DNA from: Hymenopus coronatus
Lineage: Eukaryota; Arthropoda; Insecta; Mantodea; Hymenopodidae
Direction of reading: 5' to 3'
NCBI GenBank assembly: GCA_030762935.1
Contig: CM060883.1
Coordinates: 97,414,001-97,478,000 of the forward strand
DNA length: 64,000 bases
In this document: piece after piece, positions 1 through 64,000 of the stretch
How positions within the stretch are numbered: position 1 is the first letter of the stretch
Layout of the letters: the number at the start of each line of letters is the position of its first letter
Position numbers and translations under genes: made by a program
The notes under the pieces: generated by a model
Databases searched by the model: none
What the model was told of the DNA's origin: nothing
What the model saw: the letters and a program-made list of their open reading frames with translations, nothing else

Positions 1-2
1 TA

Positions 3-45
<43 letters not shown>
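1..45. repeat. (CT)n microsatellite
   Basis: Nearly pure CT dinucleotide run at the window edge, followed at 59-79 by a short imperfect AC run. It probably continues upstream of the window. Confidence 0.95.
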
Positions 46-46
<1 letters not shown>

Positions 47-58
47 GCCACATGCCTG

Positions 59-200
59 ACACACACACATACACACACCTTTTTCTGAAAATGCTTTTTT
101 TGGCTACAGGGGACCCTAAAATGTCTATTTCTGGTGAAACTCAGTATCAAATTTTTGGATAGAATGCAATTCATCTCTATACACTATGTACATAGTGCGT
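59..200 (-). repeat. Fragment of the ~1-kb dispersed repeat family
   Basis: AC-rich stretch followed by a segment with the short words ATGTCTATTT, TTTTGGATAGAATGCAAT and ACACTATGTACATAG. The same words recur in the same order at 24301-24480, and the middle one recurs in reverse orientation at 53221-53300. In those two places the segment is linked to a larger dispersed repeat, so this is read as one end of that family. There is no coding potential. Confidence 0.6.
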
Positions 201-404
201 GTAGTGAAAGTAAAAATTTACAGAACTATAATTGAAAAGATCCAATTGAAATAAGCACAGAAGAAGTTTCTTTCATCTGCCATGTAGAATGCATATTTAT
301 AACAACGCACATTACCTCCAGTATATAAATTTTGCCAGTTTCATTTCCTGTAAACTAATACATATTTATCATCTTTTTCATGGATTAGGTGTCTGTCTGT
401 TCTG

Positions 405-705
405 ATCTCACATAGGTTGAGCCCAGCATTTTTTTGGTCCTCCTACCGATCTTCTTCCTTCAGGATTATACATCAATGCCATCTTTGGTATCCTATCCTC
501 TGTCATTCTTTGCAGATGCTCTATCCAATTGTTTCTGTGTTCCTCTATTGAAGAAGTGGTTGTACTTTTATTTGCTCTCTAATATTCTCATGTATAATAT
601 GCTGTTCCCTTCACAGCCTATAGGAAGCTTATTTCTGCTGCTCGAATTTTACTGTTATCCTTTTCCTTTAGGTTCCAGACCTCACTTCCATATATCCCCA
701 CTGTA
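405..705 (-). pseudogene. Non-LTR retrotransposon ORF2 C-terminal remnant
   Basis: Read on the minus strand this gives GIYGSEVWNLKEK, then after stops NWIEHLQRMTEDRIP, then GRRSVGGPKKCW. These are the order and spacing of the post-RT region of RTE/Jockey-type reverse transcriptases (usual pattern YG.E.W ... W.GH..RM..+R.PK ... GRR..GRP...W). Several stops are present, and the catalytic RT lies outside the remnant. It abuts the 68-bp array, whose monomer contains the YGSEVWN-coding segment, so this remnant is the likely source of the array. Confidence 0.65.
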
Positions 706-1735
706 CATCTGTGTTTCTTTTCCTTTAGGTTCCAGACCTCACTTCCATATATCCCCACTGGTAAGTAAAATCTTAGCTGTATTTCTTTTCCTTTAGGTTC
801 CAGACCTCACTTCCATCACTGGTAAGTAAAATCTTAGCTGTGTTTCTTTTCTTTTAGGTTCCAGACCTCACTTCCTTATATCCCCACTGGTAAGTAAAAT
901 CTTAGCTGTGTTTCTTTTCCTTTAGGTTCCAGACCTCACTTCCATATATCCCCCACTGGTAAGTAAAATCTTAGCTGTGTTTCTTTTCCTTTAGGTTCCA
1001 GACCTCACTTCCATATATCCCCACTGGTAAGTAAAATCTTAGCTGTGTTTCTTTTCCTTTAGGTTCCAGACCTCACTTCCATATATCCCCACTGGTAGGT
1101 AAAATCTTAGCTGTGTTTCTTTTCCTTTAGGTTCCAGACCTCACTTCCATATATCCCCACTGGTAAGTAAAATCTTAGCTGTGTTTCTTTTCCTTTAGGT
1201 TCCAGACCTCACTTCCATATATCCCCACTGGTAAGTAAAATCTTAGCTGTGTTTCTTTTCCTTTAGGTTCCAGACCTCACTTCCATATATCCCCACTGGT
1301 AAGTAAAATCTTAGCTGTGTTTCTTTGCCTTTAGGTTCCAGACCTCACTTCCATCACTGGTAAGTAAAATCTTAGCTGTGTTTCTTTTCCTTTAGGTTCT
1401 AGACCTCACTTCCATATATCCCCACTGGTAAGTAAAATCTTAGCTGTGTTTCTTTTCCTTTAGGTTCCAGACCTCACTTCCATATATCCCCACTGGCAGG
1501 TAAAATCTTAGCTGTGTTTCTTTTCCTTTAGGTTCCAGACATCACTTCCATATATCCCCACTGGCAGGTAAAATCTTAGCTGTGTTTCTTTGCCTTTAGG
1601 TTCCAGACCTCACTTCCATATATCCCCACTGGTAGGTAAAATCTTAGCTGTGTTTCTTTTCCTTTAGGTTCCAGACCTCACTTCCATTTATCCCCACTGG
1701 TAAGTAAAATCTTAGCTGTGTTTCTTTCCTCAGTA
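661..1735 (+). repeat. 68-bp tandem array with splice-site-like monomers
   Basis: About 16 head-to-tail units of 58-69 bp, most 67-68 bp, marked by GTTCCAGACCTCACTTCC. A typical unit reads: pyrimidine tract and acceptor TTTCTTTTCCTTTAG, a 32-nt block ending CCCCACTG, a donor GTAAGTAAAA, then a 36-nt spacer back to the next acceptor. Donor variants are GTAGGT (near 1095 and 1630) and GCAGGT (near 1495 and 1562). Three units have internal differences. The 32-nt block is antisense to a retrotransposon YGSEVWN motif. The array is in the same orientation as the host gene and lies upstream of its first visible exon. Confidence 0.95.
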
Positions 1736-4123
1736 TTCATCTCATTGTTCCACAAATATGTTGAAATGTTTGAATTTTGCTATTTATATCTTATTGTTCA
1801 TGATAAGTTATGTTGCAGCCCAAATCCTGGAGGTATGAAACTGGTTCTAACACTTCATCTTCACTTGCTATTTTTGTTCTTACTGGGTACCTTCCATGAA
1901 ATGCCAGTACTTTAGTTCTATTATTTTGAAATTGTCATATCGTATTTCTTACATACATTATTTAATTGATTAACTACTAAGTTATCACAAGTATAAATGT
2001 CAACAATATGATGATTGCTTATAAAGGAAACAGGGAAAATGATGCAGATCCTGTAAGCAGCTTCAACTGCAGTACTCTTTATATGATTTTTGTATGTGAT
2101 GAGCTATAGTAGAGATAGATTCATCTTTACGTTTATTTGTCAAAGAAAATTCCCTACAGTATTGGGTTTGTTGGATATAGCTTGCTAATTACAGCCATGT
2201 GTAACACTACCACTTTCCCTACTATATCCTTACAGTTAAGTAGGGTAAGTATTATATTCTGCCCAAAAATTCAAAGTCAAGATTTCTCCAGAAAATATGT
2301 TTTGAGGCCTAGAAAACACTGTGTGTATGTGTGCAAGTATGTGTGCTAATGTGAGCAGTATTTGTAACTCAAAGAAAAGAACTCTGATATACACCAGAAT
2401 TGATATTTAAATCCAATCTTCCGAAAATGTGATACAAGGATTTTCAAGAAAATACCTCTACCCACACTATTCTTTATATAGCAGTTTTTAAAATGTTTTA
2501 TTTTCTTAAAAATGTCTTTTAAAGATTATGAAATGCTAAAGATACATGGAAAAATAAAATGTGCATCTTGAATTTTCTGGGAATAGCCTATAAGTCCTTT
2601 TCTTTTGAAAGAAATTTTGTATAATCTTATATAACTGGCAAACAAAATTATAGATGAATACATACTACACAAAACATCTAGATTTCTTTAAAACAAGCAG
2701 TTTATTTCAAATAATCTTTTTTTTGGCACTGACCCTTTTCAAATGTTAATGGTTCAAATTGTGAATTCTTTTGTCATTGCTTTAAAGTCCTGTCAATATT
2801 CAGGTGTTTCTTACAACTGCATGGGAAGAGTACGGAAGTTTTAAGGCCAGTAAAACATCCAGTTCCTAAACATTTGACTTGTACTGTGCATGCTGCCTTT
2901 CTTGGGTGCTAGTTTTACAGGAAAGTGAGGGGTAAGGGAAGAAGAGAAACTTGTCTTTCTGCAGTGTTGCCCTGAATAAAGTTTCTTTCTTTGAAGTGCT
3001 CAGCCATTATGGTGAATAGCTTATCTACTTTACTGTAAACTAGCTGAGTTATTTAATGAAACACAACTCACATGCATGTGTGTGAACTCTGGAATCTATA
3101 GACAAAATAACACTTTAGTATTCAAGCCACAGGATGTATAGCATAACTCATGTCTCAATGTTGTCACTCTGCTCTGATCTGAACTGCTTCTGAAATTGTG
3201 AAAACCTACCAAATGAAGATGAAAAGGTGTATGCATAAAAATGTAAATGTGCCTGGATTTATCTTGATTAAAATGAAGTGGACAGAAAAGTATTTTATAA
3301 GTTTATATGATAAAATATTTGCATTTTGCAGGATATTATAATACCATTTTTAAATCTCTATCTTAATCTAATTTTATCTTAAAAAAGAAAACAACTTGCT
3401 GCCACACAGCACCCTCTGTAAATTCATAGTATAAGCATGAATCACATCGAAGCCAATCCCTTCAAACACCACACACTACGCTGCATCAGTTGGACAATGT
3501 TGATGATGAGCTGAATGGGCTTTGAAACGTGTCCAGATAAACTACCTTTTAGGTTTTTGGGTTACAAATTCCAAATCAGAATGATATTCAATTCAATACA
3601 CATCAAAGGTATCTAGATTCTGTAAATGTAAACGAAAAAATGTGCAATATTTTACAGTTGTCATTCCTTGTGAAATGTTGATATTTTTTCTCGTAATATT
3701 TTCTAGCAATTGGTGAATTGGCAATGATCTGTGAACATATTTTCATTCTTGTCTAACCAAACATTTCAAATTCCCCTTTCATTAATTGATATAACACCTT
3801 CAGAAAAGGTGTGAAACCTTTGATTATTAGCTCTTCTTTCAACATGTGACACAGGATTTTAACTTGGCCGAATATTTTTTCAAAGTGCAGCTTTACATTT
3901 TGCTATGTAATAGTGCTTTAAAATCAACTTTTTAATATGATTTCATGCCGGAAAACTATCAGGTCAGCAGTTTGTAAATAGTATTGAATTTGTAGCAGTA
4001 TTTAGATGTAACTATACACTTCAAGAAAAGCTACTTTTATTTTGTGTGATAATGTATACTATTTTCCTTTAAAAAAAAAATAATTTTATAAAAAGCTACA
4101 TTTATGCTACTTTTTGTTGACAG
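1736..4123 (+). other. Upstream intron sequence, mostly featureless
   Basis: AT-rich non-coding sequence leading to the acceptor at 4123. It contains one dispersed-repeat copy (about 2250-2690, listed separately). Short ORFs here (1718-1915, 2137-2349) have biased composition and no family resemblance. I see no exon in frame with the one at 4124. Confidence 0.6.
2250..2690 (+). repeat. Dispersed repeat copy (~1-kb family)
   Basis: Contains a TG-rich run (2320-2350), then GTGATACAAGGATTTTCAAG, a TTTTATTTTCTTAAAAATG segment, and TGAATTTTCTGGGAATAGCC. The same ordered words occur near 10040-10300, 18930-19120, 28430-28680, 32250-32480, 53920-54150 and, reversed, 23930-24260. No ORF and no terminal repeats were recognised. 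Confidence 0.65.
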
Positions 4124-4279
4124 CTAGAGGAGGACCGAATTATAAGCAGTGGTCGAAGTAAGATTCCAGGTCTAAGGACACGCATGGAACTGGCTTGGCA
4201 AAAAGAACGTGAAGAACAACATCGTTTGTTGCAAGAAACATCAACTTTGGCTAGGGATCTTCGCCAGACATTGTTTGAG
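4124..4279 (+). CDS. Coiled-coil protein, internal exon A (52 codons)
   Basis: Acceptor TTGTTGACAG precedes the exon and donor GTATAC follows it; both boundaries are phase 0. It encodes LEEDRIISSGR, then SKIPGLRTRMELAWQKERE, then a heptad-rich stretch ending DLRQTLFE. Composition (E, R, Q, L) points to an alpha-helical coiled coil. It joins in frame to exon B at 6107 to give LFE-VERERD. The gene continues upstream of the window. Family: my best guess is a microtubule-crosslinking-factor/SOGA-like protein, from general resemblance only. The exon call is much firmer than the name. Confidence 0.9.
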
Positions 4280-4680
4280 GTATACAGCAACATTGCTTTA
4301 AAGTTCAGTCAAGTCTATAGTACTTGCATATTCTCCTAAATATAATAGAGGGTATTGCTCAGAACCAGGAGCAATTTATAATTATATAAATTTCCCTTGC
4401 TTGGGAAATAGTGCATACTCATTGCTGTGTTGACAATGATAACTGGAGGGCTTCGATTTAACACACTGTAACTATGGTGAAAGGATGTCCTGTCTAGCCA
4501 TTTAATGTGATCAGGAATTGAACATTTAGCTCTTTCTCCTTCCACTAGCAAATGTAATGGGTAACACACTTAAACTTTACTATCCTAGAGGCACTTGAAG
4601 CCAAAAAAAGGATAGAAAATTTTATTTCCTCAAGCATTGGGGACAGGGATTCTTTGATTACAAAACATGACAGTGCAGAA
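4280..4680 (+). other. Intron A-B, proximal part
   Basis: Non-coding AT-rich sequence after the exon A donor. The minus ORF at 4336-4569 has no recognisable features. Intron A-B is 1827 bp (4280-6106) in total. Confidence 0.7.
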
Positions 4681-4688
4681 AGTACAAC

Positions 4689-5192
4689 ATGTTAACCTCG
4701 GCAAATGCGACCAGGTACTCATATATTTTGGCCTACCACCCCCCTGGGGAAAGGGATGAGAGGAGGGGAAACCACAGTAGACAACGGAGCCAGGCACAGA
4801 GATGTGCAGAAGTCCCTAACAGTTCACTAGATGGCAGCCCTGACACATCATGGAGGCAAAAGGAGGCCTCTACAACAGCATCTAGCCTCAACCACTGCAA
4901 CCAAGGGGAAGAGAGTTTCACTCGGAGCAAGCAACCGTGCCATCTGCCTGCAAAGCCTCGAGCCACACCTGCGCCGACCTCAAAGATGAACCATGGTAGA
5001 TATACAGTAACCCAGCATTCAGCTAAGTGGCCCCAGGAAAACCACAGAGAAACCCAGGACCAGAGTGTGCGGTCAAAGAGGAGCGAACCCGAACTTCCTG
5101 AGTGCCAGTTCCAAATGAAATGCCTCAGCCACCTGGCTCAGTCAGAGCAGTGTTATATAACTCCTGTGGTGCAGATGAGACTAATTCATTGA
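4689..5192 (+). other. Unexplained GC-richer open patch (167-codon ORF)
   Basis: A clearly GC-richer block inside an AT-rich intron carrying a 167-residue open frame from ATG to TGA. The product is rich in S, T, Q, R, P and H, with no motif, signal peptide or membrane segment. There is no acceptor placing it in frame with exons A and B, whose phases already match. It could be an alternative exon, a retroposed fragment, or a member of a GC-rich dispersed repeat; the last seems most likely. I do not recognise it. Confidence 0.3.
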
Positions 5193-5199
5193 ATTTTAT

Positions 5200-6106
5200 A
5201 TTTGCTTTAAAATATTTTAATGCTTATCTTCAAGGATATGTGAAATGCCAATTATGAATATCTAAATTTACCTGATGATATGTTATTTATATAAATGTTA
5301 ATTTTTTGTTAAATTTGCCTGAATTTGTCCACCTATTTGGCATATTATGGTAAAAGTCTTCAAATAAATTCTCTTTATCATTTTAAATAGAATCAATACA
5401 TGTAGTACCTAATCAAATTTTCATATAAGTTGTTCATCAAAATTTCTCTCATTGAAGATCTGTCATTTTGTCATGCATCAATTAGCCATTAATTTCATTA
5501 ATACTTGACAATAATTCAACTGGAAAGTATTTATCACAATGAGTAATAAAATATTGTGTCATGGATGTGATATCAGAAATATAATAAATTTGTCCTTATG
5601 TTCATAATAGTGACAAATGGAGAAGGAGATGCACAATGTTTAACTACAACATTAATTAAAGTCTTGTCTTCTTATTAAGGATAAGATGGTGTGGTTCCTC
5701 TATCATGACATGATTTTGTTATAAATTATTAATAACACTGTATACGTACTACTTATATCTGAGAACATTATGGAATAGACTGATTTAAATTTTTGTGCAT
5801 TGATTTTCATACATCATGTTTTTGTACTGCAGAATGTCCCATTTAACAATAGTTATAATGGAATTCACCATTTTAGATGTATCAGCAGAAAATGAATTCC
5901 ATGAGTTTTATAAAATTGGTTTTTAATATAGAATGTTCCAAAAAATGTCATTCAGAAACAAAAAACAATTCAGTAATAAAACAGAAAATTAAACATGTGG
6001 CAGAATTCTGGTAATTTAATCAGCCAACCTATCTGCTCTCATGTTTATTGGAGTTATTTAGGAACAACTGATAAAATAAATGCAATCATTATTTACTGAT
6101 GAACAG
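5200..6106 (+). other. Intron A-B, distal part
   Basis: Very AT-rich sequence with no ORF, no repeat recognised within the window and no RNA gene, ending in the acceptor GATGAACAG before exon B. Confidence 0.7.
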
Positions 6107-6214
6107 GTGGAGAGGGAGAGAGATAAAGAAAGACTGGAGGCAAAACGAAGACTAGACAGCTTAAAGAAGTCAACAGAAGAAGAGCAGGAGGAAAATAAGA
6201 AGAAAATTTCAGAG
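6107..6214 (+). CDS. Coiled-coil protein, internal exon B (36 codons)
   Basis: Flanked by acceptor GAACAG and donor GTGAGA, both phase 0. It encodes VERERDKERLEAKRRLDS, then LKKSTEEEQEENKKKISE. The segment is almost purely charged and fits a continuous helix or coiled coil. It joins to exon C as ISE-LQCDLLE. There are no stops in frame, and codon use matches the neighbouring exons. Confidence 0.9.
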
Positions 6215-7575
6215 GTGAGAGTCCAATCTTTATAATACCATTTTTAAATGTCTATCTATTTTAATTTAGTTATTTTAGGAAAAAGATGTTTACTTGCCAC
6301 CATATTAAAAACTGTCTTTATTTTAAAGTGCAAACAAATGTGCATAATTGTAATTTGATAATGGGTAGGTAAAGCAAATGTTTTGCTGCTGGGTCAACTT
6401 GTTAAAGATATGTCAATTACTTCAAAAAAGTCCTGTTTTAATGTACTACATATGAATACTTTTTAGTATTTACATTTTACTTTAATTTTCTTCATATATA
6501 CAGGTATTATGTTTACCTGACATGTTTGGTGTTTTGGTTTGTAAACTGACTGATGAAATGGAAAAGTCATATCTTGCCTATGGGTGTATATAAACAAAAG
6601 TATATGTTGGAACAAGTAAGAGATGAAGCTTTGCCACAGGCATATTTGATGATTATAAGTCAGGTGGAGATTTGATGTTCACAAGTGTAGTTTGTCTCTG
6701 ACTCATTATAGCAGACACTCTCGCAAAAGGCTTGGATCCTTTTTGGGGGGGGGGGGGTTGAAGCTGGACTGATATGAGCCCAGCATTCCAGTTGAGGGTA
6801 ATCTGAAGAGATGGCAATATTCTCCTTCATTCAATATTGTCAGTAGTAGAAGACTTAACCACAGTTATTGCTGCATCATGAAATAGTTGTGCATGTTCCA
6901 CTAGACAGTTGCTTCTCTGATATCTGTTAATTTTGTGCACATCATTGCTGCAAGGTTTAGCATTTTTGCTCTTAGCTTTAATTTTTGTCACAACTAAAAT
7001 AAGGTTATTTTTGCTCTATACACTTCACTTGCTCATTGTCGCTTATTCTTGTTCCTCCACACCAGAAAACAGGGAAACTATAAATTCCACTTCTGCGTCC
7101 TTGGTACTCTAACTTGTGTATGTTGTAACATCCAAATATTTTATGGAAAGTAGGTAAATTATTAGTGCTTGAAAAGCATTTATTTTGAATGTTCTAATCT
7201 ATTTGAATCGGTCATTTTAGAAACATCACAGGTCCAAAACTACAACTTTTCAGAAGATAAAAAAAAAATGTTTCTGAGCTGTATTTAAAGAAAAGGAAAA
7301 TTATTTTGACTTAGTTGGAAGAAGAAAGGGCTCAAAGAACTAGTGGAATGAAAATAACTTTACTAATTTATTCAAGGAACTTTTTATTTTAATATAAACA
7401 TCAAAACATGTGTTCTGTCTATAATGAATTGTATTCATAATTAAAATATTTAATTTTTTCCTGTTAAGGCAAGGAACTTATGTTTGTAAGTTTTATGTAA
7501 TATCTCACAAATCTAGTCTGTCTTTTACATTAATATCTTTTGGTAATGAATATCTAACAGTTTTAGTCCTGTTTT
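6215..7575 (+). other. Intron B-C, proximal part
   Basis: Non-coding. A 6230-6300 segment resembles 3345-3400 (words TAATACCATTTTTAAAT and TCTATCT), suggesting another old dispersed repeat. A poly-G run lies near 6745. Otherwise nothing is seen. Intron B-C is 3563 bp (6215-9777). Confidence 0.6.
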
Positions 7576-7580
7576 TCATC

Positions 7581-9411
7581 TACAGTCGGAAGCTGTAAAA
7601 CTCTCTATGTTGTGAAGGAATGTAACGTATTAAATGATGGATGTCCTGCATTTTGTTGAACTTAATCAATACTGGTCCTCCATAAGCCTTGTGCAAGGAG
7701 AAATCTACATGTATCCCTGGAATTCTGAGCAATATAATCACTTGCTAATAACTGATCTGCTCTGCTGTTACGATACTCAAAGAACATAAACATTATGGGT
7801 TGCAACAAGACTTTCTGGGATTTTGGTACATCTCTGCCTTGACTTTCTACAGACAGTCCTTCTCTTCTATAATATTTAACCCATCATTCAGAAAAGTTAA
7901 GAATATCATCTGTGGATGATCTGTAAATCTATTCTTCTTAACTGTATGTACTATATACTCCACATAATCTTTAACTGTATATGTGAGTAATTCTTTGAAG
8001 CACTCGTTTAATGAATCCAAAATTTCTGTCACGTACATTAAAGGAATGTCCTCTGAATGGGAAATAGCTCCTCACTTTCTCAAATCTTCCACTAACTGCA
8101 AGGGTTAGGCAGTAGTGAATCATCGTATGATTCTTATTCTGCCCGACGTACCCATCCAAAAACAGTCTGACATCTTTCACTTCAGAAGTCACATGGTGTT
8201 TGATATAATGATCAAGGAAAGAATATACTTCATTTGCTCCTTTACGAGCAGTCCCTTCATGATTGGCATAGAAAGTGCACTCATTTGCTTCTATATTAGT
8301 TATACAAAATACATTTGCCCACAGCTGTCGCATGTAGAATACATCTTGGACTGGTATTTTGGAGAGGGTGAGATTCTGCATATAATCTAAGCAAAGCCCT
8401 AATGTTCCAACATCTTGTTTGTTTATATCTGTGCACTCTTTCATAGCATTATAGAATTTCTTTGCTCTGCAATTGTGTATCATGTATTCCACCCTTTTTG
8501 CTGCATCATTCAGCATATTATATGTGATACAAGTATCAATCTGTCCAAAATGGACGTTAAAGTTTTCATTGAAGTTCTTAATATAATTCTTGTAATTTAC
8601 TTCAGAATCTGGATATTTTTCTTTATACAAATCAAACACCTTTTGGACATTTAGTTTGGTATCTAAATAAGTATGGTTACCAGATGAATTGAGGCTCTGT
8701 TATCATATACAGATGTTATAGTAAGTGGTGATAGAACACAAATTTTATTGCCAATCTCTAGGACTTTTTCCTTGTAGAAGCATTGTCTGAAGTCTTCTCA
8801 CTCGCCTGTCAGATATTCCAAATAAGCTTACAACAGCTTTCTTAATACCTGTTTTTGTTTGGAATTTATGTGAACATGAAACTTGTAACTTGCAGATTTT
8901 GCTTTATTTACAGTGGAACTGTCATGTGTCCTTTGGCGCTGAATGTCCACATTCCACATACTAATCCACTTGAGAATATGTCTTGCTCATCTTTTGTGTT
9001 GAACTGATGCAATAGGTGAATCAGCTGCTCTGCAGTTATTTTCTCATAACATTTATATATGCGTCCGTAAACAGAATAATTCAAAATAGCATTCATTCAT
9101 ATGCTAATAATCCCACCTTTATTAACCAATTTATTAAAGTGTTTCATGTAAAAAGTAATAGTATGTTTACTGGAGAATAATATTCTAATACATAGATATG
9201 AAGTTATGTGATTGATTACCTGCAGATGGCCCTGTCTGTCTGGCAGGTATATGCATCCCTGCATTATTAACATATTCATCTCCCTTAATTTTTGCCATTT
9301 TACCAACATTAAACTTATATTTCTCAGGATTTCTGCTTCTTTTCTTTGATTGTTTAACATTGCATACAGTTGGCTCCATTTTAGCTGCAAGGGAAACAGC
9401 TGTTGATTCAC
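7581..9411 (-). pseudogene. DUF7869-type transposon-like gene, broken
   Basis: Minus-strand reading crosses several frames and stops. The N-terminal part (9411-9190) has KKRSRNPEKYKFNVGKMAK and GDEYVNNAGMHIPARQTG. The middle (about 8900-8760) has SLFGISDRRVRRLQ and LLQGKSPRD, then TYLDTKLNVQKVFDLYKEKY. The main ORF (8639-7971) carries DVRLFLDGYVGQNKNHTMI and YFPFRGHSFNVRDRNFGFI. The C-terminal part (8000-7581) has WWVKYYRREGLSVES and IPSQHREFY. This is the domain order of the arthropod/cnidarian proteins carrying DUF7869, which are probably transposon-encoded; the D...GGQN+NH and RGHS...DR.F blocks are its core. Catalytic function is inferred, not shown. At least three frameshifts and stops make it non-functional. 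It lies antisense inside a host intron. Confidence 0.7.
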
Positions 9412-9777
9412 AATAATTTCTAGTTCATGATTCTACCACCAGGACTGCACTAAGATTCATTATAGAACAGATTTTAAGTCCTGGACATGTGTCATTCCTA
9501 AGCTGAATTCGGGAAAGAAACCTATTTTCTCAATATGGAATAGAGTATGAGTCATTTATATGCTCCAAAGATGTAGCCACCTTATATTAGTATGATACAG
9601 TATTTAACTCATTTTTGAAAAAAAATAGGCATGTGACCTTTCTAAAATTACCAATTCATTTCTTATTTGTGTATTCGTTAATCCTCAAAGTCTTTGTCTG
9701 TAAATATATTCAGCTCCATATCTTTCACCCTTTATAGCATGTTCATAACCTAACACTTTGTTTTTTTGTCCCCTTAG
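9412..9777 (+). other. Intron B-C, distal part
   Basis: AT-rich non-coding sequence ending in a strong polypyrimidine tract and acceptor (TTTTTTTGTCCCCTTAG) for exon C. Confidence 0.7.
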
Positions 9778-9957
9778 CTGCAATGCGATCTCTTGGAATT
9801 ACGAGATGCTCATGCTAAATTGAGGACAACCAATGAGAAACTAAGACGAGAGAAGGATAGACTTGATAAGGAAAAAGATGAACTGAAAAAATCTGTATCA
9901 GGAAGCAAAAGGGCAGAACAAGACGAGGATAGGAAAGTTGGAGTACTCCTGGAACAG
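9778..9957 (+). CDS. Coiled-coil protein, internal exon C (60 codons)
   Basis: Acceptor CCCCTTAG and donor GTAAAC, phase 0 at both ends. It encodes LQCDLLELRDAHAKLRT, TNEKLRREKDRLDKEKDE and, after a short Ser/Gly/Lys linker, AEQDEDRKVGVLLEQ. A classical coiled coil, continuing the helix of exon B. It joins in frame across an 11.5-kb intron to exon D, giving LLEQ-VDELMRLAPE. It is the longest visible exon and the one most useful for naming the family by search. Confidence 0.92.
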
Positions 9958-10029
9958 GTAAACAGATACACAAGGTAGTAACACTTCATTTACATTTTTA
10001 TTTTTTCTGCTACTTACTTAATGATAAGA

Positions 10030-10300
10030 AGAAATATTATGTTTCAGTCAAAAATTCCAAATGGAGATTTCATAAAAAATCCATGGTTGCAATATATTTT
10101 CAGGAAAATCCAGATCACCCTTTATGAAAATTGTTATTTTTTATTTTCTCAAAAGTGGTTTTAACTATGTATTTTTAAGTTGTTTGCATGACAAAGAACA
10201 TTTATACCTGGAATTTTCTCTGAATAGCCCGTGAACATCTTTTCCTTTGGTATAACAGGCAAATTATAAGAGAGACAAAAACTTATCACTAGAGCCCGGA
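10030..10300 (+). repeat. Dispersed repeat copy (~1-kb family)
   Basis: Shares ordered words with the other copies: TTTTCAGGAAAATCC, TTATTTTCTCAAAAGTGG, GGAATTTTCTCTGAATAGCC and TAAGAGAGACAAAAACTTA. No ORF. Confidence 0.6.
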
Positions 10301-10311
10301 TTTTTATGTAA

Positions 10312-10612
10312 CATCAAGTGGCAAAATATGTAACAAAAAACATCCAAATATGTAATGAAATCTGTAATATCAACAAAATATGTACATATCTACGTAACAA
10401 AAAACATCCAAATATGTAATGAAATCTGTAATATCAACAAAATATGTACATATCTACGTAACAAAAAACATCCAAATATGTAACGAAATCTGTAATATCA
10501 ACAAAATATGTACATATCTACGTAACAAAAAACATCCAAATATGTAATGAAATCTGTAATATCAACAAAATATGTACATATCTACGTAACAAAAAACATC
10601 CAAATATGTTTT
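10312..10612. repeat. 64-bp tandem repeat, about 4.5 copies
   Basis: Units carrying ACATCCAAATATGTAA and ACATATCTACGTAACAAAA repeat with a 64-bp period and near identity. The array lies just beyond the 3' end of the Penelope-like element. Its words are simple permutations of TATGTAAC, so slippage growth is likely. Confidence 0.9.
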
Positions 10613-10649
10613 AAATGTAAAAAGAAGCTAGTAACAGTGAAGAATAACA

Positions 10650-11690
10650 CAAATATTAATATAAAAATAATAGTTGCAACCAATCTTCACTTATCTTTTG
10701 GAATCCTTGCCTGGACTAGTTTCGCAACGATTTCATTGCATTATCAACATATCCTTTTGGTCTCTTTTTTGATGTTGTTTATTTACACTGTTATGGTTAC
10801 TGCTACTAGGTGGATTGTGTACTAATGCATTGCTAACTACTGAAATCAAAACAAATTTGGTAAGAGTGTCAATTGGAGGTATATCAAAATTCATTGCATG
10901 ATTTCTATACTTTAATATAAATATTTTCTCCCAAACCATTAAATCTATGGGCCCATTTAAGTGTTTTAATAATTTAACATCTGGATTTATTTCATGATTA
11001 AATTTCCAAAAATGTTCTGCTACAGCTGATTTATCAATCTGTTTGTATTTAATATTCCTAAAGTGTTCTTTTACTCTGATTTCCAAATGCCGTTTAGTCT
11101 TACCAATATAAACAAGGTCACAATTTAAACAGTTTAATTGATAAATGCCAGATTTTTTATTTTTTGAAATTTCATCCTTTTTAGAAAAGCCTAACAAATT
11201 TTTTATACTATATTTATTTTGAGGAACCAATATTATGCCATGCTCTTTGAAAATATTAGTGAATTTTTTATTTGCCCAAGGGTGATAAGTAAATTTTTTA
11301 AAAATGTAATTATCTTTTATTTTCTTAAGCGTAGAAATATCTTTAATAGCTTTTTGATATTTAAACTTCTCAATTTTTTTATTTATAAAATCAGTATTAA
11401 AACCATTAATTAAAGCAGTGTTAATAATGTGTTTATATTCTTTATAGAATTCATCTTTATTAAGGGGTAAATTAATTAACCTATAAATTAAACTATTAAA
11501 AACAGCAAATTTATGTGAAAAAGGGTTAAAGCCATTATTTTTTTTTTATATAATTATCAGTGTGGGTTTGCTTTCTGTATATTCCAAAATTCAATTTATT
11601 GTCTTTTTTTATTATTTTTAAATCCAGGAAAGGGAGATAACCATCACTTTCAGTTTCTAATGTAATTTTAAAATTCACATTACTGAACTG
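10650..11690 (-). mobile_element. Penelope-like element, truncated (RT end + GIY-YIG endonuclease)
   Basis: Reading 5'->3' on the minus strand: the RT tail LPFLDLKIIKKDNKLNF and IYRKQTHTDNYI (about 11640-11550), a basic linker, then a GIY-YIG domain in the ORF ending at 10733. The latter shows SGIYQLNCLNCDLVYIG, KTKRHLEIRVKEHF, AVAEHFWKFNHEI and WEKIFILKYRNH. That RT-to-GIY-YIG order is diagnostic of endonuclease-bearing Penelope-like elements. The frame stays open from about 11690 to 10733 without a clear ATG, so the element is 5'-truncated where the 47-bp minisatellite begins. The domain is intact in sequence; the rest of the RT is missing. A hammerhead-like motif lies at its 3' end. Confidence 0.85.
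10700..10754 (-). ncRNA. Hammerhead-ribozyme-like motif in Penelope 3' end
   Basis: On the minus strand: TTGATAA (for core CTGANGA), a 6-bp stem GCAATG/CGTTGC around loop AAAT, then GAAAC, a minimal helix III (AC-TA-GT) and cleavage-site C (GAAACTAGTC), with partial helix I pairing GGAT...ATTCC and TG...CA outside. Penelope-like elements are known to carry minimal type-I hammerhead ribozymes in their terminal repeats, which is where this lies. C3 is T and G8 is A here, so this copy is probably inactive. Confidence 0.5.
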
Positions 11691-14600
11691 TAACATCTGA
11701 CTCAGTCTCCAGGCAGGCCACCATCATTACTGAACTGTAACAACTGATTGGGTATCCGTAAGGCCACCAACATTACTGAACTGTGCCAACTGACTAAGTC
11801 TCCAGGCAAGCCACCATTATTACTGAACTGCAACAACTGATTGGTTATCCTAGCAGGCCACCACCATTACTGAACAGTGACAACTGATTGGGTATCCGTA
11901 AGGCCACCAACATTACTGAACAGTGACAACTGACTGAGACTCCAGGCAGGCCACCACCATTACTGAACTGCAACAACTGATTGGTTATCCTAGCAGGCCA
12001 CCATCATTACTGAACTGTAACAACTGATTGGGTATCCGTAAGGCCACCAACATTACTGAACTGTGCCAACTGACTAAGTCTCCAGGCAAGCCACCATTAT
12101 TACTGAACTGCAACAACTGATTGGTTATCCTAGCAGGCCACCACCATTACTGAACAGTGACAACTGATTGGGTATCCGTAAGGCCACCAACATTACTGAA
12201 CAGTGACAACTGACTGAGACTCCAGGCAGGCCACCACCATTACTGAACTGTAACAACTGATTGGGTATCCGTAAGGCCACCAACATTACTGAACAGTGAC
12301 AACTGACTGAGACTCCAGGCAGGCCACCACCATTACTGAACAGTGACAACTGACTGAGACTCCAGGCAGGCCACCACCATTACTGAACTGTAACAACTGA
12401 TTGGGTATCCGTAAGGCCACCAACATTACTGAACAGTGACAACTGACTGAGACTCCAGGCAGGCCACCACCATTACTGAACTGTAACAACTGATTGGGTA
12501 TCCGTAAGGCCACCAACATTACTGAACAGTGACAACTGACTGAGACTCCAGGCAGGTCACCATCATTGCTGAACTGTAACAACAGAGTGGTTATCCAGGC
12601 CGGCCACCATCATTACTCAACTGTAACAACTGACTGGGTATCCAGGCAGGACACCACCAATACTGAACTGTGACAATTGACTGGGTATCCAGCCAGGCCA
12701 CTATCATTACTGCACTGTCACAACTGATTGGGTATCTAGGCAGGCCACCATCATTACTGAACTGTGCAAACTGACTGAGTATCCAGGCTGCCACCATCAT
12801 TACTGAGCTGTGAAAACTGACTGAGTATCCAGACAAGCCACCAACATTACTGAGCTGTGACAACTGACTGAGTATCCAGACAGGCCACCATAATTACTGA
12901 ACTGGTACAACTGACTGAGTATCCAGACAGGCCGCCATCAATACTGAACTTTAACAACTGACTGGGTATCCAGGCAGGCCATGACTATTACAGAACTGTG
13001 ACAACTGACTGAGTATACAGGCAGGCCACCACCATTACTGAAATATAACAACTGGCTGGCTATCCAGGCAGTCCGCCATGATTGCTGAATTGTGACAACT
13101 GACTGGGTATCCAGGCAGGCCACTATCATTGCTGAATTGTGGAAACTAACTGGGTATCAAGCAGTCCACCATCATTACTGAACCATGAAAACTTACTGGG
13201 TGTCCAGGCAGGCCACCACCATTACTGAAATATAACAACTGACAGGGTATCCAGGCAGTTCACCATCATTACTGAACTGTAACAACTGACTGAGTGTCCA
13301 GGCAGGCCACTATCATTGCTGAACTGTGAAAACTGACTGGGTATCCAGGCAGGTCACTATCATTGGTGAACTGTGAAAGCTGACCGGGTATCAAGACAGG
13401 CCACCACCATTACTGAAATATAACAACTGACAGGGTATCCATGCAGGCCACCACCATCACTGAACTGTGAAAACTGACTGGGTATCCAGGCAGGCCACCA
13501 CCATTATTGAAATATACAACTGACAGGGCATCCAGGCAGGCCACCATCATTTCTGAACTGTGAAAACTGACAGGGTATCCAGGCAGGCCACCACCATTAC
13601 TGAACTGTGAAAACTGACAGGGTATCCAGGCAGGCCACCTTCATTACTGAACTGTGAAAACTGACTGGGCATCCAGGCAGGCCAACACCATTACTGAACT
13701 GTTAAAACTGACAGGGTATCCAGGCAGGCCACCACCATTACTGGACTGTGAAAACTGACTGGGTATCCAGGCAGGCCACCACCATTACTTAATTGTGAAA
13801 ACTGACACGTTATCCAGGCAGGCCACAACCATTACTGAAATATAACAACTGACTGGGTATCCAGGCAGGCCACCATCATTACTGAACTGTGACAACTGAC
13901 TCGGTATCCAGGCAGGTCTCTATCATTAATGAACTGTAACAACTGACTGGGTATCCAGGCAGGCCACCATCATTGCTGAACTGTTACAATTGACTGAGTC
14001 TCCAGGCAGGCCACCATCATTACTGAACTGTAACAACTGACTGGGTATCCAGGGAGGCCACCACCATTACTGAACTGTAACAACTGACTGGGTATCCAGG
14101 GAGGCCACCATCATTACCGAAATGTGACAGCTGACTCGGTATCCAGGCAGGCCACCATCATTACTGAACTGTAACATCTGACTGGGTATCCAGGCAGGCC
14201 ACCATCATTACTGAACTGTAACAACTGACTGGGTATCCAGGCAGGCCACCACCATTACTGAACTGTAACAACTGACTGGGTATCCAGGGAGGCCACCATC
14301 ATTACCGAAATGTGACAGCTGACTCGGTATCCAGGCAGGCCACCATCATTACTGAACTATAACAACTGACTGGGTATCCAGGCAGGCCACCATCATTGCT
14401 GAACTGTAACAACTGACTGGGTATCCAGGCAGGCCACTATCATTGCTGAACTGTAACAACTGACTGGGTATCCAGGCAGGCCACTATCATTGCTGAACTG
14501 TAACAACTGACTGGGTATCCAGGCAGGCCACTATCATTACTGAACTGTGACAACTGACTGGGTTTCCAGGCTGGCCACCATCATAACTGAACTGTGACAA

Positions 14601-17600
14601 CTGACTGGGTATCCAGGGAGGCCACCATCATTACTGAACTGTAACAACTGACTGGGTATCCTGAGAGGCCACCATCATTACTGAACTGTAACAACTGACT
14701 GGGTATCCAGGGAGGCCACCATCATTACTGAACTGAGACAAATGACTCGGTATCCAGGCAGGCCACCATCATTACTGAACTGTAACAACTGACTGGGTAT
14801 CCAGGCAGGCCACCATCATTGCTGAACTGTTACAATTGACTGAGTCTCCAGGCAGGCCACCATCATTACTGAACTGTAACAACTGACTGGGTATCCAGGG
14901 AGGCCACCATCATTACTGAACTGTAACAACTGACTGGGTTTTCAGGGAGGATAACATCATTACTGAACTGTAACAACTAACTGGGTATCCAGTGAGGCCA
15001 CCATCATTACTGAACTGTAACAACTGACTGAATCTCCAGTCTGGCCACCATCATTACTGAACTGTAACAACTAACTGGGTATCCAGTGAGGCCACCATCA
15101 TTACTGAACTGTAACAACTGACTGAATCTCCAGTCTGGCCACCATCATTACTTAACTGTAACAACTGACTGTGTATACAGGAAGGCCGCCATCATTACTG
15201 AACTGTAACAACTGACTGGGTATCCAGGGAGGCCACCACCATTGCTGAACTGTAACAACTGACTGGGTATCCAGGCAGGCCACCACCATTGCTGAACTTT
15301 AACAACTGACTGGGTATCCAGGCAGGCCACCATCATTACTGAACTGTAACAAGTGACTGGGTATCCAGGCAGGCCACCATCATTACTGAACTGTAACAAC
15401 TCACTGGGTCTCCAGGCTGGCCTACATCATTACTGAACTGTAACAACTGACTATGTATCCAGGGAGGCCACCATCATTACTGAACTGTAACAATTGACTG
15501 GGTCTCCAGGCTGGCCACCATCATTACTGAACTGTAACAACTGACTGGGTTTCCAGGCTGGCTACCATCATTACTAACTGTAACAACTGACTGGGTATCC
15601 AGGGAGGCCACCATCATTACTGAACTGTAACAACTGACTGGGTTTCCAGGGAGGATAACATCATTACTGAACTGTAACAACTGACTGGGTCTCCAGGCTG
15701 GCCACCACCATTACTGAACTGTAACAACTGACTGGGTCTCCAGGCTGGCCACCATCATTACTGAACTGTAACAACTGACTGGGTCTCCAGGCTGGCCACC
15801 ATCATTACTGAACTGTAACAACTAACTGGTTATCCAGTGAGGCCACCATCATTACTGAACTGTGACAACTGACTCGGTATCCAGCCAGGCCACCATCATT
15901 ACTGAACTATAAAAACTGACTGGGTGTCCAGGCAGGCCACCACCATTACTGAACTGTGACAACTGACTGGGTCTCCAGGCTGGCCACCATCATTACTGAA
16001 CTGTGAAAGCTGACTGAGTATCCAGGCAGGCCACCTCCATTACAGAACTTTGACACCTGACTGAGTCTCCAGGCAGGCCCCCATCATTATTGAACTGTGA
16101 AAACTGACTGAGTATCCAGGCAGGCCACCATCATTACTGAACTGTGAAAACTGACTGGGTATCCAGGCAGCCCTCCCATCATTATTGAACTGTGAAAATT
16201 GACTGGGTACCCAGGAAGGCCACTATCATTGCTGAACTGCGAAAACTAACTGGATATCCAGGCAGTCCACCATCATTGCTGGACTGTAACAACTGACTCT
16301 GTATCCAGGCAGGCCACTATCATTGGTGAACTGTGAAAACTGACTGGGTGTCCATGCAGGCTACTATCATTTTTGAACTGTTAAAACTGACTGGGTATTC
16401 AGGCAGGCCACTATCTTTATCGAACTGTGAAAACTGACTGGGTATCCAGGCAGGTGACCACAATTACTGAACGGTAACAACTGACTGGATATCCAGGCAG
16501 GCCACTATCATTGCTGAACTGTAACAACTGACTGTGTATCCAGGCAGGCCACTATCATTGCAAAACTGTAAAAACTGACAAGGAGTCCAGTCACGCCACC
16601 ACCATTGCTGAACTGTAACAACTGACTGTGTATTCAGGAAGGCCACCACCATTGCTGAACTGTCACAACTTACTGTGTATCCAGGCAGGCCACTATCATT
16701 GCTGAACTTTGAAAACTGACTTGGTATCCAGGCAGGCCACTATCATTGCTGAACTGTGAAAACTGACTGGGTGTCCAGGCAGGCCGCCACCATTGCTGAA
16801 CTGTAACAACTGGCTGTGTATCCAGGCAGGCAACCATCATTGCTGAACTGTAACAACTGACTGTGTATCCAGGCAGGCCACCACCATTGCTGAACTGTAA
16901 CAACTGACTGGGTATCCAGGCAGGCCACCATCATTGCTGAACTGTAACAACTGACTGGGTATCCAGGCAGGCCACCATCATTGCTGAACTGTAACAACTG
17001 ATTGAGTCTCCAGGGAGGCCACCATCATTACTGAACTGTAACAACTGACTGAGTCTCCAGGCAGGCCACTATCATTGCTGAACTGTAACAACTAACTGGG
17101 TATCCAGGCAGGCCACCATCATAACTGAACTGTAACAAGTGACTGAGTCTCCAGGCAGGCCACCATCATTACTGAACTGTGACAACTGACTCGCTATCCA
17201 GGCAGGCCACCTTCATTACTGAACTGTAACAACTGATTGGGTATCCAGGCAGGTCACCATCATTTCTGAACTGTAACAACTGACTGAGTCTCCAGGGAGG
17301 CCACCATCATTACTCAACTGTGACAACTGTCTCGGTATCCAGGCAGGCCACCATCATTAATGAACTGTAACAACTGATTGGGTATCCAGGCAGGCCACCA
17401 TCATTACTGAACTGTAACAACTGATTGGGTGTCCAGGCAGGCCGCCATCATTACTGAACTGTGACAACTGACTGGATATCCAGGCAGGCCGCCATCATTA
17501 CTGAACTGATACAACTGATTGGGTATCCAGTTAGGCCGCCAACATTACTGAACTGTAACAACTGATTGGGTATCCAGGCAGGCCGCCATCATTACTGAAC

Positions 17601-18360
17601 TGTGACAACTGACTGGGTATCCAGGCAGGCCACCACCATCACTGAACTGTAACAAGTGACTGGGTATCCAGGCAGGCCACCACCATTGCTGAACTGTGTC
17701 ATCTGACTGAGTCTCCAGGCAGGCCACCACCATTGCTGAACTGTAACAACTGACTGGGTATCCAGGCAGGCCACTATCATTGCTGAACTGTAACAACTGA
17801 CTGGGTATCCAGGCAGGCCACTATCATTGCTGCAATTTAACAACTGACTGGGTATCCAGGCAGGCCACTATCATTACTGAACTGTAACAACTGACTGGGT
17901 ATCCAGGCAGGCCACTATCATTGCTGAACTGTAACAAATGTCTGGGTATCCAGGCAGGCCACTATCATTACTGAACAGTAACAACTGTCTGGGTATCCAA
18001 TCAGGCCACCATCATTGCTGAAATTTAACAACTGACTGAGTCTCCAGGCAGGCCACCATCATTACCGAACTGCAACAATTGACTGGGTATCCAGGCGGGC
18101 CACCATCATTGCTGAACTGTAACAACTGACTGGGGATCCAGGCAGGCCACCACCATTACTGAACTGCAACAACTGACAGAGTTTCCGGGCAGGCCACAAC
18201 CATTACTGAACTGTAACAACTGACAGGCTCTCCACGGCAGACCACAACCATTACTGAACTGTAACAACTGACAGTGTCTGCAAGCAGGCCACAACCATTG
18301 CTGAACTGTGACACCTGACTGGTTCTCCACAGCGGACCACAACCATTGCTGAACTGTGAT
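11690..18360. repeat. 47-bp minisatellite, about 140 units
   Basis: Head-to-tail monomers with words TATCCAGGCAGGCCACC, ATCATTACTGAACTGTAA and CAACTGACTGGG; the spacing between identical points is 47 bp. The left 900 bp shows higher-order structure: a block of six monomers recurs after 280 bp (11731 versus 12011), then 94/141-bp units. The rest is degenerate monomers. Because 47 is not a multiple of 3, the minus strand reads as a 47-residue peptide cycle over 141 bp, which explains the many spurious minus ORFs of 60-98 codons. The left edge meets the truncated Penelope-like element, and the right edge meets a possible transposase remnant. Confidence 0.97.
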
Positions 18361-18500
18361 AACAGGTGCAGGATGCTTGGGACAGTGTATCTCATTAAGC
18401 CATTCGCCACCAGCACGATTACGTGCCTGTATCGCATCCCGAGGGGTGCACCAAATATTAATGTGACTATTGGGACCTGTATGTTTTGTTATCAGATGAT
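18361..18500 (+). pseudogene. Possible DDE transposase C-terminal remnant
   Basis: Just after the last minisatellite unit, the plus strand reads VQDAWDSVS, a stop, then across frames RLRACIASRGV. This resembles the ends of Tc1/IS630-type transposases (..W..I......R..A.I.A+GG). It is short and stop-containing, so the assignment is weak. Confidence 0.25.
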
Positions 18501-18925
18501 GTTATCTTGACGTATTTTCTTGTACACACCTCTTCATTTAAGTTAACCACTACTTGGTGTTTTTTTCCATGAGTGTATTTACTGCACTTACATCTACAGA
18601 TAGAGTAGGTATGATGTATCAGTCTCTAAATCACTGTCAGAATTGTGTATTTAAATTGCGTTGTTTGGCTCAAATGGTAAGAACAGATACCATATTTGCT
18701 CACTTTAAAAGCTAGTGCTAGTTTCAGGTCTATTACCTAGAAGTAGTGATTGGTTAGTGTTTAGGTGCCTCGCTTTTTAAAATTACATATGATAACTTCA
18801 TTTAACTCAAACCGCAAGTGGACCTTATTTGTTATTGGAAATATTTCATGATGTGGCATATCTGTTTACAGGATTTATCTTGTTTCTCAGTGCTGAGTGA
18901 TTGATAACATCATAGAGGTATTGAT
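18500..18925 (+). other. Intron C-D, no recognisable feature
   Basis: AT-rich intronic sequence with no ORF, repeat or RNA gene that I can support. Confidence 0.6.
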
Positions 18926-18929
18926 GAAG

Positions 18930-19580
18930 AACAAAAATTAGCTCTTACAATTTTCATTAAAATATCTCTTGTTTAAGATAACTTCATAACAAATTATGTA
19001 TATCCATAGTTTTCTGGGAATAGTCTCGAAGTGCTCTTCATTCTTAATGACTTTTCATAACTGTAAGAAATAGAGGAAGTCTACTACACCAAAAATGTAG
19101 ATCTTGTTAAAGCAAGTAATATCTATGTGTATTAATTTGTTGAGTTGGTTTTTTAACACTACATCACTTACATTGTTATTTTGAGGGACTAGTTTCGAAA
19201 GCCTCTGCTTTCATTTTCAACCTCACAGGTCCAACTTCTGTTAAATAATTAACCATTTATGAGATATTTCTAGTTACAGGCTTCAATTTTTCAATATCTA
19301 TACTCAAATGGGAAGTTCTCATTCATTTTCATTTTATTTAACTCCAGGGCAAGCAAAGAGAATGGAATTTTGTAACCTAGGAACCAGCTTTTCAAAGATT
19401 TTACTATTGCTTTAGTCTATTGCATTCCCTTATTTCTTTTGAATCTAATAGAAAATATATAATAAGACAATTTCTACTAATGTTTATCTCAATTGGCATG
19501 AGGTAGAGAGAAGAGCAAGGTTTTGTAAGAATAGCAGATTAGCTGCTGAAAGTCATGTAAAGGAAAAAGTGAGTAATGTT
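18930..19580 (+). repeat. Dispersed repeat copy, long form
   Basis: The first part has TTTTCTGGGAATAGTCTCGAAG and AGAAATAGAGGAAGTCTACTACACC. The second part has AACCAGCTTTTCAAAGATTTTACTATTG, TTTAGTCTATTGCATTCCCTTA and GAAAGTCATGTAAA. The same two parts lie in the same order at 28430-28960 and reversed at 23590-24260, so both belong to one longer unit. Confidence 0.6.
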
Positions 19581-19799
19581 CTGCACTTAGCCAAGGACAC
19601 ACAGATTTCTCTCAGCAAGAACCTATTCAATTACACTTGACACAATGAAGCACTTTACTTCAACTTTGTTTCTCAACGTTAGCTCCAAATTAACATTTTA
19701 AATGTCTTTTATTATTCATGAAATGTGACTCAAAACTGCACTGTTATTGTGCTTTTACAGTAATTTATTTACTTTTTTTTTCACAACTAGTTTAAAAAA

Positions 19800-20195
19800 A
19801 AAATAGTACTTCAATGGATAGTGGCACATTGTGGAATAGAAGGCAATGTAACTGCTGATTTTCTTGCCAAAAAAGGCAGCAAAATAATATTAAAATTATC
19901 TGGTCCTTTATCTTATCACTATTAAGACAGTAATTTCTGCAACGTATAGCAATAAATTTAAAGAAGAATTTGCATCACAAGCGAAAGGAAAGAGATGTTA
20001 AAATCTGTGTAATGAAACACAAAATTTCTGCACTACCAAGAAAATCTTTGGTAGTAACTTTTAGACTACTAACAGGTGTTAACAAACACTTCTGTAGAAT
20101 TGGTATTGCTGAATCTGCCATATGTCTGTTCTGTGTACGAGACCACCTAGCCTTTGATCAAAACACTGCAGTGCAAGAGAGCAAATGGTGCTAAA
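19800..20195 (+). pseudogene. Non-LTR retrotransposon RNase H remnant
   Basis: The plus strand reads LQWIVAHCGIEGNVTADFLAKKGSK (19808-19885; given here only as a motif region of RNase H: H-C-G, EGN, AD, AKKG), then stops and a frameshifted tail RLLTGVNKHFCRIGIAE with ICLFC. The same RNase H end (PAHCGTQGN.TADVLAKKGSK) ends the fragment at 31240-32165, so both come from one RNase H-bearing family. Only the last catalytic region is present; it is not functional. Confidence 0.6.
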
Positions 20196-20199
20196 CAGT

Positions 20200-21494
20200 A
20201 GAAACCAACCAACCACTTTTTTTTCACAATAAGATATTTCAAAGTGTTTCATCATTTCATTTTGCTTCTAATCAAATGCATGTAGGATGTAACTGTGCAA
20301 AAAAAAAAAAACACTCGGACACAATCAACTGTTTCCCAAAGCAGTGGATGGTGAATGGATAGATGGTTGGTCACAATGTCACTCAGACTCTGTGATGATA
20401 AAGTCATTACTGCTACTCGTATACATGCCTTACCTAGACCATAAAGTTATAAGGTGACTCACATAAAATTAGATAATATAAAGGACAAAAATGGTCTCAT
20501 ATATACAGTGGTACCTTAATAACAAAGATAAACAGTAGAGGTTGCATGTGGATAATATTTCAAGAGCAGACAAGTGCTCAATACTTCATTGGTCGTTGGG
20601 TACTTGACTCCTTAGTCTTTATTTGATCGATTGTGTTGTTTTGGAATGAGAGCAGAGCAACAACATTCTGACATATGTGGTTTCATTTTGTCTGTAGATT
20701 CCAGAGCTAATGCGTATGTGTGTTTTGTTTAATAATTTAGCTAGTTCATGGTAAATTAGATAGCCTATTCATCATAATGGCTGAGGGTCTCAGAGAAAGA
20801 AACTTTATTTGGTTGCCAGCACTGCAGAAAGATAAGAGGAAACATCTCCCCCCTTCCCTCCCTGTAAAACAAGTGCCCAAGAAAATGTGCACATATGATA
20901 TTTTATGAGGGGAATACAAGTTATTCCTGAAAGGGATACCAATGTGAATTTAAGAGAGGGTTACAAAATGGGCTATCCCTCCTCCTATTAATTTATACCC
21001 TGATGTTGTCTCTAGATCTGAAAGTCTAAATGCAGCTTAATTAAAGGTATCTATTTTAGCAATATTATCAGGGAAGATTTATTTAGATATAAGAAACAAT
21101 GATAAGGCTCCGTATGCTGTGCCATAGTATTCTAAGTGTTGATGGTCTGAAGTAAGCAAACTAATCCCATTTTATAATACTGAAACTAGTGCCTGCAAAA
21201 CTTCAACATAAATGTGTATATTTGTTTGTAATTAATTCTGCTAGCATTTTTCTCACAATCACTGAAATTAAAAATTCAGCATCTAAGGCCAAGTTGTATG
21301 TTTGATAGCATTATTATTTCAGTACGATGACCAATGGATATGCTGATTAAAATCATTCACTTGATTCTGTTCATAAAAGTGTAGTAATCTGGCTTCTCCG
21401 TAGCTTTTATTTTAAAATTTGCATCGCTGCTGTCTTCATGTAATAATAGCTGTACCTGGAATTCAGAATGTAACAATACTGTTATTTCATACAG
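20200..21494 (+). other. Intron C-D, distal part
   Basis: Non-coding, AT-rich, with poly-A and poly-T runs near 20220 and 20300. No ORF or recognised repeat. It ends in acceptor TTTCATACAG before exon D. Intron C-D is 11,537 bp (9958-21494). Confidence 0.65.
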
Positions 21495-21599
21495 GTGGAT
21501 GAACTGATGCGCTTGGCTCCAGAATTATTCTCTCAGAAAAGTACAACAGCAACCTCTTCCTCTCAATCTGCTGCTCCTGTAGCACCCAAAAGGCTTAAG
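21495..21599 (+). CDS. Coiled-coil protein, internal exon D (35 codons)
   Basis: Acceptor ATACAG, donor GTAAGC, phase 0 at both ends. It encodes VDELMRLAPELFSQKSTTA, then TSSSQSAAPVAPKRLK. The coiled coil ends here and passes into a Ser/Thr/Ala/Pro-rich, basic, probably disordered segment. It joins exon E as KRLK-GPKSRESS. Confidence 0.9.
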
Positions 21600-22168
21600 G
21601 TAAGCATTACTAAACTTTCTTTAAACTAACAAATATGATCTATACTTGTATTTTACTTATTTTCTCAGTTGTAGTAAGGAAAACAAATTGGTATAAATGA
21701 TGTTTTTTGCCACGTGACAGTATAACATTCCAAAAACAGTATAAAAGGTTCTATTTATGGAGAACATGAAAACTGTTTGTTCTATAATTACAATTGTTAT
21801 TGATGAATGCTAAAACAAAATAAATCACATCCAACAATTCTTAAGAAAACAAAAAGCAAATCCAGGTTGTCGGAATATGTGCTCGGGTACAAAATAAAAA
21901 GAAAACTCAAAGATATTAGGAAGAAGATTCAAGAGCACATGGTCAGGGGAGAGGACATATCTGTATGACCACATGCATGTTCAAGCACAAACACACAGAG
22001 TGCTAATAACATTTACAGTAAAGTTATGTTGCAATAAATCAAATGTATAACTTACACTAAGTAGTCTATTATTTCAATGTCATAAATAATTTTGGAAATA
22101 TTCCTGAATTACTTCTCTTATATACCTACATATATTTATTTTTGTTTATAAATGTTAAACATTTGCAG
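21600..22168 (+). other. Intron D-E (569 bp)
   Basis: The shortest intron of the gene. AT-rich with no recognisable element; acceptor AAACATTTGCAG. Confidence 0.75.
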
Positions 22169-22235
22169 GGGCCAAAATCTAGAGAATCCTCTAGAGAATC
22201 ATCACCCTCTGTTGAGAGAAAAGAGTACAAACGAG
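22169..22235 (+). CDS. Coiled-coil protein, internal exon E (22 codons + 1 nt)
   Basis: Acceptor TTTGCAG and donor GTAAGT. It starts in phase 0 and ends after one base of a codon. It encodes GPKSRESSRESSPSVERK then EYKR, with the next codon (Glu) split with exon F. Ser/Arg/Glu-rich with RESS repeats, a likely phosphorylated disordered linker. The odd length is matched exactly by exon F's two-base start, which supports both calls. Confidence 0.88.
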
Positions 22236-22400
22236 GTAAGTAAGCCTTGGTATTCAGCATGTTTAGTCCAGGCTCAATATATGAATAAATGTAGTTTTTA
22301 TGTATGTCTGGAGTTCATTAGTAATGTTTTATAGAAATATGACTGGCCTCTGCATGCTACAGCACAAACTGCTTCACTTGAAATGTTCATTGACATCCTA

Positions 22401-22782
22401 ATTTCCTTTATTTCAAATAAGACAACATTACCACTGATAGGATAATAGGTATACAAAGGGCAATATGATACAATATTTTCATTTGAAAATCCTTTTGAAT
22501 TAGTGCTGCAGTGCCAGAGGTAGGATTTGCATCATAAAATTTCAGTTTAGCATATAAGGGTTCTTCATTTAAAGCCTAACTGGCACGTGGCATTTCCTTT
22601 ATTTCAAATAAGACAACATTACCACTGCTAGGATAATAGGTATACAAAGGCCAATATGATACGATATTTTCATTTGAAAATCCTTTTGAATTAGTGCTGC
22701 AGTGCCAGAGGTAGGATTTGCATCATAAAATATCAGTTTAGCATATAAGGGTTGCTCATTTAAAGCCTAACTGGCGCGTGGC
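22401..22782. repeat. Local tandem duplication, two 191-bp copies
   Basis: 22401-22591 and 22592-22782 are near-identical, both running from ATTTCCTTTATTTCAAATAA to GCCTAACTGGC. Only a few substitutions separate them, so the duplication is fairly recent. No coding content. Confidence 0.92.
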
Positions 22783-22829
22783 ATTTCGGCTTTGCCACAG
22801 CCAGCTTTTGCTCCTATATAAGCATGTAT

Positions 22830-23501
22830 ATTTACAGTCTGCTTGTTAAATATTGGACCAATTATGCATCTAACGCTAACAGCACACCAAACTCCAACCT
22901 TCCAATCATAATGAGGGATTTCTTGGATGCAAATCTTCAGAGGCCCAGTACCGTGTTATCAGTGTTGACATGACCATTTAGGTGGACCACACCTCATCGG
23001 AAAAGAACAGAAGCTATGGATCAAATAAACCGTCATTCAGTGATGAAACAAACCACTAGCAATAAATCATTAGTGAAACTTGGTCACCTTCACTTATAAG
23101 CTGCTTTTTTTTTTAATAACTTAGTTCTTCTTTGTGCAGAAGACTGAAATTGTCACCCGTTGTGCTAATTTTGGGATGGATTTTGTTGGTGAATGTTCAA
23201 GACTTGCTCCTATGTCTAACTTTTCTTGTGTTAAAACTGTATGTTTACGCTTTTGTTCTTTGTTTGCCACAGAACCAGTGGTTTTGAATTTCTTGACAAT
23301 CTTCACTAGGGAACTTATGAACATACTCTGTGGTGATTCCCATTGCACTAGAGTGAATCGCCTGCTAATGTTGGTGGCCTGCCCGGTCTCAGGAGAGGCC
23401 AAACAGGTTTTAAATAAAGAACCCTGCAGATGCTCAGTACAACTGAGCTCCAATGAATGATGCCTCACAAAATATTGAAGGCCTTGTTGCAAAGTTGACA
23501 T
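22830..23501 (-). pseudogene. DUF4817-HTH / DDE transposase, internally deleted
   Basis: The minus ORF 23501-23121 has the N-terminal helix-turn-helix pattern of insect DUF4817 proteins: SLVKIVKKFKTTGSVANK, KRKHTVLTQEKL, LEHSPTKSIPKLAQR. Farther along (about 23010-22840), broken frames give SDEVW, RYWASEDLH and VGVWCAVS, the DDE block around the first catalytic Asp (usual pattern F.DE.WF...G..N...R.W..ENP). The stretch between is shorter than usual and later catalytic residues are missing. Frameshifts are present, so it is a dead copy. Confidence 0.65.
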
Positions 23502-23589
23502 TCTGTGTAACAGTGTAAATTGTCATTTGTTTTTCAATATAAATACCATAAAAAAGAGGATCGAAAATACAAGAAGAACAACAGCAGTA

Positions 23590-24480
23590 ACAACAAAGCT
23601 ATAAAAAATCTGATGTGTTACATTCACATGGCTTTCTCTACATCTGTGTAAAAAATTATTGTTAATAAGCTTATTCCTCTATCTACTTCATACTAATCAA
23701 CATAAACCAGAAATGCTTTCTTGTAAGTAGAAGGGAAGTAATGGAATACACTAGACTAAAACAATAGTCAAATCTTTTAAAAGCTGGTTGCCTTGTGGTT
23801 GATATCTACTTCTTTACATTGCCAGGAGTTGACAAATGTCTGTATGTGTAAAGTGTTAAGTATTTTAAAACTGAAATCAATAACAAGGAATATCTCAATA
23901 ATGGTCAACTCCACGAAAAAAATGTAAATGATATATATTATGTGTTTCAATGAGAATATATATTTTGTGTAGTAAGTTTTATCTATCTCTTATGGTGAAC
24001 TAGTTATGCAAAATCCAGCAAAATTTATCCAGAATAAAGATGTCTTCAGAACCTATTCCCAGAAAATTCAAGATACACATTTTATTTGTCATGTAAATAT
24101 CTTTATTTTACGTTATTTTAATCAAAATTGTTACAGACATTTTTTATAAAGTAAACATTTTCGAAAATTATTCCATGTAAAGGGAAGTTTGCGCTGGGGA
24201 GATTTTCCTCAAAATCTTTGTGTCACATCCTTGGAAAAGACTTAACTTATATACTAAGTTTGGTAGTTTACAGACTTTTTGTTTTTGAAATATTGTTCAC
24301 AGATATATGGACACACATGCATGCGCGCATGCAGGCCTTTTTTTAAAAATATTTCTTTTTTTTTTGTACAGGGTACCTTAAATGTCTATTTCCAGTGAAA
24401 TATCGGTATGGAATTTTGGATGGAATGCAATACCTTCTTTATACACTATGTACATAGAGCAAGTAAAAAGTGTGGCAGAT
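23590..24480 (-). repeat. Dispersed repeat copy, longest form (~0.9 kb)
   Basis: On the minus strand this contains, in order, the GTATTGCATTCCATCC head, a CA/GC-rich run (24310-24335), GATGTGACACAAAGATTTTG, the TAAAATGTGTATCTTGAAT block, the ACCAGCTTTTAAAAGATTTG block and GTGAATGTAACACATCAGAT. It is the best single copy for defining the family. Confidence 0.6.
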
Positions 24481-24499
24481 AACCCCAAGAGGCTATGGA

Positions 24500-24685
24500 T
24501 TAAAAGGATTTTTTTTTTTTTTTGGTAGTGTTTAATGCCCGCTTTAACTACTTATGGCACCGCAGGCGGTGACACTGATGATACATGAATGATGATGGAG
24601 CATCGTTGGAATGCGATGGTGGGGAGCACCCAGAGAAAATCCGCTACAAATCTCACATGCGGTCGCTTGGGTTAAAAAAAAAAAA
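24500..24685. repeat. SINE-like remnant with poly-T/poly-A edges
   Basis: A GC-richer 150-bp block between a T run (24510-24523) and an A run (24675-24685). On the minus strand it holds GGATTTTCTCTGGGTGCTCC, a motif resembling the body of several invertebrate SINEs. No clear Pol III A box. Weak call. Confidence 0.35.
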
Positions 24686-24689
24686 GGAT

Positions 24690-25847
24690 GCACAGGCTAG
24701 GAGGTATATCCTTGCACCACTGATTTAAAGGTTCTTTGCTGTAAAACTGCAAAGCAAATATTTGAACAGTTGACTGTAGTCACAGCAGAAAAGATAGCTG
24801 TGAAGTGATTTCTACAACTTGAAGACAAACAAAAATCAGGACATGTCAAACATTGCTATCTTTCAGGCTCAAAGAAAAGGTAACTGATACAACGCTTATA
24901 GCAACTTTAGCTGGGCATGGGATCCTAACCCTGCTGATCTGGAAAACTGTGCTACAGAAGAGGATAAAACTAAGCAACAAACTGAACAACACATGTCACA
25001 CGGATTCAATAAAAATCAAAACAAGAGGTTCCTTTATATGTCACAAGTGTAAAACTAAGGATATTATAAAAGTTTTTGTCCAGAAAATACCAATAGAAAA
25101 AAAAAAAAATGGGAAGAAATCACATCATGGCAGGTATATTTCCTGAATGTCTGTACTAAGAAGAAAACCATGCAAGATAAATGTTTCTTTGAGTCAAAGT
25201 TTGAGATGCAAGATAATAAAAATTAAGCATATTCAACCTATCCAAAGAACAGTAAATAGTCAACATGCAATGCTGACTGTTAAATAAGATTTTATTTATT
25301 AATATAATAATTAATAATTTGTAACAAAACTTCACATATCTTTATTAATGAACTTAATTAAATAACATGGAAATTTTAAATTGTTATATTAATATTTGTG
25401 TTGCTTTACTGTTACTAGCTTCAGTGTTTTATGTACTATAAAATTTTGCATTTGTCTGATGCCGGTGCTTGTTAAAGATGTAAGTATTTCGAGGAACTCT
25501 GTAGAAGAAACAGAAATAAGAGTAGCCAAGAAAGGACAGAAGTTGACTTCTAATCTGCGTGGAGAAAAGGAATCGCAATACGTCATTCTAAAAACTGTGT
25601 TGCATCTACTGGTTTAAGTAGAAACCTGCCATCAATAAATATGATGAGAACAACAATGGCATTGCTATTTATGATCAAGATTCAGTGAGGCTGATTCAAA
25701 ACGGGAAAATCAGTATCAAAGAAAGTAAGATTATGGTAGAAGAAAGACAAGCCAGGAAATCTATAAAATGGATCTGATTGTTGAACATTCTAAAGAAGTT
25801 CTCTTGGTGTATACAGATAGAGTTTTTAAGTGGCATAATACACAGTA
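24690..25847 (+). other. Intron E-F, no recognised gene
   Basis: AT-rich. A 97-codon plus ORF (24853-25146) is lysine-rich and low in information; it holds CHKC-like words but no domain I recognise. The flanking sequence at 25640-25845 and 27172-27300 is the site into which mariner jumped. Confidence 0.5.
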
Positions 25848-27169
25848 CGTCCAGAAAGTAAGTTCTGTTTGGTAATAAAATTAAATTGTGTATAGATACA
25901 GAATAATTATTTATTGCACAAAATTCTACAACTGTTAAACTACTTTTCTACATAACTGCCGAAATTTTGCAGGCATTTGTCATAGCGTGGCACAAGTTTT
26001 TGTATACTTTCTTCATAGAAGTTTGCCGCCTGTGTCTTCAAAAAGTTGGAAACATTTTCTTTCAGCTCTTAGTCATTATTGAAGTGTTGACCGTCAAGGA
26101 AAGACTTGAGATGTAAGAACAGATGAAAGTCGCTAGGAGCGAGGTCAGGGCTCTACGGAGGATGGTCAAACACGTCCCAGTCAAATCCCTGTAGAAGGTT
26201 TTTCGTCACATTTGCAGTGTGTGGTCGTGCGTTGTCCTGAAGAAAAACAACACCTTTTGACAGCAATCCTCGGTGCTTATGCTGTATTGCACGGCGCAAT
26301 TTCCTAAGTGTCTCGCAATTAACATCTGCTTTGATTGTTTGACCACCCGGTAAGAAATCAATGAGTAAGATGCCTTTCCAGTCCCAGAACACTGTGCACA
26401 TCATTTTTCGAGGTGTCAAGATTTGTTTCGGCTTAACCTTTGCTGGGGATGAAGTGTGCCTCCATTCCATTGATTGCCGCTTACTTTCAGGGGTGTCGTA
26501 AGAAACCCAAGTCTCATCTCCTGTGACTATCTGTGTCAGAAATTCTTCGCCGTCCTCATCATAATGGGTTAAAAACTGAAGTGCACTACCCATCCGTTTT
26601 GTTTTATGTTGCTCAGTAAGAATCTTTGGTATCCAACATGAGCAAAGTTTATGAAATTTCAGTTTTTCGATAACAATTTCATGAATTAGTGATCATGAGC
26701 TTTGGGGAAATTCCATAGCGAGAGCACTAATTGTAAACTTGCGGTTTTCCTGGATCTTGTCATCAATCGCGTGAACCAGTTCTTCTGTAACCAAAGATGG
26801 ACGCCCACTTCGTTGTTCATCGTGCACTTCACTACATCCCTCATTGAACTGTCGGACCCATCTTCTCACCATTAAATCACTCATCGCATTTTGTCCGTAA
26901 ACTTCCCAAATTTGCCGATAAATTTCAATTGGTTTCACTTTCCTAGCATTCAGAAAACAAACGAATCACAGATCTGATTTCACAAGCGGTGGGATTTTCA
27001 ATCAACACTGACATTGTAAACAAGCACAACAAAGCGTATGTGGCTGACAGCGATCTCAGAATGGCACACGTTTCTTCTCCTTGATACAGAGCGTCTACCG
27101 CGCATGTGCGGAACTGCAATCGCAGCGCTGCAGCGGAGATAAATTGAAATGGAACTTACTTTCTGGACA
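25848..27169 (-). mobile_element. Mariner element with TIRs and TA duplication
   Basis: Terminal inverted repeats: the left begins CGTCCAGAAAGTAAGTTC at 25848, and the right on the minus strand begins TGTCCAGAAAGTAAGTTCC at 27169. Each is flanked by TA (25846-25847 and 27170-27171). The length of 1322 bp is standard for mariner. The transposase lies on the minus strand and is broken. Element ends are well preserved, unlike most TEs in the window. Confidence 0.93.
25940..27014 (-). pseudogene. Mariner transposase (DD34D), broken
   Basis: ATG at 27014 starts MSVLIENPTACEIRSVIR, but one extra base near 26960 shifts the frame. It resumes with KPIEIYRQIWEVYG (paired HTH). A TGA lies at 26693-26695, a TAG stands where Tyr is expected in PPYSPDLAPSD (26150-26152), and a TAA follows. 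Catalytic blocks are all visible: GDETW, LQDNARPHTA and SPDLAPSDFHLF, with 34 residues between the second and third Asp. It ends YVEK-stop at 25940. In life this would cut and paste the element at TA sites; four lesions make it inactive. Confidence 0.92.
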
Positions 27170-27171
27170 TA

Positions 27172-27460
27172 CCTCGTAAATTAGGTCACACAAATTTTAA
27201 TGATATGTGTGATGGGATAGAAAGTGACATCAAGATGATGAGCTTTCTGAATCCTGTGTTCTCAGCAAGAAAATAAGAAGCCCGTGTTGTTCTGAAAAGG
27301 CAGATACTGCACACTAATGTGTGTTGCAAGCACATCACAATGAAGATTAATTTTGTTTATTGTAATGGATGATTTCACTCACTTTTTGAAGCTATATCTG
27401 CTTCACACAAAGAACAAAGCTGATGAGTACCTAAGAAAATATTTCTTGGAAGTAGAGGCA
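27172..27460 (+). other. Intron segment right of mariner
   Basis: AT-rich sequence continuous with that left of mariner; no ORF or repeat recognised. Confidence 0.5.
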
Positions 27461-27464
27461 TATT

Positions 27465-27715
27465 TCACTCAGAACTATGGAAAGAAACAAACCAAAAAGA
27501 AATTGCAATAGAAATCAAAAGACAAAAGTGGAATTGGATAGGGCATGCACTTAGAAAAGAAGAATGCAATCCTTGGGGTAGTAGAGCAAGAGGAATACCA
27601 AAACGTATATGGCAGAGAACAGTTCTTGAAGAAATTGCTAAAGAAGGGAGAGAACATGGAGTGAGATGAAGAGGTTGGCTACAAATAGGGTCTGATGGAA
27701 ACACTACAAGGTGAA
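27465..27715 (+). pseudogene. Non-LTR retrotransposon C-terminal remnant
   Basis: The plus strand reads LWKETNQKEIAIEIKRQKW then NWIGHALRKEECNPWG, and GIPKRIWQRTVLEEIAKEG with MKRLATNRV. This is the post-RT tail of RTE/CR1-type reverse transcriptases (W..IGH.LRK...G.PK..W.R). No catalytic RT domain; stops are present. Confidence 0.65.
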
Positions 27716-27719
27716 TGCC

Positions 27720-28425
27720 TGTGTTTCTCATGAGGCACATTTCAATCTGAAACCTGATAAAACAGGGTGTTTTCTGTTTTCCTTTTATCTCTCCCTGTGT
27801 CTTTGATAATCTCCACCATCTGTCACTCAAAAGAGTTACAAACATAACCATGTGACAAGGCTGGTGGGTGAACTACAACTTTTTCCTGTTACTCAACATT
27901 TGCTTTTAATTCATTATCATCAAAAACAAGGAATGTGCTTTCCTCCAAATCTTCAGGCTTTTTCAAGACAAATATATATTTACTCATTTTCAAAACTGGG
28001 CTGCACCTACCAGACCATAACAAGGGTTGAGATGAGTCAAAACTGTAATACACAATAAGTTATGTGCATTTTCATGTAGTGCCTGACAGACACACATGTG
28101 ATGTGTGCACCATTTCCAAAGTAATTTTAGAGTGATCAATATAAAAGTGATACAAGATGTCATGAACATGGCAAGCGCCTATATCTGGTCATTGGAAATA
28201 CAGTAAAGGCTCATTAGTCGTGCCTCTAAAAACTCAAGTAGAAAGGATCTGCATAACAATATTAGTTAATTATAATATTATGCATTTGTGGTTTCCTTTA
28301 CATTCATGACTTTTAAAAAGACAAAAATGTTGCTAGAAGACGAGCAGAAACTCTAAAATTAAATTTTGTAGAGATGGAGTCAACTGAAGACCCAAAGTTC
28401 TCACTCACCATACAACAAATACATG
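27720..28425 (+). other. Intron E-F, no recognised feature
   Basis: AT-rich. Short ORFs (27852-28058) lack domain features. A short palindromic CACATGTGATGTGTG word lies near 28092. Confidence 0.55.
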
Positions 28426-28429
28426 GAAA

Positions 28430-28960
28430 AAAGTTTGAAAATTTTGATTTTCTTAAAAATGGCTCTAACTATTTTGATTAAAATATTGTATATTAAAGAT
28501 ATTTACCTGACAAATAAAATGTATATCTTGAATAGCCCCTGAAGACTACTTTATTCTGGATGAATTTTACGGAATTGTGCATAACTGCTAAACCGTAAGA
28601 GATGGGGTAAAATTTACCGCATAGAAAATGTAGCTCACAATAAAACACACAATTTATGTCATATACATTTTTTTCGTGGAGTCGATCCTTTTTAAGATAT
28701 TCCTGGTTTTTCGTTTTAGCTTTGAAAAATTTATACTTTTCTCATACAGGAATTTCTTAATTCCTGTCCATACAAACAAAGGAATTTCAGTTACATAGCA
28801 ACCAGCTTTTGCCTATCATTTTAACCTACTTACTGGAAGCAAGTAATAAGACTATTTCTGCTAATTAGCATGAAGTAAATAGAAGCATAAGCTTTTTAAC
28901 TACAATTTGTTGCAGAGATGTAGAGAAAGTCATGTGAATGGAACACATCAGATGTTTTCT
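28430..28960 (+). repeat. Dispersed repeat copy, long form
   Basis: Shows the core words AATTTTGATTTTCTTAAAAA, AATGGCTCTAAC, AAATGTATATCTTGAAT and AATAGCC, then GCAACCAGCTTTTGCC, and the end GAGAAAGTCATGTGAATGGAA with CACATCAGAT. Same order as 18930-19580 and the reversed copy 23590-24480. Confidence 0.65.
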
Positions 28961-28969
28961 AAATGTATT

Positions 28970-30860
28970 GCACCCACGTGCATTCATTTTCTCTCTGAAC
29001 TAATGTTCATCTGATAATAATAGTATCAGTGTGCAGTGATGTTCCCATACATAATAGCAGAAGTCACAAAATGTTTTGGGGAAAGGTCTACTGCTGTAAT
29101 AGACATTAATTGAAAACTCAAAGCCACAGAATACTAAAAACAACAGAGAGTGTGTCAAACCAGTTCAACAAATTCTGTAAGCAATGGACATCAAGTTACA
29201 GTGATTTCGGTACAAATATACGTTATCAAGACAAATGGGATTTTAGGAATACTCTTTGTGTCCATATAGGCTAATCATTGTTATTTTATTTACAAAATAC
29301 TCTTATTAAATACAACTATTATTGATAAAAGTTATATTACTTATGAAAATGAATATATCTTTGAATTTAATAAAGTATAGTTCCTATGTGTTGAAACTAA
29401 ATTTCAGACACTCTTAATAATCCAGCACTCCTGCTAATCTGGCACCCATATGTAAAGAACATGAATTAGCAAAAATCAGTCTATATCACCAAAACAATGT
29501 CATGTGTCCTTCATGACATTGTTCAAGGACTTCATTCATAAAAGTTAATGCAGTGAATAACAGCATAATTTCCTATATGGAATCATGCGCCTGCTAACTT
29601 AAATGTGATTCAATGATATAAAAAAATGAAATATATTTGATACATTCACAAAATATTTCCATTGTACATTCTGAGTTCATTTTTCATTAACAACATTTTA
29701 GCTCCAATTTCCAAGCCATAAATAAGTTGTTCTTAAATGATACTGGATGCTGTAGATAAACTTAAGAACCAATATAGTTAACAAATCATTAAATGTGTTC
29801 ATAGAACCCACCATACAGCGGTTAATGAACTCTGAAATATAATTTGCAGATGTTTTAAGTGAATTCAAAAGTTTTTGCCCCAACTTTTTATTTTTATTTA
29901 TTTATTTTTATTTTTTATATATAAAGAGGTATTTTACTATTCTACTAATGTGTCATTTTTCACCCTTGATTGTTATGCTTTTGTATAAATATGCAAAAAG
30001 TGTGTCATTCATTATGATGAGACAAGTGTATATAATAATGCTGATGAAGCAGTTCATGGAGTTGAAATGAATGGTAATTAAATATAAAAGAATAAACTAA
30101 AAACTTCTATTACAATTGAATTTTAACAACACTGAAGAGCTATTTAGATGAGGTGCTGGCTTTTCCAATGTGTTGTTTGTAATTTCTTCTGAAGTCATAA
30201 AATTCATAATGCTTGTGGTATGTCTTTTCTGTCAAAAGTTACTTTTTTCTTTCACCAAATGTATTTTCCCTTTTAATGTTGTATTATTCTTTCCAAAAGT
30301 GATGAGCACAATTGGTTTATCATGTTTCTTTAATCTTAATTTGCTTTCATCTGACCAAAGCAAGATCTTGTTGCTATTTGCAGTTTATTTGAAATCTTTT
30401 GAATTTCTAAATTGATGGTACTTTATCAATTTTCTTGGAGCTTAAGAGGCTTTTTAATACTGTAATTATTTATTGGTCCTGAATAAGGTTAATTTGTGCA
30501 AATGTTTTTTATTTATAGTTTAGTAGTAGCCTTTAGATGATGCCTCAAGTGAACTTTTTATTGGTGATGAGGTCAAATTTGCTTATTTGTTTGCATCTTT
30601 TAACCTGTTTAATTTTCTTAATCACTGTTTCTTGTCTGTGGCAACTTTTACAGCATGAGCTATCATATCACTGAGTGGTAGGTCTTTATACCAAACTGGT
30701 TTATGCATCCTGTAGTTTCATTTTTTTCTTTAATGTAATTGTATGCTAAATTCTTACCTGTCTCATTTCCTGTAAAAATTCAAGTCTAGATTGTGCGTGT
30801 AAATACATCATCCACATAACAAGTACCAAATTTTGAAAAACTGAACAAAATATTCTGTAA
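28970..30860 (+). other. Intron E-F, featureless AT-rich stretch
   Basis: No gene, tandem repeat or RNA recognised. ORFs of 60-81 codons here (29698-29883, 30170-30415) are hydrophobic, low-complexity readings of AT-rich DNA. Confidence 0.6.
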
Positions 30861-30869
30861 GATATATTT

Positions 30870-31110
30870 AAAAATCTGATGTGTTCTATTTACATGACTT
30901 TCTCCACCTGTTCTGCAAACAAACTTACAAAAGAGTAAACATTAGTGACATTAAACTGTAAACATAGAAGACATTATTTCTAATCAAAATAAACATTAGC
31001 AGACATTGTCACATTACATTCTTCCCTGTAAGAGAAGGACAGTAAGGGAATACACTAGGTTGAAGTGACAGTCAAATCTTTAAAAGCTATTTCAAATGAC
31101 TTCATGGCAT
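30870..31110 (-). repeat. Dispersed repeat, partial copy (3' half)
   Basis: Contains AATCTGATGTGTTCTATTTAC, CATGACTTTCTCCACCTG and GGAATACACTAGGTTGAAGT, matching 23600-23780 in the same orientation. This is only the distal half of the family unit. Confidence 0.6.
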
Positions 31111-31237
31111 AGCGACCAAGTTAAATTGGAATCTAAGAAATGAAGCTTTCGTCCATCTTGACTCTGTGGTGTTTGTCAGGGAACTGGCAAAACTGGCATA
31201 GATAACGAATATTTATTGCTTGGAGATGTACCTGTAG

Positions 31238-32165
31238 TTGTGTTCAGCCCCGACCAATCAGACATGGCTTCTTGGCACGAGATCTGCAATCGCATGGTTT
31301 CCAACATTTAAATATTGTGAAGAGATATTAATAACTGCAAATATAAAAAAACTTAATATTCTACAAAATCAAATTCTTCGCCTAGTAACTGGAGCTGCTA
31401 AAACTACCCCAGTACTTGCTCTACAAATTTTAACAAATAATCCAAGACTTGAACTTGACATTGAACAAGCAGCCATCTTACAATATGAAAAATTAATCAG
31501 ACTACCTTTTAATGACTGGGAAAAAAGAAAACCACAAGTAAACCTAAAAACCCAACAAAGTTCTTTAATAAAGTCAAAGAAGTCAAACATAGATTAAAAC
31601 TTCCTTACTTAAAAGAAAACATACAAACAAATATTAATTCATTAGAACTATTTGATCTTGAACACTATCTACACTTAGCTGAAGAATTTACAAAACCTGA
31701 AATCTCTTTGTGTGTTCTGAAACAAATGACACTGGAAATAACAAATTTAAGATACCCTACCAATGAATGGCTACATGTTTATACTGACGGTTCTAGCTTA
31801 CCAAATAACAGTGGTACTGGTGCAGGTGCAATATGCCCTCTCTTCTCTTTCTACAAAAGATTAAGTTTAAATACCACAAATTTTGATGGAGAGATTTCGG
31901 CAATACTTCAGAGCTTACAAAACCTACTCTATCATATAAATAAATTTGAAAAAGTTGTACTATTATCTGACTCTAAAGCAGCTATTATATCCATAACTTC
32001 TGATGTAACACCTAATAGCTTAAATATTGTAGAATGCTGCGAAATCATAAAACAACTAATGAATTTAAGTAAAAATGAATACTTCAATGGATACCAGCAC
32101 ATTGCGGAACACAGGGTAATGAAACAGCTGACGTTCTAGCCAAGAAAGGTAGTAAAATTACATCA
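31238..32165 (+). pseudogene. Non-LTR retrotransposon ORF2 fragment with RNase H
   Basis: The first ORF holds the thumb/linker words NIKKLNILQNQILRLVTGA and LTNNPRLELDIEQAAILQ. The second holds an RNase H domain: HVYTDGSSLPNNSGTGAG (first Asp), NFDGEISAILQSLQ (Glu), VVLLSDSKAAIISI (second Asp) and, frameshifted at the end, PAHCGTQGN with TADVLAKKGSK (His and last Asp). RNase H places it in the I-like groups. It is 5'-truncated and stops abruptly at about 32165. All four catalytic positions are readable, so this is less decayed than the copy at 19800. Confidence 0.8.
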
Positions 32166-32249
32166 AATTCATCTTTAACATGTGTTGGATAATTAAAGAA
32201 ATTCCCAAATCATGACTCTAGCAAGTGTAATATCAGTATTCTAAAAGGG

Positions 32250-32480
32250 AGATAGGAATGTGACACAAAGATTTTCAAGAAAATCTCCCCACCCCAAACT
32301 AACCTTAACATGGAAACATTTTTGAAAATTTTGATTTTCTCAAAAATGGCTCTAACAATTTTAATTATAATGCTATATATTACAGATATTTACATCACAA
32401 ACTGTATATGTTGAATTTTCTGTAAATAGCCTCTGAAGATCTCTTTCTTCTGAATGAATTTTCCTTAATTTTGCCTGGAG
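32250..32480 (+). repeat. Dispersed repeat copy
   Basis: Contains GTGACACAAAGATTTTCAAG, AAAATCTCCCCACCCC, TTTTGATTTTCTCAAAAATGG and TGAATTTTCTGTAAATAGCC. A clean copy of the family core. Confidence 0.7.
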
Positions 32481-32489
32481 CTCTATTGT

Positions 32490-33304
32490 GTACTTGTGAT
32501 TTCTTATCGATGTTGTAAGTAAATCATATCCTTCAATTGCATTACATATTAGTGGCATGTGACACATCAAACCACATATGTTTATAATGCTTCTCCATAA
32601 TTTCGGTTCCATAACATTTATATTGGCTGTGTCTTTCTTAGTATCTTAAACATAAAATACTTGTCTTCCATAAACATCATGTGAATCATGCCCTATAAAT
32701 TTATACAAAATTGCTGGTATTGTAGAGAGCACATCAAGAGAGTTGAGATAATTCCCGGCCTGTGTATAGTTTTCTTCTGATTTTTTATTTTTGTAGGTAT
32801 ATTATGTAGGAGTTTTGCATTATCTTCAGGTTCCATCTTCTATATGCGAGTTCACTTCTTAAGCAGCTGTACTAATTCATCTTTGTATATTTTCCCAATC
32901 TTTAGTCACATGATTCACAGTTTCAGCTCTTATTAAGAACTGCTTAAGTCTCTGCTGATTCAAATCACTATTTGATTGACTTTGTAGCAATCTATTCACT
33001 CAGATTAGGATATTGAGCTCTCAGGTATAAATTTAAATTTGCTGAGAAGTTGCCAGAAACATGTGTAGAAGACAACATTTCTAACTTCTCTTATGATATG
33101 ATATGGTATGTGTTTGTTATTAATGTAACTATGAAACTTTGGCAGGAGTCTGAGCTGTAGTGGCCCATACATGAATCAATGTGTGGTGACCACAACTTAT
33201 TACAACCCTTCTTATCAAAAGAGAATTTGGTTTTTATTTTTATGCTCACCTTTATGTGATGATTTTTATCATGTCTTGCTAATTTTTCTTTTCATTTCAT
33301 CCAG
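32490..33304 (+). other. Intron E-F, distal part
   Basis: AT-rich with no recognised element; acceptor TTTCATTTCATCCAG before exon F. Intron E-F is 11,069 bp (22236-33304). Confidence 0.65.
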
Positions 33305-33446
33305 AGCCATCTGCTGATCGTAAAGTTCAACTCCAAGCTACAGTGCAGCGACTGTCTGAGGTTACAGATGAATTGCGACGCTACCAAAGGCTTAGCGAGG
33401 AAGAAAAGGAAAGGGAACGAGCTAGGAGAGCTGGTGGACTTAGAAG
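33305..33446 (+). CDS. Coiled-coil protein, internal exon F (47 codons)
   Basis: Acceptor TTTCATCCAG, donor GTATTG. The first two bases complete a Glu codon from exon E; the last two begin an Arg codon completed by exon G. It encodes PSADRKVQLQATVQRLSE then VTDELRRYQRLSEEEKER and RARRAGGLR. A second short coiled coil after the disordered linker. The non-multiple-of-3 length is matched on both sides, which is strong evidence that exons E, F and G belong together. Confidence 0.9.
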
Positions 33447-34235
33447 GTATTGCAAATAAAATATTAACAACACTATAACATAATGTTCTATTAATTTATA
33501 TTCATGTTTTTTATAATGCTTAAATAGCATTGCAATGTTTTAAAAGGAAAGATTTCACAGGTATTTTAAAACATTGAATGGTATACTTGTTACACTTTTT
33601 GGTCAACTTTGCATTTGTTTGGGAAGAAGGTGACTCAATTCATTTAAATTATAGCGCCTCACTGTCTAAAATACTTCTTTTTATTTGATATATCGAATGG
33701 CATTTTTAAATAAGCACAGTTAAAAAGGCTACATAGGTCCTTTTGGAAGATACTCAGTGGTTTAATAAAGGAGGAAAATTACTACTTTGCTCCATCTCTA
33801 GACCTTTTCAATATGTTATAAATATATCTTAGAGAGCCTTGCACATTCCAAAAAATATACACTATCATATATCTCAGGCCAGGTAAACCCATTTAATTTT
33901 GAGTATATTTTCCCATTTGAAAGCAATTAGCTTAGATACATAAATCCAAATTTGGTTCAAGATAGATCACTCAAATCTGGCAATATTTATCAAGACATTG
34001 CACATGATTAAGAAGTTAAACTTGCAAATGAATTCATTGATGCAATCTGCCTGCCATTATAGAGTTGTTACAGTGGCATGAGGCTGAAATGTACACATTC
34101 TTGAGGATGTGAAAATTTAATGGTACTGCCATCACTCTTCATTGCAATGAATTATTATTGCTGAAATGCATTACTTTGTAAATCTGTTTTAGTACATGTC
34201 TTGCTTTTGTAGTGTGTACTTCTAACTTTGTTTAG
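33447..34235 (+). other. Intron F-G, proximal part
   Basis: AT-rich non-coding sequence with no recognised repeat or ORF. Intron F-G is the largest (33447-54416, 20,970 bp) and holds most of the nested elements. Confidence 0.6.
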
Positions 34236-34244
34236 GATAGCGAC

Positions 34245-34515
34245 ACATTGGACCCCAAGCTACAGTCATATTCCATGGTGTAATGGTTACCAAGCTAATT
34301 TCATATATCCAAGGCTGCGGGCTCAAACCCGGCGGAGAACGATGGATTTTTTTGGGGCGTAAAAATCCTTAGCATGGCTTCCTTCAGCTGGTCCCATGTC
34401 ATAGATTTATGGCACATAAAAGAATCTCAAGTCTGATAAAGAGGCCTCTTAAGTGGTCTTTCACACCCAAAATAAATAGGACGCTGAGAACCACAGCAGT
34501 GGTCCATAAATAAAA
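34245..34515 (+). repeat. tRNA-derived SINE
   Basis: The head resembles a tRNA: TGGTGTAATGGTTA (A-box-like) at about 34278 and GGGCTCAAACCCGG (B-box-like) about 45 bp later. The body has GGCACATAAAAGAATCTC and a tail ending AATAAAACTTATTTCA. The anticodon arm is not foldable into a normal tRNA, so it is not a tRNA gene. Confidence 0.65.
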
Positions 34516-34524
34516 CTTATTTCA

Positions 34525-35035
34525 TTTTTTTTTATTTTTTCAAAATCAGTAGTTCAAAATAAAATCATCAAGAAAAGTTCTTTTGACTTAGGGGGTTATG
34601 TTCAAAAGCCCATACTTAGAAATCTTGAGTGTTTTACCAAGATGAAACTTTACTATTTCTCTATATGGTGCAATTATCAGCCTCTTAATACAGAGCAATT
34701 ACAGGAATCTGTTGTAAGTACGGAGCCTTGCTACTCTTCTTTTGGTATTTACATTTGGTAAAGTGCATAGTGAGTGTGTCCTCAATATGCATTATTATAA
34801 TTATATTATACTTTTATTTCTAATTTTAATTTAAATTCTGTAAAAACCTCTTGGGGTTGGCACTGTCAGTGTTGAGGTGACTTAGTTTTTAAAATTCATG
34901 TCATATACATTTAATACATAAAAATTTCATTGACTTATCTTAATCTAATTTGAATTATTGGTATAAAAGCTTAAATACTTGCACCTTCCAATCCCGTATA
35001 AAACCTGAAGTTTACAATGATTGTAACACATCTGT
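34525..35035 (+). other. Intron segment before the large retrotransposon
   Basis: AT-rich; no feature recognised up to the target-site duplication. Confidence 0.6.
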
Positions 35036-35049
35036 CATAACAAATTAAC
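35036..35049. repeat. Left target-site duplication (14 bp)
   Basis: CATAACAAATTAAC lies immediately before the C-rich 5' end of the retrotransposon and is exactly repeated at 41817-41830 after its 3' tail. It defines the insertion. Confidence 0.9.
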
Positions 35050-35473
35050 CCCCCCAGGGGCCTACTACGGTAGGACGGGTTTGGTGCACCTGGGGTCCCA
35101 AGCCAACATTGACTCCCTCAGTGGGCAACCTCTGAGTGAGCCACTAGGTCAAAATGCCCACCCACATGTAGGCCATGCGTGGAGACCCATGTCGGTGGAA
35201 AGGAATATCCTGGTTGGTTGAGGGTTGCGTATCTGAGCCTGGGCCTTCTGTCTTTTCAGTGACTAGGGAGAGTACGCAACTTAATGCACCACTTTGGTTT
35301 CTGCTTCACCTAGTCAATCGGCCAGGACTAGGTATTATACCAACCTCCAGGGTGAGTGGGATGGCGAGCCTGTTATATACCCTGTGTAGCTCTGTCATCC
35401 CAATGGGGTGACCCCTTGTTGGACTCCGTGGTGGGTGGGGAGCACCAGGGGATGAAAATAAAATTTTACTTTC
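35050..35473 (+). promoter_or_regulatory. Retrotransposon 5' UTR (likely internal promoter)
   Basis: GC-rich leader from the element's 5' end to the ORF1 ATG. Non-LTR elements of this type carry an internal Pol II promoter here; no promoter element is directly recognisable. The 78-codon ORF at 35175-35411 is probably fortuitous. Confidence 0.5.
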
Positions 35474-36199
35474 ATGGCAAAATCAAAAAATTCCATTAAA
35501 TATGGTACTGAGTTTGGAAAAGAAGTAGTCGAGTGTTGTGGTCCTCACTACTTGATTGTCAGTAGAACAGAGGAAGGAAGAAAGTTCTCTAGCATAAGCT
35601 CATTTGTTATTTTGCTGGTCCTGTAAAATCTTGTATAAGAGCTCATAATGGCATGCTCCTGGTAGAAGCAGAATCAGCACCCCAGGCTGCAAAACTACTA
35701 AAGGCCAAAATGTTAGCCAGCTATCCAGTAAAGGTCGATGTACACAAAAGCTTGAATTCCTCATGCGAAGTGATAAACACCCGCGCATTGGACGGTTTGA
35801 CCTCTGAGGAAATTCAAGAAAATCTTGCTCACCAAGGCGTAACATCTATGTATTGTGTTCAAAGAAAAGTAAATGGAGAATTTGTGCCTACCCGTACCCT
35901 GTTTGTTGCCTTTGATCGGGTAGATCTCCCACAAAGGATAATGGCAGGGTATGAATCCATTGAGGTAAGACCGTATATACCGAACCTGCTCAGATGTTTT
36001 AAATGTCAGCGCTTTGGCCACACCAGTCACTTCTGCAACAGCAAGTCTACCTGTGACAACTGCGGCAAAACCTCGCATGATGGAAAATGCATGTCAGCTC
36101 TGTGTGTTAACTGTAACGGTGAACATCCACCAAGTTCCCGTAATTGTCCCTGTTTTGAAGAGGAAAAGATGGTCCAGGAGACACGGGTTAAAGAGATTA

Positions 36200-37515
36200 G
36201 ATTAGATTAGCATTCTGTAGGTTCATTTAGATCAGGAAGCCACTGAACATAGAACTTGTCAAGACATATACATGTATACATATGTTTATATACAATAGAA
36301 AAAAAAATGTATAAAGCTCGTGCTTAAAGCTTGGCTTACAAAAACAGCAAAATAGACATATAATCACACCATTTGTATTTGAGGCCTCTACTATACTTAA
36401 TGTGCTCTATGAAAGCACATGAACTTTTTTTTTTTTTTTTTTTGCAATCACATAAAAACAAAGAGTATCAAAAATTAGTGTTAAAATGTATAAATAAATA
36501 TAATTTCATTATATGTAACACTAATGTAATATCAGATGATAGACTTCTAACTATCGACATAATAGTTACTACTAGTAATTATATAAAACTAAAATACGAT
36601 TATTGTATTATGTACTCTTCATGAATGTCAACAAATTACAATACATATTTGCAAATATGTTATAGAATTTCCAATGCAAAAATTTACGTTTATGCACTAG
36701 AGTGTAAAATATCAAAGCATCAGGCTTTACAGACCGTGTCATTGCTAAATACTAAAAATTCATTTGACACATTCGTGCAAGTCAAAGTATACATCAGTTT
36801 AATTTGAATATAAAACACACACACTAATATACACAAAATGTAATACATTGTAATACTTATAAATACAATTATTGTTGACAGTATTGTCAGACAGATTTGT
36901 CACTTAAATATTCATCTACAGAGTAAAATGATTTATTGCAAAGGTACTCCTTAAGAGAAGCCATAAAAGCCCTGAAATTTCCAACATTTTCTTTGAGATT
37001 ACTGGGGAGAGCATTAAATATCTTGATTGTTTCATAATATACACGTTTCTGAAAGCAACGAAGATTGGCGTTGGGACGATGAATATATCCCTTTTGTCTA
37101 GTATTAATGTTATGAATTTCCATTTTGTTATAAAACTATGTCGATTAACTGCATAGAATTTTAAAATGGATAATATATAAACACAAGGTAAGGCGAGTAT
37201 GCCCAATATTTTAAATAGTTCTTTACATAACTGTCTGCTATAAGCATTACAGATTATTCATATAGCTTTCTTCTGTATTTGGAATATGCATTTACTATCC
37301 ACTGAATTACCCCAGAATATTATTCCATACTCGATGATGGAGTTAAAGTAGGCAAAATACACTAATTTAAGTGTATCGACAGTGAAATTTAACCAGTGCT
37401 CAGAGAGCATAACATGCTGAGCTAAGTTTAGATGTGATGTAGCTAATATGTGACTTCCAGTCCAAATGCTTATCTACCTGAAGGCCAAGAAATTTGACTT
37501 CATTTAGCTCTTCTA
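36200..37515 (-). mobile_element. Nested 5'-truncated non-LTR retrotransposon
   Basis: Inserted in ORF1 of the larger element, in opposite orientation. On the minus strand it begins at about 37515 within RT, runs through the RT C-terminus and a long AT-rich 3' UTR, and ends in a (CTAAT)n tail abutting the gag codons AAAGAGATTAGAT. 5' truncation and a short repeat tail are typical of target-primed reverse transcription. No clear target-site duplication. Removing it restores the gag frame with one extra codon. Confidence 0.85.
36887..37512 (-). pseudogene. RT C-terminal region of the nested element
   Basis: Minus reading: EELNEVKFLGLQVDKHLDW then SHISYITSKLSSACYAL, a stop, VYFAYFNSIIEYGIIFWGN, IFQIQKKAI, a stop, LFKILGILALPCVYILSIL, and NINTRQKGYIHRPNANL to FYSVDEYL. 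This is the post-palm RT region of Jockey/RTE-like elements abundant in insects (GNS.DSK.IF.LQK+ ... HNYNTR ... F..LP..IK). In-frame stops and one shift are present. The same C-terminal pattern occurs at 45953. Confidence 0.82.
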
Positions 37516-38234
37516 TCAATGTCCTTCTTGGAAGCTCAGAAACTCTTGCGAATCTGCCAACCCTCTGTCCTGAAGTATGGTACCTATAGCTCAGTTGTAG
37601 CTAAATCGGTACAAAGTCGGGAAATCGCAACTCAAACCTGCGATGTAAACGGGGTCACGATTGCAGAAGAGATTCTCACAGCCAGCTCATTTCCTAGGCC
37701 TTCGACTTCAACATCTAAGTCAGTAGCAACATATCCTACATCTGAAACTGTAAAAAGCACTAAAATTAAATCGCCGCCAAAGCAATCGATCTCGACCAAC
37801 AAGTCTGGCAAGCTAATAACATATAAAGAACCAGAAAGAAAGTTCAAGAACACCTATGAGAGAACCGACTTCCTCAAGGAAAGCGTAAAGTTTATTCCTA
37901 AAGCAATAAAGGGAAACAAGAGTCCACGGAGGTCCTCTTCTGAGGATTCGTCTGGGAAGGACTCAGGTCGGCGACTATCATCTTCGCCGGTCTCTATTTC
38001 TAATCGGTTCGAAGTACTCGAACCGAAATTTTCAATTGGAAAGAGGTCCTCCCAAGTGGAGGAGATGGAGGAAGGTGATACTGCTCCCACTGCCAGAAGG
38101 ACAGCGACAAAGAGGCAGGATCATCCTCCCGCAGAAGGTGTCTTCCCGACACCTAAAAAGAATAAACTCGACCGACCTCGCAGCCTTCAAAATAGAAACA
38201 ACCACAATGTACAACTTATCCCATTATAAAGGAC

Positions 38235-41200
38235 ATGGCTATTCTACAATGGAACATACGTGGAATAAGAACACACCGACCTGAGCTTGAACTGCTGCTT
38301 AACCAGAACGATCCTTATGTCGTATGTTTGCAAGAGACTAAGCTCCGTCCACAAGACAGCTTCAAAATCAAACGCTACACCTCTATAAGGTGTGATCTAT
38401 CACCGGAAGAGGGTGTACCTGCGCACGGAGGCACTATGATGCTCATCAGAGATGATGTATTCGCGCAATCTGTATCATTACAGTCCGACATCCAGTCAGT
38501 AGCTGTAAGGATTAAACTGTCACATACCAGATTCACCATTTGTAATATATACCTTCCTCCGAGTGACGACCTCTCGCTCACTGATTTATAGGATCGAGTT
38601 TCTCAACTACCAACACCTTTTCTTTTGGTAGGTGTTGTAAATGTTCACCATCCACTTTGGGGCTCACCTCGGGCTTGTGCGAGAGGTAAGATAATTGCTG
38701 ATTTCCTGAATAATTCTAATATAATTCTCCTGAACACCGGAGAACCTACATTTCTTTCTGATGCTTTCAACAGTTTTTCACACTTGGATTTAGCAGTTTG
38801 TTCACCACCATTAGCATCTTCCTTACAGTGGAATATCATCTCTGATCTACATTCTAGTGACCACTTTCTATGTCTTATCAGTCTCTTGTCACAAGATACA
38901 TGTTCCACACGTTTACCTAGATGGCGCATAGATCAAGCCAACTGGAACCTTTACTCCCAGTTGGCTGTCTTTTATTACAACGAGCACGACTCTGTGAATG
39001 TCTTAGTGGAGCACCTCACAAAAAATATTCTTGATGCTGCCGAGCAGTCTATTCCACGGTCGACGACCCAAACCAGTCGTCGATTTCGGGTACCTTGGTG
39101 GAATGATGAATGCCGGAATGCCATTCGTGCTCGCAGGCGTGCTCTCAGGATTTTCCAACGTCGCCCAACACTGGATAACCTGATTGAGTATAAAAAGATG
39201 CGTGCCAAATCTAGGCAGGTTGTTAAGGATAACAAAAAGACATCATGGAGCAAGTTTGTAGCGTCATTCAATCGACATACACCTTCCTCTATCGTATGGG
39301 ATAAGTTAAGGCGCGTGGATGGAAAAACGACTCATACGCCAATCGCCGGTCTTAAAACAGCTGTAGGAGATGTTGTTGATAAGTTTGACGTGGCCAACAC
39401 TTTTGGCAGTGCTTTCGCTCAAGTGTCTAGCTCAGAGAATTATTCACCTGATTTTCTTCCCGTTAAGGCTCAGGTGGAATCGCAAGGTTTCAACTTTCGT
39501 TCTAAAAATCTTGAAGATTACAATCGACTCTTCACCATGAGGGAGCTAGACCATGCACTATCATCTTCGCGAAACTCTGCACCAGGTCCTGATGGAATAC
39601 ACGTCCAAATGTTGCAACATCTCTCTCCTGAAGGTAAGGCCTTCCTACTCGAGGTCTATAATCGTGTTTGGCGGGCAGGAATAATACGTTCCCTACACAA
39701 CTGGAACATACGTGGACGCCTTCCGTTATTCATTCAGGAGTTTATGAGGGACCGCGTTTTCCGAGCAAGGGTCAGCTCGATTTTATCAAATATTTTTGTT
39801 CAAGAGAACGGAGTGCCACAGGGATCGGTACTAAGCGTCACGCTGTTTGCTATAGCAATTAATTCTATCTTGAAATGTATTCTCCTAGGAGTATCGTCCT
39901 GCTTATTCGTAGACGACTTTGCCATCTATTGTACTTCTCAGCGCACACTTCTTTTGGAATGCAGCGGTGTTTAGACAACCTCTCAGATTGGAGCTCTAAA
40001 AACGCTTTCGCTTCTCAACTGAGAAATCACTTGCGTGAACTTCTGGCGCCGCAGGAGGCGATTACCAGTTTCGCTGCGGTTTGGTACAGTTTTACTACCA
40101 TTCGCGGATGAGACGAGATTCATTGGGTTGATATTCGATAGAAAACTTTGTTGGTCACCACAAATAGCACAGCTGAAAGCGCGCTGTAACCGTTTTCTGA
40201 ATTTTCTACGGATACTAGGTGGCAAATCTTGGGGAGCGGTTCGGACAGTCTTGCTGCGACTTTATCGCGCACTGACCCGAGCCAAGTTAGATTACGGATG
40301 CATAATTTATTCTTCGGCAAGACCATCTGTGCTTAGAAGATTACACACTGTCCATAATCAGGGTATTCGTGTGGCTGTTGGAGCTTTTCCAACCAGTCCA
40401 GTAGCCAGCCTTTATGCTGAATCGGCAGGACCCCCTCTGCAGTGTAGGCGCGATATCCTGTTAACAAATTATGGCTGTGGGCTAAAGTGCATGCCTTCGC
40501 ATCCAACGTTCACTCCTTTTATTAACACCGAGCTGGACGAACGTTATAGAAATATCTCAATTAGTCCAGGGCCCCCAGGTGTTCACTTCCGAAAGCTTCT
40601 TCATAAGCACGATATCGTAATGCCTAGAATGTTTCCCAAGGGAGAAAGGGTGCACCCACCTTGGTTACTTATAACATCCCACGTAAACCTCGGGATGAGG
40701 GCATACCGAAAGTCTGCAATGCCTTTTTCTAGTATCCGTAGATGTTTTTTAGAATTTTTGTCAAACTACAATGACCGAACTTGTATATATACTGACGGAA
40801 GTAAGTGTACCGTTGGTGTTGGGTGTGCCTTTGTTTATGATACCGAACAATATACATTCCGTTTTCATAGTGGCACATATATTTATAGTGCAGAGCTATA
40901 CGCAATATATCGAGCCATTCTGCACGTTGGCCGTCGAAATTTAAGTGACTGCCTTATATTGAGTAATTCCCTGAGTGCACTTCACAGCTTTGGTGATCTC
41001 TATAACTATCATCCTATCGTGCAGCGTATCCAGGATGCCCTCCACGCTTTATATACTTCCAGGGTTAATTTGGAGTGTGCATGGATTCCTAGTCACATTG
41101 GCTTGCCGGGGAATGAACTGGCAGATTTTGCAGCAAAGACGGCAACCACCGAGCCCAGTACAAAAATGTCTTGTATAACATCGGAAGACTTTAAGCTTGT

Positions 41201-41505
41201 TGTGCGCAGGGCGATACTTTCGTGCTGGCACGAAGAGTGGTCAGCTCTCTGCGGAAACAAGCTTAGAGTAGTGAAGTCAATCTCGACAGGAGGAAGTAAT
41301 TTTGGCTCGTTTGCGTTTTGGCCACTGCAATTTTACACATAGTTTCCTTTTTAAGAGTGAATCTGCTCCATTGTGTCAGCTTTGTAGAGAAGATTTGTCT
41401 GTCCATCATGTGTTGCTAGATTGTGTTAATCTAGCACATTCGGGAATCACTGCAACTGCCGGTCAGTCTTACAGAAGTCCTGGCCGGACGATAGTCAAGC
41501 AGTAG
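38235..41505 (+). pseudogene. Retrotransposon ORF2 (endonuclease, RT, RNase H), defective
   Basis: Starts MAILQWNIRGIRTHRP with YVVCLQETKL (endonuclease Asn and Glu). A TAG at 38589-38591 interrupts the frame. The GDFN catalytic motif reads VGVVNVHHPLWGS, losing Asp; SDHF is kept. In the RT, SAPGPDGIHVQML is followed at about 39685 directly by RSLHNWNIRGRLPLFIQEF: the segment with YRPISL and the catalytic motif-A Asp is missing. GVPQGSVLS and FVDDFAIYC remain. Frames shift near 39970 and 41300. RNase H has YTDGSK, SAELYAIYRA, LSNSLSAL (second Asp is Asn) and SHIGLPGNELAD. The tail has PLCQLCREDLSVHHVLLDC. It would have nicked and copied target DNA; it is now dead several times over. Confidence 0.92.
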
Positions 41506-41774
41506 TTAAGATTTTTAAATTTTTATTGAAGATGCTGTTCAAATTTTGGATTTAGTTGTTTTATCCTTGTTTTTGCATTAGTTTTGATTTTCTTTTCTCT
41601 TTTTCTCAAATCATCAATCTGTTGCTTTTTCTATGATTACTTTTATACATTAATTTTTAGATTAATCTTTCGTTCTTATTTATAATATTTCTTATTGAGC
41701 TTTATCTCTGGCTTTTGCCTTGATTTGTTTGATAAGGGCGCTGATGACCTTGTAGTTGAGCACCCATAAACACT

Positions 41775-41816
<42 letters not shown>
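41506..41816 (+). repeat. Retrotransposon 3' UTR and (CAT)n tail
   Basis: T-rich 3' UTR with GCGCTGATGACCTTGTAG before a pure CAT repeat (about 41775-41816). Such short-repeat tails serve as the priming end in I-like elements. Confidence 0.85.
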
Positions 41817-41819
<3 letters not shown>

Positions 41820-41830
41820 AACAAATTAAC
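41817..41830. repeat. Right target-site duplication (14 bp)
   Basis: CATAACAAATTAAC directly after the CAT tail, identical to 35036-35049. The first four bases could also be counted as tail. Confidence 0.88.
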
Positions 41831-42345
41831 AATCAAACAAATATTATAATAAGAGGTTGCAAAATATTTTCATACAGTGTTTTATACACTTGTATGAAAA
41901 ACAAATGTTATCAATAAATGCCATTATTTGAAGTTACATTGAATTATTATTTGAAAATCAATATGTTTGTAATTACCGTACTAAGTTTGCAATTATATTA
42001 TTAAATAGATCAATTATCACACTTTTTTGGATTGTTATATTGGTAGAATAAAGGTTTCCAAATTACTTTAAGTTTCATAATCATCTTACATTACTAATTG
42101 GAGTGGACGAGCCATATACATTAGCATGTTAACAAATATATGATCATTCACAGCATGTTGTCCATTCCTCAAGTAACCAGCAAACACAACTATGTACATC
42201 TGAATTTTGAGAGAGTAGCAAAGTACTCAATCACTGGTGCAATCTATTGCTCAAGACTGATGCCACTGAAGAGGCTCTTTTACACCCTTCTCTCTCAATA
42301 CTTAAACTTTGTTTTTATAAGTTCTTGTTTAGTCAGAACTGTTAA
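41831..42345 (+). other. Intron segment right of the retrotransposon
   Basis: AT-rich with no recognised element. The ORF at 42140-42352 has no domain features. Confidence 0.55.
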
Positions 42346-42349
42346 GCAG

Positions 42350-42560
42350 TAAGACAGACAAAATAGTTATGGGAGTAGCATGTGTATCTCACATTCAAGA
42401 GGTTCCGTGTTTGAATCTATTTTAGGGTGAGTAACCCGAATAAGGTTTTATCCACAGATTTTCTCTTATCCTGAAAAGACAAATGTTGAGTAACTTTAAG
42501 CTCCATGGACCCCGGGTTCATTTGAGCTTAATTTCACCAGTTCCATTCATCATCCAATAT
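42350..42560 (+). repeat. tRNA-derived SINE (family 1), plus orientation
   Basis: GAGGTTCCGTGTTTGAATCT (B-box-like) is followed by GGGTGAGTAACCCGAATAAG, TCCTGAAAAGACAAATG, GAGTAACTTAAGCTCCATG-like words and TTCATCATCC. The same order occurs reversed at 53310-53585. Two copies with tRNA-like heads define the family. Confidence 0.75.
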
Positions 42561-42734
42561 TACCTAGCAGGATAGTTGGTCAGCAGGAGTGGAGAAAATT
42601 ATGTGATTAACAGGAATGGGAGACAAAAGGATGCTGAAGAAGAAAAATATAAATGGATTCTGGAGGTTAATAACAAGCAGACTAAAAGATTAGAAAGGCA
42701 AGAGATATGGAGATGTTTAGAACATAAACTAAAT

Positions 42735-42850
42735 AAGAGATGAAGCATTCCTGACAGAATAATGTCTCTAAATCTTCTCACACTTCTAGTCAGCTAAATA
42801 TGTGGCTTACAACTGACATTTTGAAGGTGTTCATCATCTTTATTCTCAGG
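42735..42850 (-). repeat. Penelope-type terminal module, diverged copy
   Basis: Aligns along its length with the better copy at 52085-52235 (AAATCTTCTC, CTTCTAG, TCAGCTAAATATGTGGCTTAC, TTCTCAGGATA). On the minus strand the hammerhead-like core is degraded: CCTGAGAATAAAGATGATG, then TTCAAAATGTCAGTTG. Confidence 0.5.
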
Positions 42851-42859
42851 ATAAATGAT

Positions 42860-44030
42860 GAAAATGGAAGTCTTAATTTGCATATTTATAGTGCCAGAAT
42901 AAAGCTGAAATCTGACAGGCTTGTAACATTTTCTTGGCCATAGCACCTTGTATTTTATATGATGGAGATATGGGGATGTACTTGACAGGAAACTATTTAT
43001 AGTATTTTGCTCATGTGATATTTTTTAATTTGAACATGGATCTGACAGGAAACTTTTTAAGGCACAAGCGTTTTTTTTTTAATTCAAGCATAACTTATTG
43101 AAGAAACTGTGAAAGTGTTTAAAATCTTGGATGGTGATAGGTTGAAAACCAGGTGTTAAGTCTTTTTATCATCAATTTCCATGATGAACTTCGTTGTAGG
43201 CAAATCACAGTTAAGATTATTTGTTTCAAATTAGATGGCTAAGGTTTGTTTTATTCATCTTTTGCATTGGTTGAAACACTTTGCCACTATCTTGGTCCTG
43301 TGTCTTATCAATCTGTGTTCACAAGGAACGTGACAAGTACCCAGGTACCTTTACTCGCCTACCTAATTTCTCATTTTAGGTGGTGACTTGTGGATGGTTT
43401 AGATGCCATATTTGTATCTTTCCCAAGAAATTGCAGGCTATTGTGCTGCTTATCTTTCTCTTAAGTCTAGCTCTTTTCGAAGCAGCTGTAACATCCATAT
43501 TGTTGGAGATTGAGCTTTAGGTGTTGAATTTCTGTTTGAAAGTTATCAGGATCTGACACAGAAACTGCTCTGTGTGCCAATGTGTTAGTGCCCATTTATT
43601 GAGATTTATGTCAGAAACTGTTTGCATTGAGATATATAGATAGATTGGTACATGTAGGTTTTATGATAGATGCATGATTAAGAATTTTGTCCCTTTTTCT
43701 GGAAACAAAGATGCCCAGGAAAGAGAAGGAACTATCCCGAATTCCATGAAGATATGATTGGAAGGTTGGCAAGAAAATGTGGCAGAGTGGCAAATCACAA
43801 ACAGGTCACATAATACCTAAAAAAGCCAATTTATATGCCTCATAGGGATTATGCTCTAGAAACTCCATTTAGAAATTGGCAATGCAGGTGAGAGCAGGCA
43901 GCTATCTAATGGCTCCTGTCCCTAACCTCACTTTTCTTAAGGATTACACTATGCTGAGCAAGAATATGGCAACAAGAATTTTTTTCTACGAAAATCTGTC
44001 TGATGTGTTGTAAAACAGATTCATGATCGC
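42860..44030 (+). other. Intron F-G, no gene recognised
   Basis: AT-rich. The part nearest 44030 may be decayed 3' sequence of the minus-strand transposon-like pseudogene next to it. Nothing else is supportable. Confidence 0.5.
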
Positions 44031-44036
44031 TTACCT

Positions 44037-45625
44037 TTAGTAAATATGCTTTTTGTTTGCTTCCCTCTTGTAGTCGAGTTGAGGAGCATCCAGCAAGCTT
44101 GACTCCACTTTCCCTGGTAATGTGTTTCCATTAATGATATTTGTTGGTGGAAATGCTCCCCATGTCCATTGCTTACTTCCCCACAACTTTAGGAAAACAT
44201 GTCGCATTCCATTTTCTGATAAGATGATAGCAAATTGTAACAAGGTCCTCGTTTGTGTCCCAAAAAGTTGTTTACGACTTCTCTAAAGGAAATCCATGCC
44301 TCTCTCTCAACATCATTTAAGATGTTTTCACATATCTCATCTTGGTGAACTTGACGAATCTGTGGGCCAACAAAAACTCCTTCCTTTAACTTGGCCTCGC
44401 TTATTCTTGGAAATTTTGTAATTAGGATTTTAATACCATTTCAGTCCAACTTTTTAGCTAGGCTTTTGATGAGTCCAAGTTTTTATGTAGTGGAGGAATT
44501 AAAATGTTCTTAGATTCCATCAGAGGTTCATGTTTAACATTAATTTTTTCAGTTTTCACAACTTGACGTAATGGCCATTGCTTTTTTATGAAATGCAAAA
44601 CTCTATCTTTACTGTCCCATTCATGTATGAAATAACAGTATTTAGTGTAACCTAGTTGGAGTCCAGTAACTATTGTAATCAAATTGGATTAATTAAAGTG
44701 GTGTGCGTATTAACACACACTTCACTTTTAATGTACAGGACAACTGTTTCGCAGACTGTTGCCCGCACCCTCAGCTGTTGGACCACTACTGCGGGTTTGG
44801 ATTCCAAGTTGAGGTTGTGGGTGTGTTGGTTGTGGTGGCATCTGTTGAGACTTGTTAAGCAATCCTTAGGGGTGGAACTCCATGTTCATCAATGTGTGGC
44901 CGTATTTGTGGATTAGATTTTCTCCCATGCTGATAATTGAAACGGATTTGAAAGTTCTTTCAATAGTTTGATGTTCAGGTTGATTTCATGGTGTGCTACT
45001 GCAGATTTGTCCGGCTGTTTTGACATGATGTGTCCTCAGTGTGTGTTAATACATACCACTTTAATTAATCCAATTTGATTATGCCTTCACTGTAAGCAGC
45101 TTCAAAATTATACAATTATAATATTGTAATTACTTTGAAAACTTCATATATTTTCTATTTATACATGTCATAATGAATTGAATCAAAAAGAAGTTTCAGG
45201 CTGCCATGTGATTCCTTCATGTGCATGGAGTAACCAATAGGAATTGATGGCATGGACTAATACAGCTTTGAGAATTAATTTTGAAGCATCTATAAACATC
45301 AATCTGCCATTGATCAGAGATGTGATTAATGTTTAGAGCAGTCAATAAGCCACTCACATCACTAAAACAGCTTCCTCAGAAGAATATTTCTCAAGATGTT
45401 TCTGATGGTTGTCAGCAACATAGTTCCATTGTTGCAACCTGGAGGCTAACATCTCGGCCTGGGCTATAGAAAGTTCCAGGTCTCTGACTAAATCATTTAA
45501 TTCACTAAGAGTAATTTTGTGATGTTCAGATTTAACATCCAGTACAGAGTCAGATTCTGTAGATATGGAGGTTGTGGATCACAATGTCTAAGGATGTTGG
45601 CACAGGTAGCTCATCACTAAGGGTG
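44037..45625 (-). pseudogene. Transposon-like gene of a widespread arthropod family, split by a MITE
   Basis: Minus reading across frames. N-terminal: ITLSELNDLVRDLELSIAQ and EMLASRLQQWNYVADNH (about 45540-45400), then LMFIDASKLILKAVLVHA. After the MITE: MITIVTGLQLGYTKYCYF, EWDSKDRVLHFI, ILIPPLHKNLD, KFPRISEAKLKEGVFVGPQI, EAWISFREVVNNFLGHKRG, then a frameshifted NGHGEHFHQQISLMETHYQ with GKWSQ. I recognise this block order from large numbers of uncharacterised insect, spider and fish proteins that behave like a transposable element, but cannot name a curated family. Many stops and shifts; no function. Confidence 0.6.
44676..45081. mobile_element. MITE with ~45-bp terminal inverted repeats
   Basis: Left end TAATCAAATTGGATTAATTA...GTGGTGTGCGTATTAACACACACT. 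The right end is its reverse complement with one mismatch and a 2-nt gap. 406 bp in total, no transposase. It splits the reading of the surrounding pseudogene (sequence of the same family lies on both sides), which fixes it as an insertion. TA at the ends would fit a Tc1/mariner-type duplication. Confidence 0.85.
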
Positions 45626-45639
45626 CAGGACGAGCAGAG

Positions 45640-45950
45640 GAATGTATCCTGGGATATACAAGCCATCTTTTTATATTTCATCAGACCCCAGACCAGGATA
45701 ATGGGCAAGGACATCACTTATGTACTCATGCATGTTAGGACGCCTGTATTTTCCAACCCATCAGTACTTGTTTCATTCTCAGGGAATTTACTTGTATAGT
45801 ATGTTGCAAGAAGTGAAAAATGCTTTCAAAAAAGCACAAAATTGATAGTGAGTGCATGAAATACAATGGGTGTTGGCTCAGTAAAGCAGCTTGTGAACAT
45901 GTGTTAAAAAAGGATACTAACCATCTACTCTCTATATGCTTATAGAGCAA
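45640..45950 (-). other. Probable 5' part of the transposon-like pseudogene and debris
   Basis: Non-coding by inspection. It may include decayed 5' sequence of the pseudogene at 44037-45625, and upstream debris of the non-LTR fragment at 45953. The 75- and 92-codon ORFs here show no domain. Confidence 0.35.
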
Positions 45951-45952
45951 TA

Positions 45953-46285
45953 ATGTTTGTAATTGACAAGTGTGAACAAATAAAAAATAAACAAATGTAT
46001 GAATACAATACAAGAGGCAACATGAACTATTATAGATGTAATGTAAATAAAACTGTATCAGTGAAAGATGTACAATATCTAGGAATTAAGCTTTTTAACA
46101 AGTTACCCCCAAAAATTAAAGCAATCGCAGAGGTGTCAAAACGACAATTTAACTTAAAATTGAAGGCATATCTGTTAAATAGATGTTTATATGATTTGGA
46201 TGAGCTATAAATTATGACTTTGTACAAATGTATATATGAAATGACGTGTCTAAAATCAATGTATTGATAAACTGGACGAAATAAA

Positions 46286-46357
<72 letters not shown>

Positions 46358-46358
46358 G
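45953..46358 (+). mobile_element. 5'-truncated non-LTR element, RT C-terminus plus (TTA)n tail
   Basis: The ORF to 46210 reads NKQMYEYNTRGNMNYYR, GIKLFNKLPPKIKAIAE, LKAYLLNRCLYDLDEL-stop: the C-terminus of Jockey/RTE-like RT (YNTR ... G.K.FN.LP..IK ... L...L....FY.LDE). It is followed by an AT-rich 3' UTR, AAATAAATA, and a pure TTA tract from about 46284 to 46357. The ORF end is intact; everything upstream is missing. Confidence 0.8.
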
Positions 46359-46414
46359 ATTTGTGAAGATGTATTACAGTTACAAAGACATTAGCAGACA
46401 AAACTTTCAGCCTG

Positions 46415-48135
46415 CAGTTGAACCTGTTTTATATGTAACCCAGTTGCAAGCTGAGCGGGTGGCTTTTGGCCTTGGAAACAAAAGACAATAATATGTTTGC
46501 TGACAGAGCACGACAATGCAGCAACAGATGGGAAGTAAAGATAAAAATGTTCGTTATCTGGTGTTTATTGTTAAACAGCCGTTTGTCTTTCAGTTCTCAG
46601 TTGCTTTTAATCAGCCATGGAGAACAGAAAAAGGAAATGTTATATGCTAGATCAGAAAGTGAAATTCATACCAGATGTGGAGCTAAGTCCACACAAAACC
46701 AAAACTGAAATTGCTTCAGACTTAGGAATTGCTTATTCCACGCTATGTACAGTCATCAATAACAAGGATGTTATTTTGGATGAGTTTTTAAATTTTGGTG
46801 CCAAATCAACAAAACGCAGCCGTCAGCAGGAAGGGAGATATGCTGATTTGGAAATGGCACTTCCAGCAGAAATGGCCTACAGCTCTACCAGTCAGTGACA
46901 ACATGCTGAAAGCAAAACCGATAGCTTTAACTAAAATAATGAATTCAAGGCTTCATGAAGATGGTTGCAAGGAGTTAAAGATCGTCATGGAAAACAATAA
47001 GCGGCGAATTGGATGGCATCACGGTACAACACTGGAAGAAAGAGGTTCTAACAGGAATCATAAGGGGTTATCAGCATCAAAACATCCACAACTGTGATGA
47101 GACTGGCCAGCAAGACATTAGCTGACTCATGCCATGGAGGGAAGAAAAGTAAAATTCATGTAACAGTTCTTGCCACCAATTCAGATGGATCAGACAAACT
47201 TCCCAAGAAAGTCCAAGAATCTGAGGTATTTTAAGAGTGTGAAAACAATACCTACGGAATATGAATCCAATAGGAAGTCTTGGATGACTATGATTTTAAT
47301 TGAACAGAAGTTAAAATGTAAAAGAAACAGAAGAAGATCCTTCTTTTTATGGATCGATGTACAGCACATCCACTTCAAATAATTTTGGAAAATGCTCGAG
47401 GGGAATTTTTCCCTCTTAACTCTACAGACATTTCATTTGGACATCATTGCAAATTTCAAAGTTCATTATAGAAAAATGCTGGTTGAACATTTAATATCAC
47501 TGACTGATGCAGGAAAAGAAAATCTCGCCTTTATTTGCTACAAGCCATGGAATTTATTTTGGCTGTCTGGAAGCAGGTGTCATCCGCCACAATCAAACAC
47601 TGCTTCATTAAATCTGGTGTCTTGCAGGAAGATATTGGAAGTGATGAGCCTGTAATGAGCTAGCTCTACCGGAGAGGAACTACAGGATGTAGAGATTGTT
47701 GCTGATGTGTGCTAAAAAAGTTGAAAAGTGAACCAGCTCCAAGTGACACTGACAATAATGTGGATGACGACTCAAATCTTGAAATACCTAAGGTGAGTGA
47801 AGTGTTAAGTGCAATAAATGTGAGTAGGCGTTACATCAGTGCTAAAAGTGGTAGTGAAAAAGCTCTAAATTCATTAATAAGCTTGCAAAGTAAGCTTTAT
47901 GCACTTAGTGCAAGAAAACTGAAACAAGCTAAATTAACTGATTTCTTTAAAGCAGGACCAAGTTCAAAATAATGTTTTCTTCGTACGTGTCTTTGTTATT
48001 GTTAAATTTTGCATATGTAGGCCCACTGTATTGCCTTTTTTTAAATATATTGGATGCATTATCAAAATCTCAGTTGTAAGTAATTCTGAGTTACAAGTAA
48101 TCTTCCTTTGCTCCAGTGATATTCAGGTTCAACTG
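46415..48135 (+). mobile_element. Tigger (pogo-like) DNA transposon
   Basis: Ends CAGTTGAACCTG (46415) and its inverse CAGGTTCAACTG (ending 48135), with TA to the right (48136-48137) and TG to the left. 1721 bp. Internal coding remains on the plus strand match a pogo/Tigger transposase. Confidence 0.88.
46617..47972 (+). pseudogene. Tigger transposase, broken
   Basis: MENRKRKCYMLDQKVKFIPD with KTKTEIASDLGIAYSTLCTV is the first CENP-B-type HTH, followed by RYADLEMAL...WFQQK-type words (second HTH, frameshifted near 46800). HNCDETGQ carries the first DDE Asp; KKILLFMDRCTAHPLQI the second; HCKFQSSL..KNAG and LLQAMEFILAVWKQVS follow in broken frames. The C-terminus VSEVLSAINVSRRYISAKS ... LKQAKLTDFFKAG-stop is a good Tigger ending (HxLxKQxxITDFF-like). 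At least three frameshifts and several stops. Confidence 0.85.
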
Positions 48136-48214
48136 TAGTTTGATAAGTTTAATGATCGTGAGCATATTGTGAAGGCAAAAGAACTCTGTAACAAATTCAC
48201 TTACCAACTGAATT

Positions 48215-51148
48215 TCTAATTCAGGGTAAAAATTTGAACAAAGAAATGTTACAAAAGCAATTTACAAGGTTTCAAAATTTATAGTAGAGCATGCAAAACC
48301 ATTTGCAGAAAGAGAATTTCTAAAAAAAAGTGTCTTGCAGTTGTTGCTGAAACATTGTGTTTCGAAAAAGCAGATTTGTTCAAATCTGTTTCTCTATCAA
48401 GAAACACCCTAAGCAGGCATGTTGAAGAAGTAGCTGCTAGTGTTAGGCATCAACAGATTGAGAAGAGGAAAATGTTTGCGTGTTATGGCAGTACTGCACA
48501 ATTATGGGTGTTTGTTAGACTTCACAATTACAGAAGAACTTCTAGGAGTGATGGAACCACAAAAGGTAGTCGCATATTTGTTGAGGTTATAAAAATGTGG
48601 ATAGTATGGAACTTAAATGGGACTACAGATGGTGTTCCCAACATGGCAGGAGTTTACCACAGAATGGCAGAGCTGTTAAAGAAAAAAGTCATGGCTTATG
48701 GGAGGCAAGTGCAGAAGTTGCATTGCATTATACATCAGGAGGTGCTATGTGCAAAGGCAGTTAATCTCCATGTTGTTATGCCGATGGTTTCAAAATTAAT
48801 TAAGTTGAATTCGTAGCAAGGCATTAAACCACTGATGAAATGAACAGCCAGAGATATGGTGGCTCAGTCATTAGCTGGACTTTTTTGCTGTGCAGAAGGA
48901 ATTTCTGGAAGAGAAAGCAAACGCTGAGAGGTCGTCCTGCTTAGCATTTCTCGTTGACATGACCAGACATTTCAATGACCAAAACCTGACACTGCAAGGG
49001 CAAAGTGATGCATAGAGTGCTATTACATTTTTCAAGAGACAAGTTTCTTTGAAGAACTGGGCGCATTTTCCTAAAGACCAATATCCAGAACCTTGCTTTG
49101 ATACTGATTCATTTGTAAAGTTAGTTCAGGACAATGAAGAAGATTTTGTAAATTTGGATTCTAAAATGTGTCTGTTTACATCGCCTTTCACTTTCGATGA
49201 AAAACCACCAGAGTTGCTACAATTAGAGCTCCTAGACTTTCAGTGTGATGATGAAATAAAAGGGCACTTCAGCCCTAAGGACCTTCCCAGTTTCTAGAAA
49301 TTACTGCCTGAAGAAAAATAGCCAGTACTGAAGAAACAAGCACAAGGTTTGCTGTGCATGCGCGTGTAAGATATGTTGCTCCTGAGCACATCTGAGCAGA
49401 AAAACCCAGACATCAGCAACTTATTAAGATCTAGCTTGAAGATTGACATCCCCAAGATGTGTTGCTCCTGAGCACATCTGAGCAAAACCCAGACATCAGC
49501 AGCTCATTAAGATATAGCTTGATGATGGACATCCCCAAGATGTGTTGCTCCTGAGCACATCTGAGCAAAACCCAGACATCAGCAGCTTATTAAGATATAG
49601 CTTGATGATGGACATCCCCAAGATGTGTTGCTCCTGAGCACATCTGAGCAAAACCCAGACATCAGCAGCTTATTAAGATCTAGTTTGATGATGGACATCC
49701 CCAAGATGTGTTGCTCCTGAGCACATCTGAGCAAAACCCAGACATCAGCAGCTTATTAAAATATAGCTTGATGATGGACATCCCCAAGATGTGTTGCTCC
49801 TGAGCACATCTGAGCAAAACCCAGACATCAGCAGCTTATTAAGATATAGCTTGATGATGGACATCCCCAAGATGTGTTGCTCCTGAGCACATCTGAGCAA
49901 AACCCAGACATCAGCAGCTTATTAAGATCTAGTTTGATGATGGACATCCCCAAGATGTGTTGCTCCTGAGCACATCTGAGCAAAACCCAGACATCAGCAG
50001 CTTATTAAGATCTAGTTTGATGATGGACATCCCCAAGATGTGTTGCTCCTGAGCACATCTGAGCAGCAAAACCCTGGCATCAGCAACTTATTAAGATTTA
50101 GCTTGAGTGATGGACATCCCCAAGATGTGTTGCTCCTGAGCACATCTGAGCAGCAAAACCCAGACATCAGCAACTTATTAAGATCTAGCTTGATGATTGA
50201 CATCTCCAAGATGTGTTGCTCCTGAGCACATCTGAGCAAAACCCAGACATCAGCAACTTATTAAGATCTAGCTTGATGTTTGACATCTCCAAGATGTGTT
50301 GCTCCTGAGCACATCTGAGCAGCAAAACCCAGACATCAGCAACTTATTAAAATCTAGCTTGATGATTGACATCTCCAAGATGTGTTGCTCCTGAGCACAT
50401 CTGAGCAAAACCCAGACATCAGCAGCTTATTAAGATATAGCTTGATGATGGACATCCCAAGATGTGTTGCTCCTGAGCACATCTGAGCAAAACCCAGACA
50501 TCAGCAGCTTATTAAGATATAGCTTGATGATGGACATCCCAAGATGTGTTGCTCCTGAGCACATCTGAGCAGCAAAGCCCAGACATCAGCAACTTATTAA
50601 GATTTAGCTTGAGTGATGGACATCCCCAAGATGTGTTGCTCCTGAGCACATCTGAGCAGCAAAACCCTGGCATCAGCAACTTATTAAGATTTAGCTTGAG
50701 TGATGGACATCCCCAAGATGTGTTGCTCCTGAGCACATCTGAGCAGCAAAACCCTGGCATCAGCAACTTATTAAGATTTAGCTTGAGTGATGGACATCCC
50801 CAAGATGTGTTGCTCCTGAGCACATCTGAGCAGCAAAACCCAGACATCAGCAGCTTATTAAGATCTAGCTTGAGTGATGGACATCCCCAAGATGTGTTGC
50901 TCCTGAGCACATGTGATCAAATCCCAGACATCAGCAAATTATTAAGATTTAGCTTGAGTGATGGACATCCCCAAGATGTGTTGCTCCTGAGCACATCTGA
51001 GCAACAAAACCCTGGCATCAGCAACTTATTAAGATTTAGCTTGAGTGATGGACATCCCCAAGATGTGTTGCTCCTGAGCACATGTGATCAAATCCCAGAC
51101 ATCAGCAGATTATTAAGCTCAAAACACCACTATTACACTTCTCATTAA
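48215..51148 (+). pseudogene. hAT transposase, broken, with amplified C-terminus
   Basis: Frames in order: CLAVVAETLCFEKADLFKS, VSLSRNTLSRHVEEVAASV, QLWVFVRLHNYRRTSRSDG with TTDGVPNMAGVYHRM, KLHCIIHQEVLCAKAVNLHV, then LEEKANAERSSCLAFLVDM, SLKNWAHFPKDQYPEP, PPELLQLELLDFQCDDEIKG, LPEEK. These match hAT transposases of the ZBED5/GTF2IRD2 group (blocks around TTDGAPAM, YHCIIHQE, QLELIDLQCD). The dimerisation end PVLKKQAQ ... STSEQ.NPDISNLL is then repeated about 21 times and closes RLLSSKHHYYTSH-stop at 51148. Stops at 49296 and after LPEEK, and deletions upstream, make it inactive. Confidence 0.82.
49370..51110. repeat. 83/87-bp satellite derived from hAT transposase C-terminus
   Basis: About 21 units marked by GATGTGTTGCTCCTGAGCAC at 49370, 49456, 49539, 49622 and so on to 51065. 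Left-half units are mostly 83 bp. Several right-half units are 87 bp (29 codons): they add 3 nt (GAGCAGCAAAAC for GAGCAAAAC) and 1 nt (CTTGAGTGATGG for CTTGATGATGG). The 87-bp run from 50546 is in one open frame of 200 codons, reading DVLLLSTSEQQNPDISNLL then RFSLSDGHPQ, and ends in the natural transposase C-terminus. Confidence 0.95.
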
Positions 51149-51372
51149 GTGACTAATTTTAATTGTCGTTTTATACTTATAAAACAAAGCTCTACAGAAA
51201 TGTCCAACAGACCGTATAAATGTATTCAAAAGCATTATTTATAAGTTTATACCCTAATTTGCTGTTTTTACATTCCATAAAATATTATATTTATATAAAT
51301 TTTCTCTATGGCCCGTAACCAATTGTTTGAGTTAGTGGCCTTACATGTAAAAAGGTTTGGGCAGCCCTGTAC

Positions 51373-51860
51373 TAGGAGAATTCTGGTGAAGAGACATCTG
51401 ACATCAAAACTGACAAGTGAAGGACTTGCAAAAGGTGTGTCAAGTTCTTCATATTGTGTACACACTTAACTACTGATTGTAGCAGATTTGCAAAATGGCA
51501 AGCAAGGCAATGTGTAGGGCTGCCAAAAGCATCCATTAAAGGCCTAAGAGGTACCCAGGCTTATGGATCTTTGGAAGACCATATGATCTAGATGATGATG
51601 AGACCATCTTCTGAACATGAGGCGGAAGGCTTCTTTATTAACTGCAATTACTTTATCATTGCCTAATTTATATTTCTGTATTACCCTAAAGTGTAGCGCA
51701 TTGTACATGGCCAAACAGGAAGCACTATTGCCACACATATAACTGCACTTCAAAGAACTCAAAAAACTGGACTGGCATAAGTCACAGGACCAAGATAGGG
51801 GCAAAACGTTTCAACTATTGCAAAAGAAGAAGCTTTAGCCATTTCATCTGTAACAGTGAT
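51373..51860 (-). pseudogene. Penelope-like element RT fragment
   Basis: On the minus strand near 51600-51490: SSRSYGLPKIHKPGYLL, then frameshifted PLMDAFGSPTHCLACHFAN. This is the conserved early RT block of Penelope-like elements (LPKIHK.G.PLRPI.S..GSPT..LAK). No endonuclease here. It lies about 300 bp downstream, in element orientation, of the hammerhead-like module at 52163-52203, consistent with a 5' terminal repeat plus start of RT. Confidence 0.6.
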
Positions 51861-52110
51861 TCAGGCCTACAACTAGTTCAGCACGGAAACTGGTGATAAT
51901 ATCTGGTTTTTTACCTATTGCTCTCCAAGATTTTTGGAGGATGAACACCTGGCTATAAGCCAGAGAAAATTTAGAAGTATCATTCATTTCTTATAAAATA
52001 ATAACTATAGACCAAATAGGAGGAAAAGGAAGGATTAGCATGGATGAGAATTGGGTCGATGCATATACTTAAAAGGAATATATGAAATAAGAACTGAAGC
52101 TTTCCTGGCG
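51861..52110. other. Probable Penelope 5' region
   Basis: No coding content recognised. Position between the RT fragment and the terminal module suggests decayed element sequence. It shares weak similarity with 42640-42740. Confidence 0.35.
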
Positions 52111-52116
52111 ACGTGT

Positions 52117-52233
52117 TAATTCCAAATCTTCTCGGGCTTCTAGCCAGGTAAAAACTTGGCTTGACACCAACGTTTCGAAGAAGTGCATCTTCCTCGTCTT
52201 CAGGGTGAACTGATCAGAGAAGATTTGGAATTA
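52117..52233 (-). repeat. 117-bp module with 17-bp perfect inverted ends and hammerhead-like core
   Basis: TAATTCCAAATCTTCTC at 52117-52133 is the exact inverse of 52217-52233. Inside, on the minus strand (52203-52163): CTGAAGA, a 7-bp stem GAGGAAG/CTTCTTC around ATGCA, then GAAAC and GTC. One extra C follows the CTGAAGA core and helix I pairing is poor, so activity is doubtful. A diverged copy lies at 42735-42850. Confidence 0.6.
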
Positions 52234-52239
52234 GGAATA

Positions 52240-52590
52240 TATGAAGTTTATGGTAGAAAGGAAAGTACATATAATAACTATAGATATGCAAGGAAATAGT
52301 ATGGAAAAATAAATGGGAAAATGGTCAAAAAGTATTAACTGTAAAAGTAAAAAAAGAAAAGAAAATTAGAGTATGGGGTTCATTTTTAAGGAAAGTGAAA
52401 GAAAATGGCTTGTGAAGAAAATGTCAGTAACTTCTGCTAACTACCAGGGAGTGAATTGGAGACAAGCTAGAGCATTCGCTCTAGATATTAATAGATGATG
52501 ATTATATTAATCCTCTACACCTAAAGGTAGAAGAGCAAGTGAATAAGTGAAATAGAAATGGATCAGAGACACAAGAATAGAAAGGTAGGT
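52240..52590. other. A-rich intron segment left of the 48-bp array
   Basis: A-rich, purine-biased sequence with no recognised element. Confidence 0.5.
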
Positions 52591-52593
52591 ATT

Positions 52594-53034
52594 GGGAGCT
52601 AAAGTAAGTAAAGAGGTTTTTATTGGTGAAGTAAAATGCTGGGGAGCTAAAGTAGGTAAAGAGGTTTTTATTGGTGAAGTAAAATGCTGGGGAGCTAAAG
52701 TAGGTAAAGAGGTTTTTATTGGTGAAGTAAAATGCTGGGGAGCTAAAGTAGGTAAAGAGGTTTTTATTGGTGAAGTAAAATGCTGGGGAGCTAAAGTAGG
52801 TAAAGAGGTTTTTATTGGTGAAGTAAAATGCTGGGGAGCTAAAGTAGGTAAAGAGGTTTTTATTGGTGAAGTAAAATGCTGGGGAGCTAAAGTAGGTAAA
52901 GAGGTTTTTATTGGTGAAGTAAAATGCTGGGGAGCCAAAGTAGGTAAAGAGGTTTTTATTGGTGAAGTAAAATGCTGGGGAGCTAAAGTAAGTAAAGAGG
53001 TTTCTATTGGTGAAGTAAAATGCTGGGGAGCTAA
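52594..53034. repeat. 48-bp tandem array, nine near-identical units
   Basis: Unit GGAGCTAAAGTAGGTAAAGA + GGTTTTTATTGGTGAAGTAA + AATGCTGG. Nine copies with only a few substitutions, mostly in the edge units. 48 is a multiple of 3, so frames persist: the plus strand gives a 16-residue repeat (CWGAKVGKEVFIGEVK) in a 151-codon ORF, and two minus frames are open as well (178 and 143 codons). No evidence of transcription or a start context; most likely recent tandem growth of non-coding DNA. Confidence 0.95.
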
Positions 53035-53309
53035 GCAAATTGAGTAGTACAGGAGTTAAGTTGGATAGAGAAATATTATATAAAGTTGTATTAAGCTTGT
53101 AAATTGTACAAATAAGCTGAAATTCAACTCAATAGTCAAACTTGTTAATTCTGGTTTCCTTTTACTTTGTTATTGCATACTTTCAACCATTTAGTATGCA
53201 GTATTATAATACATTACATACAAAATGAATGTATGTATTTATCTTTCTGTATTGAATAGAGGAAGTATTGCATTCCATCCAAAAATTTTATGATTTTTTA
53301 GGTATATAT

Positions 53310-53585
53310 ATATATATTTTTAGTTTAACGTCCTTTAACCTGGTTGCTCATATCGGATGATGAATGAAATTGGTAAAATGATGCTCAAATGATCTCGGGA
53401 TTCATGGAGCTTAAAGTTACTCGACATTCGTCTTCTCAGGATAAGGGAAAACACCAAAAAAAAAAACTTATCCGGGTAACTCACCCTAAGCAAGATTCGA
53501 GCTCATGACCTTTTGAACGTGAGGCAGACACACTGCCGTCTCACTACCCAGTATTGATGGGTGAGACGTGGTCAGCACCTCAACC
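53310..53585 (-). repeat. tRNA-derived SINE (family 1), minus orientation
   Basis: On the minus strand: GGGTAGTGAGACGGCAGTG (A-box region), GAGCTCGAATCT (B-box-like), GGGTGAGTTACCCGGATAAG, TTATCCTGAGAAGACGAATG, TTTAAGCTCCATGAATCCCG and ATTCATCATCCGATATGAG, ending GGACGTTAAAC. It matches 42350-42560 block by block. Confidence 0.75.
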
Positions 53586-53587
53586 CC

Positions 53588-53785
53588 CCCCCCAGCTGGT
53601 TAATGTGGTCCTCATGACCTGGAGCTGCTACTTCTCCATCAAGTAGTTCCTCAATTGGGCCTTCAGGGACCTCACAAGGCTGAGTGCATCCCGGTCCAGG
53701 TCTAAAATCCCCATGTCAGTACCAGGAATTGAACCCAGGTCTTCCAGTTGGCAAGCTGCTGTGCTAAGGAGACGACCTTAGTTTT
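53588..53785 (-). repeat. tRNA-derived SINE (family 2)
   Basis: On the minus strand: AAGGTCGTCTCCTTAGCACAG, then CTGGGTTCAATTCCTGGTAC (a near-perfect B box), and a body with GAACTACTTGATGGAGAAGT, AGCAGCTCCAGGTCATGAGG. Resembles a SINE type I associate with orthopteran and blattodean genomes. It abuts the family 1 SINE at a C run (53584-53593). Confidence 0.65.
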
Positions 53786-54154
53786 AAGACCTGCTGAGCC
53801 CAAAATGCAACATTGTGCAAGTATCTCTGTGTGAATAGCATAACCCAAAAATAAAAAAAGAATAAGTACCAATTTTCATACTTGAGTCATGTTTAAGCAT
53901 ATGAGGCAAAGATTTTCAAAAACATTTTCACAAACAAATTTCACTTAATTTCAAATAATTTTCATTGTTTTTCAAAAATGGATTTTGCAACTTTTATTAA
54001 AATACAATGATTTAAGATCTTAATATGACAATTTTAATGTATATCTTAAATGTCTTGTGAATAACCTACAAGTCCTGTTCACACTAGTTGAACTTTGTGC
54101 AGGAGATGATAAAAACTTACTACAGACAAAATATGGAGCTCATTGCAACACATA

Positions 54155-54416
54155 GTTTATGACCAATAATTATTTTTCTTGTAACTTTGCCATTTTCAAA
54201 GCAAATACATTTTGTACTTGCCCAACTGCATCCCTAACAATCATGCCTAATGTGTGTGTGTAAACATTTGTTTAATTGGTGTTCAGAAGAATTGAATATA
54301 GTGACAGTAAGATCCATCATGAGTAATGCTAAGTGGGTGTTTATAATGCCATATAGGATTGAAATGAGAAATTATGGAAGCTAGGACATACAAGAGCCTA
54401 ATGCTTACATTTTCAG
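54155..54416 (+). other. Intron F-G, distal end
   Basis: AT-rich; ends in acceptor TTACATTTTCAG before exon G. Confidence 0.7.
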
Positions 54417-54552
54417 AGCTGCATCTACTGAATCTGACAACCCTCCAGTTCCCAGACCTCATGCTCTTGGTACAATGAAAGCAGTTCAAAAGAAACCAGG
54501 AAGCCTGTACAGGAAGTCTCTTTCTTTGGAACAAACTAGCAGCCATGACCAG
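54417..54552 (+). CDS. Coiled-coil protein, internal exon G (46 codons)
   Basis: Acceptor TACATTTTCAG and donor GTAAGC. The first base completes the split Arg codon of exon F; it ends in phase 0. It encodes AASTESDNPPVPRPHALG, then TMKAVQKKPGSLYRKSLSLE and QTSSHDQ. No coiled coil; Ser/Pro/Lys-rich with a KKPGSLYRKSLSLE block that looks like a phosphorylated basic motif and is reminiscent of Ser-Leu-rich C-terminal parts of MTCL/SOGA proteins (my impression, not verified). The gene continues past the window. Confidence 0.88.
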
Positions 54553-55984
54553 GTAAGCACTATTCACTACATTATCCAACAAATGCAATAAAACACTATA
54601 TTTCAAATTTATGCTTCAAAATACATTAAATTAATATGATAAAAGTTTAAAATGTAATTTATTAGGTAAAATATGCAATTATAGTTTATAACATTATATA
54701 ATATAATTAATGCCTTTTACATTCATTTCAGATACCTTCTTTGAATTCCAATTACCTTCATTCTGTTTATGGCTTATCCTTTCAGCTTATTCTAATTTAC
54801 TCAGATCTAATTCATTAATTATTTATTTACTTTAAAAGCTATTTAACTATTCAGTAAAATATATATATATATATCTATGATTGCCTGTGCAGTACTTTCC
54901 GCTTTTATATATATTTTTTATTTTTGTGTCTTGTGAGCATTAAATAAAAACTATGTGTTATATGTAGGAATACTCCAAATACTTATGTAAAAATGAACTA
55001 TTACTTATTGTTACTGTAAGCAGCACACTGTGGCTTTAGTTACTGAAAGCATTGTGCAGTTATTGCATGTTTCCTCTTCAGCTGCTTGTTACTTTAGAAC
55101 AAGCAGCTTTTGACTGGTTCACAGTTGCTGCATCCACTGTGCAGGAGCCCATTATTTTCTGTACAAATTTTGGTCACATTGCTCATGACTTGATTACTGT
55201 TTATAGATAGTTGAGATGGATGCAGCAACTGCCACCACTCTCCACTGCACTAATCTAATTTAAGGCTTATTGTGTTATTATGTACTCTCTGTGACTAAAA
55301 ATTATAAATTTTTATAAGTTCCACCTTCTGAAAGAGCTTCTAAAGACATAGTCATTTCCACGCAATTTATTGTTCATCTGAATGGGCAGTATATCCATAA
55401 ACATATAATTCATTTTATTTGGAGAAGCATTAATTTGCTATTTGTGCTTGAACTACTTGTTAAGTAAGTTTAAGGTACTCTTAAGAAAGAATACTAATAT
55501 CCTATCTTGAAAGAAAAGGTGCTTTAGGTATTTCTTTCCTCTCACTCTTCTAAATTAATCATATGGTTATGAAACTTATGAATTGTTTGTAGATGATCAG
55601 TTTACTTTGTAGGTGTAACAATGAAAACACTAGGTATTGTAAACGCTGTTTATTTATCACTCAGACACTCAGCATAGCATACCAGAGTCACATGCTCAGA
55701 ACTGATCTCTCAACTGAACTGCACTCTGCATTGTCCACTTTAACTTTGTAATTTCAATTTCACTTCCAGTCATTGATACTCATGTTTTACTTGTTATTTT
55801 AATGGAATTCAGTAAATAGCATATCCAATGTAAACCTGAATAAATAAGAAAGAAGTAAGCATAATATGTGGCTAGCATGCTACTAATAGCAACTTGTATA
55901 GGGCAAACTAATGCAATGGTTCATTGGAGTTTGCCCTTCACAGATCCCTTGGCTGTGCCACAGCATCTGGCCACAGCTCTTCTA
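54553..55984 (+). other. Intron after exon G, proximal part
   Basis: AT-rich intron with an (AT)n run near 54860. No ORF, RNA gene or repeat recognised. Confidence 0.6.
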
Positions 55985-58900
55985 AACCTCACATTTTAAA
56001 AAACCTCCCAAGTTTTGCTTTGTAGTTTGGGGAGCTCAATCCCGCAGCTTTGCTTTGTAGCTTAGGACCGTCTCAATCCCTCAGCTATTCCTCATAGCTA
56101 TGGGCCCTCAATCCCTCAGCTATATGTCATAGCTGAAGGCCATCAATCCATTGGCTTAGCTGAGTAGCTTATTGCCTTCTGCCCTTCAGTTATGCTTAGT
56201 AACTTGAGGCCCTCAATCCTTCAGCTATGCTGTGTAGCCAAAGGCCCTCAATTCCTCAGCTGTGCTTTGTAGCTTAGGTCCCACATTCCCTCAGCTATGC
56301 TTTGTAGCTTTGGGCCCTCAATCCCTCAGCTATGCTTTGTGGCTTAGGACCCTCAGTCCCTCAGCTTTACTTTGTAGCTTAGGGCCCTCAGTCCCTCAGC
56401 TATACTTTCCACCTTAGGCACTCAATCCCTCAGCTTTAATTTCCACCTTAGGCACTCAATCCCTCAGCTATGCTTTGTATCTTAAGGCCCTCAATCCCTC
56501 AGCTATACTTTCCACCTTAGGGCACTCAATCCCTCAGCTATACTATCCACCTTAGGGCACTCAATCCCTCAGCTATGCTTTGTATCTTAAAGCCCTCAAT
56601 CTCTAAGCTATACTTTCCACCCTATGGCTCTCAATCCCTTAGCTATGCTTTGTATCTTAAGGCCCACAATACCTCAGCTATACTTTCCACCTTAGGGCCC
56701 TCAATCCCTCAGCTATACTTTCTACCTTACGGCCCTCAATCCCTCAGCTATGCTTTGTATCTTAAGGCCCTCAATCCCTCAGCTATACTTTCCACCTTAG
56801 GGCACTCAATCCCTCAGCTATACTTTCCACCTTAGGGCACTCAATCCCTCAGCTATGCTTTGTATCTTAAGGCCCTCAATCCCTCAGCTATACTTTCCTT
56901 AGGGCACTCAATCCCTCAGCTATACATTCCACCTTAGCGCACTCAATCCCTCAACTATACTTTCAACCTTAGGGCACTCAATCCCTCAGCTATGCTTTGT
57001 ATCTTAAGGCCCTCAATCCCTCAGCTATACTTTCTACCTTTTGGCCCTCAATCCCTCAGCTATAATTTCCACCTTAGGGCACTCAATCCCTCAGCTATGC
57101 TTTGTATCTTAAGGCCCTCAATCCCTCAGCTATACTTTCTACCTTTTGGCACTCAATCCCTCAGCTACACTTTCCACCTTAAGGCACTCAATCCCTCAGC
57201 TATACTTTCCACCTTAGGGCCCTCAATCCCTCAGCTATGCTTTGTATCTTAAGGCCCTCAATCCCTTAGCTATACTTTCCACCTTATGCCTCTCAATCCC
57301 TCAGCTATGCTTTGTATCTTAAGGCCCACAATACCTCAGCTATACTTTCCACCTTAGGGTCCTCAATCCCTCAGCTATGCTTTCTACCTTAGGGCCCTCA
57401 ATCCCTCAGCTATACTTTCCACCTTAGGGCCCTCAATCCCTCAGATATACTTTCCACCTTAGGGCCCTCAATCCATAACTATACTTTGTAGCTTAGAGCC
57501 CTCAAGACCTCAGCTATACTTTCCACCTTAGGGCCCTCAATCTCTCAGATATACTTTCCACCTTAGGGCCCTCTATCCCTCAGATATACTTTCCACCTTA
57601 GGGCCCTCAATCCCTCAGTTAAACTTTCTACCTTATGGCTCTCAATCCCTCAGCTATACTTTCCACCTTAGGGCCCTCAATCCCTCAGCTATACTTTCCA
57701 CCCTAAGACCCTCAATCCCCCAGCTGTACTTTCCACCTTATGGCTCAATCCCTCAGCTATACTTTCCACCTTAGGGCCCTCAATCCATAGCTATACTTTG
57801 TAGCTTAGAGCCCTCGAGACCTCAGCTATGCTTTGAAGCATAGGTTTCTCAATCCCTAAGCTATACTTTCTAGCTTAGGACCCTCAATCCCTCAGCTATA
57901 CTTTTTAGCTTAGGGCCCTCAATCCCTCAGCTATACTTTGAAGCTTAGGCCCTCAATTTCTCAGCAATACTTTTTAGCTAAGGCCCCTCAATCCCTCAGC
58001 TATACTTTGAAGCTTAGGGCCCTCGATCCCTCAGCTATACTTTGTAGCTTAGGCCCCGCAATCCCGCAGCTAAACTTTGTAGCAGAGGGCCTTCAATCCC
58101 TCAGCTGTGCTATATAGCTTAGGGCCCTCAATCCCTCAGCTATACTTTGGAGCTTAAGGCCCTCAATCCCTCAGCTATACATTGTAACTTATGCCCCTCA
58201 ACCCCTCAGATATGCTTTGTAGTTTAGGGCCCAATCCCACAGTTATACTTTGTAGCTAAGGGTCCTCAATCACTAAGCTATGTATTGTAGCTTGGGGCCC
58301 TCAATACCTCAGCTATAAGTTGTAGCTTAGGGTACTAATCCCTCGGCTATTCTATGTAGCTTAGGGCCCTCAATCCTCTAAGCTGTACCTTCCACCTTAG
58401 GGCTCTCAATCTCTTTGCTGTACTTTTCACCTCAGGGTCCTCAATCTCTCCGCTATGCTCTGTAGCTTTGGGCCCTCAATCCTTCAGCTAAGCGTTGTAG
58501 CTTAGGTTCCTCAATTCCACAGCTATCCTTTGTAGCTTAAGGCACTCTATCACTCAGCTATACTTTTTAGCTTGAGTCCTTAATCCCTCAGCTATACTTT
58601 CCACCTTAGGGCCCTTTATCCCTCAGATATGTTTTGAAGCTTAGGGCCCTCAATCCTTCAGCTATACTTTGTAGCCTAGTGCCCTCAATCACTCAGCTAT
58701 ACCTTCCACCTTAGGGCCCTCAATCCCCCAGCTATGCTTTGTAGCATAGGGGTCTCAACACCTCAGCTATATTTTGTAGCTTAGGGCCATCGATCTCTCT
58801 GCTATACTTTGTAGCTTAGGGCCCTCAATCTCTCAGCCATGCTTTGTAGCTTAGGGCCCTCAATCCCTCAGTTATGATTTGCAGCTTAGGGCCCTCAATC

Positions 58901-61900
58901 CCTCAGCTATACTTTGGAGCATAGGTCGCCCAATCCTTCAGCTGTGCTTGTAGCTTGGGGCCCCAATCCCTCAGCTTTATTTTCCACCTTAGGCCCTCAG
59001 TCCTACAGATATTCTTTGTAGCTTGGGGCCCACAATCCCTCAGCAATGCTTTGTAGCTTGGGGCCCCGAATCCCTTGGCTTTACTTTCCACACTAGGGCT
59101 CTCAGTCCTACAGATATACTTTGTAGCATGGGGCCCTCAATCCCTCTGCTATACTTTCCACATTAGAGCCCAAAATCCAATAGATATAATTAGGGCATTC
59201 AACCCCTCAACTATATTTTGCACCTTAGAGCCCAAAATCCCATAGCTATACTTAGGGCCCTCAACCCCTTAGCTTTACTTTCCACTTAGAGCCCAAAATT
59301 CCATAGCTATACTTAGGGCCCTCAACCCCTCAGCTATACTTTCCACTTTAGAGCCCAAAATCCCATATCTATATTTAGGGCCTTCAACCCCTTGGCCATA
59401 CTTTGTAGCCTAGGGCCCTAAAACCCTCAGCTATGCTTTGTAGCTTAGGACCCTCAATCCATTCAGCTTTACTTTTGTAGCATAGGGCTCTCAACCCCTC
59501 AACTATACTTTCCACTTTAAGCCCTCAATCTCTCAGCTACACTTTGTAGCTTAGGTCCTTCAATCCCACAGCAATACTTTCCACCTTATTTCCCTCAGTT
59601 CCTCAGCTAGGCTTGCTACCTTAGGGCCATCAATCCCTCAGCTAGGCTTTCTACCTTAAAGCCCTCAATCCCTCAGCTATACTTTGTTGCTTAGGTCCCT
59701 CAATTCCTTAGCTATTCTTTGTAGCTTACGTCCCTAAATCCCAGAGTTATACTTTGTCGCTTAGGGCCCTCATCCCTCAGCTATGCTTTCTACCTTAGGG
59801 CCCTCAATCCCTCAGCTATACTTTGTAGCTTAGGACCCTAATCCCTCAGCTATACTTTGTAGCTTAAGGCCCTCAATCCCTCAGCTGTACTTACCACCTT
59901 AGTGCCCTCAATCCCTCAGCTAAGCTTTCTATTTTAGGGCCCTCAATCTCTGAGCTATACTCTGTAGCTTAGGGCCCCCAATCCATCAGCTATGTATTGT
60001 CGCTTTGGGCCCTCAATCCCTCAGCAATGCTTTGTAGCTTAGGGCCCTAAATCCCTTAGATATACTTTGTAGCTTAGGGCCCTTAATCCCTCAGTTATGT
60101 TTTGCAGCTTGGGGCCCTCAGTACTTCAATTCTTTGTAGCCTAGGGGCCTCAATTCCTCAGCTATGTTTTGTACCTTGGGGCCCTCAATCCTTCAGCTAT
60201 GCTTCTTAGCTTAAGGCCCTCAATCCCTCAGGTAAGCCTTTTAGCTTAGGCCACTCAATCCCTTTGCTGTGCTTTGTATCTTAGGGCCCTCAATCCCCCA
60301 GCTATGCTTTGTAACTTAGGTCCGTATATCCCACACTTATGCTTTGTAGCTTGTGGCCCTCAATCCCTCAGCTATACTTTCCACCATATTGCCCTCAATC
60401 CCTCAGCAATAGGTTCCATCTTAGGGCCCTCTATCCCTCAGATATACTTTGTAGCTTAAGGTCCTCAATCCCTCAGCTAAACTTTGTAGCTTAGCACCTT
60501 CACTCCCTCAGCAATACTTTCTACCTTATGGCCCTCAAGCCTTCAGCTATACTTTGTAGCTTGGTGCCCTCAAGCCTTCTGCTATACTTTCCACCTAAGG
60601 ACCCTCAATCCCTCAGCTGTACTTTCCACCTTAGGGCCCTTCAATCCCTCAGCTATACTTTCCACCTTAGGGCCCTCAGTTATACTTTGTAGCTTGAAGC
60701 CCTCAATTACTCAGCTATACTTTCCACCTTATGGCTCTCAATCCCTCCGCTATACTTTGTAGCTTGAAGCCCTCAATCCCTCAGCTACACTTTCCAACTT
60801 AGGGCCCTTAATCCCTCAGCTATACTTTCTACTTAAGGGTCCGCAATCCCTCAACTATGCTTTGTTCCTTAATACCCTCAATCCCTGAGCTATATTTTCT
60901 ACCTTAGGGCCCTCAATCCCTCAGCTATACTTTGTAGCTTAGGGTCCTCAATCCCTCAACTATACTTTCCACTTTATGGCTTTCAATCCCTCTGCTATGC
61001 TTAGTAGCCTAGGGTCCTCAATTCCTCAGCTATGCTTTGTAACTTAGGGCCCTCAATCCCTCAATTATACTTTCCATCTTAGGGCCCTCATTCCCTCAGC
61101 TATATTTTCCAACTTAGGACCCTCAATCCCACAGCTATGATTTGTAGCTTAAGGCCCTCAATCTCTCAGCTATGCTTTCTAGCTTGGGTCTCCCAATCCC
61201 TCTGCTATGCTTTGTAGCTTGGGGCCCTCAATATCTCAGCTATACTTTTCACCTTAGGACCCTCAATCCCTCAGCTATGCTTTTAACTTAGGACCCTCAA
61301 TCCCTCAGCTATGCTTTTAACTTAGGGCCCTCAATCCCTTAGCTATGCTTTTAACTTAGGGCCGTCAATCCCTCAGCTATGCTTTTAACTTAGGGCCCTC
61401 AATCCCTCAGCTATGCTTTTAACTTAGGACCCTCAATCCCTTAGCTATGCTTTTAACTTAGGGCCGTCAATCCCTCAGCTATGCTTTTAACTTAGGGCCC
61501 TCAATCCCTCAGCTATGCTTTTAACTTAGGGCCGTCAATCCCTCAGCTATGCTTTTAACTTAGGGCCGTCAATACCTCAGCTATGCTTTTAACTTAGGGC
61601 CGTCAATCCCTCAGCTATACTTTTCACCTTAGGACCCTCAATCCCTCAGCTATACTTTTAACTTAGGACCCTCAATCCCTCAGCTATACTTTTCACCTTA
61701 GGACCCTCAATCCCTCAGCTATACTTTTCATCTTAGGACCCTCAATCCCTCAGCTATACTTTTCACCTTAAGACCCTCAATCCCTCAGCTATGCTTTTAA
61801 CTTAGGACCCTCACTCCCTCAGCTATGCTTTTAACTTAGGGCTATCAATCCCTCAGATATACTTTGTAGCTTAGGGTCCTCAATCTCTCAGTTATACTTT

Positions 61901-62690
61901 CCACCTTATGGCTCTCAATCCCTCTGCTATACTTTCCACCTTAGGACCCTCAATCCCTCAGCTATGCTTTTAGCTTAGGGCCATCAATCCCTCAGGTGTT
62001 CTTTGCAGCTTAGGGTCCCCAATCCCTCAGCTATGCTTTCCACCTTAGGGCCCTCAATCCCTCACTTGCTTTGTGGCTTAGGGTCCTCAATCCCTCAGCT
62101 ATGCTTTGTAGCCTAGGGTTCTCAATCCCTTAGCTATGCTTCGTAGCTTGGGGTCCTCAATCCCTCAGCTATTCCTCGTAGCTACGGGCCCTCAATCCCT
62201 TAGCTATATGTAGTAGCTGAAGGCCATCAATCCATCAACTATGCTCAGTAGCTTATTGCCCTCTTTCCTTCGGCTATATTTAGTACCTTGGGGCCCGCAA
62301 ACCCTCAGCTATGCTTTGTAGCTTAAGGCCCTCATTATCTCAGGTATGCCTTTGAGCTTAGGGTCCTCAATCCCTCAGCTATGCTTTATATCTAATGGCC
62401 CTCAATCCCTCAGCTATGCTTTGTAGTTTAAGTCCCTCAATCCCTGAGCTATGCTTTGTAGCTTAGGGCCCTCAATCCTTCAGCTAAACTTTGTATTTTA
62501 GTACCTTCAATCCCTCAGCAATACTTTGCACCTTAGGGCCCTCAATCCCTCAGATATAGTTCGTAGCTTATCGCCCTCAATACCTGAGATATACTTTGTA
62601 GCTTAGGGCCCTGAATCTCTCAGATATGGTTCGTAGCTTATCGCCCTCAATACCTCAGATATACTTTCCACCTTAGGAACCGCATGTGTT
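55985..62690. repeat. 35-bp satellite, about 190 units
   Basis: Head-to-tail units of 34-35 bp: CTCAATCCCTCAGCTATAC + TTTGTAGCTTAGGGCC. Distinct variants differ in the middle: TTTGTAGCTT, TTTCCACCTT, TTTGTATCTT and TTTTAACTT. Variants cluster: TTTCCACCTT/TTTGTATCTT alternate at 56400-57400, and the 34-bp TTTTAACTT form fills about 61260-61620. Small ORFs on both strands come from the 35-bp frame cycle. Adjacent similarity is highest in those blocks, indicating recent local amplification. Confidence 0.97.
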
Positions 62691-64000
62691 TGGCAACTCA
62701 AGGACAGCAGAAACATTGTTCCCCTGGTGCCTTGGGTGGAATGTGTTTTGTGTATGAGGAACAAAAGTGAACAATTTATGTTATAATTGCATTAAAAGAT
62801 GCTATGCATAAATGAATGAGCATTATTAGTTTTTATTCCAACATTTTGAGAATAAAACACTATCTTAAATGCATATGTGTTGTGCAATTTCGAGTGGTAC
62901 CTTATAAGGTGTTTATCCCTTAACTTTCAACTGGACTTGAACAGACCCTGTATTCAAAGCTGCATGTTCTTGAAGTGAAGCTACTTGAACCTCCCTAAAA
63001 CTTGGGCTAGTAATTATAATTATCCAAACATTAGATATGGCTTAGGTACATCTTTGATACTTGTTAAAATGCACTTAAGATCTATAACAAAAGTCCTGGT
63101 TGACACAGACCTGGGAGGTTAGGGAAGGTCAAGGTCAAAGTGTTTTAGGGAAAGTCAAGAAATTATTTGCAATATGATTAAAGTCAGGGAAATCAATTCT
63201 GGTTGACACAAAAGTCAGGGATTTGGACACTTATGCTCTTATGAAACGGTGAATATTGTAAATGAATGGTTCAATAATTGCCCACGTTCATTTATAATCT
63301 GAGAAAGAAAAATTCAACAATCATAAGCTTTTGGATGGCTTTATAACGTGTGAAATACCTTAAGTGCTTATACACCAATAGCACTTTAAAGATGTTTGTG
63401 TAACTGTGCTCTTTGTATTCCTTGTTTGGATTATTGTAATAGATTTTTAAAATTAAAAATAAAAGCAAGAATTATACAAAAAAATTAAATTTCTCTCGGA
63501 ATTTTAAAATATATATTGTAAGTTAAAAACTATTATGAAGTTAAAAAACTATGTTCAAAATAGTATATGATTGATCATAAAAAATTCTTAACTAAGTCAG
63601 GGGAAGTCAGAAAACTCAAAATAAAAATTCAGGAAAAGTCAGAGAAATAATCAAAAAATATCAGTGTGGACCCTGAAATTACTTAAGAACATGATTTAAG
63701 AGTTAAATCACAGGCACACCCAAAAATAAGTAAAGATAGCCCAACAAAACTAAAATAAAATGTTTAATTGTTTTTCCATGGACTATAAATGAAATAGTGG
63801 AAATTCTCTAAAAGTACAATATAAAAGAAATCTTAAACTTGAGAAAAAAGTCAAAGTTTAGTATGAGCCAAAAAAATAGGCTTCACTTACAATTAGGACA
63901 AAGTAAACAAATTTCTGAAGAGAAGCTTTCAAAAAGCTAAAATGTTTAACACATCCATTTATATATTTCATATTGTAAATAATTCTACATCTTTTGAAAT
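62691..64000 (+). other. Intron after the satellite, to window end
   Basis: AT-rich with no recognised gene. A degenerate internal repetition of AAGTCAGGGAAAT-like words occurs at 63100-63230 and 63590-63640. No exon continuing from phase 0 was found. Confidence 0.55.

Follow-up and report, generated by a model that had tools for sequence, protein, structure and literature searches.

A minisatellite of hAT transposase coding sequence, probably arisen in place in one decaying transposon copy

How did a piece of hAT transposase coding sequence come to be repeated in tandem at the end of one transposon copy, and did the repetition begin in a working gene or in a dead one? The question arises in a window (the whole stretch of DNA analysed, 64,000 nucleotides; C4:97414001-97478000 of the 3.13-Gb assembly) in which a tandem array lies inside a broken transposase gene of the SPIN-DOC/GTF2IRD2 type. 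A tandem repeat can seldom be studied at its birth alongside the sequence it came from. In this genome, the ancestral sequence, the flanking direct repeat and the direction of most unit changes can be read from dozens of single-copy relatives, and parallel cases occur elsewhere in the same hAT element. The preferred reading, with a probability of about 0.88, is that one immobile and decaying hAT copy gave rise in situ to a private minisatellite, through the short direct repeat ATTAAG.

The array and its host copy

The features of the locus are the following (window positions, all on the plus strand unless indicated):

45726-45899, 5′ part of the hAT copy, with the N-terminal coding start (MLSKKHKIDSEC..., Met at 45820), from genomic copies and an HMM
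45900-46361, insertion in the hAT copy, with an open reading frame at 45908-46210 and (TAT)n at 46286-46361
46415-48135, Tigger/pogo-like DNA transposon nested in the hAT copy, from its CENP-B_N domain and inverted ends
48138-49373, broken hAT transposase body with stops, frameshifts and internal deletions, from reading frames, homologs and genomic copies
49350-49373, deletion junction at which about 30 residues (FGSTYxCEQ...LSDGHL) are gone, from an alignment of 40 homologs and 20 genomic copies
49368-51117, tandem array with a putative ancestral unit of 84 bp, from TRF, unit lengths and genomic copies
49460-50040, seven 83-bp units (u2-u8) with a -1 frameshift, from the unit alignment
50128-50382, units u10-u12, which keep the apparently ancestral Leu codon CTC at the H-L position, from unit site states
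50531-51148, open stretch of 205 codons over u15-u21, without Met, from the list of open reading frames
51029-51148, terminal (native) C-terminal segment with the natural C-terminus SSKHHYYTSH and stop, from an alignment with the homolog P0090 and an HMM
51149-51369, hAT 3′ UTR and 3′ TIR (CAGGGCTGCCCAAACC, complement strand, 51354-51369), from genomic copies

The broken transposase is encoded by the pieces 48138-49373 and 51029-51148 (tblastn homology spans 48139-49432 and 51029-51145). Its read-through translation has 86 homologs at E ≤ 1e-3, many of them named general transcription factor II-I repeat domain-containing protein 2. In a Pfam scan of five homologs, the Spin-doc zinc finger occurs in four (in one below its cut-off) and the PF05699 hAT dimerisation region in three. 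PF05699 has no match in the window pieces scanned, and its FGSTYxCE part, a block invariant or nearly so across 16 aligned homologs, is deleted from this copy; an HMM of the deleted block of about 30 residues finds its best match in the window at E = 0.022, at an unrelated place. The deletion lies at the left of the array, so that the first unit is truncated. Among six raw window pieces, CENP-B_N of the neighbouring element alone passed its Pfam cut-off.

The hAT N-terminus is split from the gene body by the insertion at 45900-46361, which is probably a non-LTR retrotransposon 3′ end bearing a TTA-type tail, and by the Tigger/pogo-like element (CENP-B_N at E = 2.2e-5 within 46611-46898; inverted ends CAGTTGAACCTG, with the exact ends read from the arms by eye). 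An N-terminal HMM built from 81 homologs locates the N-terminus at 45817-45942 (E = 9.7e-4). This 5′ part is matched by 23 of the 39 genomic hAT copies described below, with starts at 45726-45817 and ends at 45850-45899, and the body is partly matched by all 20 of the copies fetched first and by 36 of the full set of 39. The 5′ end of the window copy was not found; four genomic copies imply a position at 45400-45456, but similarity starts only at 45726 or later. The 3′ TIR is found in the window copy and the 5′ TIR is not; among the 23 other copies that match at the N-terminus, 4 have a 5′ TIR-like end (within 3 mismatches). At the 3′ boundary, with a query 31 bases longer, 12 of 20 copies end at 51368-51369 and none extends further. 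The sequence-only reading had placed the array exactly where the repeated segment belongs in the gene. On the right this is so, with the natural C-terminus, 3′ UTR and 3′ TIR following, but on the left about 30 residues are deleted.

In the array itself, TRF counts 20.7 copies with 94% matches, that is, 20 full units and then a terminal copy (u21) that reads into the stop codon at 51148; the copy number is that of one assembly. From u1 to u20 the lengths are 86, 83 (seven times), 87, 86, 83, 86, 82, 82, 87 (four times), 84 and 87 bp, with 14 distinct sequences among the 20 units. The sequence-only reading divided the array into an 83-bp left half and a mainly 87-bp right half; on the left u2-u8 have 83 bp, and on the right (u9-u20) 6 of 12 units have 87 bp. 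The window has 21 occurrences of a 24-base unit core when up to 3 mismatches are permitted, 19 of them exact and the other 2 each differing at two bases; the core is absent from all 100 shuffles of the control, with none expected by chance.

Read in frame, the unit gives RSSLSDGHPQDVLLLSTSEQ(Q)NPDISNLL, the C-terminal segment of hAT transposase, which aligns with GTF2IRD2-type hAT proteins at their very C-terminus (LSDRHLNDILLLSTSSIDPDIESLL in the crab Chionoecetes opilio, for instance). A C-terminal HMM (135 homologs) matches the array frame at E = 3.9e-33 summed over seven repeats, or 2.7e-7 for the best single repeat. At the terminal copy the match extends to position 38 of the model, and the copy shares 56% identity with the last 38 residues of P0090 (E = 3e-4). 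Pfam matches to the array peptide are weak and below their cut-offs. The unit, first described as the last part of the dimerisation domain, is indeed C-terminal but comprises the entire segment of 28-29 codons and not only STSEQQNPDISNLL; by hand alignment, it starts within the last stretch of the PF05699 match and continues past it.

One tandem locus among single-copy relatives

Searching the genome with the 83-bp unit (best 40 of 63 candidates scored) gives at least 60 matches, 21 in the array and 39 elsewhere. All 39 outside matches end at unit position 61 or earlier, the pattern that a lone segment running into the natural C-terminus would give, and all 39 loci are hAT 3′ ends by their 3′ UTR match, in agreement with an array seeded in situ from transposase coding sequence. 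The segment is single in 37 of them. The other two hold an additional non-tandem piece, partial and about 750 bp upstream in L028, separate and on the opposite strand in L034. A search with the hAT 3′ end (best 40 of 132 candidates scored) finds several unit matches at the window locus only; of its 19 new loci, 13 were checked as DNA and each has one segment. Within these best-candidate searches, the tandem array of the C-terminal unit is thus not seen in 52 other copies (39 + 13). Two observations that would speak against a hAT origin, copies lacking the C-terminal segment and a satellite without link to hAT, were looked for in these searches and neither was found.

A dispersed satellite has arrays at several loci; in these lower-bound searches only the window locus is tandem. 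As far as they reach, the word satellite in the sequence-only reading does not hold genome-wide, and the array is very probably a minisatellite private to one insertion. Among the proteins of two homolog listings (n = 197; one of them 120 of 925), the GSTYxC motif occurs singly in 146 and doubly in none. The protein P0190, a candidate for a double segment with two aligned pieces, was rejected, its tail showing one segment. The 205-residue array peptide, compared with 5.8 billion proteins, has no match at E ≤ 1e-3 among the 7993 candidates scored. In viral contigs, the unit core has no matches, and 28 stretches fit a pattern of the hAT profile with no confirmed relatives.

The outside copies L040-L044 (G000:C21:461-467 Mb) fall into two sets, L042-L044 alike and L040-L041 alike, seemingly identical in the aligned stretches; the likeness suggests a recent segmental duplication.

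Ancestral unit, birth and expansion

With the 39 genomic hAT copies outside the window as DNA outgroup, the consensus segment is 84 bp long (28 codons). At the site of the insertion that distinguishes 87-bp units, 36 of the 39 copies have the 84-bp spacing, three differ by one base and none has +3. The base lost from the 83-bp form is G in 32 copies, another base in four and a gap in three. At the substituted sites, the copies have T (Leu) in the H-L codon (35/39), C (Ser) at the site after Arg (34/39) and A (Asp) at the P-D site (37/39). In 138 homologous proteins, the H-L position is L in 134, V in three and I in one, and the spacing is the shorter form in 109, with one residue more in 27. 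Spacing in the genomic copies and in the proteins marks 87 bp as +3 and 83 bp as -1, so that, judged by these comparisons, both forms appear derived from 84 bp.

Pro at the H-L position in every unit is ruled out, the Leu codon CTC standing at the end of u10-u12; these three also have the -1, as well as a G>T substitution creating TGA in the old frame. The units nearest to the consensus are u10, u11 and u18, with 5 changes each. The only full unit of 84 bp, u19, has 8 changes from the consensus, 4 of them common to the terminal copy, so that the unit which would keep the ancestral length is not, at its other sites, the most ancestral one. Derived states are frequent in the 87-bp units (the insertion in 6/6, PG in 4/6, Phe in 5/6). 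In a short-block HMM (blocks u1, u14 and u15 scored from a shorter start), three Leu-bearing blocks reach 25.4-28.1 bits and six of the eight 83-bp units 21.7; u19 scores 19.2, the terminal copy 18.3 and u1 14.0; four of the six 87-bp units score 14.0, the other two 17.7 and 19.1 (u18).

The +3 and -1 indels occur among the units in all four combinations, and 11 site-coding pairs in all show four combinations, which means that units exchanged sequence or mutated in parallel. The unit tree suggested earlier was built and has modest supports; given the mixing or parallel change, the site states are preferred. Counting 86-bp units, deriving 83 bp from 84 (one -1) or from 87 (-3 and -1) takes three events either way. 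Two substitutions are common to all 20 units and date the first duplication poorly.

These states bear on the order proposed in the sequence-only reading, in which the 87-bp in-frame form was the older, amplified in an open transposase frame, with 83-bp derivatives spreading later. The -1 of the 83-bp units is indeed derived, so that a frame-keeping form came earlier; u18, an 87-bp unit, differs from the 83-bp consensus by two indels only, and neither u19 nor the terminal copy scores clearly above it. However, the inserted codon is in none of the 39 genomic copies, 36 of which have exactly the 84-bp spacing, the 87-bp units bear derived states and four of the six are the lowest on the C-terminal HMM, and of amplification in a working element there is no sign, the array being absent from all 52 other copies looked at. 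This order is very improbable.

For the preferred in-place origin, the borders of the segment are informative. In the 39-copy consensus, the 84-bp segment is flanked by the 6-bp direct repeat ATTAAG (GCATTAAGATCT ... CTTATTAAGCTC), and the array units join at this repeat, as TTATTAAG followed by ATCT. At random breakpoints, at least 6 matching bases have a P of about 0.0017 (analytic). A direct repeat of 5-10 bp around an ancestral single-copy motif, as described for minisatellites, is thus present in the consensus; the upstream ATTAAG is deleted in the window copy, and the repeat is read from the consensus of the other copies. By strict strings in fixed windows, ATTAAGAT is found upstream in 9 and ATTAAGCT downstream in 20 of the 39 copies, which are old and diverged; TTAAGA and TTAAGC are both kept in 8.

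In the ancestor, two ATTAAG repeats with a spacing of 84 bp would have enclosed 28 codons close to the coding end. A first tandem duplication may have come about by replication slippage or unequal exchange at ATTAAG. Unequal crossing-over, slippage and gene conversion would then have expanded and mixed the units to 21, as block repeats and mosaic units suggest, with the +3 insertion (87 bp) and the -1 deletion (83 bp) arising inside the array. A three-unit block is repeated (u2-u4 and u5-u7, lag-3 distances 2, 0, 0), identical neighbouring units occur, and units grow less alike with distance (Spearman 0.28, a value that 10 of 5000 permutations reach). The mean pairwise difference between units is 4.6% vs. 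10.3% between the window 3′ UTR and the family consensus, a rough comparison of coding sequence with UTR. From these values, the hAT insertion probably predates most of the array, though coding and UTR rates may differ.

Amplification could instead have taken place in an active element, through transposase-linked breaks, the copies being spread by transposition. Published models tie transposase activity to array birth, but no second array locus is found among the 39 + 13 other copies and the window copy is heavily decayed, so that this course is very improbable. That a shorter true array was misassembled to this length is extremely unlikely. Short tandem arrays can be mis-sized in assemblies and one assembly is the source, but the 14 distinct unit sequences lie in ordered sub-blocks and the window has no N.

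As noted in the sequence-only reading, a frame of some 200 codons is open in the right part of the array; it runs over 205 codons and has no Met. A unit without stops and with a length divisible by three is expected to give an open frame. Among the full units, 7 of 20 have a length that is a multiple of 3, with a longest run of six. The open frame is a remnant of a coding unit whose length is still divisible by three, and the array most likely encodes nothing functional. Variants among the in-frame units are 2 synonymous vs. 8 nonsynonymous (hand count), the neutral expectation being 21-30% synonymous; no synonymous bias is seen. As a control, an unrelated array at 52594-53034 (48 bp × 9.2) is open in three of six frames. 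Maintenance of the in-frame units by selection, as a repetitive C-terminal protein domain, can practically be discounted: 205 codons are open and protein repeats within a hAT frame exist (the hobo TPE repeats), but the frame lacks Met and is broken by upstream units, the conserved FGSTY block is deleted upstream, the synonymous fraction is that expected without selection and the unrelated 48-bp array is likewise open, in three frames. This 48-bp array is without known coding origin.

Known systems and parallel arrays

The birth of minisatellites at short direct repeats is already published. First repeats of some minisatellites are ascribed to slippage or unequal crossing-over at flanking repeats of 5-10 bp, as in Alu (PMC6947457), and in a survey of human minisatellites 7,276 of 31,472 are attributed to transposable elements (PMC3389668). 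For arrays derived from maize CRM, a search of the consensus for such flanking short repeats detected none (PMC3648361); the short-direct-repeat route is thus not universal. A table of repeats derived from transposable elements includes coding sources and a case from a CACTA transposase (PMC9659126).

Alu-type minisatellites (PMC6947457, PMC3389668) share with the window array a short direct repeat bounding the unit in the parent element and later expansion by slippage, conversion or unequal exchange. In contrast to them, the parent here is the coding region of a DNA transposon, and the hAT family gives several independent cases at different positions. The satellite CficCl-61-40 of Chenopodium (from tnp2 of the CACTA element Jozin; PMC7320549) was likewise seeded by a transposase fragment of a DNA transposon, with the parental fragment as first monomer; it has a unit of about 40 bp and is a major genome-wide satellite, whereas the window array has a hAT parent, an 84-bp unit and one locus seen. 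In the hobo TPE repeats of Drosophila (PMC4807377), variable and in-frame tandem repeats also lie in a hAT transposase frame, but with 9-bp units, in active elements and common across copies and populations, whereas the window copy is single and dead. PROsat, Pvc 20 and HinfI (LINE-1 ORF2 or CR1 ORF2; PMC9659126, same table) also take their unit from the coding part of a transposable element; their parents are Class I and, unlike the window array, they are described as satellites. For an array of the hAT C-terminus, no report was found in the literature searched. The window array is a clear but basically ordinary birth of a minisatellite inside a dead transposon. Its features favour the short-direct-repeat model and show that selection is not required for such an array to have an open frame.

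Other copies of the family were surveyed together with the window copy (53 in all, comprising 39 taken with some 3 kb of upstream sequence, 13 flanked on either side by some 1.5 kb, and the window copy). In L046 (G000:C9:106183818-106187678, reverse), another hAT coding stretch forms a 44-bp × 15.2 array at oriented positions 1502-2168. The stretch is bounded by ATTTCTGG, present as an 8-bp direct repeat when up to 14 other copies are aligned into a consensus, and the array unit is found at that locus only. The consensus segment between the ATTTCTGG copies is longer, so that L046 has also lost some bases inside. L018 (G000:C20:8971299-8975154, reverse) has a 79-bp × 3.9 array at oriented positions 2240-2550, with a unit that matches hAT sequence in 24 other targets (searched: 38 other copies and the window hAT body). 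L066 (G000:C12:35866988-35867322 with flanks) has at 1833-2099 a tandem duplication of 130 bp of hAT coding sequence (2.1 copies, 97% match), which ends within a few bases of the start of the 84-bp segment; it is a two-unit stage. At the borders of L018 and L066 there are imperfect short repeats only.

Arrays or duplications of four different coding segments therefore occur in at least 4 of the 53 copies (window, L046, L018 and L066), and two of the four are bounded by perfect direct repeats of 6-8 bp in the family consensus. Tentatively, dead copies of this hAT family could be replicated and independent minisatellite nurseries in the host, a reading that is possible without being the probable one. 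If true, it may reflect an unusually high genome-wide rate of duplication and expansion bounded by short repeats, and minisatellite birth could be measured copy by copy.

Repeats of 84 bp beside the hAT copies L068 and L069 were rejected as hAT arrays on account of a zinc-finger-like look; presumably they are C2H2 zinc-finger genes. In L016 (G000:C5:6189248-6193103), a 30-bp × 16.2 array at 1810-2294 abuts the hAT body, and its unit has no match in the other hAT copies. Many other minisatellites lie upstream of the 79-bp array in L018. In the window, listed tandem arrays and simple repeats occupy 17.4 kb of the 64 kb, and there are very long minisatellites at 11678-18357 (47 bp × 142) and 56018-62667 (35 bp × 192).
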